64,000 bases of DNA. Origin: Methylococcus capsulatus. GTDB lineage: Bacteria > Pseudomonadota > Gammaproteobacteria > Methylococcales > Methylococcaceae. Location of the stretch: the NCBI RefSeq assembly GCF_036864975.1, contig NZ_CP104311.1:3165513-3229512 (forward strand). The letters run 5' to 3'. Shown here in pieces: positions 1 to 64,000 of this stretch (its first letter is position 1; every line of letters starts with the position of its first letter). The notes under the pieces are model-generated. The model was given only the letters and a program-made list of their open reading frames with translations. It had not been told where the DNA came from and did not search any database. Both the position numbers and the translations under genes were made by a program.

Positions 1-939
1 GAATGGGGAATCGACCTGCCTGCGACCGACGAGACCCAGTACAAGGTCGGCTACGGCATCGACGTCGGTGTGAACGGCCGGCGAATTCGGGTGGGCAGCG
101 CCCGCTTCATGGAGATGGAGGGCATCGCGCTGACCCCGGAAATCCAAGAAGCGCTCGATGCCGCCCACCTCGAAGGCTATACCATGGTGATGGTCGCGAT
201 CGGCGACCGGATCGGTGGAGCACTGGAGCTCCAGGCGGCAGTCCGCCCCGAGGTGAAGGACATCGTCGCCGGCCTGCGGGCACGCGGCGTCAAACACCTG
301 GCCATCATTTCCGGCGACCACGAAGCGCCCACCCGCAAACTGGCCGAGGAACTCGGGATGGACCGCTATTTCGCCCAGGTCTTGCCGACGGACAAGGCCG
401 ATTACGTGGAAAAGCTGCAGCAGGAAGGCCGCACCGTCTGCTTCGTCGGCGACGGCATCAACGATTCCATCGCACTGAAAAAGGCCAACGTGTCAATCTC
501 GCTGCGGGGCGCCACCTCTATCGCGACGGATACCGCCCACATCGTGTTCCTCGAACAGGGCCTGGGCAAGCTCTGCGAATTGCGAGACATTTCCCGGGAA
601 CTGGAGCGCAATATCGCGCGCAGTTGGGCCATGATCATCGCCCCCAATGTCGCCTGCGTCCTCGGTGTGTTCACCCTGGGCTTCGGCGTGGCGGCCTCGG
701 TTTTCACCAACAATGTCGCTGCGCTCGCGGCGCTCGCCAATGGTCTGCTGCCGATGCGGAAGGTCGCCCTTTTGGAAGCCGAACGGCGCCACCAGCTCGA
801 ACTCGAGCTGAAGCGCGCGGGCTGTGCTAATGTAGAACGGACCGGAATCCATGAAGCCGGCGCCGCGGCGGAAGTTGTCGACACAGCGGCGGAAATCGAC
901 GAAGCCGACGATGACACGGGGAGCGCGCTGGCGGCCTAG
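1..939 (+). CDS. P-type (P1B-like) metal-transporting ATPase, C-terminal part, 5' end outside window
   Basis: The frame is open from base 1, so only the last 312 residues are visible. They hold the end of the P/N-domain and the C-terminal membrane region of a P-type ATPase. The hinge motif GDGINDS starts at visible residue 150. It is preceded by the SGDHE...A.ELGMD.YFA.VLP.DKA pattern typical of heavy-metal (P1B) pumps. Hydrophobic helices follow at about residues 208-255, then an acidic tail of about 60 residues rich in Ala, Asp and Glu with one Cys. The metal cannot be inferred because the transmembrane CPx-type motif lies upstream. The catalytic motifs that can be seen are intact, unlike those of the homologue at 1805. 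It is the first visible gene of a same-strand cluster running to about 5.5 kb. Confidence 0.9.
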   Translation, partial: EWGIDLPATDETQYKVGYGIDVGVNGRRIRVGSARFMEMEGIALTPEIQEALDAAHLEGYTMVMVAIGDRIGGALELQAAVRPEVKDIVAGLRARGVKHLAIISGDHEAPTRKLAEELGMDRYFAQVLPTDKADYVEKLQQEGRTVCFVGDGINDSIALKKANVSISLRGATSIATDTAHIVFLEQGLGKLCELRDISRELERNIARSWAMIIAPNVACVLGVFTLGFGVAASVFTNNVAALAALANGLLPMRKVALLEAERRHQLELELKRAGCANVERTGIHEAGAAAEVVDTAAEIDEADDDTGSALAA

Positions 940-998
940 AAACCTGGGCCCAACCGAATCGCCTATCTGCTTCGAAACAGCCCACGAGAGAATCGCCC

Positions 999-1520
999 AT
1001 GTCCGATCCAAACACACCTACATCCAGCGGCCGCAGAAGCAAACCAGTACACGCCGCAGCTCCGGAAGGCGCCGGCGGGCGGCCGGCTCCCAGATTTCGC
1101 ATATTCATCGTGGATACCGGCTGGTCCTCCCCAGCTGCCCAGGTGATCCGGGACAATTTCGAGATGATCCGCTCATTCCAGGATGGCGACCCGCTCTACG
1201 TACTTTCCCCGGAACAGTCCCGGGACATCGTCAAGCGGCATCCACAGTTCATCGGCAAGGACCCGGTGCTCATCGTCCGCGACATGCAGCGGTCCGGCCC
1301 GCGCGACGGCGGCGAATACCACGGATTCCATCTCAATCTGGGATTGATCCAGAAGCCCGTAAGGGCACTGCACGCTCTGCAGGAGTTCCTGCGCTTCTTG
1401 AGTCTGCACCACGACAGCCCCAATATCGAAAAGGACATCAAGGACAGACTGCACAAGGACGGGTTCATGGGCACGATCGAAGTGATCCGTGAGGGCGCCA
1501 AGGACGCCATGGGCGCCTGA
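999..1520 (+). CDS. Conserved hypothetical protein between two P-type ATPase genes
   Basis: 173 aa, soluble, with no signal peptide or membrane segment. The first 30 residues are low complexity (Ser, Gly, Pro, Arg). From about residue 32 there is a compact domain beginning FRIFIVDTGWSSPAAQVI, an alternation of hydrophobic strand and helix that resembles a small Rossmann- or thioredoxin-like fold, but I do not recognise the family. There is no Cys and no obvious metal ligand cluster apart from scattered His. It starts 59 bases after the ATPase fragment and is followed by the small membrane protein at 1576, so it is probably co-transcribed and may be a cytoplasmic accessory of the pump. The function is unknown. 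Confidence 0.7.
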   Translation: MSDPNTPTSSGRRSKPVHAAAPEGAGGRPAPRFRIFIVDTGWSSPAAQVIRDNFEMIRSFQDGDPLYVLSPEQSRDIVKRHPQFIGKDPVLIVRDMQRSGPRDGGEYHGFHLNLGLIQKPVRALHALQEFLRFLSLHHDSPNIEKDIKDRLHKDGFMGTIEVIREGAKDAMGA

Positions 1521-1575
1521 CGGGACCGCCCGATCGAGCCGCATTTTCACCCCACCAAGACCGGAGGAAAAACGC

Positions 1576-1767
1576 ATGGAACAGGTGACGAACGCACTGA
1601 CCACAGCCCTGGCGGCCATTTTTCTGTCGGCCATGATCATCGAAGTCCGGCGCCGCCAGAAGCATCTGCAGGAGCTCTACAACGTCCTTGACGAGCAAGA
1701 CAAGGCGATTGTCGCGGAACTCGACCGTATGGTCGAACTCGGCGAAATCGAACCCTACGCCTATTAG
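1576..1767 (+). CDS. Small single-span membrane protein of the P-type ATPase cluster
   Basis: 63 aa. This start is chosen because a strong Shine-Dalgarno (ggaggaaa, 1562-1569) lies just before ATG 1576. Residues 5-22 form one hydrophobic helix, followed by a basic stop (RRRQKH) and a charged amphipathic helix ending in an acidic tail with several Glu/Asp. The predicted topology is N-out or buried with a cytoplasmic tail. Small one-span partners of P-type ATPases are known elsewhere (for example mycobacterial PacL proteins beside Ctp pumps), but I see no sequence signature linking this one to them. Position between a live and a dead P-type ATPase is the only functional hint. Confidence 0.65.
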   Translation: MEQVTNALTTALAAIFLSAMIIEVRRRQKHLQELYNVLDEQDKAIVAELDRMVELGEIEPYAY

Positions 1768-1804
1768 CCGCCTCTCAAACCAACAATCCGACAACAACTG
1801 GTAG

Positions 1805-4165
1805 ATGGCCCATAGCATCACGTTCGGTTCCAACTGGCTGCGCATCGAGGCTACGGCGGTCTTCGGCCCCGGCCGGGCAACGATTGCCCGCCGTTTTGCC
1901 CGGCAAGTGCTGGCCCTCCCGGAAGTCGAGTCACTCGAGCTGGAACCCTCCCGGGGATATGCGCTCATCAGGCACCGCACCAGAAAAGGAAACGTCGATG
2001 CTTTCCGCCGGCGGCTGGCGGCCGCGGTGGGCGCCGATGACGAAGCACTGACAGAGCGGGATTTGCCGCAATGGCCGGCGGATTCCCCCGTGACGCTGCA
2101 TCGGCATGATGGCCTGATCTCACTGTTCCGGATCGGATCCGCCGACGTTGGTTGGCTGGAGTTACGCCATCCCCTCCTGAAGGGGGATGTTAGATGCCTC
2201 CGGAACATCGAAGCTGCGCTCGGCGCACTCGATGCCGTCCGGCACATCTCCGGCCACGCTGCTTCCGGCACAATCCGGATACGCTACGACTCTGATTCGC
2301 TGAAACCTTTGCCCCTCATACGCATCGCCGAAAGATTTCTGAGCACTGAAACGATGCTGCGTGTTCCCGAGCCCACAGCGGTGGATTTCCGGGTCGCCAA
2401 TGCCAGCGTCGGACTCGGCGCCGTGGGGGAACTGATGCTGCCGCTTGCGACACCGGTCGCGGCGGGTCTGCTGGTGGCGAACAATCTCAAGGTTTTGCAG
2501 GATGCCGGCAAGCAGCTTGGCCGCGGAAAACTGGGCGTGCCGGTGTTTCACACCGCCCTGCTCGCCTGCTCGATCGCCACGGGTCAGGTCCTCGCTTACG
2601 CCCTGACCGAATGGTCTTTGCGCTATTGGCAGCAGAACTGGCGGAAACAGCTGGTCCGGGAAACCCGGGCGCTCTTGGAAGACAGCCTGCCGATTCCGGC
2701 GCAGACCGTCCGGGTGGGTGCCGACGGCACCGAGTCACTGGTCGCCCCGACCGATTTGCATACCGGCGAACGGGTCAAAGTTCCAGCACCGCGGGTCATC
2801 CCGGTCGACGGCGTCGTCCTCGCCGGCCAGGCCTTGGTCCAGGAAACCAGCCTCCGCGGAAGCCAAGGCCCGGTGCGGAAAATTCCCGGTGATGAAGTAC
2901 TCGCGGGGTCCGTCGTAGTCAGTGGCTCGCTGGACATCGAAGTCGTCCGCATCGGAGCGGAAACCCGGGCTGCTAGTCTTAGCCGGTCGGTTCTCGACAC
3001 CGCCACACGGATGCCTTCCGACCAGGCCATGCGGCGCAAAGCCGAAGATCTGGCAGACCGCGCGGTGCTCCCTACCCTGGCCACCGCCGGCATGGGCTGG
3101 GCCGCGGGCGACCTGATCACGGCGGGCGCGATCCTGCACCAGGACTGGGTCAGTGGTCCCGGCATGGCTCTGCCGATGCAGGCGCTCCGGGACATGCGGC
3201 TGGCCTTGCACAGCGGCGCCCTGCTCAAATCGGCCTCGGCCCTCACCCGCCTGAAGGACAGCGACTTCCTGGTGATCGACGGCGATCTGCCCGGCCTCCT
3301 CGATCCGCAGCTCGAACTGGCCGAAGTGGCCAGCCAGGTGCCGGATACCGATGCGATTCTGCGATATGCCGCAGGCGCCGGACTGTTCCTCGGTGACGAA
3401 CGTGCCGAAGCGCTGGCCCGAAGCTGCGTCCAGCGCAGGCTGGTCGTCCGCAGGCCAGAGCTGCTGTCGCTGGAGGCCGACGCGGTCGAGGTGCGGAGCG
3501 GCCGCCATACCGTCAGTCTGACGGGAGCGCTCAGCCACTCCAAGGCGGTCACGGCGCCATTGCGGATGCGTATCGACGGCACCGACGTGGCCGAGCTGCG
3601 GTTCACTTACTCGCGCTTGCCGCGCGCGACTCAGACCCTCGCCCGTCTCCGCGCGCTCGGCATGCAGCAGATATTCGTCGTCTCCTCCCGGCCGGACGAT
3701 GAAGCCGCCGAACTCGCGCGGCGTCTGGGTGCCGATCTTTCCGGTGGAGGATTGAACCCGGAGCAAAAGATCCGCTTTCTCCAAGGGCTGAAAAAACGGG
3801 GTGTGCACGCCACCGTGGTCGGCGACTTCGGCAAGGAGCCAGCCACGGCGAGCGAGGCCTATGTCGCCATCGGCTTGGGAAGCCAGATCGCCGAGGGCGG
3901 CCCCTGCGACATCGCGATCCTGGGCGAATCGCTCGATCCCCTGGTGGCTCTGATGGAGCTGGCCCAAGGCCACGATGCCAACGTCGTTTCGGCCTGCCGC
4001 ATGGCGGCGATCCCCAATCTGCTGTGCATCGCCGGCGCTTTCGCTGGACTGCTTAACGGCATTACTTCCGGCATCATCGCCAACCTCGGTGTCATGAACG
4101 TCGACCGCCGTATGCGGGCAGACCTGCAGATGGCAAAGGTGTGCCGGGTTCCGGTTCTGCGCTGA
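1805..4165 (+). CDS. Catalytically dead P-type ATPase homologue (pseudo-pump)
   Basis: 786 aa, the normal length for a P1B ATPase and open throughout. Domain order: two degenerate ferredoxin-like (HMA-type) domains without CxxC (about 1-180), membrane segments around 205-270, an actuator-like domain (about 300-390), another membrane pair around 425-460, P/N-like domain (about 480-720) and final helices (about 725-765). Each diagnostic motif is changed: the TGES loop reads RGSQ (351-354), the CPC/SPC helix motif reads SGPG (450-453), DKTGT reads DGDLPG from D492, and GDGIND reads GDFGKEP (from G673). The phosphorylatable Asp position survives but its Lys-Thr-Gly context does not. ATP-driven transport is therefore unlikely. 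A structural or regulatory partner of the upstream ATPase is my inference. Confidence 0.8.
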   Translation: MAHSITFGSNWLRIEATAVFGPGRATIARRFARQVLALPEVESLELEPSRGYALIRHRTRKGNVDAFRRRLAAAVGADDEALTERDLPQWPADSPVTLHRHDGLISLFRIGSADVGWLELRHPLLKGDVRCLRNIEAALGALDAVRHISGHAASGTIRIRYDSDSLKPLPLIRIAERFLSTETMLRVPEPTAVDFRVANASVGLGAVGELMLPLATPVAAGLLVANNLKVLQDAGKQLGRGKLGVPVFHTALLACSIATGQVLAYALTEWSLRYWQQNWRKQLVRETRALLEDSLPIPAQTVRVGADGTESLVAPTDLHTGERVKVPAPRVIPVDGVVLAGQALVQETSLRGSQGPVRKIPGDEVLAGSVVVSGSLDIEVVRIGAETRAASLSRSVLDTATRMPSDQAMRRKAEDLADRAVLPTLATAGMGWAAGDLITAGAILHQDWVSGPGMALPMQALRDMRLALHSGALLKSASALTRLKDSDFLVIDGDLPGLLDPQLELAEVASQVPDTDAILRYAAGAGLFLGDERAEALARSCVQRRLVVRRPELLSLEADAVEVRSGRHTVSLTGALSHSKAVTAPLRMRIDGTDVAELRFTYSRLPRATQTLARLRALGMQQIFVVSSRPDDEAAELARRLGADLSGGGLNPEQKIRFLQGLKKRGVHATVVGDFGKEPATASEAYVAIGLGSQIAEGGPCDIAILGESLDPLVALMELAQGHDANVVSACRMAAIPNLLCIAGAFAGLLNGITSGIIANLGVMNVDRRMRADLQMAKVCRVPVLR

Positions 4166-4220
4166 ACAGCCCGGCGTTCGCCGGAGTCCGGAGCCTTCCC
4201 CGCCAGTCCTGCGGATACGC

Positions 4221-5009
4221 ATGAAACACCTCATTCCAGCCGTACCACCGAGCCGTTACGAAGCGGAACAGATCCGGGCCATCGCCGCATGGAAACGGCG
4301 CAAGCCTCATCTGGCGAGCCCGATCCTGAACCGCGCGCGGCGGCCACTGGTCCGCCTGAGCCGGAAGGTCTTACCCGTCCCCGCTTCGCGATTCGCACTC
4401 GATGCCCTCAACAAGATGGCCGAACAACTGGTACGGGACGATTGGATCCTGCGCCATAGCGGATGCCGCAACCTGGAGGAAATCGGCGCACAGTCGCTGG
4501 AATTCAGCGACCGCCTGGCCGACAAAGTCATCGAAGAAGGACTCAAACTCGCCACCGGCGTAGGTGCCATGACCGGCGCGGGCAGCATGGGTACCGTCCT
4601 GGTAGGCGTTCCGGCCCTGCTGGGTGTGGCTCTGCGCCTGATCCACCGCGTGTCTCAGGCTTACGGTTATTCCACGGAGCGCACGGGCGACCGCAGTCTC
4701 ATGCTGCACATCCTGGCGCTGGCCACCGCCGACACACCCGAGGAACGAGCACGCGCCTTGGATGATCATCATTGGCAGCTCGAACATCACCTCGTCGGCG
4801 ACGCCGTGAACGATGCGGCGCTGGCGGTGCTGCAACGGATCGTGCTCGGCCGGAACCTGGCATCATTCGTTCCCGGCCTGTCCGTCGCGCTCAATGCCTA
4901 TGCCAACCGGTCCTTCAGCCGGCGCGCCGGCCTCGCCGCCAAGCGCGTTTTCCAGGAACGTTGGCTGCTCGATCACGGCAGGATCGCAGACTGGCTAGCA
5001 CCTGCATGA
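4221..5009 (+). CDS. EcsC-family protein
   Basis: 262 aa. The central segment (about residues 95-150) is glycine- and alanine-rich with a long amphipathic/hydrophobic stretch (LATGVGAMTGAGSMGT onward) followed by a VPALLGVALRLIHRVSQ helix, the pattern of the EcsC family named after Bacillus subtilis EcsC. The biochemical role of that family is not established. No signal peptide. It begins 55 bases after the pseudo-ATPase and shares strand and orientation with the cluster. The start is weakly supported because no good ribosome site is visible. Confidence 0.7.
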   Translation: MKHLIPAVPPSRYEAEQIRAIAAWKRRKPHLASPILNRARRPLVRLSRKVLPVPASRFALDALNKMAEQLVRDDWILRHSGCRNLEEIGAQSLEFSDRLADKVIEEGLKLATGVGAMTGAGSMGTVLVGVPALLGVALRLIHRVSQAYGYSTERTGDRSLMLHILALATADTPEERARALDDHHWQLEHHLVGDAVNDAALAVLQRIVLGRNLASFVPGLSVALNAYANRSFSRRAGLAAKRVFQERWLLDHGRIADWLAPA

Positions 5010-5075
5010 ATCGCGGTTGAGCCGTGCCACCTTCCGCAGGTAGTATGAATAATTAAACTCCGAAACAGCACCAAC

Positions 5076-5489
5076 ATGACCGAAAGTCCTCATTCCAGGC
5101 GCAAACCTTCAAAGGGGCGTGACAAGCCTGCCGCCCCCCCAGCCGCGTCCGGGCATGGCGGACAGGAAGCGGACGAAGCTTCCCGGATAAAAAGCCTGGA
5201 GACACTTGACGCCCTGGCCATCGAACGGAAAACCGAACAGCGGATACGCCGCATGCCGCACGATGTCGCCTGGCTGCTGATCACCGCCGGTGTCGTCGGA
5301 CTGGTCACGCCCGGTGTGCTCGGCCTGCCTTTCCTGGCCATGGGGGGGCTGGTGTTATGGCCCGGCAGCAGCACGCGCCTGGAACGGTGGCTTAACGGGC
5401 AACCGCCGCGGCTGCTGAAAGGCAGCATGAAACAGATCGGCCGTTTTCTCGACGACCTGGAACGGCGCTATCCGCCGTCTGCCCGCTAA
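5076..5489 (+). CDS. PGPGW-type small membrane protein
   Basis: 137 aa. The N-terminal 45 residues are hydrophilic and basic. Residues about 65-105 carry two closely spaced hydrophobic segments with the turn motif VTPGVLGLPFLAMGGLVLWPG, which matches the 'putative transmembrane protein (PGPGW)' family. The tail is basic. The family has no known function. It is 66 bases after the EcsC-like gene and is probably the last member of the cluster. A short GC stem at 5500-5514 followed by a T-run at 5525-5530 may be a weak terminator. Confidence 0.65.
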   Translation: MTESPHSRRKPSKGRDKPAAPPAASGHGGQEADEASRIKSLETLDALAIERKTEQRIRRMPHDVAWLLITAGVVGLVTPGVLGLPFLAMGGLVLWPGSSTRLERWLNGQPPRLLKGSMKQIGRFLDDLERRYPPSAR

Positions 5490-5540
5490 TCGTCCCCGTC
5501 CCCGATTTCCGGGGTGCGAATTCCTTTTTTCAGTCGACCG

Positions 5541-6389
5541 ATGCTGAGCTACCGCCACGGCTTCCATGCCGGAAACTCCGCCGACGTCTTCAAGCATGCG
5601 GTGCTGACGCAGATCGTCCGCTCGCTGCTACGCAAGCCGGCCCCCTTCTTCTACCTCGACACCCATGCCGGCGCCGGCCGTTACGACCTGGAATCGGCCA
5701 TGGCGAAGCAGAACCGGGAACATCGGAGCGGAATCGAGCGCTTGTGGAAGCTGCCCTCGGTACCGCCCGAGCTGGAGGATTACCTCGCCGCGGTTAGGCT
5801 GCTCAATCCAGGCGGAAGATTACGGTTTTATCCGGGTTCGCCGCTCATCGTCCGGCATTTCCTGCGCAGCGGCGACCGGATGGCTCTGTGCGAGCTGCAT
5901 GGCACCGAAGTCCGATCGCTGCGCTCCAGCGTCGGTGGCGAACGGCGGATCACGGTCCACCCGATCGACGGCTACCAAGGTCTCAAAGCCTTCCTGCCGC
6001 CACCCGAGCGGCGCGGCCTCGTGCTCTGCGATCCGCCGTTTGAACTCCGCAACGAGCGCGAGCGGATGGCAGAAGCCGCGGCGGCCGCATGGAAACGCTG
6101 GCCCACCGGCATTTTCGCCTACTGGTATCCGATCCAGGATCGCCGCACCGCCGACTGGCTACGCCGGAAATTCCGCCAGACCGGCATCGACCGGTTGCTG
6201 GCGATGGAACTCTCGGTGCTGCCCGAAACCGCCGACAAGCGGATGAACGGCAGTGGCATGATCGTGGTCAACCCGCCTTGGCGCCTCGACGAACACATGA
6301 AGACCCTGCTGCCCTGGCTGCACGCAACCCTCGCCCCCGAAGGCGAAGGCGGCTGGCGTCTGGAGTGGGTGGCGGGCGAACCGGCCTGA
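5541..6389 (+). CDS. rlmJ: 23S rRNA (adenine2030-N6)-methyltransferase
   Basis: 282 aa from ATG 5541, giving the family's characteristic N terminus MLSYRHGFHAGNSADVFKH; an upstream in-frame ATG at 5514 would add nine non-conserved residues. RlmJ methylates A2030 of 23S rRNA using S-adenosylmethionine. Visible hallmarks are the Y-R-H-F-H-A-G-N start, the DTHAGAGRYDL SAM-binding segment near residue 47 and the catalytic DPPFE motif near residue 164. Length matches E. coli RlmJ (280 aa). It is convergent with ndh (18 bases between stops). Confidence 0.93.
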   Translation: MLSYRHGFHAGNSADVFKHAVLTQIVRSLLRKPAPFFYLDTHAGAGRYDLESAMAKQNREHRSGIERLWKLPSVPPELEDYLAAVRLLNPGGRLRFYPGSPLIVRHFLRSGDRMALCELHGTEVRSLRSSVGGERRITVHPIDGYQGLKAFLPPPERRGLVLCDPPFELRNERERMAEAAAAAWKRWPTGIFAYWYPIQDRRTADWLRRKFRQTGIDRLLAMELSVLPETADKRMNGSGMIVVNPPWRLDEHMKTLLPWLHATLAPEGEGGWRLEWVAGEPA

Positions 6390-6406
6390 CAGGGCACGCC
6401 ACCGGC

Positions 6407-7729
6407 TCAGTGCAGCTTGATCTTCGGCCGCAGCTTCTGGCTGAAGAAATGGGCGATCATGATCAGACCGACCCGGAACGGCCCGAACAGGGCATACTGG
6501 TGCATCTTGTAAAGGCTCAGATAGACCAGGCGCGCGATCACCCCTTCGATCATCACGCTACCTAGGAGATTTCCCATCAGATTGCCCACCGTGCTGTACT
6601 TGCCCAGGGAAACCAGAGAACCGTAGTCGCGATAGTGGTAATCGGCCAGCGCCTTGCCAGCCAGAAATCGCAGAATGTTTTTGTAAGCGGTGCTGGCCTG
6701 CTGGTGAGCCGCCTGCGCGCGCGGCGGCACCGTGGTGTTCTTTTCTGGCCAGGGACAGGCGCTGCAATCGCCGATGGCAAAGATGCGGTCATCCCGCGTC
6801 GTCTGCAACGTCTGGCGCACCACGATCTGATTGAGGCGGTTGGTTTCCAGATCGCTCTGCGCCAGGAAATCCGGCGCCTTCACTCCGGCGGCCCAGACCT
6901 TCAGCACGGCAGGGATGAATTTGCCGGTATGGGTCAGGACGCCATCCGGCCGTGCTTCCACCACCCGTTCGCCAAGGTGCAATTGGATATCGAGTGCCAG
7001 GAGCTGCTTGACCGTAGACTCCGACAGACGCGGCGGCAATTCGGGCAGCAGCCGGGGGGCGGCCTCGATCAGATGAATCTTGATGTCCGAGGGTGTGACG
7101 TTGTCGAGGCCGTAGGCTGCCAGCAGCCGGGTGGCCTGATGCAGTTGAGCCGAAAGTTCGATGCCGGTGGCACCGCCGCCGACGATCGCCACATCGAGCT
7201 GGCCGGGCTGCTTCGCCCCACCCATGGCATGGGCGCGCATATAAGCCTCCAGCAGGCGGCGGTGAAACTGCTGGGCCTCTTCCGGAGTGTCCAGAAAGAC
7301 ACAGTTCTGCGCCACGCCGGGAACACCGAAATCGTTGCACACACTGCCGACGGCGATGACCAGGATGTCATAGGGATAGGAACAGGCGGGAATCACCTCT
7401 TCACCCGCGGCATTGAGCAGCGGCGCAAGCTTCACCTGTCTGGCGGCGCGATCCAGACCGTTCATGCGTCCCAGAACGAAACGGAAATGGCTGGCGTTGG
7501 CCTGGGCCAGGTAATCCAGCTCGTCGTCGTTGACATCCATCGTGCCCGCCGCGACTTCATGCAGTAGAGGTTTCCAGATATGGGTGGGGTGGGCGTCGAT
7601 GAGGGTCACCTGCGCCTTGCCTTTCCTGCCGAGGGTCTTGCCCAGTTTGGTTGCCAGCTCCAGGCCGCCGGCGCCGCCACCGACGATCAGAATGCGTGGT
7701 ACCGGTTCCTTGCTCTGCTTTACTTGCAT
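6407..7729 (-). CDS. ndh: Type II NADH dehydrogenase (NADH:quinone oxidoreductase)
   Basis: 440 aa. A single-subunit peripheral membrane flavoprotein that oxidises NADH and reduces quinone without pumping protons. Two dinucleotide-binding motifs are visible: RILIVGGGAGGLELATKLG near the N terminus (FAD) and VAIVGGGATGIELSAQL near residue 175 (NADH). The FAIGDCSACPWP segment near residue 315 is the usual second FAD-contact motif. The C-terminal region is amphipathic and hydrophobic, fitting membrane attachment. A purine-rich ribosome site (ggaagggg) precedes ATG 7729. The CHAD gene follows downstream on the same strand (37 bases before its stop begins the next frame). Confidence 0.93.
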   Translation of the reverse strand: MQVKQSKEPVPRILIVGGGAGGLELATKLGKTLGRKGKAQVTLIDAHPTHIWKPLLHEVAAGTMDVNDDELDYLAQANASHFRFVLGRMNGLDRAARQVKLAPLLNAAGEEVIPACSYPYDILVIAVGSVCNDFGVPGVAQNCVFLDTPEEAQQFHRRLLEAYMRAHAMGGAKQPGQLDVAIVGGGATGIELSAQLHQATRLLAAYGLDNVTPSDIKIHLIEAAPRLLPELPPRLSESTVKQLLALDIQLHLGERVVEARPDGVLTHTGKFIPAVLKVWAAGVKAPDFLAQSDLETNRLNQIVVRQTLQTTRDDRIFAIGDCSACPWPEKNTTVPPRAQAAHQQASTAYKNILRFLAGKALADYHYRDYGSLVSLGKYSTVGNLMGNLLGSVMIEGVIARLVYLSLYKMHQYALFGPFRVGLIMIAHFFSQKLRPKIKLH

Positions 7730-7766
7730 GCATCCCCTTCCATTCTTAGGTTGAGTCCAAAAAAGT

Positions 7767-8756
7767 TTAACCCCCGCGCCGGCCGCTGTCTCCTTCGCCG
7801 TGCCCTAGCCCGAACAGCTTGCGATAGCGCCGGCGTGAGGGCTTCCCGGCCAACACCGCGAAACCTTCGCTGAACTGCCGGCGGCAGCGCGACTGGCGCC
7901 GCTCCAGATGGCCGATCAGCGCGCCGATCGCCAGCAGGGTTTCGAGCGGCTGGCCTTCCTGTCTCAGGATTTCAGCCCGATACAAAAGGCGATCGCGCTG
8001 GACGGCGGCGTCCTGGAATTCGCCGAGGACGCCCTGGAGCTTCTTCAAGGGCGCGATGAGGTCCCGGAGTTCGCCATCGCCCCGGAGCGAAGCCGAAAAC
8101 TCCAGCAAATAGCGAAGTTTCTTGCCCTGTTTGCGCAAAGCGTGAAAAGCTTCGGAAGGACTGTCCGGGCCGAGCGATGCGCCCTCCCGCAACATCCGCC
8201 GGTAGAGTTTCCAGATCCGCCGGCCGCTGAGCTCATCGGCGGCGGCCAGGGCATTAGGCGCCGACGGCCGCTTCGGCGCCGGCCGCTCGAGGAAGCGCTG
8301 CCAACTTTCGATCGTGCGCCGGTAATCCATACGCCGCAAACGATCCGCCAGAATCCGGTGGGCGGATGCCGCCTCCCGCTCGAGATACGACTGCAGCGGG
8401 GCCAAGGCCGGCCGCAACGACTCGGGCAGCACCGATTGGTAGAGCGGCAGATCGGCGAGCATGACGTGGCAGTCCCGCAGCGGCCCAGTCAATTCGCCCA
8501 GCCGTCCAAGCCGGTCGAGCCAGCGGCGGACCTCCCGTTCGGGAAATACGCCTTTCATCTGCCCCAGCACGGTCCGGCAGCGGCGCAAGGCTACCCGATA
8601 ATCATGCAAGGCCTCACTATCGCGGTTTTCCAGTATCCCGGATTCGCTGGACTGCATGCGCTCAAGGCACTCTGCCGCGAACCGCCGCACTGCGGCATCG
8701 GCCCGCCGAGCCGGCGCGATGCCGGCCGTCGCCGTTTTTCCCTCGATCTCCTGCAT
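7767..8756 (-). CDS. CHAD-domain protein
   Basis: 329 aa from ATG 8756, chosen because GAGGAG lies nine bases upstream; earlier in-frame ATGs (8780, 8843) lack a ribosome site. The protein is helical and rich in Arg and His with the CHAD pattern: HDYRVALRRCRTVLGQMKG near residue 50 and FHALRKQGKKLRYLLEFS in the second half. CHAD domains bind inorganic polyphosphate through conserved basic residues. No CYTH triphosphatase domain is fused. It is divergent from relA, so the 178 bases between them should hold both promoters, though I cannot name one. Confidence 0.88.
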   Translation of the reverse strand: MQEIEGKTATAGIAPARRADAAVRRFAAECLERMQSSESGILENRDSEALHDYRVALRRCRTVLGQMKGVFPEREVRRWLDRLGRLGELTGPLRDCHVMLADLPLYQSVLPESLRPALAPLQSYLEREAASAHRILADRLRRMDYRRTIESWQRFLERPAPKRPSAPNALAAADELSGRRIWKLYRRMLREGASLGPDSPSEAFHALRKQGKKLRYLLEFSASLRGDGELRDLIAPLKKLQGVLGEFQDAAVQRDRLLYRAEILRQEGQPLETLLAIGALIGHLERRQSRCRRQFSEGFAVLAGKPSRRRYRKLFGLGHGEGDSGRRGG

Positions 8757-8934
8757 CACGCCGCGCTCCTCGGGCAACATACGGTTTCGGCGCCGGCCCG
8801 CAGCGGAAAGCAGCAGTTCTGCTAAGATTGCGCGTGAGCCCACGCAGCCCGATTATGGAAGCGATCCCCCGCGCACGGCAACCGACCGCGCCTGTTCGCC
8901 CCCGCGATCTGGCATTTCCACCCCCCGAAACTGA

Positions 8935-11091
8935 ATGAAGCACACGCACTACCAGTCCGACGCCTCGAAATTGGATGCCGAACAACTGCACCGGCTATTC
9001 GAGCAAGGCTATCCCGCCCAAGCGGAAAACATCCGCAAAGCTCTGAACCTCGCCATCGATGCGGCAGCCAAGGATCCCGAGCCCCGCCCACGCGGCGTCG
9101 ACGTCGGACATATCCTGCTAAACCTGAAGGTAGACGCTTACAGCATCCAGGCCGCTCTGCTGGCCGATCCTTATCTGCGCGAGACGCTTCCGGCGGAATT
9201 CATCAGGGTCCACTTCGACGAAGAGACCGTCCGGCTGCTGGAAAAGGTCAACTGGCTCAATACCTTCAACGAATATTCACTGCAGGAGAATCCCGGTCCC
9301 GAACAGGCCGAACTGCTGCGGCGCATGCTGCTGTCCGTGGTCAACGACGTCCGCGCCGTGCTCGTCCGGCTCGCCTACCGGGTGCAGCGCATGCGCATCC
9401 TGAAATACCAGGACGGCGGCGCCCGTGAGTCCATCGCCCGCGAGACCCTGGAACTCTACGCCCCTCTGGCGCACCGCCTGGGCGTCGGCCAGTTGAAATG
9501 GGAGCTGGAAGACCTGTCGTTCCGCTACCTGCATCCGGATGAATACCGCACGCTCGCCAAATCCCTGAGCACCAACCGCGCGGAACGCGAAGTCTATATC
9601 CAGAATTTCATGGGGCTCTTGAGGGACGAGCTCAGGAAACTCGGCATCGACGCAAAGGTATCGGGGCGCCCCAAACACCTGTACAGCATCTGGAAAAAGA
9701 TGGAGCGCAAACACGCCCAACTGGCCGATTTGTACGATCTGCTGGCGGTACGTGTCACGGTGGACAGCATTCCGACCTGCTACACGGTACTGGGCGCAGT
9801 CCACAGCCTGTGGCCACACATTCCCAAGGAGTTCGACGATTACATTGCCAACCCCAAGGACAACGGCTACCAGTCCTTGCATACTGTCGTCATCGGTCCC
9901 GACGACCGCCCGGTGGAAATCCAGATCCGCACCCAGGCGATGCACGAATTCGCCGAATACGGTGTCGCCGCCCACTGGCGCTACAAGGAAGGCGGCGGAC
10001 AGGACGCGGCTTTCGACCGCAGCATCGCCTCCCTGCGCCGCCTGCTGGAGAGCGAGGACGACAACGATTCGTTGTTGCAGGACTTCCGCGAAGAGCCTTT
10101 CGGCGATGCGATCTTCGTGCTCACGCCACGCGCCCAGGTCATCCGCTTGGCCAAAGGCAGCACGCCGGTCGATTTCGCCTACGCCATCCACTCGGAAGTC
10201 GGCCATCGCTGCCGGGGCGCCAAGGTCAACGGCGTCATGGTGCCGCTGACCCAACCACTGAAATCGGGCGACAAGGTCGAAATCCTCACCGCCAAGCAGG
10301 GCGGCCCGACCCTCGGCTGGCTCGACCCCCGTCTGGGCTACGTGCGGACCGCCCACGCCCGCAACAAGATACGACAGTGGTTCAAACAGCAGGATCACGA
10401 CAAGCACCTGCGCGCCGGCAAAGCCATACTCGACAAGGAAAAGCACAAGCTGCAGACCCGTGACGTCGACCTGGAAACCCTGGCCCGCCATTTCCACCTG
10501 CCGCGGCCCGATGACGTCCTGCTCGCCATCGGCCGCGGCGACATCGGTCCGGGACAACTGGCAGCCGCGCTCCAGCTGCCCGGCTGTCAGCCGCCGCCCT
10601 TACCACAGCGGAAACCGGCGCGCAAGGCCATCCGCGGAACCGGCGAAGTGACCGTGCAGGGCGTCAGGAATCTGCTGACGCATTTCGCGCGCTGCTGTGC
10701 GCCGATCCCAGGCGATCCGATCATCGGCTACATCGGCGTCGGCCGCGGCGTGACCATCCATCGTCAGGACTGTCCCAACGTCGTCCAGCTTCCCTCAGGC
10801 AAACGAAACCGGCTGATCGATGTCACCTGGGGGGAGGAAACACGGGTGTTCCCGGTCGACATCGAGGTCCGCGCATTCGACCGCAAAGGACTGCTCAAAG
10901 ACGTCACCCAGGTGCTGGCGCATGAGCACATCAACATTCTGCGGACTTACACAGAGACCAATCCGCAAGACCAAGGCGTCGTCATGGACATCATGATCGA
11001 AGTCCACGACCTGGGCCAGCTCAGTACTGCATTGGAAAAGATTGGGCAGATCCATAATGTACAGGAAGCGCGGCGGAAACTGCCTGGCTAA
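8935..11091 (+). CDS. relA: (p)ppGpp synthetase RelA (GTP pyrophosphokinase)
   Basis: 718 aa. Makes the stringent-response alarmone (p)ppGpp from ATP and GTP/GDP on stalled ribosomes. Domain order: degenerate HD hydrolase domain (about 40-180), where the catalytic His-Asp pair reads LLAD, so hydrolysis should be lost; synthetase domain (about 235-355) with the RelA-type EFDDYIANPK motif (SpoT has an RxKD version) and GYQSLHT; TGS domain (about 390-450); zinc-finger-like segment with FARCCAPIPGD near residue 585; C-terminal ACT domain (about 640-715). Length is close to E. coli RelA (744). A separate SpoT is expected elsewhere in the genome. Confidence 0.93.
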   Translation: MKHTHYQSDASKLDAEQLHRLFEQGYPAQAENIRKALNLAIDAAAKDPEPRPRGVDVGHILLNLKVDAYSIQAALLADPYLRETLPAEFIRVHFDEETVRLLEKVNWLNTFNEYSLQENPGPEQAELLRRMLLSVVNDVRAVLVRLAYRVQRMRILKYQDGGARESIARETLELYAPLAHRLGVGQLKWELEDLSFRYLHPDEYRTLAKSLSTNRAEREVYIQNFMGLLRDELRKLGIDAKVSGRPKHLYSIWKKMERKHAQLADLYDLLAVRVTVDSIPTCYTVLGAVHSLWPHIPKEFDDYIANPKDNGYQSLHTVVIGPDDRPVEIQIRTQAMHEFAEYGVAAHWRYKEGGGQDAAFDRSIASLRRLLESEDDNDSLLQDFREEPFGDAIFVLTPRAQVIRLAKGSTPVDFAYAIHSEVGHRCRGAKVNGVMVPLTQPLKSGDKVEILTAKQGGPTLGWLDPRLGYVRTAHARNKIRQWFKQQDHDKHLRAGKAILDKEKHKLQTRDVDLETLARHFHLPRPDDVLLAIGRGDIGPGQLAAALQLPGCQPPPLPQRKPARKAIRGTGEVTVQGVRNLLTHFARCCAPIPGDPIIGYIGVGRGVTIHRQDCPNVVQLPSGKRNRLIDVTWGEETRVFPVDIEVRAFDRKGLLKDVTQVLAHEHINILRTYTETNPQDQGVVMDIMIEVHDLGQLSTALEKIGQIHNVQEARRKLPG

Positions 11092-11329
11092 AATAGCGCT
11101 TGCACCATTCACCACGCTACTGTGCAATGGCGACTCGCTGCGCCAAGAAGACTGGCGAAGAGTCACGACCGTGAGCGTGATTTGAATCGGCTTGCCCCCG
11201 CCGGCAGATGCCTCAAAAACCTCCACGGCTCGTGCCGTTCGGCGGCCACACCCGAAGGGCTTGCTGCAGAAAGGCCAGCCGGCTGCCGCGACTCCGCCGG
11301 GTACGACGGGTTTTGTCGCGGAGCCTGGT

Positions 11330-11671
11330 CTACGGGTTGGGCAGATGGGCGAGGAACCATTCCAGCAGCCGGATCATTATCACGCCCACCACCGCACCGA
11401 CGGAACCGACCACCCAGTGGGTCTGGCGATGGATGGCCTGCGTCGGGCGCACTTCCACGTCCTTGATCTCCTTCTGCAGTTTCCCTTCGACTTCCTTGAT
11501 CTCCTTCTGCAGCCGCAATTCGGTCTCGCGCACCTGGCCGGCGGTCGCCACGTCCTTCAACTGGGGATAGCGGTCCTCCAGATGCTCGAAGGCTTCCGCG
11601 ATCAGTTTGGCGCGCGTCTTGTCTTCACCCGCCTCGGTTAGTTGTTCGTACAGTCGTAACGCTACGCTCAT
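11330..11671 (-). CDS. CCDC90/DUF1640-like coiled-coil membrane protein, copy A (short form)
   Basis: 113 aa. The N-terminal half (MSVALRLYEQLTEAGEDKTR...) is helical with the layout of bacterial CCDC90/DUF1640 proteins. A short coiled coil of about two 11-residue units follows (consensus LQKEIKEVEGK), then one C-terminal membrane helix (VVGSVGAVVGVIMIRLLEWF). It is nearly identical at DNA level to the 180-aa gene at 57498 but lacks about 69 internal coiled-coil residues and has two extra residues in the membrane helix. The shared DNA also covers about 97 bases upstream of the start and ends exactly at the stop codon. The function is unknown; related eukaryotic proteins sit in mitochondrial inner membranes. 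Confidence 0.8.
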   Translation of the reverse strand: MSVALRLYEQLTEAGEDKTRAKLIAEAFEHLEDRYPQLKDVATAGQVRETELRLQKEIKEVEGKLQKEIKDVEVRPTQAIHRQTHWVVGSVGAVVGVIMIRLLEWFLAHLPNP

Positions 11672-11768
11672 GGTCGTACCGGAAACGCCTTGCGTCGCAG
11701 TTTAGCATGGGCCCGCTGACCCGCCGAACGGCCCCAGCGCCCGGACGAGGCTGGCCGGTCCGTTACGG
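11330..11768 (-). repeat. Long inverted repeat, copy A (partner at 57400-58040)
   Basis: Read on the minus strand, the stretch from 11768 to the stop codon at 11330 matches 57400-58040 almost base for base, apart from one internal deletion and scattered substitutions. The upstream 97 bases are as conserved as the coding part. Outside these limits the two loci are unrelated. Orientation is opposite to the partner. Confidence 0.85.
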
Positions 11769-11960
11769 GGGAAGGGGAGGAAAACGGAATTCCCGTCCGA
11801 AATGCGGGCAAGTTCTGCCCTTGCCGAGGTTTGATTCGACCAGCTCCGCATTCCCGATATCGCCCCCCCTTCCGCCGCCTCTGAAACCGCCGCGACAACG
11901 ACTCCTCTCGATATTCGCCCGCGGCTCGTTACGGCTCAGTTGAACAGGATTAGCTTAAAC

Positions 11961-13208
11961 TCATCGCAGGTTCATGCAGTTGGCGTAATACGTCACCGTC
12001 GCCGGCCAGTCAGAAAAGATGCCCCGGATGCCCACATCCTTGGCCAGCACGTCAAGCACGCGCATCATGTCGCCTTCGCGATGGATCGCCGAGTCGAAAG
12101 TCTGGTAATAAAAACCGTTGTTGCCGTCTGCGAGGATGCCGGAACGCTCCAGAGTCCAGGTGATGATGTCCAGACCGGCATGCCTCGCGTTCCTGGCGTA
12201 CTCCGACGGCACGATGTTCCCGGCGGCATCCACATCCAGAAGGGCGAAGATCGGCGGCGCGACGATGTTGATGCCGTCGGCTTTGTATTGCGCCAGTTCG
12301 GCGGCACCGGGCAGATCTGCCACTGCCTCGGCGTCATCCAGATATACGGCCTGTCTGCCGAAGGCCGGCTCATGCTGGATCCAGTACTGCACGTCCGCCT
12401 TGTTGAAGGATTGCGCAAAAACCTTGCTGGGGGGGATCAGCGCTTCCTTGTACTCATCGATCATCTTTTGCGCATAGTCTTCCTGGCTGAAACCGTCGAA
12501 AGGCATCGACACGACCGGACTCTTGAGCTCTGGCGTCATCTTCACGCCCAGTTTTTTGAACAGCGCGATGCTTTCCTTGTGAGTCATCAGCGTGCCGCTG
12601 GTGGGGCCGGCATAGAGATTCGTTCGCCAGTCCGGCGTGCCGCCCAGGAATTCCACCGGGGTCTTTGCCCTGGGGTTGAAGGCGTCCATCTTGCCTCTGA
12701 GCATCTTGAATTCCGCGAGGGTGATGTCGGTGGTGCGGCACTCCGCGCTCGCCGGCGTGAGCAGGTTGCCGCTGGCGTCGAACGTGGCCGGGGTAAAGGG
12801 CTTGGTACACTTCGCCGCCAGTTCGGGAATGGTGAGGATGTTGGTGGTGGTGTGCAGGTCGTTCTGGGCATGGCGGCAAACCAGCTCCTTGTCCTTGGTG
12901 AAGGTCACGTCGCACTCGATAATGCCGGCCCCCATGCGTGCCGCCGCCTCGTAGGACTCCCTGGTGTGCTCGGGAAACTGCAGCGCAGCGCCGCGGTGGC
13001 CAATCGCAAACTCGGCCTTTCTGAAGGGACCCGTGGAACACTTCATCAGCTTGCTCTTCAGCTTGCCATCCGTCATGTCATTGACCAGGAAGAACGGACG
13101 CGGGCCCAATTGTATGCTGTCGGTTTTGCCGGCCATCACTTCGCCCGAAGCAGAGACCAGGCATGACGAGCCCACAACCAAACCGAATACCAGACGTATT
13201 TTCGACAT
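11961..13208 (-). CDS. Periplasmic glycerophosphodiester phosphodiesterase (GlpQ-like)
   Basis: 415 aa from ATG 13208, preferred over ATG 13214 because ggagag (13215-13220) abuts the latter but lies six bases from the former. Hydrolyses glycerophosphodiesters to sn-glycerol-3-phosphate and an alcohol. Signal peptide at about residues 1-27. The GDPD signature follows: [16 protein letters not shown] near residue 68 and [16 protein letters not shown] near residue 98 (catalytic His and metal-binding Glu/Asp). Longer than E. coli GlpQ (358 aa), with an insertion in the middle. It lies downstream of a UgpE/MalG-type permease on the same strand, a pairing that suggests release and uptake of glycerol phosphate. 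Confidence 0.9.
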
Positions 13209-13454
13209 GTTCATCTCTCCAATTACGGGGGATCAGCGGCCGGCGCGGCTCGAGCCGGGGTGCAGGGACAACGGACGAAAACGAGGTCACCGCCTGCCGG
13301 CCGTCATTGGATCGGCCGGAACGGCCCCGCCGATGAGGTTCTGCGGATATCCGGCGCCTTTCGACGCGGCAAGCCGGGTCGAATCGGCCGTTACGGTAAT
13401 GGGTGGAAATGACAGGCTCGTGACCGGCGGCTGCCATGACTGGTCATCGCGCGG

Positions 13455-14270
13455 CTATCCTTTGATGCCGCCCTGCATCAGCCCACCGAGGTAGTATCGC
13501 TGCGCTGCCAGAAACAGGACGATCACCGGCACCACCGTAAGGGCTGCACCCGCCATCATCAGCTCCGTATCCACCGCATGCTCGCCCATCAGGACGGCCA
13601 GCGCCACTGGAAGAGTATGAAGACGGCTGTCGGTCAAAATGATCAGAGGCCAGAGAAAATCGTTCCAGCTTCCGAGGAAAGTGAAGACCGCAAGCGTGAT
13701 CAGAACAGGCCGGCACAGCGGCAGGACCAGCGACCAGAAGATACGCAGCTCCCCGGCCCCATCCAGCCGCGCCGCATCGAGCAGCCCCTGTGGCAGCGAC
13801 AGCGCATACTGCCGTACCAGGAATATCCCGAAAATGCTGGCGAGCCCCGGAACGATCACTCCGGCATAAGTATTGACGAGGCCGAGCAGCTTCAGCAGCA
13901 GGAACAAGGGCAACATGGCAACCTGCCCCGGGATGACCATGGCGGCCAGCAGCAGCTGGAACAGCCTATCCCGCCCCATGAACGTCAGACAGGCAAAGGC
14001 ATAGCCAGCCGCGGCGTTGACCAGCACCGACAGCGCGGTGACCGCAGCCGCGAGTACTAGGCTGTTCAGCGCATACCGCGCGACTGCCAGCCGGTCGAAC
14101 AAAGCCCGGTAATGCTCCAACGTCGGAGCCTTGGGCCAAAGTGGGGGTGGATAGCGGAGGGCGTCGGCCGGCGGCATCAACGACACCGAAACCATCCAGA
14201 CCAGCGGAAACAACGTCGCCGCCGTCGCCAGCACCAGAACGAGGTAGATCACCAGCTTCGAATACCGCAT
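13455..14270 (-). CDS. ABC transporter permease, MalG/UgpE type
   Basis: 271 aa from ATG 14270 (MRYSKLVIYLVLV); a GTG at 14306 would overlap the upstream gene and has no ribosome site. Inner-membrane permease of a carbohydrate or glycerol-3-phosphate importer. About six hydrophobic helices are visible, with the EAA-type loop LLDAARLDGAGELRIFWSL about two thirds along, which contacts the ATPase. No MalF-type partner, binding protein or ATPase is adjacent: the MalF-type gene is at 32633-33496, the binding protein at 33493 and an ATPase at 47134. Only ten bases separate it from the upstream iron permease homologue, which is not a functional relative. Confidence 0.88.
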   Translation of the reverse strand: MRYSKLVIYLVLVLATAATLFPLVWMVSVSLMPPADALRYPPPLWPKAPTLEHYRALFDRLAVARYALNSLVLAAAVTALSVLVNAAAGYAFACLTFMGRDRLFQLLLAAMVIPGQVAMLPLFLLLKLLGLVNTYAGVIVPGLASIFGIFLVRQYALSLPQGLLDAARLDGAGELRIFWSLVLPLCRPVLITLAVFTFLGSWNDFLWPLIILTDSRLHTLPVALAVLMGEHAVDTELMMAGAALTVVPVIVLFLAAQRYYLGGLMQGGIKG

Positions 14271-14280
14271 CACGCTTGCT

Positions 14281-14757
14281 TCACTCGGTTTCCGGAACTC
14301 CCCCACTGACCCGGCTTTGGCGCGCCGCTCGGGCCAAACCCACGTATTTGCTGCGCATCAGCGCCAGTTCTTCTTCCTCCAGTTCTTCCAGATCCAGCAA
14401 CGTGTCATCGGCACGTTCGATGGCGCGGATGAGTTCGTCCAGCTTCACCTGGACGGCTTCGGTATCGCGGTTTTGCGTGTGCTGGATGAGGAACACCATG
14501 AGGAAGGTCACGATGGTGGTCGTAGTGTTGATGACCAGTTGCCAGGTATCGCTGAAACTGAAAATCGGGCCAGTAATCACCCAAGCCAGAATAACGAACA
14601 GAGCAAGGTTGAAAGCAAGCGGTCTGCCGGACAAACGCGCAAACAGCCGGGCGAAACGGTCGAACCTGGCATTCCAGTAGCCGATGTTGTCGAGGTTCTC
14701 GGTGAGGCGAGCAGCGCAACGGCGCGCCAGATTGTACAGGTTCAGGTCGGATAACAT
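14281..14757 (-). CDS. Low-affinity iron permease family membrane protein
   Basis: 158 aa. Residues about 45-100 hold two hydrophobic helices (LAFNLALFVILAWVITGPIF and the segment after LVINTTTTIVTFLMVFLIQHTQNRD), the core signature of the small bacterial Fet4-like 'low affinity iron permease' family. The C-terminal half is an acidic helix (DDTLLDLEELEEEELALM) likely in the cytoplasm. The role in iron transport is an inference from the family name; the bacterial members are poorly tested. It ends ten bases before the MalG-type permease and probably belongs to the accessory block that begins here. Confidence 0.8.
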   Translation of the reverse strand: MLSDLNLYNLARRCAARLTENLDNIGYWNARFDRFARLFARLSGRPLAFNLALFVILAWVITGPIFSFSDTWQLVINTTTTIVTFLMVFLIQHTQNRDTEAVQVKLDELIRAIERADDTLLDLEELEEEELALMRSKYVGLARAARQSRVSGGVPETE

Positions 14758-15021
14758 TGCAGTACTCCCGATGTCATTTGATGCTGGGTGAGTAGGGAAC
14801 TTCAGCGGCCCCGATGTCAGGTGGCGCCTTGCGCTATATCACGGGGTTGTGCTGGAAGGCAAGCAAGACTCAAGGCGTGGGAAATAAAGACATGATTTCC
14901 TGCTATCGGAGCTGGTGTCCAAGACATTCCGGATCATTACCCGAACGCGGCGGAGCTCTATCCTTGACGTCGGCGGAATTGCTATAGTCGAGTTCCCGAA
15001 TCCCTGGCCTGAATTTGGAAG

Positions 15022-17784
15022 ATGCGCCCGACCGGCTCTAATGAACATAATCTTTCCCGAAAAGTTCTCGACCGGTTTAGTGGGCACCATTGGTTCAGGC
15101 AGGCCCTGCCCGAGTGGAAGGTCGTCCGCGAAACCGTAGGCCGTCATGGCCACGACGGGGGTGACACCGTTCCCGGCGGCCATCGAAAGACGGCGATTCC
15201 AGCCGGTTACCGGGCGGGCGAAACGCTGCTGGAAATAGCAAGCCTCGATTGCGACGCCGCCTTGGCCAAGTTGGAATCCGGATTGGAAGGTTTGACCGAG
15301 CAGGAAGCCGAACGGCGGCTCCGCAAGTATGGTCCGAATGCAATCCGCCGGGAAAAGCGCCCGACCTTGGTCAGTGAGCTGGCGATACGTCTGCGGTCGC
15401 CGCTCAATCTTCTGCTGCTGATCCTCGCCACGGTGTCCTTTGCGCTCGACGATCGCAAAACCGCGGTATTGATCGCCATCATCGTGATGCTGAGTACCTT
15501 GCTATCGCTCTGGCAGGAACGCCGGGCGAAGCTGGAAGCGGAAAAGCTGCGGGCCTTGGTCAAAACCACGGCGACGGTTTTCCGCCGCGCAACCGCTACC
15601 GCCTCACCCGTCAGTCGGGAAATCCCGTTGGAAAGCTTGACCCCCGGCGACGTCATCCATCTCTCGGCTGGCGACATGATACCGGCGGATGTCAGAATTC
15701 TGGTGGCCAAAGACTTTTTCGTCAATCAAGCCACTTTGACCGGCGAAACCATGCCGGTGGAGAAATTTGGCCGGCCGCAGACGGCCGCCGTACCGTTGGA
15801 AGCGGACAATCTCTGCTTCATGGCGACGAATGTCCTCAGCGGCTCGGCCAAGGCCGTAGTCGTTCAAACCGGTAGCAACACGTACTTCGGTGCCATCGCC
15901 CACCACTTGGCCGGCCGCCATGTGTTGACCCGCTTCGATCACGGACTCAACCGCTTCGCGATGCTGATGATCCGGTTCATGCTCGTCATGGTACCGCTGG
16001 TCTTCCTGCTCAACGGATTCACCAAAGGCGTTTGGATGGAGGCTTTTCTGTTCGGCGTAGCGGTGGCTGTCGGCTTGACACCCGAAATCCTCCCGATGAT
16101 CGTGACCATCAATTTAGGCAAAGGCGCCCTGGCGATGTCCCGCAAGCGGGTGATCGTCAAGCAATTGAGCGCCATTCAGAATTTCGGTGCCATGGATATT
16201 CTGTGCACCGACAAGACCGGTACCCTGACGCAGGGTCGGGTCGTTCTGGAGAAACACCTCGATCTTCAAGGCGAAGAAAGTCCCAAGGTGCTCGAATTCG
16301 CCTTTCTCAGCAGCCACTTTCAATCCGGCCTCCGGAATATGCTCGACGATGCTGTGTTGCGCCATGCCCTCGAAGATGGTCTCGCCGCCAGTAAGGAACA
16401 GGGGGTGAAGGTCGACGAAATCCCTTTCGATTTCGTAAGGCGCCGGATGTCCGTAGTCTTGGAACGGGAACCGGGCCGGCATCGCTTGATCTGTAAAGGC
16501 GCCGTGGAGGAGATGCTTGCCATCTGCACCCAGGGGGAAGCTAGAGGAGAGCGTTTCGATCTGGACGGGTTCCATCGCCGACATTTGAAGGAGGCGACCG
16601 CGGCCCTCAATGAAGAAGGGTTCCGGGTGCTCGCCGTGGCTTACAAAGACATCGAGGCATCCCAGACTTCATACGATGCCAGCGCCGAAAACGAGCTCAC
16701 CCTGATCGGCTATGTGGCTTTCCTCGACCCCCCCAAAGACAGTGCCGCTGCGGCCATCGCCGAACTCTGCGAGCACGGAGTCGCCGTCAAGATTCTCACC
16801 GGGGACAATGAAATCGTTACCCGCAAAATCTGCCATGACGTGGGACTGGCAGTGGAACGAGTGAGTCTCGGCCCCGCCATCGAACAGATGTCCGATACCG
16901 AATTGGGGCATTTGCTGGACACGACCACCGTATTCGCGAAACTGTCGCCCATGCAGAAAGCGCGCATCATCGGCCTGCTGCAGCACAAAGGTCATGTGGT
17001 GGGTTTCCTTGGGGACGGCATCAATGACGGACCCGCACTGAAGGAGGCCGACATCGGCATTTCCGTGGACAGTGCGGTGGATATCGCCAAGGAGTCTGCG
17101 GATATCATTTTATTGGAAAAAAATCTGGAAGTACTGGACGATGGCGTCATTGAAGGCCGTAAAGTCTTCGGCAATATCGTGAAATATCTGAAAATGGGCG
17201 CCAGCTCCAACTTTGGCAACATGTTAAGCGTGGTCGGCGCGAGCGCCTTTCTGCCTTTTCTGCCCATGACGCCGCCGCAGGTTCTGCTCAACAATTTACT
17301 GTACGATTTGTCGCAAACCACGGTCGCCACCGATGACGTCGACCCTGAATACCTTGCCCGACCTCGCCAGTGGGAAATCGGCCACATCGCCCATTTCATG
17401 CTGTTCATCGGACCGATCAGCTCGCTTTTCGATTACCTGACCTATTTCATTTTATTCTCGGTTTTCGATGCCTGGACCCACCCCGAACTGTTCCATACCG
17501 GCTGGTTCGTCGAATCCCTGTTGTCGCAGACCCTGATCGTCCATGTCATCCGGACGGGCAAAATACCGTTTCTGGAGAGCCGGGCGAGTTTTCCCCTGCT
17601 CGTCACCACAGTGGCGATCTGCTGCGTCGGCATCTGGCTTCCGTATTCCTCTCTGGCTGCGTCACTCGGCTTCGTCGCCTTGCCAGCCAATTACTGGCCA
17701 CTATTGCTCTTGATTTTGGCGGGTTACATTGCGCTGACCCAGACGATCAAGGTCTGGCTGATCAGGAAATATCGGATTGATTGA
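15022..17784 (+). CDS. mgtA: MgtA-like P-type ATPase (Mg2+ importer family, P3B)
   Basis: 920 aa. Inner-membrane P-type ATPase of the MgtA/MgtB type. Visible in order: N-terminal cation-ATPase domain (LTEQEAERRLRKYGPN), TLTGETMPVEK actuator loop, phosphorylation motif DKTGTLTQG with D397, LTGDNEIVTRKIC, hinge GDGINDGPALKEADIGIS, and C-terminal helices including LLNNLLYDLSQ, which is typical of MgtA. All catalytic motifs are intact, unlike the pseudo-ATPase at 1805. The first 65 residues look unlike the family, so the true start may be internal. The 264 bases upstream may contain its promoter; I could not identify an Mg2+-sensing leader. Confidence 0.9.
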   Translation: MRPTGSNEHNLSRKVLDRFSGHHWFRQALPEWKVVRETVGRHGHDGGDTVPGGHRKTAIPAGYRAGETLLEIASLDCDAALAKLESGLEGLTEQEAERRLRKYGPNAIRREKRPTLVSELAIRLRSPLNLLLLILATVSFALDDRKTAVLIAIIVMLSTLLSLWQERRAKLEAEKLRALVKTTATVFRRATATASPVSREIPLESLTPGDVIHLSAGDMIPADVRILVAKDFFVNQATLTGETMPVEKFGRPQTAAVPLEADNLCFMATNVLSGSAKAVVVQTGSNTYFGAIAHHLAGRHVLTRFDHGLNRFAMLMIRFMLVMVPLVFLLNGFTKGVWMEAFLFGVAVAVGLTPEILPMIVTINLGKGALAMSRKRVIVKQLSAIQNFGAMDILCTDKTGTLTQGRVVLEKHLDLQGEESPKVLEFAFLSSHFQSGLRNMLDDAVLRHALEDGLAASKEQGVKVDEIPFDFVRRRMSVVLEREPGRHRLICKGAVEEMLAICTQGEARGERFDLDGFHRRHLKEATAALNEEGFRVLAVAYKDIEASQTSYDASAENELTLIGYVAFLDPPKDSAAAAIAELCEHGVAVKILTGDNEIVTRKICHDVGLAVERVSLGPAIEQMSDTELGHLLDTTTVFAKLSPMQKARIIGLLQHKGHVVGFLGDGINDGPALKEADIGISVDSAVDIAKESADIILLEKNLEVLDDGVIEGRKVFGNIVKYLKMGASSNFGNMLSVVGASAFLPFLPMTPPQVLLNNLLYDLSQTTVATDDVDPEYLARPRQWEIGHIAHFMLFIGPISSLFDYLTYFILFSVFDAWTHPELFHTGWFVESLLSQTLIVHVIRTGKIPFLESRASFPLLVTTVAICCVGIWLPYSSLAASLGFVALPANYWPLLLLILAGYIALTQTIKVWLIRKYRID

Positions 17785-17803
17785 TATTACAATGGGATAA
17801 TCT

Positions 17804-18115
17804 ATGGCAATGCGTTCTGTGAGAATCGTCCGTATTTATCTCCGGGAAGGGGAACATCTCCTCTCCAAGCTCATCAAGTTCCTTCATGAGGAAGAAAAGG
17901 TCGCAGGCGTCACAGTGCTGCGTGGTATCGCAGGTTTCAGCACCGATGGGAAGATTCACACCGCTTCCCTGGTCGACCTGTCCCTCGATTTACCGCTGAT
18001 CGTGGAATTCTACGACCTGCCCGACAGGGTCGACGCCGTCATCGACAAACTGACTAGCCGCTTGGCATTAGACCATGTCGTAAGCTGGGACGCGACTATA
18101 CATACCCCACTCTGA
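17804..18115 (+). CDS. DUF190 (PII-like fold) protein
   Basis: 103 aa. The DUF190 pattern is seen: VRIYLREGEHLLSKLIKFL, then GVTVLRGIAGF and a C-terminal LPLIVEFYDLPDRVDAVI segment. DUF190 proteins resemble PII signal proteins and often lie beside ion channels or pumps such as CrcB. Here it is 19 bases after the MgtA-like gene, so a regulatory role for that pump is a reasonable inference. No membrane segment. Confidence 0.85.
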   Translation: MAMRSVRIVRIYLREGEHLLSKLIKFLHEEEKVAGVTVLRGIAGFSTDGKIHTASLVDLSLDLPLIVEFYDLPDRVDAVIDKLTSRLALDHVVSWDATIHTPL

Positions 18116-18306
18116 TCGAACACCCTGAGGGGATTGGTCCGGTTTGTCTCGGCAGCAGTGCGATCATTGGACCATGCCCCTGGCCCGATCGAGACTGGCT
18201 GACAAGGGCTGGTAAAAAATCAAGTGACCCTGGTATCTCTTTGTAAACCTCTCTGAAAACAGAAGGGCCACGGCCTAAAACCCGATCGAGTCATCGCGGC
18301 CAATGA
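18116..18306. other. Non-coding stretch after the mgtA-DUF190 pair
   Basis: No convincing reading frame, RNA gene or strong hairpin seen. Together with the gene remnant that follows, it makes up the 475-base gap between the DUF190 gene and the MFS carrier. Confidence 0.4.
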
Positions 18307-18486
18307 CGAACGGGCTGCAAGATCCTTTACACCCAGATCGATCAGGCCAAATACCACCGCATTTTCGCCGGTTTTCTGGCGGCGGCGGGGATGGTCCTGC
18401 TACTTCGCACCCTGGCTGATGCAATGGCTGGGTCGGTGAATCCGCCTCAACGGCCCAATCACCTCCACAGAAGTAATGAGTTCTGA
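18307..18486 (+). pseudogene. Possible 3' remnant of a TauE/SafE-type membrane protein gene
   Basis: An open stretch without start codon encodes KILYTQIDQAKYHRIFAG followed by a hydrophobic FLAAAGMVLLLRTL helix and a short tail ending in TGA at 18484. The pattern, charged helix 'YHRIFAGFLAAAGMVLL' then stop, resembles the C terminus of TauE/SafE-type sulfite exporter permeases. Nothing upstream continues the frame (TGA at 18304). It looks like the leftover end of a deleted gene. Family assignment is tentative. Confidence 0.35.
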
Positions 18487-18590
18487 TGCGCTTTCAGCTG
18501 GGCCTTTCGCGTCTACGCTTTCTGCCTAAGCAGCGCTGCGCCGGAGACGGGCGCCGACCGATACCGGCACGCGGTCATAGGAAGCTCAAT

Positions 18591-19751
18591 CTATTTGACC
18601 CACAGTTTCAGCAATATCGCGGCCAGCAGCGAACATCCGGCGCCGAAGCCGAAAGCCGTGAGTGGACCGGCGTATTGCCAAAGCGCTCCGAAGACCAAAG
18701 ATGCCGGCAGCAACATGATACCAGTGGTCAGATTGAACCAGCCGTAAGCCGTTCCCAACAAAGCGGGCGGTGCCATATCGGCGACCAGAGCTTTTTCCGC
18801 ACCCTCGGTCGCTGCCATAAAAAGGCCGTAAAAGGCGAACAGCGGCCACAACAACAAAAGGCTAGAGCCGTTCAGGCCGAGGCACGAATAAAACAGGGCA
18901 TAGACCATCCATCCCGTGAAAATCATGGGCACGCGACCGACACGGTCCGAAAGCCCCGACAGGTATGTGGAAAACAGCATGGCGACCAGGGAGGTCGTGC
19001 CCCACAGCAGGGGAACCTGGTATTCCGGCAAACCCAAATCCCGAGCGCGCAGCAATAAAAACATGTTGGACGAGTTACCCAGTGTGAACAACGCCAGCAC
19101 CCAGAGATAACGCATGAACGCGCGCGGCAGCTTTTGCAGATTCCAGTCGAGCGGCTCGCCGTCATAGCGGATCTCCCGCGCCGGTTCTTGGACCGAAACG
19201 GTCAGGAAGACCGCCACGGCGCCGGGAAGCGCGGCCCAGAGGAAGATCTCCGTGATGGGTACTTCCGCCGCCATCAGCACGGTCGCCGCTAGCGGCCCGA
19301 GCACCGCGCCGGCATTGTCCATGGCGCGCTGCAATCCGAAGGCCAGGCCGCGCTGGCCGGCAGCGACACTGGCGGCCAGCATGGCATCCCGGGGCGATGA
19401 TCGCAGCCCCTTGCCTAAACGGTCGGCGAAGCGCAAGGCCAGCACCAAGGGCCAGACCGTGGCGAGCGCCAAGAGAGGACGGGAGATCGCCGCCAGGCTG
19501 TAGCCGCAGACCACCAGGAATTTGGCACGGTGCACCCGGTCGGCAATGATTCCGGAAAACAGCTTGAGCAGGCTGCTCACCATTTCGGCGATGCCTTCGA
19601 TGATGCCCAAAGCCCTGGGACCCGCCATCAGGACGGAAGTGAGGTAAATCGGGACGAGGGGATAGACCAGTTCGCTGGCCAAATCGTTGAACAGGCTGAC
19701 CAGGCCAAGCAGCCAAACGGCGGAGGGTAGCGAAAAAACCTGCTGAAACAT
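18591..19751 (-). CDS. Major facilitator superfamily transporter
   Basis: 386 aa with about 11-12 hydrophobic helices. The MFS loop 2-3 region reads FSGIIADRVHRAKFLVVCGY and the equivalent in the second half is LSGLSDRVGRVPMIFTGW. Helix 4 region has DRLGKGLRSSPRDAMLAAS, typical of a group of proteobacterial MFS proteins of unknown substrate. Ribosome site GGAG lies five to six bases before ATG 19751, and an in-frame TAG sits just upstream, so the start is firm. The substrate is unknown. A (GGCGG)12 tract lies about 170 bases upstream of its start. Confidence 0.88.
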   Translation of the reverse strand: MFQQVFSLPSAVWLLGLVSLFNDLASELVYPLVPIYLTSVLMAGPRALGIIEGIAEMVSSLLKLFSGIIADRVHRAKFLVVCGYSLAAISRPLLALATVWPLVLALRFADRLGKGLRSSPRDAMLAASVAAGQRGLAFGLQRAMDNAGAVLGPLAATVLMAAEVPITEIFLWAALPGAVAVFLTVSVQEPAREIRYDGEPLDWNLQKLPRAFMRYLWVLALFTLGNSSNMFLLLRARDLGLPEYQVPLLWGTTSLVAMLFSTYLSGLSDRVGRVPMIFTGWMVYALFYSCLGLNGSSLLLLWPLFAFYGLFMAATEGAEKALVADMAPPALLGTAYGWFNLTTGIMLLPASLVFGALWQYAGPLTAFGFGAGCSLLAAILLKLWVK

Positions 19752-19920
19752 CGGGACTCCTTCGATTGCTGAAAGGGTCTGGTCGTGGTGGTTCTATCCC
19801 GATTGGGATTCGATCCGCTGGCCCAACCACACCGTCTTTCCTGGAGCGCTGGGAACTCGATAATGGTGCCGTCAACTTCCGCCCGCCTGCAACAGTGCCC
19901 GCGAGGTCCGGCGCACGGCG

Positions 19921-19980
19921 GGCGGGGCGGGGCGGGGCGGGGCGGGGCGGGGCGGGGCGGGGCGGGGCGGGGCGGGGCGG
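19921..19980 (+). repeat. Pentanucleotide tandem repeat (GGCGG)12
   Basis: Twelve perfect copies of a 5-base unit in 60 bases, seen directly. On the plus strand it gives eleven runs of four G separated by single C, a strong candidate for G-quadruplex formation; the minus strand is correspondingly C-rich. The unit length is not a multiple of three, so each unit gained or lost changes the reading frame. It truncates the HEAT/zinc-ribbon frame and lies upstream of the MFS start. Long perfect arrays are also prone to assembly error. Confidence 0.95.
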
Positions 19981-20283
19981 CATTTTCCCCGAAGCCTGCG
20001 CCATAGTCACACCTTCGGCGACATCGACCGGATGGCGCAACGCACAAACCTGGAGTGCGGAGGCGGCGGCTCCTTCCTCCTTTCGCAGTCCCGGAGCGAT
20101 GATCGCGCGCATGCGCACCTCAGCCAACGGATGGGACAGTGCATGAATCAGCCGGGCGGCATAGCTCCTGTGATGCTGGTCGGCAACACTCGAACCGCAA
20201 TACGGACATACTCCCACGGACTCCGGAAGTTTCACGAAACACTGCAGGCAAAAGGACGGATGCGCTGCCAATGTCAGCGCCAA
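19981..20283 (-). pseudogene. Zinc-ribbon/HEAT-repeat protein gene, truncated at the GGCGG tract
   Basis: On the minus strand a frame beginning around TTG 20283 (start uncertain; no ATG after the enolase stop) encodes a zinc ribbon CLQCFVKLPESVGVCPYC and then HEAT-like helices (SYAARLIHALSHPLAEVRMR, LRHPVDVAEGVTMAQA). At 19980 it runs into the GGCGG tract, which in this frame reads as Pro-Ala-Pro-Pro-Arg repeats. After that the homology is lost and the frame continues out of phase over the start of the MFS gene. A normal HEAT protein would continue with more helices, so I read this as a truncated gene. It starts 14 bases after the enolase stop and may have been its operon partner. Confidence 0.5.
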
Positions 20284-20296
20284 CGGATCGGTCGGC

Positions 20297-21562
20297 TTAG
20301 CGGCCAAATCTGGCGGCCTTACCCAGCTCCGACTCGATTTCCAATAGTCGGTTGTATTTGGCCATGCGCTCGGAACGGCACACCGACCCGGTCTTGATCT
20401 GCCCGCCCCCCATGGCAACGGCGAAATCAGCCATGAAAGTATCTTCGGTCTCCCCCGAACGGTGGGAAACCACGAAGCTCCAGCCGGCCTTTCGGCACAG
20501 ATGGACGGCTTCCACCGTCTCGGTGACGGTGCCGATCTGGTTGAGCTTGATCAGCGCCGCGTTGCAGCTTTTCTCCTCGATCGCTCGCGCGATGAAACGG
20601 GTGTTGGTGACCAGAAGATCGTCTCCGACGATCTGGATTTTCTCACCCAGCACGGCAGTGTGCTCGCGGAAGCCATCCCAGTCGTTTTCCGCAAGGCCGT
20701 CCTCGATAGAAACGATGGGGTATTTGTCGATCCAGCGGCGGTAGAGATCGGTCATTTCGGAACTGGTCTTGTCGCCCTGACCGCTGCGCGTCAGGCGGTA
20801 AACGCCGTTTTCGTAAAATGAACTGGCGGCGGGGTCGAGGGCGATGGCGATGTCCTCGCCGGGCTCGTAGCCGGCTTTCGCGATGGCTTCGACGATCAGA
20901 TCGCAGGCTTCGTCATTGCTCTGCAATTGGGGGGCGAAACCGCCTTCGTCCCCCACTGCGGTAGTATGGCCCTTGGCCTTGAGGAGGGACTTCAATGCCT
21001 GGAAGATTTCCGTTGCGTAACGCATCGCTTCGGCGAAGCTGGGCGCGCCGACCGGCATAATCATGAACTCCTGGAAATCCAAGCTACTGTCCGCATGCTT
21101 GCCGCCATTCAGGATATTGATCATCGGGATGGGCAGGCGCGCCTGGCCGGCACCACCGAGATAGGCATAGAGCGGCAGCCCCGCACTTTTTGCCGCGGCG
21201 ACAGCGACGGCTTCCGAGACGCCCAGAATAGCGTTGGCGCCCAGTTTTTCCTTGTTCGCCGTGCCATCGAGCTCGATCATCAGGCTGTCGATCTCCCCTT
21301 GCCGCCAGGGCTCCAAACCTATGACGGCCGGTGCGATGACATCGTTCACATTGCGCACGGCTTTCAGCACCCCTTGGCCGCCATGGGCATTCGGGTCACC
21401 ATCCCGCAGCTCGACGGCCTCGTTCTCGCCGGTTGAGGCCCCTGACGGAATCGAGGCAGTGGCCGCCGTTCCATCGGTCAGTGTGAGCCGGACGCGCACG
21501 GTGGGCACGCCGCGGGAATCGTAAATCGGCATGGCTTGGACGGATTCGATACGGGTATTCAT
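20297..21562 (-). CDS. eno: Enolase (phosphopyruvate hydratase)
   Basis: 421 aa from ATG 21562, preceded by GGAG six bases upstream; a longer frame upstream is not enolase-like. Interconverts 2-phosphoglycerate and phosphoenolpyruvate in glycolysis/gluconeogenesis. Visible signatures: [40 protein letters not shown], the metal-ligand segment [29 protein letters not shown] and [18 protein letters not shown]. All look intact and length is usual (about 430). It sits among transporters and degraded genes and not next to pyrG or other common partners, so it may be a second, acquired enolase. That is inference. Confidence 0.92.
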
Positions 21563-21663
21563 GAAGACTCCTTCAGGTGATGATCCAGAGAAAAAAGTGC
21601 TGCCGTTCCGCAACGTACGAAATCGGCTGAAGCGCAGGCAAGATAGCGAGCCGTCATGACGAG

Positions 21664-22704
21664 TCACGGCTCCTGGACGGCAGGTTGGCCGAATGCCGGC
21701 TGGTCCTCGTCCGCCGGTACGCCTGGTCTGCTCGGCAGACTACGGATTCTAAACACGGTGATAAATCCCAGGAGAAAGGCGAGGCCCAGCGCTATCGGAT
21801 CCAGGGGATAGAGAACGACGGAAAGTGCAAGCACGCCGAGACTCAATTTCAACAATTTGTCCTTCGACTCCGTCCCCAGGCTATGGAAGCGTTCCCACTC
21901 GCGCAGAACCGGACCGAACAGAGGGAACCCCTGCAATCGAAGGTACAGACGGGGCGATGAGCGTGCCAGGAAGAAACTCGTGGCGACCAGAAACGGGACG
22001 GTGGGGAGGCCGGGAATGATCAGAGCCGCCAGTGTGAGGAGAAACGACACCCCCGCACTGAAAAGGTACGGAATTTGGAGAAATCGCGGCACCGGCCGGG
22101 GCGGAACCGCGGCCGTGATGGTATCCATGTCCGACCATTGCCGATGAGCTGCATGGATGATGTCGAGCGGCGAAAGTTCCGAGCGGCTCAGGTCGATCAT
22201 AAGACGTTGCGGCACGAAGCCGATCCGGCAGGATTGAATCCCGTCAACCTGGTCGAGCCGGTCGGCAATGCCGAGCAGCACAATGGGTTTCGAAGATGCC
22301 GCCTCGATGCGGAGATCGAGGCGGTCGGGCGTTTGCAGCCGTGCTTCCCAAAGCATAGCGGAAGGCTTTCCGGGAAAAGCGGCCAACACGTCCCAGGTGG
22401 ACTTGGCTCGGGAGTCGCGAGAGTCCGAAGCCAGAGTAATGCACAACTCCGCCGCGAAAGCCTCCGACAACCGCTGGAGGTCACTGCCGGGATCGAACTC
22501 CAACACACAGGCGGATGCGACGAGGTCGATGCTGGCGGAGCGCACACCGGACAGCGACGTCGCTTTTTCAATCAATGTCCTGGCGCAGCCGCGCCGCTGC
22601 TGGTTGAAGATGCGCGGGGCATCGATTCGAAGCCGCCCCGACTGGCGATCCAGGTGGACGAAGAATTCCAGCGGCTTCCCGGGCCGAAGTTTGACGACAT
22701 TCAT
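21664..22704 (-). CDS. DUF454 (YbaN-like) membrane protein with N-terminal HMA-like domains
   Basis: 346 aa. The C-terminal third (about 220-320) has the DUF454/YbaN pattern: hydrophobic helix, [40 protein letters not shown], then two more helices. Family proteins are normally about 120 aa, so the first 200 residues are an addition. They look like two ferredoxin-like metal-binding-type folds ([21 protein letters not shown] and [20 protein letters not shown]) that lack the CxxC motif, much like the N terminus of the pseudo-ATPase at 1805. The gene is upstream of enolase on the same strand (about 100 bases apart). Function unknown. Confidence 0.75.
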
Positions 22705-22813
22705 TCCGAACCCTCCTCCGCGATCGGCGGATTTAATTACGGATGGACGAAAAAACCCACGGCCTGCAAGGCATAGGTCGCTCTCAATTAACGTCCCTTC
22801 CAGCCAGTTGTAC

Positions 22814-23780
22814 TTACCGTCGGAACTGATCGAACTGACGATGAAAAACCGCGCCTGCGACCGCAGCGATCAAGTAGAGCTCGAAATCCAGGGTCAGTGG
22901 TTGCCCCAGCCAGGCGCCGGCCAGGACCAATGCCTGTGCCACAAACAGAAAAATCTGCAAGGTCGCGCCGATGGCGATCGCGATGGCCAGATCCATCTTG
23001 TTCTGCCAGGCCGCATTGAGACAATACTCCCGAACAAAAGTCAGGACGACTATGCCGGTGAACAAAGGCGACAGGTGCAGCACTTCAATCGTCCGCTTCA
23101 GCCTGTCCACCAGAATTTCTGGACACCAGAACCATGCCCAAGGTCGCCGCGAACAGGGCGGCGACCGTCTTTTTTGCAAGGGCCGATGCACCTGCGCCGG
23201 AGACATCCGGTCCGAACCCTCCACTTCTCCCGCCATGAACAAATGGCAGTGGGTACGCATCGAAAACAGGATCATCAGGCCCTAGACCTCCAGCAGCAAG
23301 GCCGAAGCGACTTGGGAGAACGTGTCCAGCGGGTCCGGCAACTCCCGATGAGTGGCGGCGTGCAGGGCCTATCGGCGTCGCCAGAGCGATGGCGGTCACT
23401 ACCAGCATCCAGGCGGGGTTCGGGCTGGAATGTTTGCTCCTTGAAGCACAGACCGCCTAGGAACATTGCGAGCCCCAGCCCCATAAGCAGGTTGACGAGC
23501 GTCGAGCTGCCGCGGACGGCATCGGTTAAGCTCGATTCGAGCGCCACACTGGCGATGATGAACTCGGTGGCATTGCCAATAGTGGCTTTCAGGAAGCTGC
23601 CCAGGTGCGGTCCCAAGTGTTCGGCGAGGTCTTCGGTGAACTCGCAATTAGGCGCGCCAAGGGTGGGATGGTGAATCCAGCCATCAGAATCTGCAGTAGT
23701 GGCGGCACGAAGGCGAGCATAAGCCATAGCAGCTTTTGTCCTGTTCGCATGACTGATCCTGACATTGCTAAAAGCCGGAA
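22814..23780 (-). pseudogene. Ca2+/H+ antiporter (CaxA/ChaA-type) pseudogene
   Basis: Pieces of a CaCA-family antiporter are readable in different minus-strand frames. The first piece (about 23400-23720) contains LAEHLGPHLGSFLKATIGNA and LGLAMFLGGLCFKEQTF. A middle piece near 23240-23330 keeps a short FSMRTHCHLF segment. The last piece (22814-23150) contains LHLSPLFTGIVVLTFV, KMDLAIAIAIGATLQIFLFV and GQPLTLDF. No single frame joins them and the expected GNAAE motif of the second half reads VREYCLNAAWQ, so several frameshifts and substitutions have accumulated. It lies downstream of the RND operon on the same strand. Confidence 0.8.
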
Positions 23781-23795
23781 AATGCGGGCTGCCGT

Positions 23796-26700
23796 TCACG
23801 GCTCATGAATACCCCTGCGGTTTATGTGGAATAAAGCATAAATTGCCGGCATGACAATCAATACCAGGGGCACGGCGAGGAGCAGGCCGGAAATGATGGC
23901 GATGGCGAGCGGTCTTTGCATGGCGGAGCCGGGTCCCATACCTAAGGCGAGCGGCATGAGCGCCAGAATTGCGACCAGCGATGTCATGAAGATCGGGCGC
24001 ATGCGCAGAATACCGGCACGGACCAAAGCAGGGGGATCCGGATTGCGGACCTGGCGAAGTTCTGAAAAATAAAACACGGCCACTTCGGTAACGATGCCCA
24101 CGATCAATGTCATCCCCATTAACGAAGAAATATTGAGCTCGGTTCCAGTCAGCCATAGCCCCGCAAACACGCCCGTGAGGGACAGCGAGGTGGTGGTCAG
24201 AATGGCCAACACGACTCTGATGCGTTCGTAAAAGAACAGGAGCAACAGGGCGACCAACAGGACGGCGCTGATGAAAACCAGGATCAGTCCCCGGAACGAA
24301 TCCTGCTGTTCACGGTAGAGTCCGCCATATTCGACATACACGCCCGGAGGGAGGGGCAGCGTGGCCACCCTTGTCTGCACGTCCGCGACTGTCGATCCCA
24401 GATCGCGTCCCTCGATTCGGGCAGTGACAGCCACCATCGCTTTCAGGTTTTCCCGCGTTTCCTGAGCCTGCCCTTCGATGACTTGCAGACGGGCCACGCG
24501 CTTCAAAGGAAAATCGTGGCCGTCAGGCGAGCGAATCCGCAGTGCTTCCAATTGCCCTAGACGCGTGCGTAGTGCCTCGTTCGTCCAAACGCGCACCCCG
24601 ATCATCTTCGCACCCGTCGTGATTTGAGTCGCTACCGTACCGGCCAGGAAATCCTGTATTTGCCTTGCCACCATGCCGGGACTCACACCTTCTAGGGCAG
24701 TTTGGACCGGATCGAAGTGAATTTCTATGGCATCACCGGCGAGCGTTATCCCATCGAACACTTCTACGACACCGGGAACGTCATCCAGTAAGGCTGCCAC
24801 CTGGGGCGAAAACTGGCGCAACACCTGGCTATCGTCACCGAAAAGCTTGATTTCGATGGGCTGAGGCACGGCAGTGAGATCGCCGAGCAAATCTTCCATG
24901 AGTTGGGCAGTTTCAATCTGCAAGCCGGGAACACGGCTTTCGATGGCCTCCCGCAATTCCGTCATGACATCCTCCACGTCCCGGCGGGGGCGTGGTTTGA
25001 GATGAATGAAAAAATCCCCTTCGTTGGCTTCGGTGATATGCCCACCCAGCGACAAGCCGGTACGCCTGGAATAACTATCGATGTCCTGGATCGTTGCAAT
25101 CATCCGCTCGACCTGATCGAGCAGCCGGTCAGTCTCAGTCAGAGAGGTTCCCGGAAGTGCCCGATAGTCCAGTACAAACCCTCCCTCATCCATATGGGGC
25201 ATGAAGCCGGAGCCCACCCGGCTGAACGCAACGACACCCGTGACGACCAAGGCGATGATGACAGGCAGTGTCCAAAGCGGCTGCCGCAGAAAGCGATGGA
25301 GCAGGCTGCCATAGGCCCGGTGGAACCGGGCCTGCGACGGCCCGACCGACTCCAAACGGAGCGCGTCCCGCCGGCTCAACAAGTGATTTGCCAGCAGCGG
25401 AACGGCGAGCACCGCAACCCCATAGGAAATGACCAAAGCCGATGCCATAGTCAAGGCAAGCGCCCGGAAAAATCCCCCCGTGATGCCGCCCAGAAACGGA
25501 AGGGGGAAGAACACCACGATCGTCGCGAGCGAGGAGCCCGTCAATGGATGCAGCATCTCTCTGGCGGCCGTCATTACCGTCCCATGTGTCGACTGGTCGT
25601 CCCGTGTTTCGCTTAAGCGACGCATGATATGTTCGATCATAACGACGGCATCGTCCGTCACCAGTCCTACGGCTGCGGCGAGCCCGCCCAAAGTCATGAT
25701 GTTGAAACTCTGTCCGAACAGCTTTAGCAGCCAGACCGTGGCGGAAATGACACCGGGAAGGACGATAAGCATGATCAGCGTGACGCGCAGATTGCGCAGA
25801 AATAAAAGCAGGATCAGTGCAGCCAAGACTGCACCGGAGACGAGTGCGTCGCGTACGCTGACAGCCGCGTCGTTGACCAGTTCCGACTGGTCGTAATAGG
25901 GTTTGAATTCGATGTCACCAGGAATCTGCGACGAGAAGCCGGCCAGCGCGCGCCGGGTCTCCTCGGCGATGGCCACCGTATTGGCTCCACGCTGCTGAAG
26001 GATGTTCACCAGCACGGCGTCCTTCCCGTTGCCGCTGACCTTTGTCCATTCGGGCCGATGGCCGCGTTCGACCCGGCCGACGTCTTCCAACTCCACGACA
26101 CCATCTAATCCGCTTCTGAGAATTGAATGCAGGATGTCCTCCTCGCTCCCTTGATGCGAATCAGCGAGCGTCAGGTAAAGATGGTAGTGCTCTTCCACTT
26201 TGCCTACGGCACTCACAACATTGGCATCGGAAAGCGCCGATGCAACTTCGGCCAGGGTAAGCCCCAGATCGTGCAGACGATCCGGATCCACCATGACCTG
26301 GTATTCCGCCTGCCGCCCGCCTAGAACCTGAACTTCCGCGACTCCAGGCAAGGCCGAAAGGAGCGGACGCAAACGGTAATAAGCAAAATCCCTCAAGGCG
26401 ACCGGGTCGTTGCGGACGGAAGTCAAGGCCAGACCCAACACCGGGAAAACCGTGGGGTCCATCCGTCGCGCCGTGAAACGGACACCGCCTGGAAGGTCCG
26501 GAAGGATTTGACTGACCACGGCCTGCACCTGTAACAGCGCGGTGACCATATCCGTGCCCCACTCGAAGGTCAGCGCCAGATCGGCCGAGCCGCGGCTCGT
26601 TGTCGAGCGGATCGCGCGCGCGTCCGGCACGGCACGGAGTGCCTGCTCCAACGGCTGGGTCACTTCCACCGCCATGCGATCCACCGGACGGTCTCCGGCA

Positions 26701-26846
26701 TCGACATTCACCACCACCCGTGGAAAATCCAGCGTCGGAAAGAGTGCCACCGGCAATCGCAGCGCCGTCACCATCCCGCCCAGGGCCAAAAGTGCCAGCA
26801 GAAACAGCAGCGAACGTCGGTGCGCCAAAAGCCAGGAGGCCATCAT
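23796..26846 (-). CDS. RND efflux permease (inner-membrane pump)
   Basis: 1016 aa, full length for an RND permease. Proton-driven tripartite efflux pump component. The N-terminal helix is followed by the large periplasmic loop, then the helix-4 region with GLAAAVGLVTDDAVVMIEHI (the Asp pair of the proton relay) and a second half repeating the layout (LMGMTLIVGIVTEVAVFYF). The family subgroup (metal HME versus organic HAE) is not clear from the sequence; substrates unknown. Its start ATGATG overlaps the TGA of the adaptor reading frame, showing that adaptor and pump were translationally coupled. It belongs to the operon regulator-kinase-OMF-adaptor-pump. Confidence 0.92.
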   Translation of the reverse strand: MMASWLLAHRRSLLFLLALLALGGMVTALRLPVALFPTLDFPRVVVNVDAGDRPVDRMAVEVTQPLEQALRAVPDARAIRSTTSRGSADLALTFEWGTDMVTALLQVQAVVSQILPDLPGGVRFTARRMDPTVFPVLGLALTSVRNDPVALRDFAYYRLRPLLSALPGVAEVQVLGGRQAEYQVMVDPDRLHDLGLTLAEVASALSDANVVSAVGKVEEHYHLYLTLADSHQGSEEDILHSILRSGLDGVVELEDVGRVERGHRPEWTKVSGNGKDAVLVNILQQRGANTVAIAEETRRALAGFSSQIPGDIEFKPYYDQSELVNDAAVSVRDALVSGAVLAALILLLFLRNLRVTLIMLIVLPGVISATVWLLKLFGQSFNIMTLGGLAAAVGLVTDDAVVMIEHIMRRLSETRDDQSTHGTVMTAAREMLHPLTGSSLATIVVFFPLPFLGGITGGFFRALALTMASALVISYGVAVLAVPLLANHLLSRRDALRLESVGPSQARFHRAYGSLLHRFLRQPLWTLPVIIALVVTGVVAFSRVGSGFMPHMDEGGFVLDYRALPGTSLTETDRLLDQVERMIATIQDIDSYSRRTGLSLGGHITEANEGDFFIHLKPRPRRDVEDVMTELREAIESRVPGLQIETAQLMEDLLGDLTAVPQPIEIKLFGDDSQVLRQFSPQVAALLDDVPGVVEVFDGITLAGDAIEIHFDPVQTALEGVSPGMVARQIQDFLAGTVATQITTGAKMIGVRVWTNEALRTRLGQLEALRIRSPDGHDFPLKRVARLQVIEGQAQETRENLKAMVAVTARIEGRDLGSTVADVQTRVATLPLPPGVYVEYGGLYREQQDSFRGLILVFISAVLLVALLLLFFYERIRVVLAILTTTSLSLTGVFAGLWLTGTELNISSLMGMTLIVGIVTEVAVFYFSELRQVRNPDPPALVRAGILRMRPIFMTSLVAILALMPLALGMGPGSAMQRPLAIAIISGLLLAVPLVLIVMPAIYALFHINRRGIHEP

Positions 26847-27892
26847 GGCACCTCGGCGGTCCGGATGGGCATCCCGTCACTGAGTTCATAATTGCCAGTG
26901 ACGATCACGCCTTCCCCAGCTTCGAGGCCGGCCTAGATCTCCACTCGCTGGCCATCGTCGAATCCGATCTCGACCCAACGCTGCCGCGCATGACCCTGTT
27001 CGTCCACGAACAGATAATGTCTTCCGTCCCGGCTGAGCACGGCTTGATACGGCACGGTGACCACCTGCCGATGCTCGGCGACGACGAGTTCAGCTTTGAC
27101 CGTGATGCCTGGTAACCAGTCCGATGAGCCGGTCAGCAGCACGACCGCTTCGGCCAGCCGGGTCTTCGGATCCACCTGATAATAAATGTGGTTAACTTGT
27201 CCCTCTTTGGGTGGAAGGCCAGGATGCAGTGGCTTTATCACGACCTTCTGGCCTTCCTGGACGATGGGCAAATCCTCCGGCTCAATGCCCAATCGCACTC
27301 TCAGCTTGTCGGCAGGGGCCAGAAGCAACAGCAGGGCACCGGGCGATACGATATCCCCGGCATGAACATGGACAGCTTCGACGTAGCCGTCGAGGTCCGC
27401 ACGCAGACACCTGTGGCTGGTTTCGCCCAGGCGCTTTCGCACATTGGCCAGGGCCGATTCGGCCTTGACCCGATTTTCTTCCGCCGTGCGGACCTCTGCG
27501 TTAGTGGCCAGTTGGCGAGTCCGCAAGTCCTGGAGGCGTTCCAAGTCTTTGGTGGCGAACTCGACCGCGATTCGGGCATGTTCCAGCTCCGTTGCGCTGT
27601 TGGCGGTCGCCGTCAGTTCAACCAGGGCGTCGCCCTTTCGTACCCGCTGTCCCGGTGCGACGTGCACGTGGGTAACCAGTCCCTCACCTTGAACGCTCAG
27701 CGCCTGGAGCTGGTCTGGAGCAAACTCCACGGTTCCGTACGCTGTAAGGGTCGTCCTCATGTCGGCCGGCTGCGCCGGCGCCAGCGTCACCAGGACGGAG
27801 GATTCGGTACTCGTTCCGTAGCCGGATGCGAGGCCGAGTATCGCGGCCAGCACCGAGCACCAGCGGTTCGCGGATTTCGATTTTCGGCTCAT
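26843..27892 (-). pseudogene. RND periplasmic adaptor (membrane fusion protein) gene interrupted by an amber codon
   Basis: From ATG 27892 the frame encodes a typical adaptor: signal-type N terminus (CSVLAAILGLASGY), barrel-sandwich half (GEGLVTHVHVAPGQRVRKGD), a coiled-coil hairpin (about 95-145), the second lipoyl half (LDGYVEAVHVHAGDIVSPGA) and beta-barrel. At codon 320 (26933-26935) there is a TAG. The same frame then continues for 29 more residues (AGLEAGEGVIVTGNYELSDG and on), exactly the usual adaptor C terminus, to TGA 26843-26845, which overlaps the pump start. So one substitution removes the C terminus. The damage could be a real null allele, a suppressible codon or a sequencing error. 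Truncated product: 319 aa. Confidence 0.85.
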
Positions 27893-27902
27893 GGCGTTTC
27901 TG

Positions 27903-29288
27903 TCACAGGATTGAAGGTGAACCGACCGCGACCTGCAAAGCAACCGCCTGTTCCGCAGCAGCCTGCTCCAAAGCCAGCAGTTTCAGACGTTTGTCTAGGT
28001 AGTTCGCGCGCACGGTTTCGTAATTCACCAGCGTTACGTCGCCCGCAGCCGCCGCTTCCCGCAGCAGGCGTTCGGCGCGTGTCAGTTCGGGCAGTTCGCG
28101 GGCTAGTGGTTCGCGTTCTTGGGCAATCCGGTTCAGGTCCGTCACCAGGGTGCCGATGTCGGCACGGGTCTGATTGAGTCGCGCCACATATTCCCGATGG
28201 AGCTGCTCGCGCGTTGCCTCAGCGATGGCGATGACACCGCGGTTACGATTGAACAGGGGGAGGTCCATGCTGACGGTAGGGCCGCCCGTGTTGTAATCGC
28301 TGTAATAGTGGTAATCGTTGATGCCGAGCGTAAATGCCGGGTATTGCCCGAGGATCGCCCGGTATACCGATGCCTCCTGGCTGGCATAACCGGCTTCGAG
28401 TGCCTGAAGATCGAGCCGTTGCCGCTGCGCCGACACAAACAGCCGCTCCGTATGCAGACCGGCCGGCGGCTCCGCCTCGAAGCCGGCGATCGCTATACCA
28501 TGGTTAGGCGGGAACCCCAACAGCCGGTTCAAATCCTGGCGTGCCTTGGCGACCTGCCGCGCCAGCGCCAGGGAACGATCCTTGGCATCGAGAAATGCCG
28601 CTTCGCGGATACCCAACTCCGTCAGGGTCGCGTCGCCCAAAGCGAGGTTGTGTCGGGTGAGGTCGAGCAGTTGCGCCGAAACCTGTGCGGCTTCGGTTGC
28701 CACGGCCTCCTGGCGCGCCAGATAGACGCAACGCCTCGCCAAAAGACGCGCCTGGTTCGCCACGAGCCACTCCTGCCAAGCCACATCCAGCCGGACCTGC
28801 CGGGCATGCCCCTCGGCGATGCGGACATCGGTGGATCGTGTCGCCAGCTTGGCGAGATCCCACTGGAGGGTCGCCGTGTAGGGGCTGACCAGACCAGCAG
28901 GACCGCTGAACACCCAGTCGAAGCGGCCGAACAGTTTGGGATCGGGCAACAGACCGGCATTGAAAACCTGGGCCTCGGCAACGGCTTCCTTGGCCCTAAA
29001 AATCTTGAGTTCGGGACTGACCAGGACGGCCAGGAGACCTAAAGCTTCATCGGACAAAGGCTTGGAGAAGTCCAATGAAACGGGTCGGAGACGCGGATGG
29101 CGCACTTGGGTAGCGGCTTCCACCAGCGATCCAGGTTCCGGCAGGGCCAAGTGCCCGACCAGTTCGGCTTGCTCCAGCGGCCTGCTCCGGTAACCGACGC
29201 ACCCGCAAACCAGACAACTGGCCAGGACCAGACTACCGAGTCTGGCCTCAAAACCGGCCCGGCCGTCACCCTGGGGCAGACAGGTCAT
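27903..29288 (-). CDS. RND outer-membrane factor lipoprotein (TolC/CzcC-like)
   Basis: 461 aa from ATG 29288, whose ATGA overlaps the kinase stop codon; an earlier ATG would lie inside the kinase gene. Outer-membrane channel of the tripartite pump. The signal sequence ends in a lipobox (LVCGCVG), so the mature protein should be lipid-anchored. Two long helical repeats are visible (about 90-260 and 290-450), with the OEP-type pattern PLFNRNRGVIAIAEA near residue 330. It precedes the adaptor gene, with ten bases between them. Confidence 0.88.
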   Translation of the reverse strand: MTCLPQGDGRAGFEARLGSLVLASCLVCGCVGYRSRPLEQAELVGHLALPEPGSLVEAATQVRHPRLRPVSLDFSKPLSDEALGLLAVLVSPELKIFRAKEAVAEAQVFNAGLLPDPKLFGRFDWVFSGPAGLVSPYTATLQWDLAKLATRSTDVRIAEGHARQVRLDVAWQEWLVANQARLLARRCVYLARQEAVATEAAQVSAQLLDLTRHNLALGDATLTELGIREAAFLDAKDRSLALARQVAKARQDLNRLLGFPPNHGIAIAGFEAEPPAGLHTERLFVSAQRQRLDLQALEAGYASQEASVYRAILGQYPAFTLGINDYHYYSDYNTGGPTVSMDLPLFNRNRGVIAIAEATREQLHREYVARLNQTRADIGTLVTDLNRIAQEREPLARELPELTRAERLLREAAAAGDVTLVNYETVRANYLDKRLKLLALEQAAAEQAVALQVAVGSPSIL

Positions 29289-30610
29289 GCCCGAATCGAT
29301 GAGAAGCGGACGCGCACACACAGTCCTTTTCCATGGCGGCCCGAAGCCAAACGAACATCCGCCGCGTGCCGGTCGGCGATACGCCGGACGATGGCCAAAC
29401 CGAGCCCGCTGCCCGGTTCGGTGTTGTCGCGACTGCGATAAAATCGGTCAAACACACGCTGCCTTTCTTCGATGGAAATACCAGGGCCATCGTCGCACAC
29501 GGACAGAATCGCGGCCTCCTGTTCCTTCTTCACGCTGACGTCTATGCGCCCCCCCCTCGGCGTATAGCGCACAGCATTGTCGAGCAGGTTGCCGATGAGC
29601 ACCTGCAATTCCCCTGCATTGCCCTTGATCACCGTGGGCTCAATCGAAGTGATCCCTAAGTCGATGACTTTCTCTGCCGCCACAGCAGCCATGTCTGCCA
29701 CCACCGAGCGAGCCAATTCATCGAGCCGTACTTGCACGAGTGGCGGGGGGGGCGCTTCGGGATCGAACCGGGTCAACGTCAGCATCTGATTGAGGACGTG
29801 AGTCGCTCGCTGGATGCCTTGCCGCAACCGCAGCAATGCCAGGGCTTGCTTTTGTGGATCGCCGGTGCGTTCGGCGATCTGAGCCTGGAGGGAGACTGCC
29901 GTCAAAGGGCTGCGCAGCTCGTGTGCCGCATCCGCAGTAAACCTGCGCTGGGCTGCCAATGCGCCCTGCAACCGCGTCAGCAAACCGTTCAGCGCTGCGA
30001 TCAGAGCGCAGATTTCCTGCGGTGCTTCTTGGTCGGGGAAGGGACCCATGTCATCGGGATCCCGCCGGCCCACGGCGGCGACAACGGTTTGCAATGGCGC
30101 CAGCCCCCGGCGGACACCAAACCACGCCATCATCGCCACCGTCGGCAGTAGGAGCAGCAGCGGTGCCGACAGTTGCAGAGTGATTTCATCAGCGGTCTCC
30201 CGTCGTTCTCGGAGGGCCTGGGCCACCTGGACGAGGCCCTCGGGCGTAGCGAGGCTGAAAATGCGCCATGGCTCACCCCGCCAGTGCACAATGCTCCAGC
30301 CTTCCGGTGTATCAGCGGACAGAGGCTCGAATGGATGCGAGCGATAACTCAACTGACCGCCTCCGCTCCAGCGCTGGCCGATGAGATCGAGATCTGACGC
30401 CTGCGCGACACGATATACCGGCACCGCGTTTTTGACGGCAGTGGGTGGCAGGGTTTGCAGGGAATACGCCATGGCCTGCAGAACCTTGTCGAAGAGTTCG
30501 TCGACTTCCTCCCGCACATTGAAATACGTCGAGGCGGTAAAGGCGAACCCGGCCAGGAGAAGGGCCGGCGACAGCCAGAGCAGGATTCGGTTTTTGATCG
30601 ATACGTTCAT
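29285..30610 (-). CDS. Sensor histidine kinase of the RND operon
   Basis: 441 aa. Membrane sensor with an N-terminal helix (about 8-28), a periplasmic domain (about 30-155), a second helix (about 158-180), a HAMP-like linker, then the phosphoacceptor helix FTADAAHELRSPLTAVSLQA and ATPase motifs NLLDNAVRYTP (N box), DDGPGIS (G1) and GSGLGLAIVRRI (G2). Resembles QseC/TctE-type kinases. Its ATG overlaps the regulator stop (ATGA) and its own stop overlaps the outer-membrane factor start. That places the two-component system and the pump in one operon and suggests autoregulated efflux. Confidence 0.92.
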   Translation of the reverse strand: MNVSIKNRILLWLSPALLLAGFAFTASTYFNVREEVDELFDKVLQAMAYSLQTLPPTAVKNAVPVYRVAQASDLDLIGQRWSGGGQLSYRSHPFEPLSADTPEGWSIVHWRGEPWRIFSLATPEGLVQVAQALRERRETADEITLQLSAPLLLLLPTVAMMAWFGVRRGLAPLQTVVAAVGRRDPDDMGPFPDQEAPQEICALIAALNGLLTRLQGALAAQRRFTADAAHELRSPLTAVSLQAQIAERTGDPQKQALALLRLRQGIQRATHVLNQMLTLTRFDPEAPPPPLVQVRLDELARSVVADMAAVAAEKVIDLGITSIEPTVIKGNAGELQVLIGNLLDNAVRYTPRGGRIDVSVKKEQEAAILSVCDDGPGISIEERQRVFDRFYRSRDNTEPGSGLGLAIVRRIADRHAADVRLASGRHGKGLCVRVRFSSIRA

Positions 30611-31344
30611 GGTTGGGAAACCCGATAACCCAAGCCCCGGACATTGACGATGAATCCCGGCCCCAGCTTCCTGCGGAGATGATGGATGTGGACATCGATG
30701 GCATTACTGACCACTTCCTGTCCCCAACCATAAATGCGTTCCTCCAGCCGGCTGCGAGATAACACCGCGCCCGGTTTTTCCAGGAGAGCGTAGAGCAAAT
30801 CGAATTCACTTTCCGAATGGATTATATTCCATTCAGAATCAACGGGTTTTTCCAGGAGAGCGTAGAGCAAATCGAATTCACGGGCGGACAGCTCGACCGG
30901 CTCGCCTCGCAACCAACACTCCCGCTTCACCGGAAGTAACCGCAACGCACCGTGTTCGACGACTGGTTCGGCGCGCCCCGCCGCCCGCCGGACCAGTGCA
31001 TGGATGCGGGCAACAAGCTCATCGAGCTCGAAGGGTTTAACAAGGTAATCATCAGCACCGCTGTTGAGCCCCAGTACCCGGTCTGACAGGGAATCGCGCG
31101 CGGTGAGAATGAGGACCGGGATGTCGGCCCGGCTGCGCCGAAGGTCGGTAAGCAAATCCAGACCCGACAGCCGCGGCAGCCCCAGATCGAGCAAGAGCAA
31201 GGCGTAGGCGGCCGTAGCAGCCTTCAAGGCGAGTTCAGCCTGATGTCCGTCCTGGACCCAGTCGACGACGAAACCCTCTTGGTGTAATCCCTCGCAAAGG
31301 GCCTGGCCGATCATCCGATCATCTTCGGCAAGTAGTAAACGCAT
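30607..31344 (-). CDS. OmpR-family response regulator with an internal duplication in its DNA-binding domain
   Basis: 245 aa from ATG 31344 (MRLLLAEDDRMIGQAL). Receiver domain (1-115) with the acidic pair EDD, phosphoacceptor Asp in LLLLDLGLPRLSG and Lys in DYLVKPFELDEL. The C-terminal winged helix (about 130-240) carries an abnormal 24-residue insertion: the segment EFDLLYALLEKP occurs twice, separated by VDSEWNIIHSES. The corresponding DNA is a 37-bp direct repeat (30773-30809 and 30845-30881) with 35 bp of unrelated AT-rich sequence between. The frame is preserved. Family members have this helix once, so DNA binding may be altered or lost. IS110 transposase DNA lies directly upstream. Confidence 0.9.
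   Translation of the reverse strand: MRLLLAEDDRMIGQALCEGLHQEGFVVDWVQDGHQAELALKAATAAYALLLLDLGLPRLSGLDLLTDLRRSRADIPVLILTARDSLSDRVLGLNSGADDYLVKPFELDELVARIHALVRRAAGRAEPVVEHGALRLLPVKRECWLRGEPVELSAREFDLLYALLEKPVDSEWNIIHSESEFDLLYALLEKPGAVLSRSRLEERIYGWGQEVVSNAIDVHIHHLRRKLGPGFIVNVRGLGYRVSQP
30773..30881 (-). repeat. 37-bp direct repeat with AT-rich insert inside the response regulator gene
   Basis: The two 37-base copies are identical and start 72 bases apart. The 35 bases between them are AT-rich and contain a perfect 7-bp inverted repeat with a 6-base loop (gaatgga at 30815-30821 and tccattc at 30828-30834). The addition of 72 bases keeps the frame. Origin could be slippage or repair of a break with filler DNA. 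Confidence 0.95.
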
Positions 31345-32484
<1,140 letters not shown>

Positions 32485-32632
32485 CCTCCAACACAGTTGC
32501 TCTCCAAATCCGATGCAAAGTTTCGATCTGCGACTCTTAACAGAGAATTAAGAAGTTCCGGTCGAGCATCGGCGTTAGGCCGGTCAGGTTGGAGCAGAGA
32601 TGACCGCCACTGCAGCGGCCCGACCCGAAGGG

Positions 32633-33496
32633 TCACTTCCGCCTGATCAAAGCGAGGAAGACAGTGGTCGACCCGACGAGGCCGAACAGCACGAAGGCAA
32701 TCGCAGCGGCATACCCCAGATTCCACCAGCGGAATCCCTGCTGGTACATCAGGAGGGCAAGACTGAGCGTGCTGCCAGCGGGACCGCCCTGGGTCATGAC
32801 ATAAGGCTCGGCGAACAATTGGAAATGGCCGATCACGGTGATCACGGCGACGAACAGGAAGGTCGGTGCGAGCAGTGGCAGGGTGATATAGAGGAACTGC
32901 TGGCGGGCGCCCGCACCGTCGATACTGGCCGCCTCGTACAGCGATTCGGGGATACTTTGGAGACCGGCGATGAACACAATCATGTTGAAGCCGAAATTCT
33001 TCCACACCGCCATCAGAATGATGGCCGGCATCGCCCAGTCCGGATCGCCCAGCCAGTCGACCGGCTCGATGCCAAATCCGCCGAGCAGATGGTTGAGAAT
33101 GCCGTAGCGTGGCTGATACAGATAGCGCCAGACCACCGCCACGGCCACCAGGGTCGTCACCACCGGCAGGAACAGCAAGGTACGGAACAGCCCCTTGAAG
33201 GGGGTCAGGCGATGATTGACCAGAAGAGCCGCCGCCAGCGAAACCAGCACCGATAAAGGACCACTCACGACCACGAAATACAGGGTATTCCGCAGGGCCT
33301 GCCAGAATTGCGGGTCACCGAGCAAGCGGCGGTAGTTGTCCAGGCCCACGAACCGGAGGCGGCGGATGTCGGCCAGTGCGTAGATGTCGAAATCGGTGAA
33401 ACTGAGGGCAAACGCCGCGGCGACCGGCAGGAAGAAGAACACGGCTAGCAGCGTCAGTGCCGGCGCAACGAACCAAAAGGCGGGATTTCGCCTCAC
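32633..33496 (-). CDS. ABC transporter permease, MalF/UgpA type
   Basis: 287 aa from GTG 33496, which overlaps the binding-protein stop as GTGA and has a GGAG eight bases upstream. Inner-membrane permease of a sugar or glycerol-3-phosphate importer. Six hydrophobic helices; EAA loop SLYEAASIDGAGARQQFLYI near residue 200. The start choice removes a 48-residue hydrophilic extension that would lie inside the binding-protein gene. In usual operons a MalG/UgpE-type gene follows immediately; here the next DNA is the IS110 element, and the MalG-type gene is 18 kb away at 13455-14270 in the same orientation. Confidence 0.9.
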   Translation of the reverse strand: MRRNPAFWFVAPALTLLAVFFFLPVAAAFALSFTDFDIYALADIRRLRFVGLDNYRRLLGDPQFWQALRNTLYFVVVSGPLSVLVSLAAALLVNHRLTPFKGLFRTLLFLPVVTTLVAVAVVWRYLYQPRYGILNHLLGGFGIEPVDWLGDPDWAMPAIILMAVWKNFGFNMIVFIAGLQSIPESLYEAASIDGAGARQQFLYITLPLLAPTFLFVAVITVIGHFQLFAEPYVMTQGGPAGSTLSLALLMYQQGFRWWNLGYAAAIAFVLFGLVGSTTVFLALIRRK

Positions 33497-34758
33497 AACC
33501 CCCGCTCCCGCAGCCAGCGGCGCTTTTCCAGAATCCGGTCCACCTCGTCGTTCAAGGCTTCCAGCGCCGCTGGCGGGGACACTTTGCCCCGTACCGCCTG
33601 CTCGGCGCAGGCCGCGATCCGGCTGGCAATCCGTTCCCACTCGGGAATTTTCGGGGGCGAAAGCAGACGGTCCATCTGGCTACGGAAGGACTGGGCCCTG
33701 CGGTCCCCGGCCAGGCCCGGATCGCTCCAGGCGGTTCTTCCCGGCGGCAGATCGCCGGTGAGCCGGTACAGGCGGACCTGCTGCGGCGGCGCGGCCAGAA
33801 ACTCGATCAACTTCCAGGCCGCTTCCTTGCGCTTGGAAGTGGCGGCAAGCGCCAGACTGGCCCCGCCGGCCAAGGAGATACCGGGATAGGAACCGTCGAA
33901 AGACGGCAAGGGCGCGGTGTCCCACGCAGTGTCGATATTTGGCAGCCGCCGCCGGAACTCGCCGAGGTTCCAGGGACCGGTGATCAGAGCCGCGAAATAG
34001 CCGCGTCCGAATTCCCGATAAAGGTTGACCATCTGACCGGAGGTTTCCGCAGGAGCCAGTTTTTCCCTGAACCAGCGCAGGTAAGCATCGAACGCTACCC
34101 GGAAACGGGGATGGAGGAAATCGCCATAGCGGTTCCCATCCTTCAGCAGAGCCGCTCCCTGCTGCATCGCGAAAATAACGGGAACCTCCCATTCGTCGAT
34201 GGGAAGGAACAGCCCGAAAGCCCCGGTGCGCTCACGGATACGGGACAGCGCGTCGAACCAGCCCTCCCAGCTCCGGGGCGGTGATGCGATCCCCGCGGCT
34301 TCCAGCAAGTCGCGCCGGTAGAACAGAATGCGTGTGTCGACATACCAGGGGACCGCCCACATCCTGCCCTCGACGACGGCCGCATCCAACGCCCCTTCGA
34401 AGTAATCGTCTTTCCGTCCGGTGTTCCCGAAGCGGGCGGCGACCTCGTCCAGCGCCCGGAGGGCGGCGAATTCCGCTATCCAGGTATTGCCGAGCTGGAA
34501 CACGTCGGGCAGGTTGCGGCCCGCATAAGCCGTCAGCAGCTTTTCGTGGGCGGCGCTCCAGGGCATTTGCTGGACCTCCACGCGAATCTCAGGATTCAGC
34601 CGCTCGAATTCGCCGGCAAGCTGGCGGGCCACTTCGCCCTCGCTGCCGAACGCCCAGAACTCCACGGCCCCGGCGTTTTCCGCCGGCTGGCAGCCGCTCA
34701 GGATCAAGGCACAGGCCAGGAGGATCGAACGGGGACAGAGATTCCTGGACTGGCTCAT
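33493..34758 (-). CDS. ABC transporter substrate-binding lipoprotein (sugar/glycerol-phosphate type)
   Basis: 421 aa from ATG 34758 (MSQSRNLCPRSILLACALIL) with lipobox LSGC, so the protein should be a lipoprotein facing the periplasm. An earlier in-frame ATG would overlap the kinase gene. Family 1 extracellular solute-binding pattern: VEFWAFGSEGEVARQLAGEF near the N terminus, LPDVFQLGNTWIAEFAA, MWAVPWYVDTRILFYRRDLL, and WEGWFDALSRI. The ligand cannot be read from sequence; the glycerophosphodiesterase downstream of the MalG-type gene favours glycerol phosphate. It starts 25 bases after the upstream kinase stop, so the two-component genes may be co-transcribed with it. Confidence 0.9.
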   Translation of the reverse strand: MSQSRNLCPRSILLACALILSGCQPAENAGAVEFWAFGSEGEVARQLAGEFERLNPEIRVEVQQMPWSAAHEKLLTAYAGRNLPDVFQLGNTWIAEFAALRALDEVAARFGNTGRKDDYFEGALDAAVVEGRMWAVPWYVDTRILFYRRDLLEAAGIASPPRSWEGWFDALSRIRERTGAFGLFLPIDEWEVPVIFAMQQGAALLKDGNRYGDFLHPRFRVAFDAYLRWFREKLAPAETSGQMVNLYREFGRGYFAALITGPWNLGEFRRRLPNIDTAWDTAPLPSFDGSYPGISLAGGASLALAATSKRKEAAWKLIEFLAAPPQQVRLYRLTGDLPPGRTAWSDPGLAGDRRAQSFRSQMDRLLSPPKIPEWERIASRIAACAEQAVRGKVSPPAALEALNDEVDRILEKRRWLRERGL

Positions 34759-34783
34759 CGGAAGAACGGGCCTATCCAGTGTC

Positions 34784-36256
34784 TCAGGCCGGAGCCGCCA
34801 GGCTGAAAGTGAAGACTGCTCCACGGCCTTCTCCGCTCAATGCCTCGATCGTACTTCCATGCAGTTCCAGCATCCGCTTGCTGATAAGCAGACCCAGCCC
34901 GCCCCCCATATGCCTTCCGGAATCCCGGCGCAACGGCGAATCCCGTTCGAACAGGCTTGGCAGAAGTTCGCTGGCGATGCCGGCACCGCTGTCCTCCACC
35001 CGGACCGTCACCCTGTCTCCGGCTTCGCGCCTCAGCGTCAAGTCGATCTGACCGCCCTCCGGCGTGTGGCGCAACGCGTTGTCGATGAGGTTGGTCAAAA
35101 CCCGCTCGATCATCGCGATATCGGCATAGACCAAGGGAATGCGATCGCGAAACCGGGCGGCAATCCGGACTCCTTTGGCATCGGCGGCCAGCTCGAATTT
35201 CTGCGCCACGTCCTGGACAAGCTCCTGCAAGGAGAAACGCTCGAGACTCGGCCGCACTTCCTCGCATTCCAGCTTCGCCAGTTCGAACAGCTCCTGAGCC
35301 AAGTGCGCCACACGCCGGCTCTGCCGCACGGCGACCTCGAGGTACTGCTGCCGTTCCGCCGGAGAAAGCCGGTCGGACTTCCGCAGCATGGTTTCCAGAT
35401 AGCCCTGCATGGAAGTGAGCGGGGTGCGCAGGTCGTGCGACACATTGGCGACCATTTCGCGCCGCAGCGTGTCCTGGGACTTGATATGTTGCACCTGCGC
35501 GGCGATGCGCTCGGCCATCCGCGAGAATGTCGCGGCGAGCCGGCCGATCTCGTCGGGACTGCTTTGCAGCGCGCCATCCAGTTGCAAGGTGCCGGAAAAA
35601 CTCGCGTCGTCGAAGGCGGCGATCGTCCGCGTCAAGGCGTCCAAACGACGGGTCACCAGCGAAAACAGGCCCAACCCGGCAACCAGGGTCAGCAGCAACG
35701 CTCCCGCTCCCGTCCACATGACACTCTGGAACACATGCCCCTGCCAGACGTCTTCGGCCAGCCTTTGGTACTCGTCTCCGGCCAGCACGATGTATAGGTA
35801 ACCGATGATTTGCCCATCCCGATTCAGCGGTGTGGCGCTGAATATCTCGCGGCGGTCGGGGTGGCGCGGATTGTCCCCTTTCACTGGCAGCGCATCGCCT
35901 CCGAAAAGGCCGCGCAAGGGGGCCAGGGAAACCTCCTTCAGCCGAACCCGCCCCGGCGGCGCATCGTAGGCCAAGATGGCACCCTTCGCGTCCAACAGAT
36001 AGAGTTCGATGCTGGGGTTGACGATCATGAGCATGTGGAACAGCTCGCTCACCGCCTTGCCGTCGAACCCCTCCCCTTTCGACAAGGGCCAGTGGCTCGC
36101 GATGTGTTCCGCCAGGCCGCGGCTGAGCCGCTGGATGATTTCCTGCTGGTGATTTTTTGCCGCGACCAGATCGAGCCCTCCGCACAAGCCGCCGAAGAGG
36201 AGAACCAGAGCGGCGAAGGTGAGCGCGATGCGGCTGTAGAGCGACCTGAATTTCAC
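34784..36256 (-). CDS. Sensor histidine kinase upstream of the ABC transporter genes
   Basis: 490 aa. Two membrane helices (about 8-32 and 170-195) flank a periplasmic sensor domain of about 135 residues. A HAMP-like region (LVTRRLDALTRTIAAF) leads to the H box MVANVSHDLRTPLTSMQGYL, N box NLIDNALRHTP, G1 VEDSGAGIA and G2 MGGGLGLLISKRM. Its ATG overlaps the stop of the regulator gene (ATGA). Placement before the binding-protein gene suggests it controls that transporter, which is inference. Confidence 0.92.
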   Translation of the reverse strand: MKFRSLYSRIALTFAALVLLFGGLCGGLDLVAAKNHQQEIIQRLSRGLAEHIASHWPLSKGEGFDGKAVSELFHMLMIVNPSIELYLLDAKGAILAYDAPPGRVRLKEVSLAPLRGLFGGDALPVKGDNPRHPDRREIFSATPLNRDGQIIGYLYIVLAGDEYQRLAEDVWQGHVFQSVMWTGAGALLLTLVAGLGLFSLVTRRLDALTRTIAAFDDASFSGTLQLDGALQSSPDEIGRLAATFSRMAERIAAQVQHIKSQDTLRREMVANVSHDLRTPLTSMQGYLETMLRKSDRLSPAERQQYLEVAVRQSRRVAHLAQELFELAKLECEEVRPSLERFSLQELVQDVAQKFELAADAKGVRIAARFRDRIPLVYADIAMIERVLTNLIDNALRHTPEGGQIDLTLRREAGDRVTVRVEDSGAGIASELLPSLFERDSPLRRDSGRHMGGGLGLLISKRMLELHGSTIEALSGEGRGAVFTFSLAAPA

Positions 36257-36963
36257 GGGCGATTCTCCCCAAAATCCACGAACTTATAGCCGACACCCCA
36301 GACCGTCTGGATGAATTCGGGCCGGCCGGGATCGCGTTCGATCTTCGCACGCAGCCGATTGATATGCGAATTCACGGTGTGCTCGTAGCCGTCGTACCTA
36401 TAGCCCCACACCCGATCCAGCAGCGCGAGGCGGGTGAATGCCTGACCGGGATGGCGGGCGAAGAACAGCAACAACTCGAACTCCTTCAGCGTCAGGGCGA
36501 CGGGCCGACCTTCCAGCATGACGGAATAACCGACCGGGTCGATGGTCAGCGGCCCACGAACGATGACGCCGGCCTTTGCCTGCGACTCCCGTTCCATCGC
36601 TTCGACTCGTCTGAACAGGGCTCGAATCCGCGCGATGAGTTCAGGGATGGAAAAGGGTTTGGTCAGGTAGTCGTCAGCCCCGAGTTCAAGGCCCAATACG
36701 CGCTGCGTTTCCGTGGACTTTGCGCTGATGATAACGATCGGCTGGTAATGGGGCATGCGCCGGACTTGACGGCAGATTTCCAGGCCGTCGATGCCGGGAA
36801 GCATCAGGTCCAGAACCAGGAGGTCGAAACGGTCGGCCTTCAAACACGCAAGTCCGCCGGTACCGTCTCTTGCGATCTCCACGGCGTAACCTTCATCCCG
36901 CAGGTTGATGCCGAGCATGTCCCCGATGTCGGTATCGTCTTCGATGACCAGGATGCGTTTCAT
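36253..36963 (-). CDS. OmpR-family response regulator
   Basis: 236 aa from ATG 36963 (MKRILVIEDDTDIGDML). Receiver domain with EDD, phosphoacceptor Asp in LLVLDLMLPGIDG, conserved Lys in DYLTKPFSIPEL; winged-helix output domain (about 135-232) with the intact FELLLFFARHPGQAFTRLAL and HTVNSHINRLRAKIE. First gene of the minus-strand unit regulator-kinase-binding protein-permease. The 188 bases between it and the divergent beta-propeller gene are likely a shared control region. Confidence 0.92.
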   Translation of the reverse strand: MKRILVIEDDTDIGDMLGINLRDEGYAVEIARDGTGGLACLKADRFDLLVLDLMLPGIDGLEICRQVRRMPHYQPIVIISAKSTETQRVLGLELGADDYLTKPFSIPELIARIRALFRRVEAMERESQAKAGVIVRGPLTIDPVGYSVMLEGRPVALTLKEFELLLFFARHPGQAFTRLALLDRVWGYRYDGYEHTVNSHINRLRAKIERDPGRPEFIQTVWGVGYKFVDFGENRP

Positions 36964-37151
36964 TGCCGGAGCCGGACTCCCGCCGATCGGATGGTGTGGC
37001 CTCAATTATCGGCACGCCGCAAGGTACAGGCCAGTCACATTTATTTGAGCGCTCCGTGATGAATTCGTGATTCTTGGCCACGCACAATGGCCACGCCCGA
37101 AAAGCCCGTGGCTTACCGGGGGAACCTTTTTCGATTCACACGAGGCCTGTC

Positions 37152-38273
37152 ATGAAGACCCTATTCAAGCTCACCTTCACCGCATTTGCGTTCGCATCGC
37201 TGATCCCGGGCATTGGCCTGGCCGATCCCGACAAACGCCCCAAATTCGCCGGAAATCCGCCGGTGGAGACGGTATACACGCTGTCCAACAATGCCGATGG
37301 AAACGAGGTGCTCGCATTTCACCGCCACGGCAACGGCCAAATGGAGCCGGCAGGCCGCTTCGCCACCGGAGGAACCGGTACCGGCTCAGGCCTCGGCAAC
37401 CAGGGCGCTCTGGCACTGAGCGCAAATGCGCGGTACCTGTTCGCCGTCAATGCGGGCAGCAACGACTTATCGGTGTTCCGGATCGACCGGGACGGGCTGC
37501 AACTCATCGACCGCGCCGGTGAGGAAGGCACCACCCCCGTCAGCGTGGCCGTCGGCCCAAATCGGGTCTATGTCGTGAACTCGGGAGACGATTCCATCTT
37601 CGGCTTCCGCTTCGACCACCGCACCGGCAAGCTGCACCCCCTGCCCGAATCCCACCAGAAGCTCAGCGGAGACGGCACGGCACCGGCCCAGATCAGCTTC
37701 GACCGCACGGGCAACACCCTGGTGATCACGGAAAAAGCGTCCAACAAAATCACGACATTTTCTCTGAACGAGGACGGCAGCCCGGAAGCAAAGCATTCGA
37801 TCGATTCCGCCGGATCGACGCCCTTCGGCTTTGCCTTCGGCAAGCGCGACCAGTTCTTCGTTTCCGAAGCCCAGGGCGGTGCCCCGGATGGCGCGACCGT
37901 GTCGTCCTACCAATTGCTGGAAGATGGAACCGCCCAATTGATCGATGGAGCGGTCGCGGCCGGACAAACCGCCGCCTGCTGGCTGGCCACGACACCCACG
38001 GGGCGCATTGCCTTCACCGCCGATACCCCCGCCAACGCCATTTCCGCATTCTCAATCGATGCCGCCGGCCATCTGTCGCTGTTGCACACCCGTGCAGCCG
38101 AGGAAAACCGGCCCACCGACCTCGCCGTTTCTACCGACGGCCGAATGCTGTATACCTTGAGCGGTGGCGACCACAGTATCGGCGTTTACCGCATCCTGAA
38201 AGGAGGCGGGCTGCAAAAACTCCAGAGTCTGGGCGCCCTCCCCGCAGGCATCACCGGTCTCGTTGTCCGCTAG
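37152..38273 (+). CDS. Secreted seven-bladed beta-propeller protein (lactonase family)
   Basis: 373 aa from ATG 37152, preferred because it starts a clean signal peptide (MKTLFKLTFTAFAFASLIPG, cleaved near GLA-DPD). The rest is a series of about 45-residue blades with motifs such as LSANARYLFAVNAGSNDLSV and VAVGPNRVYVVNSGDDSI, matching the 6-phosphogluconolactonase/LACTB2-like propeller family. Since it is exported, a cytoplasmic 6-phosphogluconolactonase role is unlikely; many exported members have unknown substrates. Divergent from the two-component genes. An 8-bp GC stem at 38305-38329 follows the stop. Confidence 0.85.
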   Translation: MKTLFKLTFTAFAFASLIPGIGLADPDKRPKFAGNPPVETVYTLSNNADGNEVLAFHRHGNGQMEPAGRFATGGTGTGSGLGNQGALALSANARYLFAVNAGSNDLSVFRIDRDGLQLIDRAGEEGTTPVSVAVGPNRVYVVNSGDDSIFGFRFDHRTGKLHPLPESHQKLSGDGTAPAQISFDRTGNTLVITEKASNKITTFSLNEDGSPEAKHSIDSAGSTPFGFAFGKRDQFFVSEAQGGAPDGATVSSYQLLEDGTAQLIDGAVAAGQTAACWLATTPTGRIAFTADTPANAISAFSIDAAGHLSLLHTRAAEENRPTDLAVSTDGRMLYTLSGGDHSIGVYRILKGGGLQKLQSLGALPAGITGLVVR

Positions 38274-38304
38274 CAGGTAGATCGCTCGCGGTGCCTGGAT
38301 CAAC

Positions 38305-38329
38305 AGCGCGGGGCCTGACGTCCCGCGCT
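38305..38329 (+). terminator. Possible terminator hairpin after the beta-propeller gene
   Basis: Perfect 8-bp stem agcgcggg/cccgcgct with a 9-base loop, 32 bases after the stop codon. No T-run follows, so it is at best a partial intrinsic terminator or an mRNA-end stabiliser. Confidence 0.35.
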
Positions 38330-38496
38330 TGTCGCCGCCGTGCTGGATCCGCCGTGATTGCCATGACGAGGAACCGCTTTTGTCGAATGGCCGCCGAGTC
38401 CGAGTAAGGTACTACTCCGCCGATCTACGTAAAGCCGCGCGGGAATTCCATGCCGGCGCCAACCCGATCAGGTACTGCGCCCCTATCCCGGTCACC

Positions 38497-41400
38497 TCAA
38501 GCCCTTGCCTCTTCGGCGATCGACTTTATGTCGCCGTGCCATCGCCAGATGACGTAAATCGCCGGAATGACCAGCAATGTCAACAACATGGCCGAACCTA
38601 TGCCGCCGATCATGGGTGCCGCCAGGCGCTTCATCACATCCGCGCCGGTACCGGTCGCCAGCATGGTCGGGAACAGGCCAACGATATTGGCCAGGCCTGT
38701 CATCATCACCGGCCTGATACGCTCCCTGGCGCCCGTCTGCACGGCTTCCACCAGATCCGCCAGCGAATGTAGTTGGCCGGCGTCCCGACGCCGCCGGACA
38801 GCTTCGTCGAGGTAGGCCAGCATGACCGCGCTGGTTTCGGCGGCGACACCGGCCAGCGCGATCAGTCCCACCCACACGGCGATACTCAAGTTGTAACCGA
38901 GGCCGTACAACACCCAGACGCCGCCCACAAGAGCCAGCGGCACACCCAGCATGACCATGAGGGTTTGCGCCACTGAACGGAAGGTGAAGTAGTACAGTAC
39001 GAAGATGATGGCCAGCGTCAACGGCACGAAAATCGTGAGCCTTTGCCGGACCCGCTCCATGAATTCGTATTGTCCGGACCAAATCAGGGTATAACCCGCG
39101 GGCAGCTCGATTTTCTCTTTCACCACGCGCTTTAAGTCTTCCACGTAACCGCCCACGTCCCGCCCGGCCATGTCCACATAAACATAACCGGACAACATGC
39201 CGTCCTCGTCGCGTATCATCGCCGGCCCGCTGACCATCCGTAAATCGGCGAGCTGGGCGAGGGGCACCTGGGCACCGCTGGGCGTACTGACGGTCAGACG
39301 GCCCAGTTTGTCCAGGTCATCTCGCAGTTCCCGGAGATAGCGCAGATTGACAGGATAGCGCTCGCGCCCCTCGACGGTGGTGGTGATGCTTTCCCCTCCG
39401 ATGGCGGACTCGATAATCTTGCCCACATCCATGACGGTCAGCCCAAAGCGGGCGATCTCGTCGCGCTTGATCGCGAAGTCCAGGAAATAGCCGCCAGAAA
39501 CCCGTTCCGCGTAAACGCTGCGTGTGCCGGGGACCGCCTTGGCGATCATCTCGATGGCTTTTCCGATCTCCTCTATCTTTTTGAGATCCGGACCGAAGAT
39601 CTTGATGCCTACGGGGGTGCGCACACCGGTGGTGAGCATGTCGATGCGCGCCTTGATCGGCATAGTCCAGGCATTGGTCACCCCGGGGAATTGCAGCGCG
39701 CGATCCATTTCGGCGATCAGGTCTTCGTAGGTCAGTCCTTCTCGCCACCGCTCCTTCGGTTTGAGCTCCACCACCACCTCCATCATGCTGAACGGGGCCG
39801 GGTCGGTGGAGGTCTCGGCACGGCCGGATTTGCCGAACACATGCTCGACTTCGGGAAACGCCATGAGTTTGCGATCCATCTGTTGCAGGAGCTGCCCGGC
39901 CTCGGTCACCGCGATGCCCGGCAGCGTGGTCGGCATGTAGAGTATGGTGCCTTCATACAATGGCGGCATGAATTCCGAACCCATGCGCTGGAACGGTACG
40001 GCGATGCTGGCCATCAACAGGAGGGCGAGTACAACCACCAGCGCCCGATAGCGCAGCGCCAGCCTCAGTATCGGGACATAAAGCGCTTGCAGGATTCGGC
40101 TGACCGGATTGCGCCGCTCCGGAATGATCCGGCCCCGAATAAAAAGGGATAGAAGAGCCGGGATCAGCGTGACGGCCAGCACCGCGCTCGTGGCGATAGA
40201 CAGGTTCTTGGTCAGCGCCAGGGGTTTGAACAATCGGCCTTCCTGAGCCTCCAGCGTGAACACCGGCATGAAGGCAACGGCGATCACCAGGAGCGAGGCG
40301 AAAATCGGCGGACCAACCTCCTTGGCGGAATCGACGAGGACCCGATTGCGCTCCCCCACCCTTCCACCCCGCTCCCATTCCTCCAGCCGACGGTGGGCGT
40401 TGTCCACCATGACGATGGACGCGTCCACCATATCGCCCACGGCGACGATGATGCCGCCGATGGACATGATGTTCAGGCCGACACCGAGCCAGTACATCGG
40501 GATGAACGCAATAAGGATGGCGAGAGGCAGAGTGATGATGGGAATCAAAGCGGAGCGGATATGGAGCAGAAATCCGATGATCAGCACGCTGACGACGACC
40601 AGCTCTTCGGTCAAATTCTCGGCGGCCGTTGCCACCGATTCCTTGATAAGGTCGCTGCGGTCGTAGGCGGTGACGATCCTGACGCCCTTGGGGAGGGACG
40701 ACTCGATTTCCTTGAGCTTGGCTTTGACGCGGTCGATCACCTCCATGGCATCCTGGCCGTAGCGCATGATGACGACGCCGCCCACCGCCTCGCCCCGGCC
40801 GTTCCATTCCGTCAGCCCACGCCGCATATCCGGACCCAGGGTAACCGTAGCGACCTCGCGCAGCAGGATGGGCGTGCCGTTGGGATTCGCCCCCACCGCG
40901 ATCTGTTCGATGTCATGCGTGGATTTGATGTAGCCGCGTCCCCGGATCATGTATTCAACGCCCGAAAATTCGACGACCCGGCCGCCCACGTCGAGGTTGC
41001 TCATCCGCACCTTGTCGATGATCTCGTTCAGGTTGAGCCCGTAGGCCAGCACCTTGGTTGGATCGAGAGCGATCTGGTACTGACGCACGAAGCCGCCCAC
41101 GCTGGCGACCTCGGCCACCCCGTCGACACTGCGCAGCCAGTAGCGCAGATACCAGTCCTGGAAGGAGCGCAACGAGGCCAGATCCTGCTGTCCCGTTTCA
41201 TCCACCAAGGCGTACTGGAACACCCACCCCACCGCCGTGGCGTCCGGCCCGAGTTGGGGTGTCACTCCTTCCGGCAGCTTGCCGGCCAACTGGTTGAGAT
41301 ATTCCAGCACGCGCGAGCGCGCCCAGTAGATGTCGGTGGCGTCCTTGAACAGCACGTAGACGTACGAGTACCCGAAATCAGAAAAGCCGCGCACCACCGT

Positions 41401-41637
41401 CACATTGGGTGCGGACAGCAGGGCGGTGATGATGGGATAGGTGATCTGGTCTTCCACCAGGTCCGGCGAGCGCCCCATCCATGGGGTATAGACGATCACC
41501 TGGGTGTCGGATAAGTCCGGCAGAGCATCGATGGGCGTGTTCTTCATCGCCCACAAGCCGCCGGCGGCCAGGCCAAAGACCAGCAGAAAGACGATAAAGC
41601 GGTTCTTGGTGCAGAACTCGATGAGTTTTTCTACCAC
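38497..41637 (-). CDS. Heavy-metal RND efflux permease (CusA/CzcA family)
   Basis: 1046 aa, the usual length. The HME-RND signatures are clear: TDLxDTQVIVYTPW-like start (LPDLSDTQVIVYTPWMGRSP), helix-4 GGIIVAVGDMVDASIVMVDN and the second-half VGLIALAGVAAETSAVMLAY. It exports metal ions such as Cu+/Ag+ or Co/Zn/Cd across the envelope with the adaptor and outer-membrane channel encoded upstream. The metal cannot be settled here. Gene order on the minus strand is CusC-CusB-CDF-CusA. Confidence 0.93.
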   Translation of the reverse strand: MVEKLIEFCTKNRFIVFLLVFGLAAGGLWAMKNTPIDALPDLSDTQVIVYTPWMGRSPDLVEDQITYPIITALLSAPNVTVVRGFSDFGYSYVYVLFKDATDIYWARSRVLEYLNQLAGKLPEGVTPQLGPDATAVGWVFQYALVDETGQQDLASLRSFQDWYLRYWLRSVDGVAEVASVGGFVRQYQIALDPTKVLAYGLNLNEIIDKVRMSNLDVGGRVVEFSGVEYMIRGRGYIKSTHDIEQIAVGANPNGTPILLREVATVTLGPDMRRGLTEWNGRGEAVGGVVIMRYGQDAMEVIDRVKAKLKEIESSLPKGVRIVTAYDRSDLIKESVATAAENLTEELVVVSVLIIGFLLHIRSALIPIITLPLAILIAFIPMYWLGVGLNIMSIGGIIVAVGDMVDASIVMVDNAHRRLEEWERGGRVGERNRVLVDSAKEVGPPIFASLLVIAVAFMPVFTLEAQEGRLFKPLALTKNLSIATSAVLAVTLIPALLSLFIRGRIIPERRNPVSRILQALYVPILRLALRYRALVVVLALLLMASIAVPFQRMGSEFMPPLYEGTILYMPTTLPGIAVTEAGQLLQQMDRKLMAFPEVEHVFGKSGRAETSTDPAPFSMMEVVVELKPKERWREGLTYEDLIAEMDRALQFPGVTNAWTMPIKARIDMLTTGVRTPVGIKIFGPDLKKIEEIGKAIEMIAKAVPGTRSVYAERVSGGYFLDFAIKRDEIARFGLTVMDVGKIIESAIGGESITTTVEGRERYPVNLRYLRELRDDLDKLGRLTVSTPSGAQVPLAQLADLRMVSGPAMIRDEDGMLSGYVYVDMAGRDVGGYVEDLKRVVKEKIELPAGYTLIWSGQYEFMERVRQRLTIFVPLTLAIIFVLYYFTFRSVAQTLMVMLGVPLALVGGVWVLYGLGYNLSIAVWVGLIALAGVAAETSAVMLAYLDEAVRRRRDAGQLHSLADLVEAVQTGARERIRPVMMTGLANIVGLFPTMLATGTGADVMKRLAAPMIGGIGSAMLLTLLVIPAIYVIWRWHGDIKSIAEEARA

Positions 41638-41678
41638 ACGGTTACCTCATGGTTCCCATCCGAAGGTTCGCGTTAGCG

Positions 41679-42293
41679 TTAGCTTGCCGCTCTCATCCCC
41701 GCCTTTGCTGCGGCCATGACGCCAAGGGCGGAGCGCATTAAGAGCAGCACGAGACAGGACGCGACGACGATATCGGGCCAGCCCGATCCGGTGAACCAAA
41801 CCGCGCCGGCCGCGACAAAAACGGACAGATTCGATGCAATGTCGTTTCGTGAACACTCCCACACCGAACTCATATTCACGTCGTCACGGCGATGGCGCCA
41901 TAGAAAGAACAGGCAAAGGGAGTTGGCGGCAAGGCCTAGAAGGCTAAAGCTGCCCATAACCTCGAACAGCGGGACGGTGGGGGCAATCAGTTTGAAAGCT
42001 ATTTGAACAGCCACGGTACAGGCGGCTAGAAAAATGAGCCCGCCTTTAAACAAGGCTACTTTGGCCTTGACGACACGCTCCCTTGAAACGGCATGAAGGC
42101 TAAGACCATAGGTCAATGCGTCTCCGAGATTATCGAGACTGTCGGACAACAGGGCGGATGACTTTCCATAGAAGGCAGCGGCAACGATGACCAGGAACAT
42201 CGCGGCGTTGATGCCGAGAACAATTTGTAACGTTCCTCGCTGTCGTTCGCGCAACCGATCCAAAGAACAACTGTCATCACAACAACCGCTCAT
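41679..42293 (-). CDS. Cation diffusion facilitator family transporter, membrane domain only
   Basis: 204 aa with about six hydrophobic helices. Helix 2 carries SDSLDNLGDALTYGLSLHA and helix 5 SRNDIASNLSVFVAAGAVW, the two half-sites of CDF metal-binding positions. The C-terminal cytoplasmic domain of normal CDF proteins (about 90 residues) is absent. The N terminus is cysteine-rich (SGCCDDSC) and could bind metal. It lies between the adaptor and pump genes (26- and 41-base gaps), so it is an operon member and may pass cytoplasmic metal to the periplasm for RND export. This coupling is inference. Confidence 0.85.
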   Translation of the reverse strand: MSGCCDDSCSLDRLRERQRGTLQIVLGINAAMFLVIVAAAFYGKSSALLSDSLDNLGDALTYGLSLHAVSRERVVKAKVALFKGGLIFLAACTVAVQIAFKLIAPTVPLFEVMGSFSLLGLAANSLCLFFLWRHRRDDVNMSSVWECSRNDIASNLSVFVAAGAVWFTGSGWPDIVVASCLVLLLMRSALGVMAAAKAGMRAAS

Positions 42294-42319
42294 GAGAAAA
42301 ACCTCAATTGATAAAAACG

Positions 42320-43555
42320 TTAATGTTTCATGCCCGGCATGCCACCGACCGCCGATTTCAACTGACTTTCAGAGTCGATGAGGAAATTCGCCGAGGTCAC
42401 GACATGTTCGCCCTCCCGAATACCCTCCAGGACTTCCACCCAGTCTCCGCTGCGCAGCCCGGTCTTGGCGTTACGCCATTCGAGCCGACCGCCGCCGAGA
42501 TGGATAAAAATGATCTGCCGTTCTCCGGACTCCAGTATCGCGTCCTTGGGCACGACCAGTCGCATACCGAGTGGAATCTTCAGTTCCAGATTGGTGTACA
42601 TGCCGGGTTTGAGCCGTTCGCCCGGATTGTCCAGCTCGAAGCGAACCTTGGCGGTGCGGGTCTGCGGGTCGACCGTGGGATAGATGAAGCCAATGCGTGC
42701 TTGGAGCGAGACTTCCGGCACGTAGGACAGACTCACGCTGGCGATCTGACCGATGGCGACGAGGGGCATTTCGTACTCGTAAATATCGCCGACGATCCAG
42801 ATGCGAGACAGATCGGCAATCGTGTACAACTCGTCCCCCGGCTTTGTCTGCAAGCCTTCCACCGCCATCTTGTTAATGACCGTGCCGGCGCGTGGTGCGT
42901 GGATTGGCAAGGTCGTCAATACCTTCCCGGTGCGCTCCAGGTCACGGATATGGCTCTCGTGGATGTCCCAAAGCAACAGCCTGCGGCGTGACGCTTCCAA
43001 CAAGGCTCTTGCACCGGCCGCGACTTCCGGAAACTCGCTTTCGCCCAGGGTTTTGATGCTGCGAAGAGCGATCAGGTACTCCTCCTGGGTGGCCAGCAGT
43101 TCCGGGCTGTAAAGCGTGAACAAGACTTGGCCCTGGCGAACCGATGCCCCCGTGGTATTGACCAACAGCCGGTCGATCCAGCCTTCCAGCTTGACGGTGA
43201 CCCGGGCGAGCTGCCGCTCGTCGACTTCGACCCTGCCCACCGTGCGGATCGTCCGCTCCAGGAGGCGCCGCGCCGCGGGCTCGAACTTGACGCCGATGGA
43301 TTGCATCCGCTCCGGGCTGATGACCAGGGAATTTTCAGGTGCCGCCGTGGTTTGCACGTGGCCCGAATGATCGTCCCGAGTGGCGGGAAGCTCCACTGCC
43401 GCCCCACGATCTCCGTGGATCGGTTTTTCCTTTCCTTCGGCGGGCGAAGCCTGCCGTAGGTTTGGGTGATCCGCGCGGAAGAGCAGGACTATGGCCAAGG
43501 TGAAGACCGATCCCAAGACCGCCCCGCCAAGCACATCTCGATAGCGCAAGGTCAT
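42320..43555 (-). CDS. RND periplasmic adaptor (CusB/CzcB family)
   Basis: 411 aa. N-terminal membrane anchor (VLGGAVLGSVFTLAIVLLF), then a short His-containing linker, a barrel-sandwich domain (TIRTVGRVEVDERQLARVTV), a helical hairpin, the second lipoyl half (IHAPRAGTVINKMAVEGLQT) and a C-terminal beta-barrel/MPD (GMRLVVPKDAILESGERQII). Bridges CusA and the outer-membrane channel. Start overlaps the CusC stop as ATGA. The C terminus ends with a Met/His-containing GGMPGMKH, possibly a metal-binding tail. Confidence 0.92.
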   Translation of the reverse strand: MTLRYRDVLGGAVLGSVFTLAIVLLFRADHPNLRQASPAEGKEKPIHGDRGAAVELPATRDDHSGHVQTTAAPENSLVISPERMQSIGVKFEPAARRLLERTIRTVGRVEVDERQLARVTVKLEGWIDRLLVNTTGASVRQGQVLFTLYSPELLATQEEYLIALRSIKTLGESEFPEVAAGARALLEASRRRLLLWDIHESHIRDLERTGKVLTTLPIHAPRAGTVINKMAVEGLQTKPGDELYTIADLSRIWIVGDIYEYEMPLVAIGQIASVSLSYVPEVSLQARIGFIYPTVDPQTRTAKVRFELDNPGERLKPGMYTNLELKIPLGMRLVVPKDAILESGERQIIFIHLGGGRLEWRNAKTGLRSGDWVEVLEGIREGEHVVTSANFLIDSESQLKSAVGGMPGMKH

Positions 43556-44769
43556 GGCGTTTCTCCGATGATGCCTTCTAGCCGCGCCAGTGCCTTTTCG
43601 TGCTCGGTTATCTCACCGTGAAACTCCAGTTCGTTCTCCTGAAGCGTCAGCAGGCTGTTCAGGAGGGTGAGGAAATCCACCTTGCCGACCGCATAACTGG
43701 CCTGGGCGGAGGCCAGCGTGAGCCGGGACTGGGGAATGATGCCGTCTTTCAGCAGCTTGATGAGTTGCTCCGCCCGCTCGGCTTGGGCCACGTTGTCTTT
43801 GATCCGGGATAACAAGTCCTGACGCAGCGCTTGCAGATCCTGGAAAACAGCCTCGCGGCTGGCCACAGCCTCGCGCACGCCTTCCCGCTGTTTGGTGGCG
43901 AAATAGAGGGGAACCTGTACGCGCAACATAACCTGGTAGCCTTCCGCATGCATCGCGGTATCGTGTTGTCCCCGTGCGTCCAGTTCAAAGTCCGGATAAT
44001 ACTGCCGGTTCGCCAGCGCGATGGCCTGATTGCCGCGTTCGAGACCCTTCTGTTGGCCGCGCAGCAACGGGGAGCCCTGCTCCAGCAGAGTATTCAACTC
44101 CGTGAGCGCATGCCTCATCGGTGTGATCCGAATTTCCTGCGGGGCGCCCAAAGGATCGCTGGGCAAACGGTTCAGGATGCGGTTGATTTCGGCATGCAGA
44201 GATTGCCTGCGCTGCTCCAGTATGGCCAAGCGAGCCAATAGACGAGATATTTCCGTTTGCGCCCGCAACACGTCCTGCTGGGCGGCCTGTCCGACCGAAT
44301 AACGTGCCTCGGCGGTTTCCTCGAAACCCTCCAGAAGAGATTTGTTCTTGATGATGACCTGGCTGGATTTATGGATGAAACAAAGTTCATAAAACAGTTC
44401 TTTCAAGTGCGCGATGACGGTCAATTGGGTCGCCAGATAATCCTGTTCGGCACGCTCGGCTTCGCGCGAGGCAATTTCGCCCTTGAGAGCCAGTTTGCCG
44501 GGAAAGGGGATCTCCTGGCTTATCCCGTACATCGGGCCCTTCATCGGGGCTATATCGGTATACCCGACGGCAATCTTGGGATCCGGCAAAGTTTGCGCCT
44601 GAGGAACCACCGCTCTGGCGGACTCCCATCGCTGGCGCATGGCATGAATCTCCGGGTTATGGTCCTGTGCCTCCTGGATCAGTCGTTCCAGTGACACCTG
44701 CGGGAGGTTCTCCTGAGTGACAGCGAAAACGGGCCACATCAGCCCCACCCAGAACAATGCGGATTTCAT
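43552..44769 (-). CDS. Outer-membrane efflux protein (CusC/CzcC family)
   Basis: 405 aa. Signal peptide at residues 1-18 (MKSALFWVGLMWPVFAVT), no lipobox Cys. Two OEP repeats of long helices; segment MKGPMYGISQEIPFPGKLAL near residue 75 is typical of the CzcC group. First gene of the metal RND operon; its stop overlaps the adaptor start. Confidence 0.9.
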   Translation of the reverse strand: MKSALFWVGLMWPVFAVTQENLPQVSLERLIQEAQDHNPEIHAMRQRWESARAVVPQAQTLPDPKIAVGYTDIAPMKGPMYGISQEIPFPGKLALKGEIASREAERAEQDYLATQLTVIAHLKELFYELCFIHKSSQVIIKNKSLLEGFEETAEARYSVGQAAQQDVLRAQTEISRLLARLAILEQRRQSLHAEINRILNRLPSDPLGAPQEIRITPMRHALTELNTLLEQGSPLLRGQQKGLERGNQAIALANRQYYPDFELDARGQHDTAMHAEGYQVMLRVQVPLYFATKQREGVREAVASREAVFQDLQALRQDLLSRIKDNVAQAERAEQLIKLLKDGIIPQSRLTLASAQASYAVGKVDFLTLLNSLLTLQENELEFHGEITEHEKALARLEGIIGETP

Positions 44770-44877
44770 GGCGCCCGTCCTCCGCGCTATATGCCATATC
44801 TCATCAATGAAACAACCACCTGGAGTGACGCGACAGACCTGAAAGCCCGCTTCTGCCGCGCCCCTTGGTCTTACCGA

Positions 44878-45237
44878 TCAATTCGCACTTTCGGCCAACT
44901 GGCGGTGCATTTTTGCCATCTCCGAGTTGGCATTCGCAAGCTGCTGATAAGATCGAATAATCGCTTCACAATGAGATTGTAAGTTCAAGGCTTGTTTTCC
45001 ATAAAGATAGCCCCGCGTTTTATATTGCTCGAGCAGCTTCTTGTGCTCGTCAATCTTGCCCACCGCTTCTTGGGCAGCTTGCTCATAATGCGCCGCCAGC
45101 GCTTCGTGATCGGCTCTGGTCTTGGCGCTCTGTACCGCCGCAGACATGTCCATGGGATGAAGATTCGGTTGGGCACAACTCGCCAGCATTCCAAGGGCTA
45201 TAGCAGCTGGCACTAATGTTTTGATCATTTTGTTCAT
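44878..45237 (-). CDS. Small helical lipoprotein upstream of the metal efflux operon
   Basis: 119 aa from ATG 45237, with GAGG seven bases upstream; an ATG at 45249 overlaps that ribosome site. Signal sequence ending in lipobox ASCAQ, then an almost entirely helical, charged protein (about 35-115) likely to form a coiled coil, with a few His and one Cys (LQSHCEAIIRSY). Similar small lipoproteins accompany metal RND operons in other gammaproteobacteria, as I recall; no function known. Located 108 bases before CusC. Confidence 0.75.
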   Translation of the reverse strand: MNKMIKTLVPAAIALGMLASCAQPNLHPMDMSAAVQSAKTRADHEALAAHYEQAAQEAVGKIDEHKKLLEQYKTRGYLYGKQALNLQSHCEAIIRSYQQLANANSEMAKMHRQLAESAN

Positions 45238-45249
45238 GGCATACCTCAT

Positions 45250-45715
45250 TGACCTATTTTAGATTGATTACCGGATTATTTATTCAAACACAACGTATTA
45301 TTAACTGTTCGCCTAATGTTACCTCCTTGATTTCTGCGTGATGTTTGGAAAACGGACCTGCGACCTCTGATGGCATCCGTTCAGCCCCCGGTTTTTTGCC
45401 GGGAACGCGGCCATCCTGGCCGCTCTTTCAGCGGGCGGGACGCCCGCGCTCCCAGGGGACTGAACGGTTACCTTGCGACCGTGGTGCCATCGTGCGTATC
45501 CCGGAAGTTTTTCCGAAGGGCGCATACTGCGACTTGAGTACTCTTCGAGCAGAGCGTCGTCAACGCGGGCGAACGCGTTCCTCGGATAAGCCCCGATGAC
45601 ATAAAGCGCCGCGATGAACGAATTTGAGTTTGCCGGGTAAATCCGGCGTAACAAAGACATAGCCACTCCTTGTCGTAAAAACCTTATATCTCGAGGCTTT
45701 TAGACGGGAAGGGGG
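45250..45715. other. 466-base gap containing a multi-hairpin repeat element
   Basis: No gene supported. The left part (45250-45370) is AT-richer than its surroundings and probably holds the promoter of the lipoprotein gene. The middle holds the hairpin element at 45377-45467. The right part (45470-45715) has nothing recognisable apart from short frames. Confidence 0.5.
45377..45467. repeat. REP/MITE-like element with three hairpins and 8-bp terminal inverted repeats
   Basis: Terminal inverted repeats ccgttcag (45377-45384) and ctgaacgg (45460-45467) enclose three stems: cccgg/ccggg with a T-rich loop (about 45386-45403), gcggcca/tggccgc with a 3-base loop (45407-45423) and gcgggcg/cgcccgc with a 3-base loop (45431-45447). 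Such nested palindromes are typical of repetitive extragenic elements. Only this copy was seen in the window. Confidence 0.7.
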
Positions 45716-46207
45716 CTAGTTGAGCAGACTGCAGAATCGATAGACAAGGGGGATTTCGCGCTCTCGCAGCCGGAAATCGCGTGAATGACTCGTGTAACTG
45801 CAAATCTCAAGAAGTACGACGGATATCAGCGTCTGCAGGATAGCCACGGCTGTCCAGATAACCAACTCAGGCTGGTTTTCTTTTTTCAGGACGGCATCGT
45901 CGTCGCTGCCGTAAAAGGCGTTGATACACGGATGGGCCGTACAATCCAGCAGTATCTGGGTCCGATGACCGCCACCCTTATGCCCATGGGAGGATTGGCC
46001 CGCACAATTCAGCAAAACATGATGTTCCTCGGGTGTCACAGGCCCGATGCAGCTCACCCGTAGCAAGGACGACACTTGCAAGGCGATTAACGTCAACGCC
46101 AGAAAACCTATCCAGCGTCGACATCTTTTAAATCTGAACAAGCTCAGCACGATTGGATACCCCCCACGGCCCGCTTGCATGCTTATCCAGGCAGCCAGAT
46201 ATGTCAA
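45716..46207 (-). CDS. Hypothetical His-rich membrane protein near the metal efflux genes
   Basis: Up to 163 aa; the start is uncertain (ATG 46207, ATG 46180 or GTG 46150, the last preceded by a G-rich ribosome-like stretch). Two hydrophobic segments, WIGFLALTLIALQVSSLL near residue 33 and WTAVAILQTLISVVLLEI near residue 120, flank an external loop with several His and Cys (PEEHHVLLNCAGQSSHGHKG). This arrangement suggests metal binding at the membrane surface. I do not recognise the family. Same strand as the efflux operon but separated from it by the hairpin element. Confidence 0.55.
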   Translation of the reverse strand: MTYLAAWISMQAGRGGYPIVLSLFRFKRCRRWIGFLALTLIALQVSSLLRVSCIGPVTPEEHHVLLNCAGQSSHGHKGGGHRTQILLDCTAHPCINAFYGSDDDAVLKKENQPELVIWTAVAILQTLISVVLLEICSYTSHSRDFRLREREIPLVYRFCSLLN

Positions 46208-46277
46208 GTCGTATACAATGGTAAGCTCACCGCGGTGTCACTTGCATTTATGGATTTCCGCTGTCGGGATAACGCTC

Positions 46278-47161
46278 ATGTCAGCCGGCTCAATCGCCCC
46301 GATGCTCATAAAATACCGGGAAGTCCGCTCAGACACGGGAGAAGCGGGTTCTTCCCCGATCCGAATCGCACAGTTCTGCGCTGAAGACCGCCGCGAAGCC
46401 GTGCGTGAATGCCATGCGGGCGTCGCGTCCCAACGGGCGGCAGTCGTGACGTTGTTTGGCTCCGACGGATACGACCAGGGCGCGACCACTGCTGAAATGC
46501 ACCGTCTGTGTCTGTTCGCTGGAATCCCCGTCGTCAGCCGCACCACGGCGGGGGAAATCGGACCGGCCGGCTACCGCGAACGCAGCCTTGCGGTTACGAG
46601 CTTTGAGGCCGGCAGCTTTCATGCGGCGGCGTACATCCGGACCGGTCTGCGGCAGTTCGACGCGGGCAGAGCTCATACTCTGGCGCCAGTCGAGATTTCG
46701 ACCCCAGGAGCGCATTCGGAGCACTGTTTAGCCCTGTTGATGAGCGACGGCCTGTCGGTTCGCGAGGAAGAGGTCGCCGCGGTATGACAGAAAGACCTGA
46801 GGTCTATCGCAACGACCATTTCCAAACCGACGTCGCGGTTCTGGCACTTTTCAGCACGCCCTTGCCTTTCCAAGGGTTCATGACTGAACACTTCGTGCTC
46901 ACCGGAGCCGAAGCGGCCCATCGCGTGGTCCGGGAAATCCACGGCCGGCCGGCGCTTCAAGAACACGCGCGTGCGCTGCGTATCGGCGGCACCGACAGCG
47001 CTGCGGCATTTCCGGCCCAAGGCAACACCGGCGAAGTCCTGATCCGCTTCGCCGACCAGGCGCTGTACGCGTCCAAGAGTGCTGGCCGCAATCCGGTCAA
47101 GTGCCCCGCCGATACCGGACCGGGCGAATCCGCATGGGCAGTATCGCATTCGAAGAACTGA
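46278..47161 (+). pseudogene. Decayed FIST-GGDEF sensor gene
   Basis: The first part (from about ATG 46278) encodes the start of a FIST domain (IRIAQFCAEDRREAVRECHA, GIPVVSRTTAGEIGPAGYRE, LALLMSDGLSVREEEVAA) and stops at 46787. A second frame starting at ATG 46784 continues FIST sequence (TDVAVLALFSTPLPFQGFMT, VVREIHGRPALQEHARAL) and then jumps to the last residues of a GGDEF domain (VLIRFADQALYASKSAGRNP). Most of the FIST_C and GGDEF domains are missing. So this is a diguanylate cyclase gene with a ligand-binding FIST domain, reduced by a frameshift and large deletions. The remnant runs to the start of the ABC ATPase gene. Confidence 0.75.
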
Positions 47162-48204
47162 GCAAGACCTATCCGAGCGGTTTCGCGGCGCTGTCCGATC
47201 TGAGCCTCGACATCGCCGACGGCGAACTTCTCGTCGTCGTCGGCCCATCGGGTTGCGGCAAATCCACGCTGTTGCGGCTCATCGCCGGCCTGGACCGCCC
47301 CACCGCCGGCTCGATCCGGATCGGCGGCACGAAGGTGAACGCGCTCTCCCCGGCGGAGCGTAACGTCGCCATGGTGTTCCAGGATTACGCGCTCTATCCC
47401 AACATGACAGTGCGTGGCAATCTGGAGTTTCCGCTGAAAATGCGCCGGGTGGGCCGCGCCGAACGCCGCCGCCGGATCGAGCAGGTGGCATCGATGCTCG
47501 AACTCGCGCCGCTGCTCGACCGCCGCCCTGCGCAGCTCTCCGGCGGCCAGCGCCAGCGCGTGGCCATGGGGCGGGCGCTGGTCCGTGATCCGGTGGCATT
47601 CCTGCTCGACGAGCCCATCGCCAACCTGGATGCCCGTCTGCGCACGCAGGTTCGCGCAGAAATCGCCGAACTGCAGCGGCGGACCGGGACGACCATGATC
47701 TATGTCACTCACGACCAAGTCGAGGCCATGACCCTGGGCCAGCGCATCGCGGTTCTCAACCGCGGACGGCTGCAGCAGGCCGCCTCGCCCCGGGAACTCT
47801 ACGCCCATCCGGCCAACACTTTCGTCGCCGGTTTCATCGGCAGCCCCCCCATGAATCTCCTGCCGGTCCGGATTGAACGTTCCGGCGACATCATCCTCCC
47901 CAGTTTCGGCGGCGTGCCACTGCCGGGCAGGATGAGGACACCGAAAGATGCGGCTATCGCCGGCATCCGGCCGGAAGCTGTCCGCCTGGCCGAAGTCTCG
48001 TCCGAGGGGATCGCCGTCCGCGTCCGGGAGGTGGAATATCTCGGCCATGAAACCTTGCTGCATTTCGCCCATGAAGCGGGAGCGGCCAGCCTCATTGCCC
48101 GCCTCCCGGGCCTGCCGCCCTTTGCCCGCGGCGATGCCGTCCGCCTAAGGATGGCGCCGGAAGACTGGTATTTCTTCGATCGGAACGGTCAGGCGTTGGG
48201 CTGA
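47134..48204 (+). CDS. ABC transporter ATP-binding protein, MalK/UgpC type
   Basis: 356 aa from ATG 47134 (MGSIAFEELSKTYPSG). ATPase that powers a sugar or glycerol-phosphate importer. Walker A GPSGCGKST near residue 38, Q-loop FQDYALYPNMTV, signature LSGGQRQRVAMGRAL near residue 134, Walker B VAFLLDEPIANLD, H-loop YVTHDQVEAMTL. The C-terminal 120 residues are the regulatory/TOBE extension of the MalK group. No permease or binding protein is adjacent; the matching parts are at 13.5-14.3 and 32.6-34.8 kb. Its tail overlaps the end of mobA by 16 bases (convergent). Confidence 0.92.
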   Translation: MGSIAFEELSKTYPSGFAALSDLSLDIADGELLVVVGPSGCGKSTLLRLIAGLDRPTAGSIRIGGTKVNALSPAERNVAMVFQDYALYPNMTVRGNLEFPLKMRRVGRAERRRRIEQVASMLELAPLLDRRPAQLSGGQRQRVAMGRALVRDPVAFLLDEPIANLDARLRTQVRAEIAELQRRTGTTMIYVTHDQVEAMTLGQRIAVLNRGRLQQAASPRELYAHPANTFVAGFIGSPPMNLLPVRIERSGDIILPSFGGVPLPGRMRTPKDAAIAGIRPEAVRLAEVSSEGIAVRVREVEYLGHETLLHFAHEAGAASLIARLPGLPPFARGDAVRLRMAPEDWYFFDRNGQALG

Positions 48205-48797
48205 ATCCTCCGCGCTTCCAGTACCTTGAGCTCCTCTAGGGAATTCACATTCGCGAACAGCTCCGGCACGTCACTGTAGTCGGTCCGGTGGGTCCGGTGC
48301 CGGGCCAGCCAGTCCTCGACCCGGCGCTCCCCCGAGGCCAGAAAGGACCGGAGATCGGCCCGCAGGGACCGCCGCACGATGAGAAATACCGGATGCAGGC
48401 GCTCGCCATCGTGCGCCACCGCGATATCGCAGTCCGACCTTGCCTGATCCTCGGCCAAGCGTTTCAACATGCAGCCGGTGACCAGCGGCGTATCACAAGG
48501 CACGGTCAAAACGAATTCCGTGTCGGCCCAGGCCATCGCGCTGAAAAGTCCCGCCAGCGGCCCCTCGAATTCCCCGCTTGTGTCGGCGATCACCGGGCAG
48601 CCGAAACCGGCGTAAATTTCCCGGCTACGGTTGGCGCTGACCACCACCTGCCCTGCCACCGCCCGCAAGGCCTCCAGCGCATAAACCACCAGCGGCCTGC
48701 CCCGGAACGGCACCAGCCCCTTGTCGCGACCGCCCATGCGGCTTCCTCTTCCGCCGGCTAGCACGCATCCGGTAATCTTGGGGGAAGGATATTTCAC
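48189..48797 (-). CDS. mobA: Molybdenum cofactor guanylyltransferase
   Basis: 202 aa from GTG 48797 (VKYPSPKITGCVLAGG); an ATG at 48887 would run through the divergent lipoprotein gene. MobA attaches GMP to molybdopterin to give the MGD cofactor. The nucleotide-binding signature LAGGRGSRMGGRDKGLVPF is present, followed by VVVSANRS, the VPCDTPLV motif and the HPVF segment. Length matches E. coli MobA (194). moaA lies about 10 kb downstream at 58669. Confidence 0.9.
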   Translation of the reverse strand: MKYPSPKITGCVLAGGRGSRMGGRDKGLVPFRGRPLVVYALEALRAVAGQVVVSANRSREIYAGFGCPVIADTSGEFEGPLAGLFSAMAWADTEFVLTVPCDTPLVTGCMLKRLAEDQARSDCDIAVAHDGERLHPVFLIVRRSLRADLRSFLASGERRVEDWLARHRTHRTDYSDVPELFANVNSLEELKVLEARRIQPNA

Positions 48798-48817
48798 TGC
48801 GTAAACAAATCCTGACA

Positions 48818-49282
48818 ATGACCGAAAAAGCCAAGCGGCATCTGCCCTTCCTGGCGGCAGCAGCCTTGACCGCCTGTGCCTCGACACCGGCGGACTGGCG
48901 CGCGGACTATTACGAAGCGGAAACCACCAAACCCTACGCCGACGTGATGGCCGAGCTGGAGCTGGCGATCACCGAGCAGAACTTCCGGATCACCGGCCAC
49001 AACAAGATCGGCAGTGTGATACGTCAGCGGGATCGGATAGACTTTCCCGATTATGACACGCTGCAGTTCTGCAACTTGACCCTGGCCAGGCAAATGCTCG
49101 AAATCGAGCCGGCGGCAGTGGCCTGGATGCCCTGCAACGTCGCCGTCCGCTTCGAGCGGGGCCGCACGCGAATCACGGTGCATCTCTTGCCCGAAACCAC
49201 CCAAAACCCATCCCTCGATGATTTCACCAGGGGGATGAACGACAAACTCAGGAAAATCGTCGATTTCGCCGCCGAGAATTAG
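48818..49282 (+). CDS. Hypothetical lipoprotein
   Basis: 154 aa. Signal sequence with lipobox (LTACAS, lipidated Cys near residue 20). The mature part has a DUF302-like or small alpha/beta layout (YADVMAELELAITEQNFRIT, then TLQFCNLTLARQMLEIEP and MPCNVAVRFERGRTRITVHL). DUF302 proteins often begin with the same helix-strand pattern. Function unknown. Divergent from mobA (20 bases between starts) and 26 bases before the next lipoprotein gene, probably one transcript. Confidence 0.8.
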   Translation: MTEKAKRHLPFLAAAALTACASTPADWRADYYEAETTKPYADVMAELELAITEQNFRITGHNKIGSVIRQRDRIDFPDYDTLQFCNLTLARQMLEIEPAAVAWMPCNVAVRFERGRTRITVHLLPETTQNPSLDDFTRGMNDKLRKIVDFAAEN

Positions 49283-49308
49283 GTTCCCCTCACAGATCCG
49301 ATACGACC

Positions 49309-49773
49309 ATGAAGACAATCTTCCCTGCCAGAACAATCCGGCCCATTACCTTGACCCTGCTGCTGACCGGACTGAACGCCTGTGATCCCCAGCCGGTGCA
49401 ACCGAAGGTTCAAACTTCTGCTGCTTCAGAATCGCCCGCTGCCGCTCCGCCGAGCACTGGCGATTTCCCGACGCTGACACGGGTCGAATACGTTCTGCAA
49501 TGCATGCAGGAACACGGAGGTCAAAACTACGACAACATGTACCACTGCGCCTGCGCCGTCGACGTCGTTGCCAAGGCGATGACCGCCGACGAATACGACC
49601 AGGCCGTGACCTTCACCAATCTGTTTGGCATGGGGGGCGAACGTGGCGCCGTCTTCCGCGATCCACCGCAATCCGAACAACTGCGCAAGAAACTCAAGGA
49701 TGCCAAGGCGGCGGCGAACGACACCTGTTTCCCGAAGATGCCGGGAAGCGCCGGGGGCCAAGGGGGGAAATAG
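49309..49773 (+). CDS. Hypothetical cysteine-containing lipoprotein
   Basis: 154 aa. Signal sequence and lipobox (LNAC near residue 25), then a Pro/Ala/Ser-rich linker, then a compact domain with four Cys (residues in VLQCMQEHG, MYHCACAVD and DTCFPK) that may form two disulfides. I do not recognise the family. Follows the DUF302-like lipoprotein gene on the same strand. Confidence 0.75.
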   Translation: MKTIFPARTIRPITLTLLLTGLNACDPQPVQPKVQTSAASESPAAAPPSTGDFPTLTRVEYVLQCMQEHGGQNYDNMYHCACAVDVVAKAMTADEYDQAVTFTNLFGMGGERGAVFRDPPQSEQLRKKLKDAKAAANDTCFPKMPGSAGGQGGK

Positions 49774-49831
49774 CTGGCAGGACGTGCCCGGTAGTGTATC
49801 TCAAACATCGAGGTGCACTATCGGGCAAGCC

Positions 49832-51468
49832 TCATCTGAAATCCGGGGCAATGATGCGCAGACCATCTATCTCTCCGACCAAGTCCGCCTTGGAGGCGCG
49901 CCGAGAGACCAGCGCCCACAAGGGATCGTCTTCAAATACGTATATTGCATCTCGAGACAGTTCGTTCCGGGATAAGGACAAAGCCAGGTCGCGTCGGACG
50001 CGATCGATTTTGGCATTATCGACTCTGCCAAAGTAGCCTGCATTTACCGTCATTCCGTTCTTGGCTGCGAAATGCACCAAAGGCACCAATTGGCTGGTTC
50101 GTTTTTCGGCGGAACTAACACAATGTGTTTATATCTGGCAGCGATTTCTGTCCACACCGGCGAAGTCAAGGGGGACGACCATCTATATCGGCTGGTAAAC
50201 ATCTCGCGCTGCCGGGCCAATGCATGAGACAAATCCACCACCTGGACGAGAAGCATCAGCACACATAATACTCTGGCCGTTTTTATGGGCAGCTTTTTAA
50301 CGACAACATAAAAAGCGGCCGTGTACATGATGTAAAAAAATGGCCAGAACATTCTTCCCGCCGCTCTGAAAATACGTGCAAAAGGTTATACCGGCACCGG
50401 AATACCATAGGCAACGATTTCGTTGTCTCCAATTGCGATATGGTTCGAAATCGCGAACAGATACAGACATAGCGACAACAGGACGAGCGGCGTGAGTCGC
50501 CTGGCGTTCCATTCAAGGCCACGGGACTTCAAGGTTTCATACAAACCCACGGACATGAGACCCAACATGCCCAGGCCGAGATAGCTGAATCCACCATAAT
50601 CTCCTGGCCCTTGCCTCTGATCACGCAGCAATATCGACCAGTCCGAGTCGGGATCAATCGGAGCCAGAAGATTCATCCGATAATATCCGAAGCCCCCGAT
50701 ATCGACACCGGCACCTACCATGAAATATCCGACGCCCCACATCACCAACACGGTGAGAGCGGTTCCAGTAGCGAACACGGTGATAGTGCGCGCCGTGCTC
50801 GTCTGTCCTAGCCAACGGCGCTGCAGCAGATCGGCTACAAATAGCCCTGCAACCATGAAGAGCAGATAAGCGTGGATGAGCGCGGTCACCGCCAACAGCA
50901 AATACCATGACGGACCGCTGAACGAACGCCTGACATAAAGGTACAGTCCGGCTAACAACACCCATTGAGCGAACAGGGCATAATGAGCGGTCAACCGCCA
51001 AAGTGCGGGCGGAGCCAGCGCAAAAAATACACAGCCCGTCAGCGCCAGGATTCTGTCATTGCCAATAGCGAATAGAATCTTCCAGGCGAATACAGCCTGC
51101 AGGCAAAATGACGTCAGTATCCAAAATCCGGAATATTGAAAAGGCTCGGGCAGAATTCCTTCGAACGGCTTCAGCAGCAGGGCTAACAAAGGTATCGAGT
51201 CGGTAAATACGATCGAGCTACTGATCTCGCTGCCGTAAGTAGGATTGGCGCCAAGCGGGAACTGCAAGACCGGCGAGTGCCTAAAGAACTCCCAGCCGAG
51301 GTAGTGCATGGCGCGATCGACCATGATGGGATCCTGCCCTATCAGCCAATCGACGTAGCCGGGATGTAGAACCCGTCCCCCAGTCAATGCAAAGAAGACC
51401 ACCAGCCCTACGAAGGACGCAGACACCGGATTTATTGCCTCCCGGTGCCAAGCCGCATGGTCAATCAT
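49832..51468 (-). pseudogene. DUF6311-type polytopic membrane protein gene, broken
   Basis: Starts at ATG 51468 with a strong ribosome site (gggagg). About 360 codons of a multi-span protein follow (PGYVDWLIGQDPIMVDRAMH, YLGWEFFRHSPVLQFPLGAN) until an in-frame TAA at 50386-50388. The same frame resumes at once with FARIFRAAGRMFWPFFYIMY and continues to about 50100, where a frameshift moves it to the frame ending at 49832 (VHFAAKNGMTVNAGYFGRVD onward). Family members carry this whole sequence in one frame, so one nonsense and one frameshift mutation are inferred. DUF6311 proteins look like glycosyltransferase-type (GT-C) membrane proteins of unknown role. Confidence 0.8.
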
Positions 51469-51521
51469 CTCTGCCTCCCAAAGAAAATTCCCGGCTCTCC
51501 CAATATCGTCCGGCTTCCGTC

Positions 51522-54101
51522 TCATTTTGCGGGCAACCGGCTTTCCAGCATTCGGCTGAGTAATTCGATGTCTACCGGCTTGGCCAGAAAATCGTCCATC
51601 CCGGCGGTAACATATTTGTCCCTGTCGCCGGCGGCTGAGCTGGCCGTAAGCGCAATGACCGGTATTCCGGGATCGAAGGCACCGGACTTCTCCGCCCGTA
51701 TCAGCCGGGTGGCTTGGTAACCGTCCATTTCGGGCATCAGGCAGTCCATGAGCACCAGATCGTACCGCTGTTCGCCCAGGGCCCGAAGACAAGCCTCCCC
51801 GTCGCCCACCGCATCGGCGGAGTATCCTAGTTTCTTCAAAATGGCGAGCAGTAGTTTGCGGTTGATTGGACTGTCGTCAGCCACGAGGATCCTGTAAGGA
51901 TCTCTCGGTACGGGAGCAATTCCTCCCGCGGCCGGCTCGGCGGCGGATCCAACTGCGCCGGGCGGTTGTTCGCCCTGACCGGTTGGAGCGGCGGCCACGG
52001 CCAACCCTCTCGGAGCCTGGCCATTTTGCCGATTCTCGTCCGTCCTGCCGAAAACCGCGGTGAACCAGAAGCGCGCCCCCTGCCCCTCCTCACTGTCGAC
52101 GCCACATTCCCCTCCCATGAGCCCCGCCAGTTTCTTGCTGATGGTGAGTCCCAGACCCGTTCCGCCATATTTCCGCGTGGTCGAGCCATCCGCCTGTTCG
52201 AACGGTGAGAATATTCGGTCCCGACAGTCCGCCGGAACCCCGATCCCGGTATCCGAAACGGTGAAGCGTAGCGTCACGGCCTCCGGCATCTCCTGGTCCA
52301 GCGACACCTCAAGCGCTACTCCACCGCGCAAGGTAAACTTGACCGCATTTCCGAGCAAATTGGCGAGGACTTGGCGCAATGCGCCCGGATCACCATGCAG
52401 CCGGCGCGGCACACTGGGTTCCACTTCCCAGTGAAGAGCGAGGTTTCGGCTCAACGCCTGCGCCCGGAACAACCCAATCGCCGCAGCGATGACGTCCCGC
52501 AGTTCGAATTCGGTCGATTCGAGTTCCAGTTTTCCCGCTTCGATCTTGGACAGGTCGAGTAGATCATCGAGCATCGCCAGCAAGGTCCGGCCACTGCCGC
52601 GGATGATCTCCGCATATTCTCTCTGCGCGGCGTCCAGCCCGCCGCGTAGTAGCAGCTCCGCGGCGCTCAACATGCCATGCAAGGGCGTACGGATCTCGTG
52701 GCTCATGCGGGCCAGGAATTCGCTTTTGGCCCGGGATGCCGCCTCCGCCGCCTCCCGGGCGCGGCGCGAAATGGCTGCGATCCGCTCCTGCCGGCGGTAC
52801 GACAGGAAGGACAGCACACCCGCCTCCACGACGACCGCCGCAACGGGCGAGAGGAAATCGAGCACCACACCAGCCCCGGCGAACGTTCCCACACCGAGCC
52901 CAACGAGCACCGAGACGAGCCCAACGACCCCGGACGTCGCCTGCAACGCTGGCAGACGGGCGAACATCAACGCAGTCGCCAGGCCCCAGACCAGCGTCAC
53001 ACCCGCGACGAAAACCTCCTGCCACGACGGCTCGCGGTAGTAAATCCGTTCCAGGACATCGTCGATGAGGACGGCGTGCACCTCGGCACCGGACAAATCC
53101 GGCGCGACGGCAGTACGGTGGCGATCGCCCAGCCCCACGGCGGACGAGCCTACCAACACGATCCGTCCGGCCAAGTCTAGCGGAGAGTACTCTTCCCGCA
53201 GAATGTCGAGGGCGGAGAGGCGCTGCTGGGCGTGACCTGCAACCCGAAAGCGCAATAGCGCCGTGCCCTGCCGATCTACCGGAACGGCCAGGGCGCCGAG
53301 ATTCAGCACCGGCCCGAAGGCATCGTTCCCCACTTCGACGGCATCGGCACCGGCAACGCGCATCAGCACAGCCAGCGACAGGCTCGGGTACCACTGCCCT
53401 TCGTAGGCGTACAACAGGGGCTGGCGCCGCAGGCTGCCATCGGGATCGGTGATGGTATTGATGAATCCGTGCCCGGCAAGCCCGCTATGCACCGGGAAGG
53501 TATTGCAAAGCACACTCCTCCCTTCGGGCGGGACGATGGCGGAACGGGCGCCGCCGATCGACAGTGGAGCCAGCGGACAAGGTGGACCGACGTCGCGCAG
53601 ATCGGGAGGAAAGTAGATCGAGCCAATGGTCTGGCTGGCGGCGAGGACGGCGCCAAGGTAGCCGTCGTTGTCCTCCATCCCTGGCGGCACGCCGCTGAAA
53701 CCCAGTTCGAGCCCGAACTCGCGCCGGAAACTCTCCCGCAACGTGGAAAGTGAGGTACGGTCCGGTTCCGGGAACAGGATGTCTAGGCCGATGGCCCGCG
53801 GCCTGGCCGAAGCGATCGCTTTGATCAAGGCCGCCACGCGATAACGAGGCCACGGCCATTGCCCCGTTGCCGAGAGCGTATTGTCGTCGATGTCTACGAT
53901 CACGACTCGGGACTCTGCCCGCGCAGCCAGGCGCATACGCAGCAGACGATCGAAAATCGCGCCGTCCAACCCGCTCCACGGTGCCCAGCCGGCCAGCTGC
54001 AGCAGTAGTACCGCCACGGTCAGCAAACATCCGGCAGTCAGTACGGTGCGGGATGAAGTGTCGCCGGCCCGCGCAGACCCAGGCCCGGCGACGGCTCCCA
54101 T
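51522..54101 (-). CDS. CHASE2-domain hybrid sensor histidine kinase
   Basis: 859 aa. N-terminal helix (about 20-42), extracytoplasmic CHASE2 domain (about 50-365; [20 protein letters not shown] and [15 protein letters not shown]), three hydrophobic helices (about 375-450), a short coiled coil, then kinase core with H box [21 protein letters not shown] box [10 protein letters not shown]1 VSDTGIGVP and G2 [13 protein letters not shown], a linker and a C-terminal receiver (about 735-855) with [13 protein letters not shown]. It needs an HPt step to pass phosphate on; an HPt gene is upstream in the same operon. It follows the OmpA-like gene by 20 bases. Confidence 0.92.
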
Positions 54102-54121
54102 GGATTGCCGCCCCGTCCGTC

Positions 54122-54706
54122 TCAGCGCAGAAAGACCTCGACGCGTCGGTTTCTGGGTTCTTCCACCCCCGACGCCGCCGGAAACAACGGCGCACGGAAA
54201 CCGTAGCTCTCCAGTCGCAAGACCTTGGGATCGACGCCCTCAAGCAGCAGCAACGCACGAATGGCCTCCGCTCGTGCCGCCGACAGCCGCTCGTTGTGGT
54301 CGAAGTTACCGACCTGATCGCTGTGGCCGATCAGAGTCACTTCAGGGAGGGGGCGCGCCTTGATCACCCGCGCGATTTCCGGGATTTCCGCTTTTGAATC
54401 AGGCTTGGGTTCGGCCGAATCCTTGCTGAAATACAACAAATAGCTCAGCGGCTTGGCCGGGGCGGCCGCCAGCGCGGCACCGAATAGCGCCTGCACCTTC
54501 GCGTCGTCCATGCGTCTGGGTTCGGAGACCTCATCGGTCACATCCACATAGGCCGATGGTTCGGCGATCGTGCGGCTGACACCGCCGCCGCTGACTTCCA
54601 CCTGGCCCAGTTTGCCGTCATCGTCGGGAACGAGGACCACGGTGGTCGTCGGCGCGCACGCCGCCAGCAGCGGGCCGAACAGCGAGATCAAACCGATATG
54701 CTTCAT
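54122..54706 (-). CDS. OmpA-like peptidoglycan-binding lipoprotein
   Basis: 194 aa. Lipobox LAACAP, then a linker and a C-terminal OmpA domain (about 90-193) with YFSKDSAEPKPDSKAEI, the peptidoglycan-contact segment LIGHSDQVGNFDHNERLSAA RAEA-type pattern and the final NRRVEVFLR. Likely anchors in the outer membrane and touches the cell wall. Nine bases downstream of the FecR-domain gene and 20 before the CHASE2 kinase, a grouping seen in other proteobacteria and suggesting envelope sensing. Confidence 0.9.
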   Translation of the reverse strand: MKHIGLISLFGPLLAACAPTTTVVLVPDDDGKLGQVEVSGGGVSRTIAEPSAYVDVTDEVSEPRRMDDAKVQALFGAALAAAPAKPLSYLLYFSKDSAEPKPDSKAEIPEIARVIKARPLPEVTLIGHSDQVGNFDHNERLSAARAEAIRALLLLEGVDPKVLRLESYGFRAPLFPAASGVEEPRNRRVEVFLR

Positions 54707-54715
54707 CGTGCTCTC

Positions 54716-55153
54716 CTACTCCGCCCTGACCAGAAACTTGGTGCCGCGAATCCCGATACTGGCCTGCGGTGTGTTGACCTTCACCGCCTCCGGCGCAAGC
54801 TTTGCGAACTTGCCGGTGGAAAAAGCCGCCGAACCCTTGCGCAGATAGACATCGAACGCATAGTCCTGCTCGATGGGGACGAACCGGTATCGGTCGATCT
54901 TGAGCTCGGAACCGGGCCCTATGCTCATCCGTGTGCCATCCTGGAAACTGATGCCCGCCGAACTCGCGTCCCCAGTCCTGAGCACATCGCCGGTGAATAA
55001 CGGCGCCCCCGCCGTGAGCATGATGACCTGATCGTTGCGCGAAACCTCGACCTTGCCGCTGGTGGTTTTCAGGCTTGCCACGGGATCGCCGGCCATGGCC
55101 GCGGCCGAAGCGAGTGCGGTTGCCAGCACTGCTGTGGAAAGAACGTGTCGCAT
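54716..55153 (-). CDS. Periplasmic FecR-domain protein
   Basis: 145 aa. Signal peptide (1-21, cleaved near AMA-GDP), then a single FecR domain: GKVEVSRNDQVIMLTAGAPL, LFTGDVLRTGDASSAGISFQ, DGTRMSIGPGSELKIDRY and a final TPQASIGIRGTKFLVR. No membrane helix or sigma-factor partner, so it is not an iron-dicitrate-type anti-sigma factor. It is probably a periplasmic partner of the adjacent OmpA-like and CHASE2 proteins. It follows the GGDEF gene by 76 bases on the same strand. Confidence 0.9.
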   Translation of the reverse strand: MRHVLSTAVLATALASAAAMAGDPVASLKTTSGKVEVSRNDQVIMLTAGAPLFTGDVLRTGDASSAGISFQDGTRMSIGPGSELKIDRYRFVPIEQDYAFDVYLRKGSAAFSTGKFAKLAPEAVKVNTPQASIGIRGTKFLVRAE

Positions 55154-55229
55154 GGCGCAATCCCTCTGGTTTCAAAAGGAAAACGGGCATTTTCGGCGGC
55201 CGCCCTCCACACAGCAAGCGTAAGCTCCG

Positions 55230-56513
55230 TCAATACACCGCACCGTCACGCCCTGCATCGAAAATCCTGTAGCAATGGCTACCCGATGCCTTGGCACGGT
55301 ACATCGCCCGGTCCGCCCGTCGCAGCAGCAATTCCGGCTCCGATCCATCGGCCGGACAGAACGCCACGCCTATGCTGGCAGTGACGGTGATATTGTCCTG
55401 AAAGAGGGATACCGGCTCGGCAATGGCCTCCAGAATTCTGGTAAACACGGTTTCGATGTCGGTCGCAGCTTCCATGTCCGGCAGAATCAGCACGAATTCA
55501 TCGCCGCCCAGGCGCCCGACGGTATCGCTCATGCGCAATACGCCACTGAGCCGCTCGGCGAGCCGGACCAGGACGGCATCGCCCGCGTGATGGCCCAGCC
55601 TGTCGTTCACCGGCTTGAAACCATCCAGATCCAGCACCGCAACCGCGAGGAGCGTCCGATGCCGTAGGCTCTGCGCGATGGCTTGCTGCAGACGGTCCAT
55701 CAGCAACCGACGGTTGGGCAGGCCGGTCAGTGCGTCGTGATAGGCGAGGCGTTCGAGCTGCCGGGACTGATCCAGCAGAAACCGGATGTCGGAATGATGA
55801 GCGACGAAGTGGCTGATTCCGCCTCCACCATCGTCGACGCGCGAAAGATTCAGCAACTGGGGATGACTCTCCCCGTTTTTCATGCGGCTCCAGACTTCGC
55901 CTACCCAGTGGCCGTTATGCCGCACCGTTTCCCACATATGGTCGAAGAAAGAATCATCGTGCCGATCGGACTGCAGCATGGTCATGCTCAGCCCCAATAG
56001 GTCCTCCGGCCGATAACCGGTCATGCCGCAGAAAGCCTCGTTCACCTTGATGATGGTCCGGTCGGCATCAGCCACCAGTATGCCTTCCATCGTATTGTGA
56101 AACACGCTGGCCGCCAGCCGCAGTTCACTGAGTGCCCGGTGAAGCTCGATCTGGTTGCGGATGCGGGTGCGCAGGACGGGGATGTTGATCGGCTTGCTGA
56201 TGTAGTCGGCGGCGCCGGCCTCGAAGCCATGGATCTCGTTCTCGTCACCACCGGCCGAAGTAATGAAAATGATGGGGATATCTCGGGTGACCCGATCGGC
56301 CTTGAGCCGTCTGCATACCTGATAGCCGTCCATCGCCGGCATGACCACGTCGAGCAGGACGAGGTCGGGCGGAAGGCGCCGGACCAGTTGCAGGGCTTCA
56401 TCGCCCGAAGTGGCGAAACGGACTTCGTAATCCTCACCCAATGCCCCCCCCAGCAGCCGGATGTTGGTCGGCGAATCATCGACGATGAGCAGCGCCGGCC
56501 GGCATCGGCTCAT
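55230..56513 (-). CDS. Response regulator diguanylate cyclase (REC-PAS-GGDEF)
   Basis: 427 aa. N-terminal receiver (about 5-120) with phosphoacceptor Asp in LVLLDVVMPAMDGYQVC; PAS domain (about 135-245); GGDEF domain (about 260-425) with active-site motif GGDEF (within RLGGDEFVLIL) and an I-site-like RxxD not clearly visible. Should make cyclic di-GMP when phosphorylated. Its start overlaps the HPt gene stop (ATGA). The receiver is the natural acceptor from the HPt protein. Confidence 0.92.
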   Translation of the reverse strand: MSRCRPALLIVDDSPTNIRLLGGALGEDYEVRFATSGDEALQLVRRLPPDLVLLDVVMPAMDGYQVCRRLKADRVTRDIPIIFITSAGGDENEIHGFEAGAADYISKPINIPVLRTRIRNQIELHRALSELRLAASVFHNTMEGILVADADRTIIKVNEAFCGMTGYRPEDLLGLSMTMLQSDRHDDSFFDHMWETVRHNGHWVGEVWSRMKNGESHPQLLNLSRVDDGGGGISHFVAHHSDIRFLLDQSRQLERLAYHDALTGLPNRRLLMDRLQQAIAQSLRHRTLLAVAVLDLDGFKPVNDRLGHHAGDAVLVRLAERLSGVLRMSDTVGRLGGDEFVLILPDMEAATDIETVFTRILEAIAEPVSLFQDNITVTASIGVAFCPADGSEPELLLRRADRAMYRAKASGSHCYRIFDAGRDGAVY

Positions 56514-57172
56514 GACTCAGCGTTCCACCGCCAGCCATGACAGGCCGCTTGCGCACGTAAGCTCTGCAAGGCTTCCTCGAATCGGAGCCGGACCATCAGG
56601 GCGCGCAGGCCGGTAAGGAAAGCGCGGTGTTCGGGTCCGGCAAGCAGCGTGTCCAGCCGGTCCAGCGTGTCGTTGGCACGGAGACTGCGGGCGGACAATT
56701 CATCTTCCAGCGCCGCGAGAACGGCGGCGAGAGCGGGCCGGTCGGCAGCGGCGATCCGCTCTTCTCTCGCTGCAGCGGCCTGAGACGGGAGGCTGATCTG
56801 GAGTTCCTGGACGGCCCGGGCCACCGCATCCGCCAATACTTCGGTCGAGGCCGCGATCTCCCGCGCGAAACATGCACGGAGAGCGGTATCCAACTGGCTG
56901 GCCGCGGTCTGGACTGCAGTGATGCCGAGGTTGCCGGCCTCGCCCTTCAGGGTATGAGCCAGGATGCGCAGGGCTTCGGCTTCGGCGCCGGGATCGCGGC
57001 AAAGCCGTCGCAGGCGTTCCGGCGTGTCCTGATGGACGTCGGCGAAAGCGCGCAGGCCGTCCAAATACAGGTCCCGATCCTGCCCAAGACGCATCAGGGC
57101 TGCAGCCATCTCGATTCCCGGCAACTGGTGACATTCGGAAAGACGGGATTCAAGGGTGATACTGTCGTTCAT
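56510..57172 (-). CDS. HPt-domain phosphotransfer protein
   Basis: 220 aa. The N-terminal 115 residues form an HPt domain with the phosphorylatable His in ILAHTLKGEAGNLG (near residue 73). The C-terminal half is helical with no assignable domain. Accepts phosphate from a hybrid kinase receiver and passes it to a response regulator. First gene of the signalling operon; its stop overlaps the GGDEF regulator start. With the CHASE2 hybrid kinase downstream it completes a His-Asp-His-Asp relay. Confidence 0.88.
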   Translation of the reverse strand: MNDSITLESRLSECHQLPGIEMAAALMRLGQDRDLYLDGLRAFADVHQDTPERLRRLCRDPGAEAEALRILAHTLKGEAGNLGITAVQTAASQLDTALRACFAREIAASTEVLADAVARAVQELQISLPSQAAAAREERIAAADRPALAAVLAALEDELSARSLRANDTLDRLDTLLAGPEHRAFLTGLRALMVRLRFEEALQSLRAQAACHGWRWNAES

Positions 57173-57497
57173 GCCCCATCCGGGCTCCAGACGACAGACG
57201 GCAAAGCCCTTTCAGGTCCGGGAATACCGAGCCAAGAGAGAAAAAACATTGATCAGTCCCATAGGCTTTACAAGATGCAACCCAACGCCATCACATGGAT
57301 GGCTAGAACGTAATCCGAAAAGCCGTTGAATTCAAGCATGCGGATCGGGTCGGACACAAACCCGTTTAATGTGAAAATCACCGCGACCTTGCTCATTTTC
57401 CCGTAACGGACCAGCCAGCCTCGTCCGGGCGCTGGGGCCGTTCGGCGGGTCAGCGGGCCCATGCTAAACTGCGACGCAAAGCGTTTCCGGGGCGACC
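57173..57497. other. 325-base intergenic region between divergent genes
   Basis: Left part probably carries the promoter of the HPt operon. A short minus-strand frame (about 57268-57396) encodes 42 residues with a hydrophobic stretch but nothing I recognise. The right 98 bases (57400-57497) are the conserved upstream part of the long inverted repeat shared with 11672-11768 and presumably contain the promoter of the coiled-coil gene. Confidence 0.5.
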
Positions 57498-58040
57498 ATG
57501 AGCGTAGCGTTACGACTGTACGAACAACTGACCGAGGCGGGCGAGGACAAGACGCGCGCCAAACTGATCGCGGAAGCCTTCGAGCATCTGGAGGACCGCT
57601 ATCCCCAGTTGAAGGACGTGGCGACCGCCGGCCAGGTGCGCGAGACCGAATTGCGGCTGCAGAAGGAGATCAAGGAAGTCGAAGGGAAACTGCAGAAGGA
57701 GATCAAGGAAGTCGAAGCGAGACTGCAGAAGGAGATCAAGGAAGTCGAAGCGAGACTGCAGAAGGAAATCAAGGAAGTCGAAGCCGGATTGCGGACGGAG
57801 ATCGAGTCGATCCGGCTGGATATGAAAGAAATCGACGCCAGGCTGCAAAAGCAGATCAAGGAAATCGAGGCGACGCTCCGGCTGGAGATCGAAAAGACCC
57901 GGCTGGAAATCCGGGAGGTCGAAGTACGATTGACCCAGGCCATCCATCGCCAGACCCTCTGGGTGGTCGGTTCCGTCGGTGCGGTGGTGGGAATGATCCG
58001 GCTGCTGGAATGGTTCCTCGCCCATCTGCCCAACCCGTAG
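57400..58040 (+). repeat. Long inverted repeat, copy B (partner at 11330-11768)
   Basis: Near-identical DNA in opposite orientation to copy A, about 45.6 kb away. Includes 98 bases upstream of the gene and the whole coding region; copy B is longer because of additional coiled-coil units (33-bp tandem units between about 57650 and 57790). Confidence 0.85.
57498..58040 (+). CDS. CCDC90/DUF1640-like coiled-coil membrane protein, copy B (long form)
   Basis: 180 aa. Same N-terminal helical head and C-terminal membrane helix as copy A at 11330. The central coiled coil is built of 11-residue units (LQKEIKEVEAR and close variants), about nine in all; four in a row are nearly identical at DNA level, in 33-bp steps. 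An 11-residue period fits a right-handed or hendecad coiled coil. The protein would be a rod on the cytoplasmic or periplasmic face anchored by its C terminus. Function unknown; copy number of units differs between the two paralogues. Confidence 0.85.
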   Translation: MSVALRLYEQLTEAGEDKTRAKLIAEAFEHLEDRYPQLKDVATAGQVRETELRLQKEIKEVEGKLQKEIKEVEARLQKEIKEVEARLQKEIKEVEAGLRTEIESIRLDMKEIDARLQKQIKEIEATLRLEIEKTRLEIREVEVRLTQAIHRQTLWVVGSVGAVVGMIRLLEWFLAHLPNP

Positions 58041-58125
58041 GGCTGGGCCTTACGGACCTTGGCGGTCGGGCAGATCGTACCGGACCCTCGGCATCGATCA
58101 CAGAAGCTTTGTCGGGAGCATGGGC

Positions 58126-58659
58126 CTAATCCTTTGCCCGGGAAAAACTCAAACCTCCGCCGTTGCGCCCCAGATCGAGGAACAGGCGGCCAGCTGTCTG
58201 ATGGTAGTGCGACGCCGCTTCCAGCGCCTGGACGAAGTGCTCGGCGACCGGCCCCGGCCGGCAGCGTCCCGCATCGGCCCGGGTGACGGCGATCACGATC
58301 CGGTCGCCATGGGTTTCATAGATCCCCTCGCCTTTGAGGCATTCGGCCGAAAACCTGAGCCAGCCGTTACCAAGCAGTTGCAAGGTGTATTTTTCCGGCT
58401 TGGACACCAGATGCAATTTGCCATGCTGATCCCAGGATTCCCACCGCCACAGGGGAACCCCCGGTACCGGAGCAAACTCGCTGCGCTCGGGGGGAGGAGG
58501 CTCCAGCCGTTTCTTCACGGCCGGCTTGGCCGGTGCCGGCTGAGGCGCGGATACGGCCGGCGGTTTGCCAGCACAGCCCGCAAAGCATGCCAAAATCAAT
58601 GAAACGACTGGCCACCGCCCGAACCGATCCGCCAGACGACGGAAACCCCGCCCCGTCAT
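58126..58659 (-). CDS. META-like lipoprotein
   Basis: 177 aa. Signal sequence with lipobox (FAGCAG), a Pro-rich linker (PPAVSAPQPAPAKPAVKKR) and a C-terminal domain with the META/HslJ-like layout: LGNGWLRFSAECLKGEGIYE, then RIVIAVTRADAGRCRPGPVA and FLDLGRNGGGLSFSR. The domain is diverged, so the family call is tentative. Function unknown. Nine bases downstream of moaA on the same strand. Confidence 0.7.
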   Translation of the reverse strand: MTGRGFRRLADRFGRWPVVSLILACFAGCAGKPPAVSAPQPAPAKPAVKKRLEPPPPERSEFAPVPGVPLWRWESWDQHGKLHLVSKPEKYTLQLLGNGWLRFSAECLKGEGIYETHGDRIVIAVTRADAGRCRPGPVAEHFVQALEAASHYHQTAGRLFLDLGRNGGGLSFSRAKD

Positions 58660-58668
58660 CGTTTCTTT

Positions 58669-59700
58669 TCAACCACCCGTGACGTTCATGTGACGCAGGA
58701 TCACCGGCCGGCCGGCCAGATTGAAGTCATGACGTTCCGGCTTCCGGCCGAGGGCCTCCCTGATCGCCCGTTTCAGGGGCTCTGTATCGCCAGGATGAGC
58801 CCGCACGACCCGTTTGAGGTCCGCAGAATGCTCGTTACCCAGACACAGCAGCAGCCGCCCTTCGGCGGTGAGTCTCACCCGGTTGCAACTGCCGCAGAAA
58901 TTGTGCGAGTGGGGAGAGATGAACCCGACCCGGGTATCGGTGCCGGCGATCCGGAAATAGCGCGACGGCCCGCCGGTGGTTTCGGGAGTCGGCAGCAGGC
59001 TGAAGTGCATCTCCAGATCGTTTCGGATGGCGTCGCTCGAATAGTAGCCTTCGAGGCGGTCGCGGCCGTCGACCCATCCCAGTGGCATCTCCTCGATGAA
59101 GCAGATGTCGATGCCTTTGTCCACGGCAAAACCGACCAGATCGGCCACCTCGTCGTGATTGCGGTCCTTCAGGATCACGGCATTGAGCTTGATCCGCTCG
59201 AAGCCGGCCGCCACTGCAGCGTCGATGCCCCGCAGGACCATGGCCAGATCACCCACCCGCGTCAGCGCCCGGAACCGCTCGGGTCGAAGTGAATCCAGGC
59301 TGATGTTGATGCGGCGCACCCCGCAGTCCTTGAGCTCGGCGACGGACTGCGCCAGCCGCATGCCGTTGGTGGTCAACACCAGTTCACGCAGACCGTCGAG
59401 CCGACCGAGCCGCCGCAGCAAATCCAGGGCCCCCTTGCGTACCAGCGGCTCACCACCGGTGATGCGGATCTTGTCAACCCCCAGGTCTACGAATGTAGCG
59501 GCGATGGCATGGATTTCCTCCAACGTCAAAATCTGCGCACGGGGGAGGAAGTCCATGTCCTCGCTCATGCAGTACACGCAGCGCAAATCGCAGCGGTCGG
59601 TGATGGAGATGCGCAGATAGTTGACACGGCGGCCGAAACGGTCGATCAGACCGGGGGCGGGCGCAGATGTGCTGGCCATGGGGACGGGCGATACTGTCAT
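58669..59700 (-). CDS. moaA: GTP 3',8-cyclase (molybdenum cofactor biosynthesis)
   Basis: 343 aa. Radical SAM enzyme that converts GTP to 3',8-cyclo-GTP, the first step of molybdopterin synthesis. The SAM cluster motif CDLRCVYC is near residue 38, the GGEPLVRKG segment near residue 84 and the C-terminal second cluster CGSCNRVRLTAEGRLLLCL near residue 270. The protein ends in Gly-Gly, required in MoaA. Length and motifs are normal. mobA lies at 48189. Confidence 0.95.
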   Translation of the reverse strand: MTVSPVPMASTSAPAPGLIDRFGRRVNYLRISITDRCDLRCVYCMSEDMDFLPRAQILTLEEIHAIAATFVDLGVDKIRITGGEPLVRKGALDLLRRLGRLDGLRELVLTTNGMRLAQSVAELKDCGVRRINISLDSLRPERFRALTRVGDLAMVLRGIDAAVAAGFERIKLNAVILKDRNHDEVADLVGFAVDKGIDICFIEEMPLGWVDGRDRLEGYYSSDAIRNDLEMHFSLLPTPETTGGPSRYFRIAGTDTRVGFISPHSHNFCGSCNRVRLTAEGRLLLCLGNEHSADLKRVVRAHPGDTEPLKRAIREALGRKPERHDFNLAGRPVILRHMNVTGG

Positions 59701-59805
59701 GTCGCGTATTTTCCCATCGTTGGCCGCGCCTTGAAAGCCGCTGTGACGACCGGTATCCCCACGGGGAGGATTCGCATTCCCGTAGGCCCTCGCGCGATGG
59801 CCGCT

Positions 59806-61326
59806 TCAGGTGCCGGTCTCTGTTTCGGGCCGGTCCGGCGCGGGCCAATCCAGATGGAAGAACCGGCCACGTGGTCGGTCGGTACGTTCATAGGTGTGAG
59901 CGCCGAAATAGTCGCGCTGAGCCTGCAGCAGATTGGCGGGCAGCCTGGCGCTGCGGTAGCCGTCGAAATAAGCCAGGGCCGAGCTTAAGGCGGGGACCGG
60001 CAGCCCATTGCGAACGGCGAGCATGACGATTTCCCGCCAGTGGTCCTGGCCGCGATGGAGGGCATCGCGGAAATAGGGATCAAGCATCAGGTTCGACAAC
60101 GCGGCATCCCGAGTATAAGCGTCAGTGATCTTTTGCAGGAAACGGGCTCGGATGATGCATCCGCCCCGCCAGATGCGGGCGATAGTGGCGAAGTCCAGTT
60201 GCCAGCCGTAGGTCTTCTGGGCTGAGGCCATGAGTTGGAATCCCTGGGCATAGGCGCAGATTTTGGCGCAGTACAGGGCATTCCGGACCGCATCGACCAA
60301 ATGTGTGGCATTGGCCTCCCGCTGGACCTCCGGCCCCTGCAGAATCGCGCTTGCGGCCACCCGCTCCTCTTTCATGGCCGAAAGCGCCCGGGCGAACACC
60401 GCCTCGGCGATGGCGTTGGCCGGTACGCCCTGCTCCAGTGCGCTGGCCGCAGTCCATTGTCCGGTGCCTTTCTGCCCAGCCGCATCCAAGACCTTGTCGA
60501 CCAGGAAACCGTCGCCGGAAGGGTCCTTCTGCTGCAGGATGTCACTGGTGATCTCAATCAGATAGCTCGAAAGCTCGCCCTCATTCCAGTCCCGGAAAAC
60601 GGATGCGATGGCGCCGGCTTCCAGACCACCCAAGTGTTTCAGCAGCCAGTAGCTTTCCGAAATAAGCTGCATGTCGATGTATTCGATGCCGTTGTGCACC
60701 ATCTTCACATAGTGCCCGGCGCCATTCGGGCCGATCAGGGCTGTGCAAGGCTCGCCACCGGTCACGGGGCGCCCAGGGGCGGCCCCCTCCAGCGGCCGGC
60801 CGGTGGCCGGATCGACCTTGGCAGCAATCGCTTGCCAGACCGGCTCCAGCAAACGCCAGCTTTCCGCGCTGCCGCCAGGCATCAAGGAGGGCCCGAAGCG
60901 GGCACCGATTTCTCCGCCGGAGACGCCGGAACCGATGAAGCGGAACCCAGCGGCATCCAGTTCCCGCTCCCGCCGGATCGTGTCCAGCCAATGGGCGTTG
61001 CCGCCATCAACGATCAGGTCGCCTCGGTCCAGCAGCGGCAGCAGCTGTCCGATCACAGCATCGGTCCCGGCGCCGGCTTTCACCAGGAGAATGATGCGTC
61101 GCGGCCTTGCGATGGCCTGAACGAATTCCGCCAATTCTGCGCTGGGAAGAATGCGTCCTCGTGATGGCTCCGCGCGTTCGCAGTGGGCCATGAATTCCCG
61201 GGTACGCTCGTAGTTGCGGTTGTAAACCGCGATCGTATAGCCATGATCGGCGATGTTGAGGGCCATATTCTGGCCCATCACGGCCAAGCCGATGAGTCCG
61301 ACGTCGGCATTCCCATTCTTCATCAT
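59806..61326 (-). CDS. gnd: 6-phosphogluconate dehydrogenase, decarboxylating
   Basis: 506 aa from ATG 61326, chosen because GGAG lies six bases upstream. Converts 6-phosphogluconate to ribulose 5-phosphate, producing NAD(P)H and CO2. N-terminal Rossmann motif [55 protein letters not shown], the catalytic [12 protein letters not shown] segment and [10 protein letters not shown]. Somewhat longer than the E. coli enzyme (468 aa). Confidence 0.95.
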
Positions 61327-61479
61327 GACGAGCTCCGATAGCCAAGGTTCGAAAATCACCTTAGAACGCTTTGTGCGTCGAGTAAAGGCGGGAACCTCCC
61401 GAGTTTTCGCGCTGTCTGAAAAAACCGTGGGCACATGCACTACTATACAGCTGTGACTTTCTCAACAAAGACTCTGCTG

Positions 61480-63438
61480 ATGAATCTGCGTTCGCTATCC
61501 CTGGCCGTTGCCATCGCTAGCTCTTGCCCCGCGTTCGCGGACCGGGCCGAACCGGCGCAGTATCGGCCGGTCGCGCCGCTGAGCGCGGCAAGCGTCCCCC
61601 AAAGCGGTTTTCTCGGCAGTGGCAGCCGGCCTTTCGAACTGGAGATCCCCGTGGTAGTGGCGGACCTCACTCCTGAAAACCCCGGCGAGTTCAAGACCGG
61701 CACGGTGTATGACCTGCCCATCCCCGCCACGCCGTCGCTGTTGTACTGGGAATCGGTCGCGGGCGGTTACACCGCCCGTATCCGGGTATCGACGGCAAAT
61801 GCGGTGCGGCTCCGGCTGCACTTGGTTTTCGGCAGTGTCCCGCCGTCCTTCGAACTGCGCCTTCAGGGCAGCGAGGACATGATCCTACCGGCGCCGATCG
61901 GCCATGCGGCGATTCATGACAACGAGATTTGGTTGCCCGTCACCGAGGGAAGCGGTACCGATCTCGAGATTTTCGTCGACGATACCGCAACGCCGGAAGC
62001 GCTCGACTGGAGGCTCGACAAAATCAACCTCATCCTCGTACGCGCCGGCAACATGGCCACCCCAGGATTCAGCGCACAGAGCTTAGGGTATGCCCAATAC
62101 AAGCAATACGATCTCGCCTGCTGGTCGAACGATCCGGCGTATCCCGCGCTTCAGATCGCAGCGGCCGCCACCGCCAAGATCAATTTCCTGAAAAAGGGCG
62201 CTTCTTATCTGTGCAGCGGCACCCTCCTGAATGACAAGGGCGATACCCAAACGCCCTGGTTCGCCACGGCCAACCACTGCCTGCCGGATCAGACCGTCGC
62301 CGATACGGCCTCCTTCGAATGGTTCTGGCAGGCGACCGGCTGCAACGTCTCCGACACGGATTCACGCTACAGCCAAACCTTCGGCGGCGCGCAACTCCTG
62401 TGGACCGAATTCTATCGGGAAACTTCGTTTCTCAGACTTCGGAATCCCCCGCCGGCCAATGTCTATTTTTCCAGCTGGGACACGGCCATCAGGGTCGGCG
62501 AGGCCATATGGGGCGTGCATCATCCACGCGGCGACCACACCATGGTCAGCAAGGGGAAGGTCACAGCGCTGCAGATCACGTTCACCGACAGCGGCCAGGG
62601 AGGCAGCCACATACTGGATGAAGTGCAATACATCTACGGCGGTACCGAAGGCGGCAGCAGCGGCTCCGGTCTGTTTGCAGTCTCCGGCGACAGTGCGTAC
62701 TGGAAAGGCTCGCTGTTCGGCGGTTCGGCGGAAGACTACCAGAACAGTGTCTACAGCCATTTCGCCGGATATTACGAGCAGATCAAACCCTGGCTCACGT
62801 CCTGCACGCTACCCTGGGGAGGCAGCATTCCGGGCGGCCAGAGCGTCACCGCCTACCAGAAACCCACCGCCAGCCGATGCGCTGCCGCGGCTGAAGTCCG
62901 AACCTGCACCGACGGCCATCTCAGCGGAAGCTACACCTATGAAACCTGCGCCTACGTGGCAGGGGCGTCCTGCCCCCTACCCTGGGGCGGCAGCCTGGAA
63001 GACGGCCAGAGCGTCACCGCCTATCAGATCGACAGCGCCGTAACCTGCCCGTCGGTCGCGGAGGTCCGCAGATGTTCGGACGGCACCCTCAGCGGCAGCT
63101 ATGAACATCAGAGCTGCACGAGCTCCGTCGATCCGGCCTCCATGACCGTCCTCCATCCCGTTGGCGGCGAAACCTTTACCGCCGGAGAAGTCGTGCCGAT
63201 CCAGTGGCAACTGACCGGCTACGGCGCCAGGGCGAAGGTGACCATCGCCCTGTCCCAGAATGGCGGGAGGAAATGGAAGATCTTGAAATCCGGCACCAAG
63301 AATACCGGGAGCTGGAACTGGAAAGTCAAGAAGGGCCAGGTGACGTCCCAGGCGCTCATCAGGGTCTGTCTGCCCAGGACCCGGAAGACCCCGGCCGTTT
63401 GCGATGTCAGCGATGCCGTCTTTGCAGTCCAGAAGTGA
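61480..63438 (+). CDS. Secreted trypsin-like serine protease with two C-terminal repeats
   Basis: 652 aa from ATG 61480 (MNLRSLSLAVAIASSCPAFA, a signal peptide); an upstream ATG at 61435 only lengthens the leader. Lysyl-endopeptidase-type protease: N-terminal beta-domain (about 60-190), protease domain (about 200-455) with H266 in TANHC, E314 in the position usually filled by the triad Asp (RETSFLRL) and S394 in GGSSGS. Two 50-residue cysteine repeats follow (CTLPWGGSIPGGQSVTAYQ and CPLPWGGSLEDGQSVTAYQ), then an Ig-like C-terminal domain (about 555-650). Exported, likely degrades extracellular proteins. The Glu replacement should be checked. Confidence 0.88.
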   Translation: MNLRSLSLAVAIASSCPAFADRAEPAQYRPVAPLSAASVPQSGFLGSGSRPFELEIPVVVADLTPENPGEFKTGTVYDLPIPATPSLLYWESVAGGYTARIRVSTANAVRLRLHLVFGSVPPSFELRLQGSEDMILPAPIGHAAIHDNEIWLPVTEGSGTDLEIFVDDTATPEALDWRLDKINLILVRAGNMATPGFSAQSLGYAQYKQYDLACWSNDPAYPALQIAAAATAKINFLKKGASYLCSGTLLNDKGDTQTPWFATANHCLPDQTVADTASFEWFWQATGCNVSDTDSRYSQTFGGAQLLWTEFYRETSFLRLRNPPPANVYFSSWDTAIRVGEAIWGVHHPRGDHTMVSKGKVTALQITFTDSGQGGSHILDEVQYIYGGTEGGSSGSGLFAVSGDSAYWKGSLFGGSAEDYQNSVYSHFAGYYEQIKPWLTSCTLPWGGSIPGGQSVTAYQKPTASRCAAAAEVRTCTDGHLSGSYTYETCAYVAGASCPLPWGGSLEDGQSVTAYQIDSAVTCPSVAEVRRCSDGTLSGSYEHQSCTSSVDPASMTVLHPVGGETFTAGEVVPIQWQLTGYGARAKVTIALSQNGGRKWKILKSGTKNTGSWNWKVKKGQVTSQALIRVCLPRTRKTPAVCDVSDAVFAVQK

Positions 63439-63562
63439 TGCCGGCCCGTCGCAAACCGATTTCCCACAATGTATCAGGTCTTGAAAGACCACCGCTTTGG
63501 CCCCCACAATTCCATCAGTATCCCCTCCGACCCGGCCGTGTCTTTGGCAAGGAACGCGTGAG

Positions 63563-64000
63563 ATGAGCACTCAATCCGGACTATTTCCAAACAGCACCGC
63601 ATTTTCCGAAGACAACGCCGGTTTCGTCGAAGCACTGTATGAACAGTACCTGCGCGATCCGGAAGCCGTGGCGCCGGACTGGCGCGAGAAATTCCGCGCC
63701 TTTCGCGAAAGCAGGGCGGCCGAACCGGTCACTCCGCTCCCAAGCGGCGATGTCGACCGCGCCGTGCGCAAACAGGCAGCGGTGGACCGACTGATCAACC
63801 AGTATCGCACGCACGGCCATCTGTCGGCGGACAACAATCCGCTCAAGCCGGCTTTGCCTTCGCGCGAGCTGGACCCGGCCCGCTATGGCCTCGACGCCAG
63901 CGACATGGACACCGCGTTCTACGTGGACGTTCTGCAGAGCGACGAGAAGCTGCCGCTCAGAGACATTCTGGACACCCTGCAGGCAACCTACTGCCGGCAC
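63563..64000 (+). CDS. sucA: 2-oxoglutarate dehydrogenase E1 component, N-terminal part (3' end outside window)
   Basis: 146 codons visible from ATG 63563 (ribosome site aagga 8-13 bases upstream). The N-terminal 2-oxoglutarate dehydrogenase signature is present: FVEALYEQYLRDPEAVAPDW and a following helix with VDRLINQYRTHGHLSADNNP. Thiamine diphosphate enzyme of the TCA cycle; the catalytic domain lies beyond the window. The 124 bases upstream contain a small stem (ggtctt/aagacc near 63480) and probably the promoter. Confidence 0.9.
   Translation, partial: MSTQSGLFPNSTAFSEDNAGFVEALYEQYLRDPEAVAPDWREKFRAFRESRAAEPVTPLPSGDVDRAVRKQAAVDRLINQYRTHGHLSADNNPLKPALPSRELDPARYGLDASDMDTAFYVDVLQSDEKLPLRDILDTLQATYCRH

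Follow-up and report, generated by a model that had tools for sequence, protein, structure and literature searches.

The window, a stretch of 64,000 nucleotides of the Methylococcus capsulatus genome, opens with six genes that all lie on the + strand and occupy positions 1-5489 in the list of open reading frames. The first encodes the C-terminal 312 residues of an intact P-type ATPase (LIVE, 1..939), assigned from its open reading frame, its motifs and the TIGR01525 model, and is cut at the window edge. It is followed by a soluble protein with a weakly predicted thioredoxin-like fold (p173, 999..1520), a 63-aa one-span protein with a conserved cytosolic helix (p63, 1576..1767), a 786-aa pseudo-P-type ATPase whose two HMA-like domains are degenerate (DEAD, 1805..4165), an EcsC-family protein that is an optional member of the module (4221..5009), and a small DUF454-like membrane protein (5076..5489). 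A preliminary description of this DNA had reported six consecutive same-strand genes, which we confirmed; a seventh conserved gene, u138 (L009:13810-14226), and the 5′ part of LIVE lie upstream of the window. The full LIVE gene (L009:14252-16939) begins ~1.7 kb upstream of the window and encodes 895 or 875 residues, depending on whether the start codon at L009:14252 or 14312 is chosen. The gene order in the Methylococcus genome is u138, LIVE, p173, p63, DEAD, EcsC and DUF454-like. Six Methylococcus genomes share conserved blocks 5′ of u138. Downstream of the DUF454-like gene, the same strand carries RlmJ (5541-6389, +), which adjoins the cluster only within the genus Methylococcus in the flanks examined. 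Promoter and terminator scans returned nothing exceeding shuffled sequence.

LIVE contains the TGES, DKTGT, HP, SGD and GDGIND motifs. TGES, DKTGT, HP and GDGxND are intact in 14 of 14 LIVE rows from clusters; a 15th aligned row, from L057, is a CopA-like pump rather than LIVE and was left out of this count. The P1B-type label given earlier holds at the family level, with a TIGR01525 score of 399.3 bits over a cut-off of 346.25, but fails at the metal motif of M4. The CPC/SPC thiol metal site is absent from M4 of LIVE, where GTGIRMAAPL is found instead, unlike the PCALGLATP of three other pumps in the same Methylococcus genome. An arginine in M4 is present in 12 of 12 LIVE rows and in five of the eight rows of the closest sister clade, which in our tree includes P-type ATPases encoded in NRPS/PKS clusters. 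The sister-clade proteins are ~670-760 aa long, and their match to the LIVE profile starts past most of the HMA-like region. At the N-terminus, 13 LIVE and 21 DEAD rows were free of CxxC over residues 1-240, and the HMA_2 scores obtained for the pumps (19.6 and 18.3 bits) fall below the cut-off of 30. Given AAP in place of CPC/SPC, the missing CxxC, the sub-threshold HMA_2 matches and the NRPS/PKS-cluster members of the sister clade, the metal substrate proposed in the preliminary description is a weak claim.

DEAD has lost its catalytic motifs. TGE, DKTGT, HP and GDGxND are missing from all 21 distinct full-length Methylococcaceae copies and from seven planctomycete rows, two of them alike; SGD is likewise incomplete in the DEAD of this window. 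The earlier observation of a live pump beside a full-length dead paralogue is upheld. The catalytic column holds an aspartate in 18 of the 21 Methylococcaceae copies, with DxD in several, and outside the genus Methylococcus the GDGxND position is filled by varied replacement sequences. The AlphaFold2 (AF2) model of DEAD has a pLDDT of 87.6. A structure search with this predicted fold matched P-type structures, the best being copper and zinc P1B pumps. DEAD forms a single clade (SH-aLRT 100) in a tree whose rows, 17 of them DEAD, are a chosen set and not every sequence found. Its dN/dS was 0.22-0.36 in five comparisons, compared to 0.085-0.143 for LIVE, and its dN was 2.7-3.2 times that of LIVE. 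Judged by these ratios, DEAD is under purifying selection. Conservation peaks in two 30-residue blocks (241-270 and 421-450), which are mostly helical in the model and lie within the presumed membrane domain. All 30 aligned rows have D447 and 29 of them have C741; some of these rows are nearly identical to one another. We rejected DEAD as a pseudogene on the basis of the open frames, the selection and the clade structure.

The EcsC label was borne out by Pfam (PF12787, 149.7 bits, cut-off 30.4), and the gene was not found at the loci of several genera. The last gene had been called a PGPGW protein, a label that was not sustained: only a sub-threshold DUF454 match was obtained (17 bits against a cut-off of 35.1; 23 bits in an orthologue). 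Alignment of this DUF454-like protein revealed a conserved C-terminal region around LDDLERRYP, and its gene repeatedly adjoins DEAD in Methylococcaceae and Planctomycetota. For p173, no Pfam family was found at an E-value of 1 and no NCBIfam family. Its AF2 model (pLDDT 76.2) gave Foldseek top matches that were mostly thioredoxins, with a best E-value of 0.036 and none below 0.001, and the protein has no cysteine in this genome. The alignment of p63 comprises 26 rows, 23 of them distinct and planctomycetes included, with one transmembrane candidate at residues 4-22. The genes for p173 and p63 are jointly duplicated in L049/L050.

The preliminary description had made its proposal depend on the genes being neighbours in related genomes, and they are: the order is kept between genera of Methylococcaceae and to some extent in Planctomycetota. 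Because it recurs in other genera, at a DEAD identity of 38-46% between genera, and partly in another phylum, the cluster is beyond chance. Among 101 relatives, 17 genomes hold both LIVE and DEAD, one LIVE only, four DEAD only and 79 neither; the corresponding numbers for 198 planctomycete genomes are 33, three, one and 161, where the best candidates per genome were scored (up to 10 and 9 in relatives, 4 and 5 in planctomycetes, 2 in other searches) and absences are less sure than presences. Ten further planctomycete genomes with a partial-length DEAD match (1e-42 to 1e-47) were classed by score and coverage as holding other P-type ATPases. In 28 of the 33 planctomycete genomes with both, LIVE and DEAD are adjacent on one contig. 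The two genes also occur apart. LIVE is found without DEAD at L128, in a genome (G010) that carries DEAD at two other places, at the second LIVE clusters L129 and L130, and at L126, in a genome (G036) where no DEAD was found. Conversely, DEAD has no adjoining LIVE at L053, L057, L062 and L063, and lies in a conjugative-element-like context at L063, L077, L078 and L082. Of the eight planctomycete genomes that supplied DEAD loci, one (G849) gave no LIVE match at 1e-100.

The genera in which Na/Ca-exchanger genes adjoin the cluster are g1, g4, g8, g11 and, in part, g10; such genes are absent near the clusters of g2, g6, some g10 and some planctomycetes. Genomes with the module contain on average 9.1 PF01699 domain matches (n=16) compared to 1.8 in those without (n=25), counts that include the cluster-neighbouring exchangers themselves and in which the value of exactly 12 in several genomes may be a ceiling. 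The excess was characterized by p=0.0003 on genus means and p=0.003 within the family, with the lone module-free g11 genome as its own group and with statistics that ignore shared ancestry. Since exchanger genes adjoin the cluster and are commoner in module genomes, our best present guess for the substrate is Ca2+ or some other cation that Na/Ca-exchanger-family proteins handle. Going by the motifs of the pump, the substrate is probably not a thiophilic metal. Genes for polyphosphate kinase (PPK1) and phosphate transporters surround the second LIVE clusters L129 and L130, a context of one lineage in two g10 genomes that was Pfam-checked at L129 only. A CHAD gene lies near the cluster in Methylococcus.

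A joint function of LIVE and DEAD is well supported. The preliminary description had suggested a joint or regulated function, and this stands as the best inference because the dead paralogue persists in full length next to the live pump and both turn up together in genomes of two phyla. We consider it an evenly balanced proposition that the genes of the cluster specify a single machine for handling cations at the membrane, with DEAD as a non-catalytic pseudo-pump subunit or partner of LIVE. The loci at which either gene is found without the other and the higher dN of DEAD count against it. LIVE would be the sole ATP-driven pump of this machine. DEAD would be an ancient P-type paralogue that lost its phosphorylation machinery and was retained for its membrane domain, and may bind, gate or scaffold, by analogy with KdpA and the beta subunits that accompany their pumps, but with a P-type fold. 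The small proteins p63 and p173 may work as a pair close to LIVE. We infer the physical contact between LIVE and DEAD, the role of DEAD and the substrate. A bolder version, which we regard as unlikely, is that a live/dead heteromeric pump and Na/Ca-exchanger-family proteins load cations into an acidocalcisome-like internal membrane store in methanotrophs and planctomycetes; a P-type ATPase would then, for the first time, have an obligate pseudo-pump subunit, DEAD. The grounds for the store are just the exchanger neighbours, the PPK1/phosphate-transporter context of L129/L130 and the CHAD gene.

Kinases include well-known pseudoenzymes, and degenerate sites are possible in ABC transporters. Our literature search, with subscription papers mostly outside its reach, found no report of a P-type ATPase with a dedicated catalytically dead paralogue. 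DEAD appears to be kept for a purpose in methanotrophs and some planctomycetes. If it regulates or completes LIVE, this would be a new way of building P-type pumps. The hosts matter for biological methane oxidation, and Methylococcus is cultivable, making this reading testable.

DEAD loci apart from LIVE make a role of its own possible. DEAD might act alone as a receptor or scaffold in the membrane, for instance in cation sensing or internal-membrane shaping, and be encoded with LIVE since both serve the same physiology. The unlinked DEAD paralogues, including those in conjugative-element contexts, and the LIVE loci without DEAD agree with this idea, which we nevertheless find somewhat doubtful, as most genomes with LIVE also carry DEAD (17 of 18 among the relatives, 33 of 36 among planctomycetes), usually adjacent. 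That DEAD is a decaying, functionless relic is barely credible: its lost motifs and its higher dN/dS relative to LIVE fit decay, whereas full-length open frames in two phyla, a single clade, a dN/dS far from reaching 1, residues that hardly vary and the co-occurrence with LIVE do not. Residual HAD-type phosphatase or autophosphorylation activity, suggested by the frequent aspartate at the catalytic column and by DxD, is very improbable given that all 21 copies and the planctomycete rows have lost KTGT, the glutamate of TGE and GDGxND, with no common replacement for GDGxND beyond the genus.

Other alternatives concern what the pump carries. LIVE may transport an organic molecule (an amine, a peptide-like compound or a lipid) instead of a metal, with DEAD as its substrate-binding partner. 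The NRPS/PKS-associated ATPases of the sister clade are the nearest relatives of LIVE and share an xRxxAPL-type M4 in five of eight rows, and M4 has no metal motif. No match to DEAD, p173, p63 or u138 was found beside them within the flanks examined. They differ in leaving most of the HMA-like region of LIVE unmatched at their shorter length, and the exchanger association favours a cation; we judge an organic substrate unlikely. Because of the P1B pump and the HMA-like domains, we also asked whether the module is a ferrosome-like (Fez-like) organelle or a system that stores iron. Ferrosomes were reportedly described by Grant et al. in 2022. Like fez operons, the cluster unites in a single operon a P1B-like pump, HMA-like domains and small proteins of the membrane. 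The tree, however, places LIVE apart from the putatively FezB-like ATPases of L119-L122, which join the CPC-type pumps. Neither a DUF4405 (FezC) match nor the HxxPGRxR-type motif present in L119-L122 was found in the seven cluster proteins. FezB is described as the presumed transporter of ferrous iron in ferrosomes (PMC11334425). We regard a Fez-like system as quite improbable here.

The P1B heavy-metal ATPases (CopA, ZntA, ATP7B) resemble the cluster in that LIVE exceeds the TIGR01525 cut-off and that DEAD finds its best structural matches among copper/zinc P1B pumps. They differ in the CPC/SPC site, replaced by GTGIRMAAPL in LIVE, in HMA-like domains that here are sub-threshold and free of CxxC, and in the phosphorylation motif that DEAD lacks. 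Within this family, P1B-6 is listed as Fe(II) and P1B-7 as unknown (PMC7558416). In KdpFABC, a P1A system, the pump needs non-pump partners, accessory subunits KdpC and KdpF included (PMC10654040). A dependence of the pump on non-pump partners would be shared with our cluster, but LIVE scores 151 bits against a kdpB cut-off of 527.9, and its partner DEAD has a P-type fold rather than that of a K+ channel.

The gene for the intact-motif P-type ATPase (LIVE) is cut by the start of the window, which opens inside it. In the source genome, a single contig of 3.43 Mb with the window at 3165513-3229512, LIVE starts ~1.7 kb upstream of the window and is preceded by a small gene, u138, also outside the window. 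The gene order is u138, LIVE, p173, p63, DEAD, EcsC, DUF454-like and RlmJ, where DEAD is the full-length pseudo-P-type ATPase (window 1805..4165, plus strand). The six-gene cluster of the preliminary description is real and recurs in two phyla, its order only partly so in Planctomycetota; the further gene u138 precedes it. The small gene at its end reads as DUF454-like, and the proposed PGPGW family is not supported. RlmJ stands beside the cluster only within the genus, in the loci examined, and EcsC is an optional member. EcsC is possibly broken in Methylococcus genome G004, where the expected site yields only a 65-aa matching frame (L047:10835-11032). The second gene past RlmJ, on the opposite strand, encodes a CHAD-domain protein by Pfam (window:7767-8843), and each of the other Methylococcus loci of sufficient length (L044-L047) likewise has a CHAD gene close by. 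One paper describes CHAD as a polyphosphate-binding family.

TGE, DKTGT, HP and GDGxND are missing in 21/21 distinct full-length Methylococcaceae copies of DEAD, 18 of which keep an Asp at the catalytic column, and likewise from seven planctomycete rows (two alike). The earlier claim of a dead full-length ATPase beside a live one holds, and the pair is present in two phyla. Within Methylococcus, five comparisons per gene gave dN/dS values of 0.216-0.363 for DEAD (LIVE, 0.085-0.143; RlmJ, 0.112-0.140); in the most distant comparison dS exceeded 0.9. The best-conserved blocks of DEAD are residues 241-270 and 421-450; D447 is found in 30/30 aligned rows and C741 in 29/30, some rows being near-copies. 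The AF2 model of DEAD (mean pLDDT 87.6) matched P-type ATPases, led by a copper P1B-ATPase (4bbj) and ATP7B; TM-scores were 0.21-0.51 among the 50 matches listed and therefore support its domains, not a conformational state. A rapid maximum-likelihood tree built from 50 selected rows placed DEAD in one clade (17 rows, SH-aLRT 100) and LIVE in a separate one (11 rows, SH-aLRT 99); since its root is not known, the tree does not show descent of DEAD from LIVE. DEAD is a pseudo-P-type ATPase retained since ancient times.

Among 101 relatives, 23 matched DEAD at a first cut of 1e-30, and 21 of these are DEAD proper (E below 1e-80); the matches in G031 and G036 are another ATPase. A class-wide sample gave DEAD at 1e-50 in 2/369 genomes, genus members only. 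Scanning named genomes yielded 23 loci. Fifteen belong to Methylococcaceae-type records, two of which carry only the title "Gammaproteobacteria bacterium", and the other 8 to Planctomycetota. Of the latter, L076 and L086 read u138-LIVE-p173-p63-DEAD-DUF454, and L080 follows this order to DEAD, where the contig ends; L079, L081 and L083 hold LIVE-DEAD with fewer other members, and on their short contigs L084 is without LIVE and L085 without DEAD. LIVE was found at 1e-100 in 7/8 of the genomes behind these loci; at this threshold there was none in G849, the genome of L084.

The two ATPases largely occur together. When E = 0 is required for LIVE and E below 1e-80 for DEAD, 17 of the 101 relatives have both, one LIVE only (G036), four DEAD only and 79 neither. 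In the DEAD-only genomes, contigs start at p173 (G015 and G035; L054, L127), end inside LIVE (G037; L051) or end within a second, truncated DEAD (G013; L056). In 198 planctomycete genomes from the class of Schlesneria, LIVE (1e-150) occurs in 36, and 33 of these also have DEAD (1e-40, at a site other than LIVE); three have LIVE only (G979, G982, G1015), one DEAD only (G961) and 161 neither (Fisher p 6e-33, a statistic that ignores relatedness). The pair shares a contig within ~6 kb in 28/33 genomes and lies on different contigs in the other five.

Several loci count against an obligate pair. G010 has a LIVE operon (L128) without DEAD, and DEAD at two other sites (L053, L062); two g10 genomes have second LIVE clusters without DEAD (L129, L130) and carry the DEAD cluster elsewhere; and in G036 LIVE lies near an exchanger with the other cluster members absent (L126). 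DEAD paralogues without an adjoining LIVE occur in L053, L057 and L062. Those in L063, L077, L078 and L082 adjoin conjugation-type genes, as if on an integrative element (Pfam tested TraI_2 in L077 and TraG_N in L082). The second LIVE clusters of L129 and L130 have a polyphosphate kinase gene on one side and a PHO4-family phosphate transporter gene on the other (Pfam, L129 only). Joint function of DEAD with LIVE is the best inference, and a putative LIVE-DEAD heteromer is plausible; a literature search of limited scope found no report of such a live/dead P-type pair.

p173 has a predicted alpha/beta fold whose best structural matches are mostly thioredoxins, all weak (best E 0.036; none below 0.001). 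The protein has no cysteine here, and we read it as thioredoxin-like but redox-inactive. In p63, a single TM candidate is accompanied by a conserved cytosolic part. The two genes are duplicated as a pair in L049/L050 and kept together in L129/L130. Proteins with DUF454 behind a region matching the DEAD profile are encoded close to the cluster in L059, L069 and L076, with an HMA match above cut-off in L076 only.

The preliminary description called LIVE a P1B-type pump and suggested a heteromeric or regulated metal transport complex. LIVE scores above the cut-off of the P1B family profile, yet the sequence of its M4 is GTGIRMAAPL, against PCALGLATP in three pumps of the same genome, and its HMA-like domains are below threshold and without CxxC. 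The ATPases of its sister clade are ~670-760 aa long. Among 17 sister-clade loci examined (L113-L118, L131-L141), three contain Pfam-confirmed NRPS or PKS genes (L116, L131, L134) and five more contain them by eye (L117, L133, L136, L138, L140), the remainder having unclear or different neighbourhoods. Given the M4, the CxxC-less domains and this sister clade, a transition metal is not to be assumed as the substrate.

Na/Ca-exchanger genes adjoin the cluster in genera g1, g4, g8, g11 and part of g10. Among the planctomycete loci they do so in L080 and L081, with an exchanger fragment at the contig edge in the near-identical L083 and L084; none lies beside the cluster in the loci examined from g2 and g6 or in L076, L079 and L086. 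Across 41 relatives, exchanger-family PF01699 domain matches (about two per gene, adjoining exchangers included) averaged 9.1 in the 16 with the cluster vs 1.8 in the 25 without; genus means differ (p = 0.0003; within the family p = 0.003), relatedness not being corrected for. Because of this excess and the adjoining exchangers, we propose Ca2+ or another cation as substrate. In the exchanger nearest the cluster (L009:9653-10732), the second repeat reads GNVAQ or GNAAQ where GNAAE is usual, in 5/5 Methylococcus copies over 250 aa (the L046 match is only a 65-aa piece); the position is also Q in L066, L127 and L081. It is therefore a second altered transporter in the neighbourhood.

Another unusual P-type ATPase in the same genome (L010:1942-3966) has an intact DKTGT, with LLGGA replacing TGES, and lies next to a putative HAMP-like sensor gene and a putative SAM-synthetase-like one. 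The NRPS/PKS-linked sister ATPases, from methanotrophs and other Pseudomonadota, are without most of the HMA-like region and may transport either a natural product or a cation. An ATPase with M4 (S/A)C(A/G)(L/I)KxSTPV accompanies small membrane proteins and HHxPGRxR-type HMA proteins in the L119-L122 clusters, which presumably resemble ferrosome (fez) operons.
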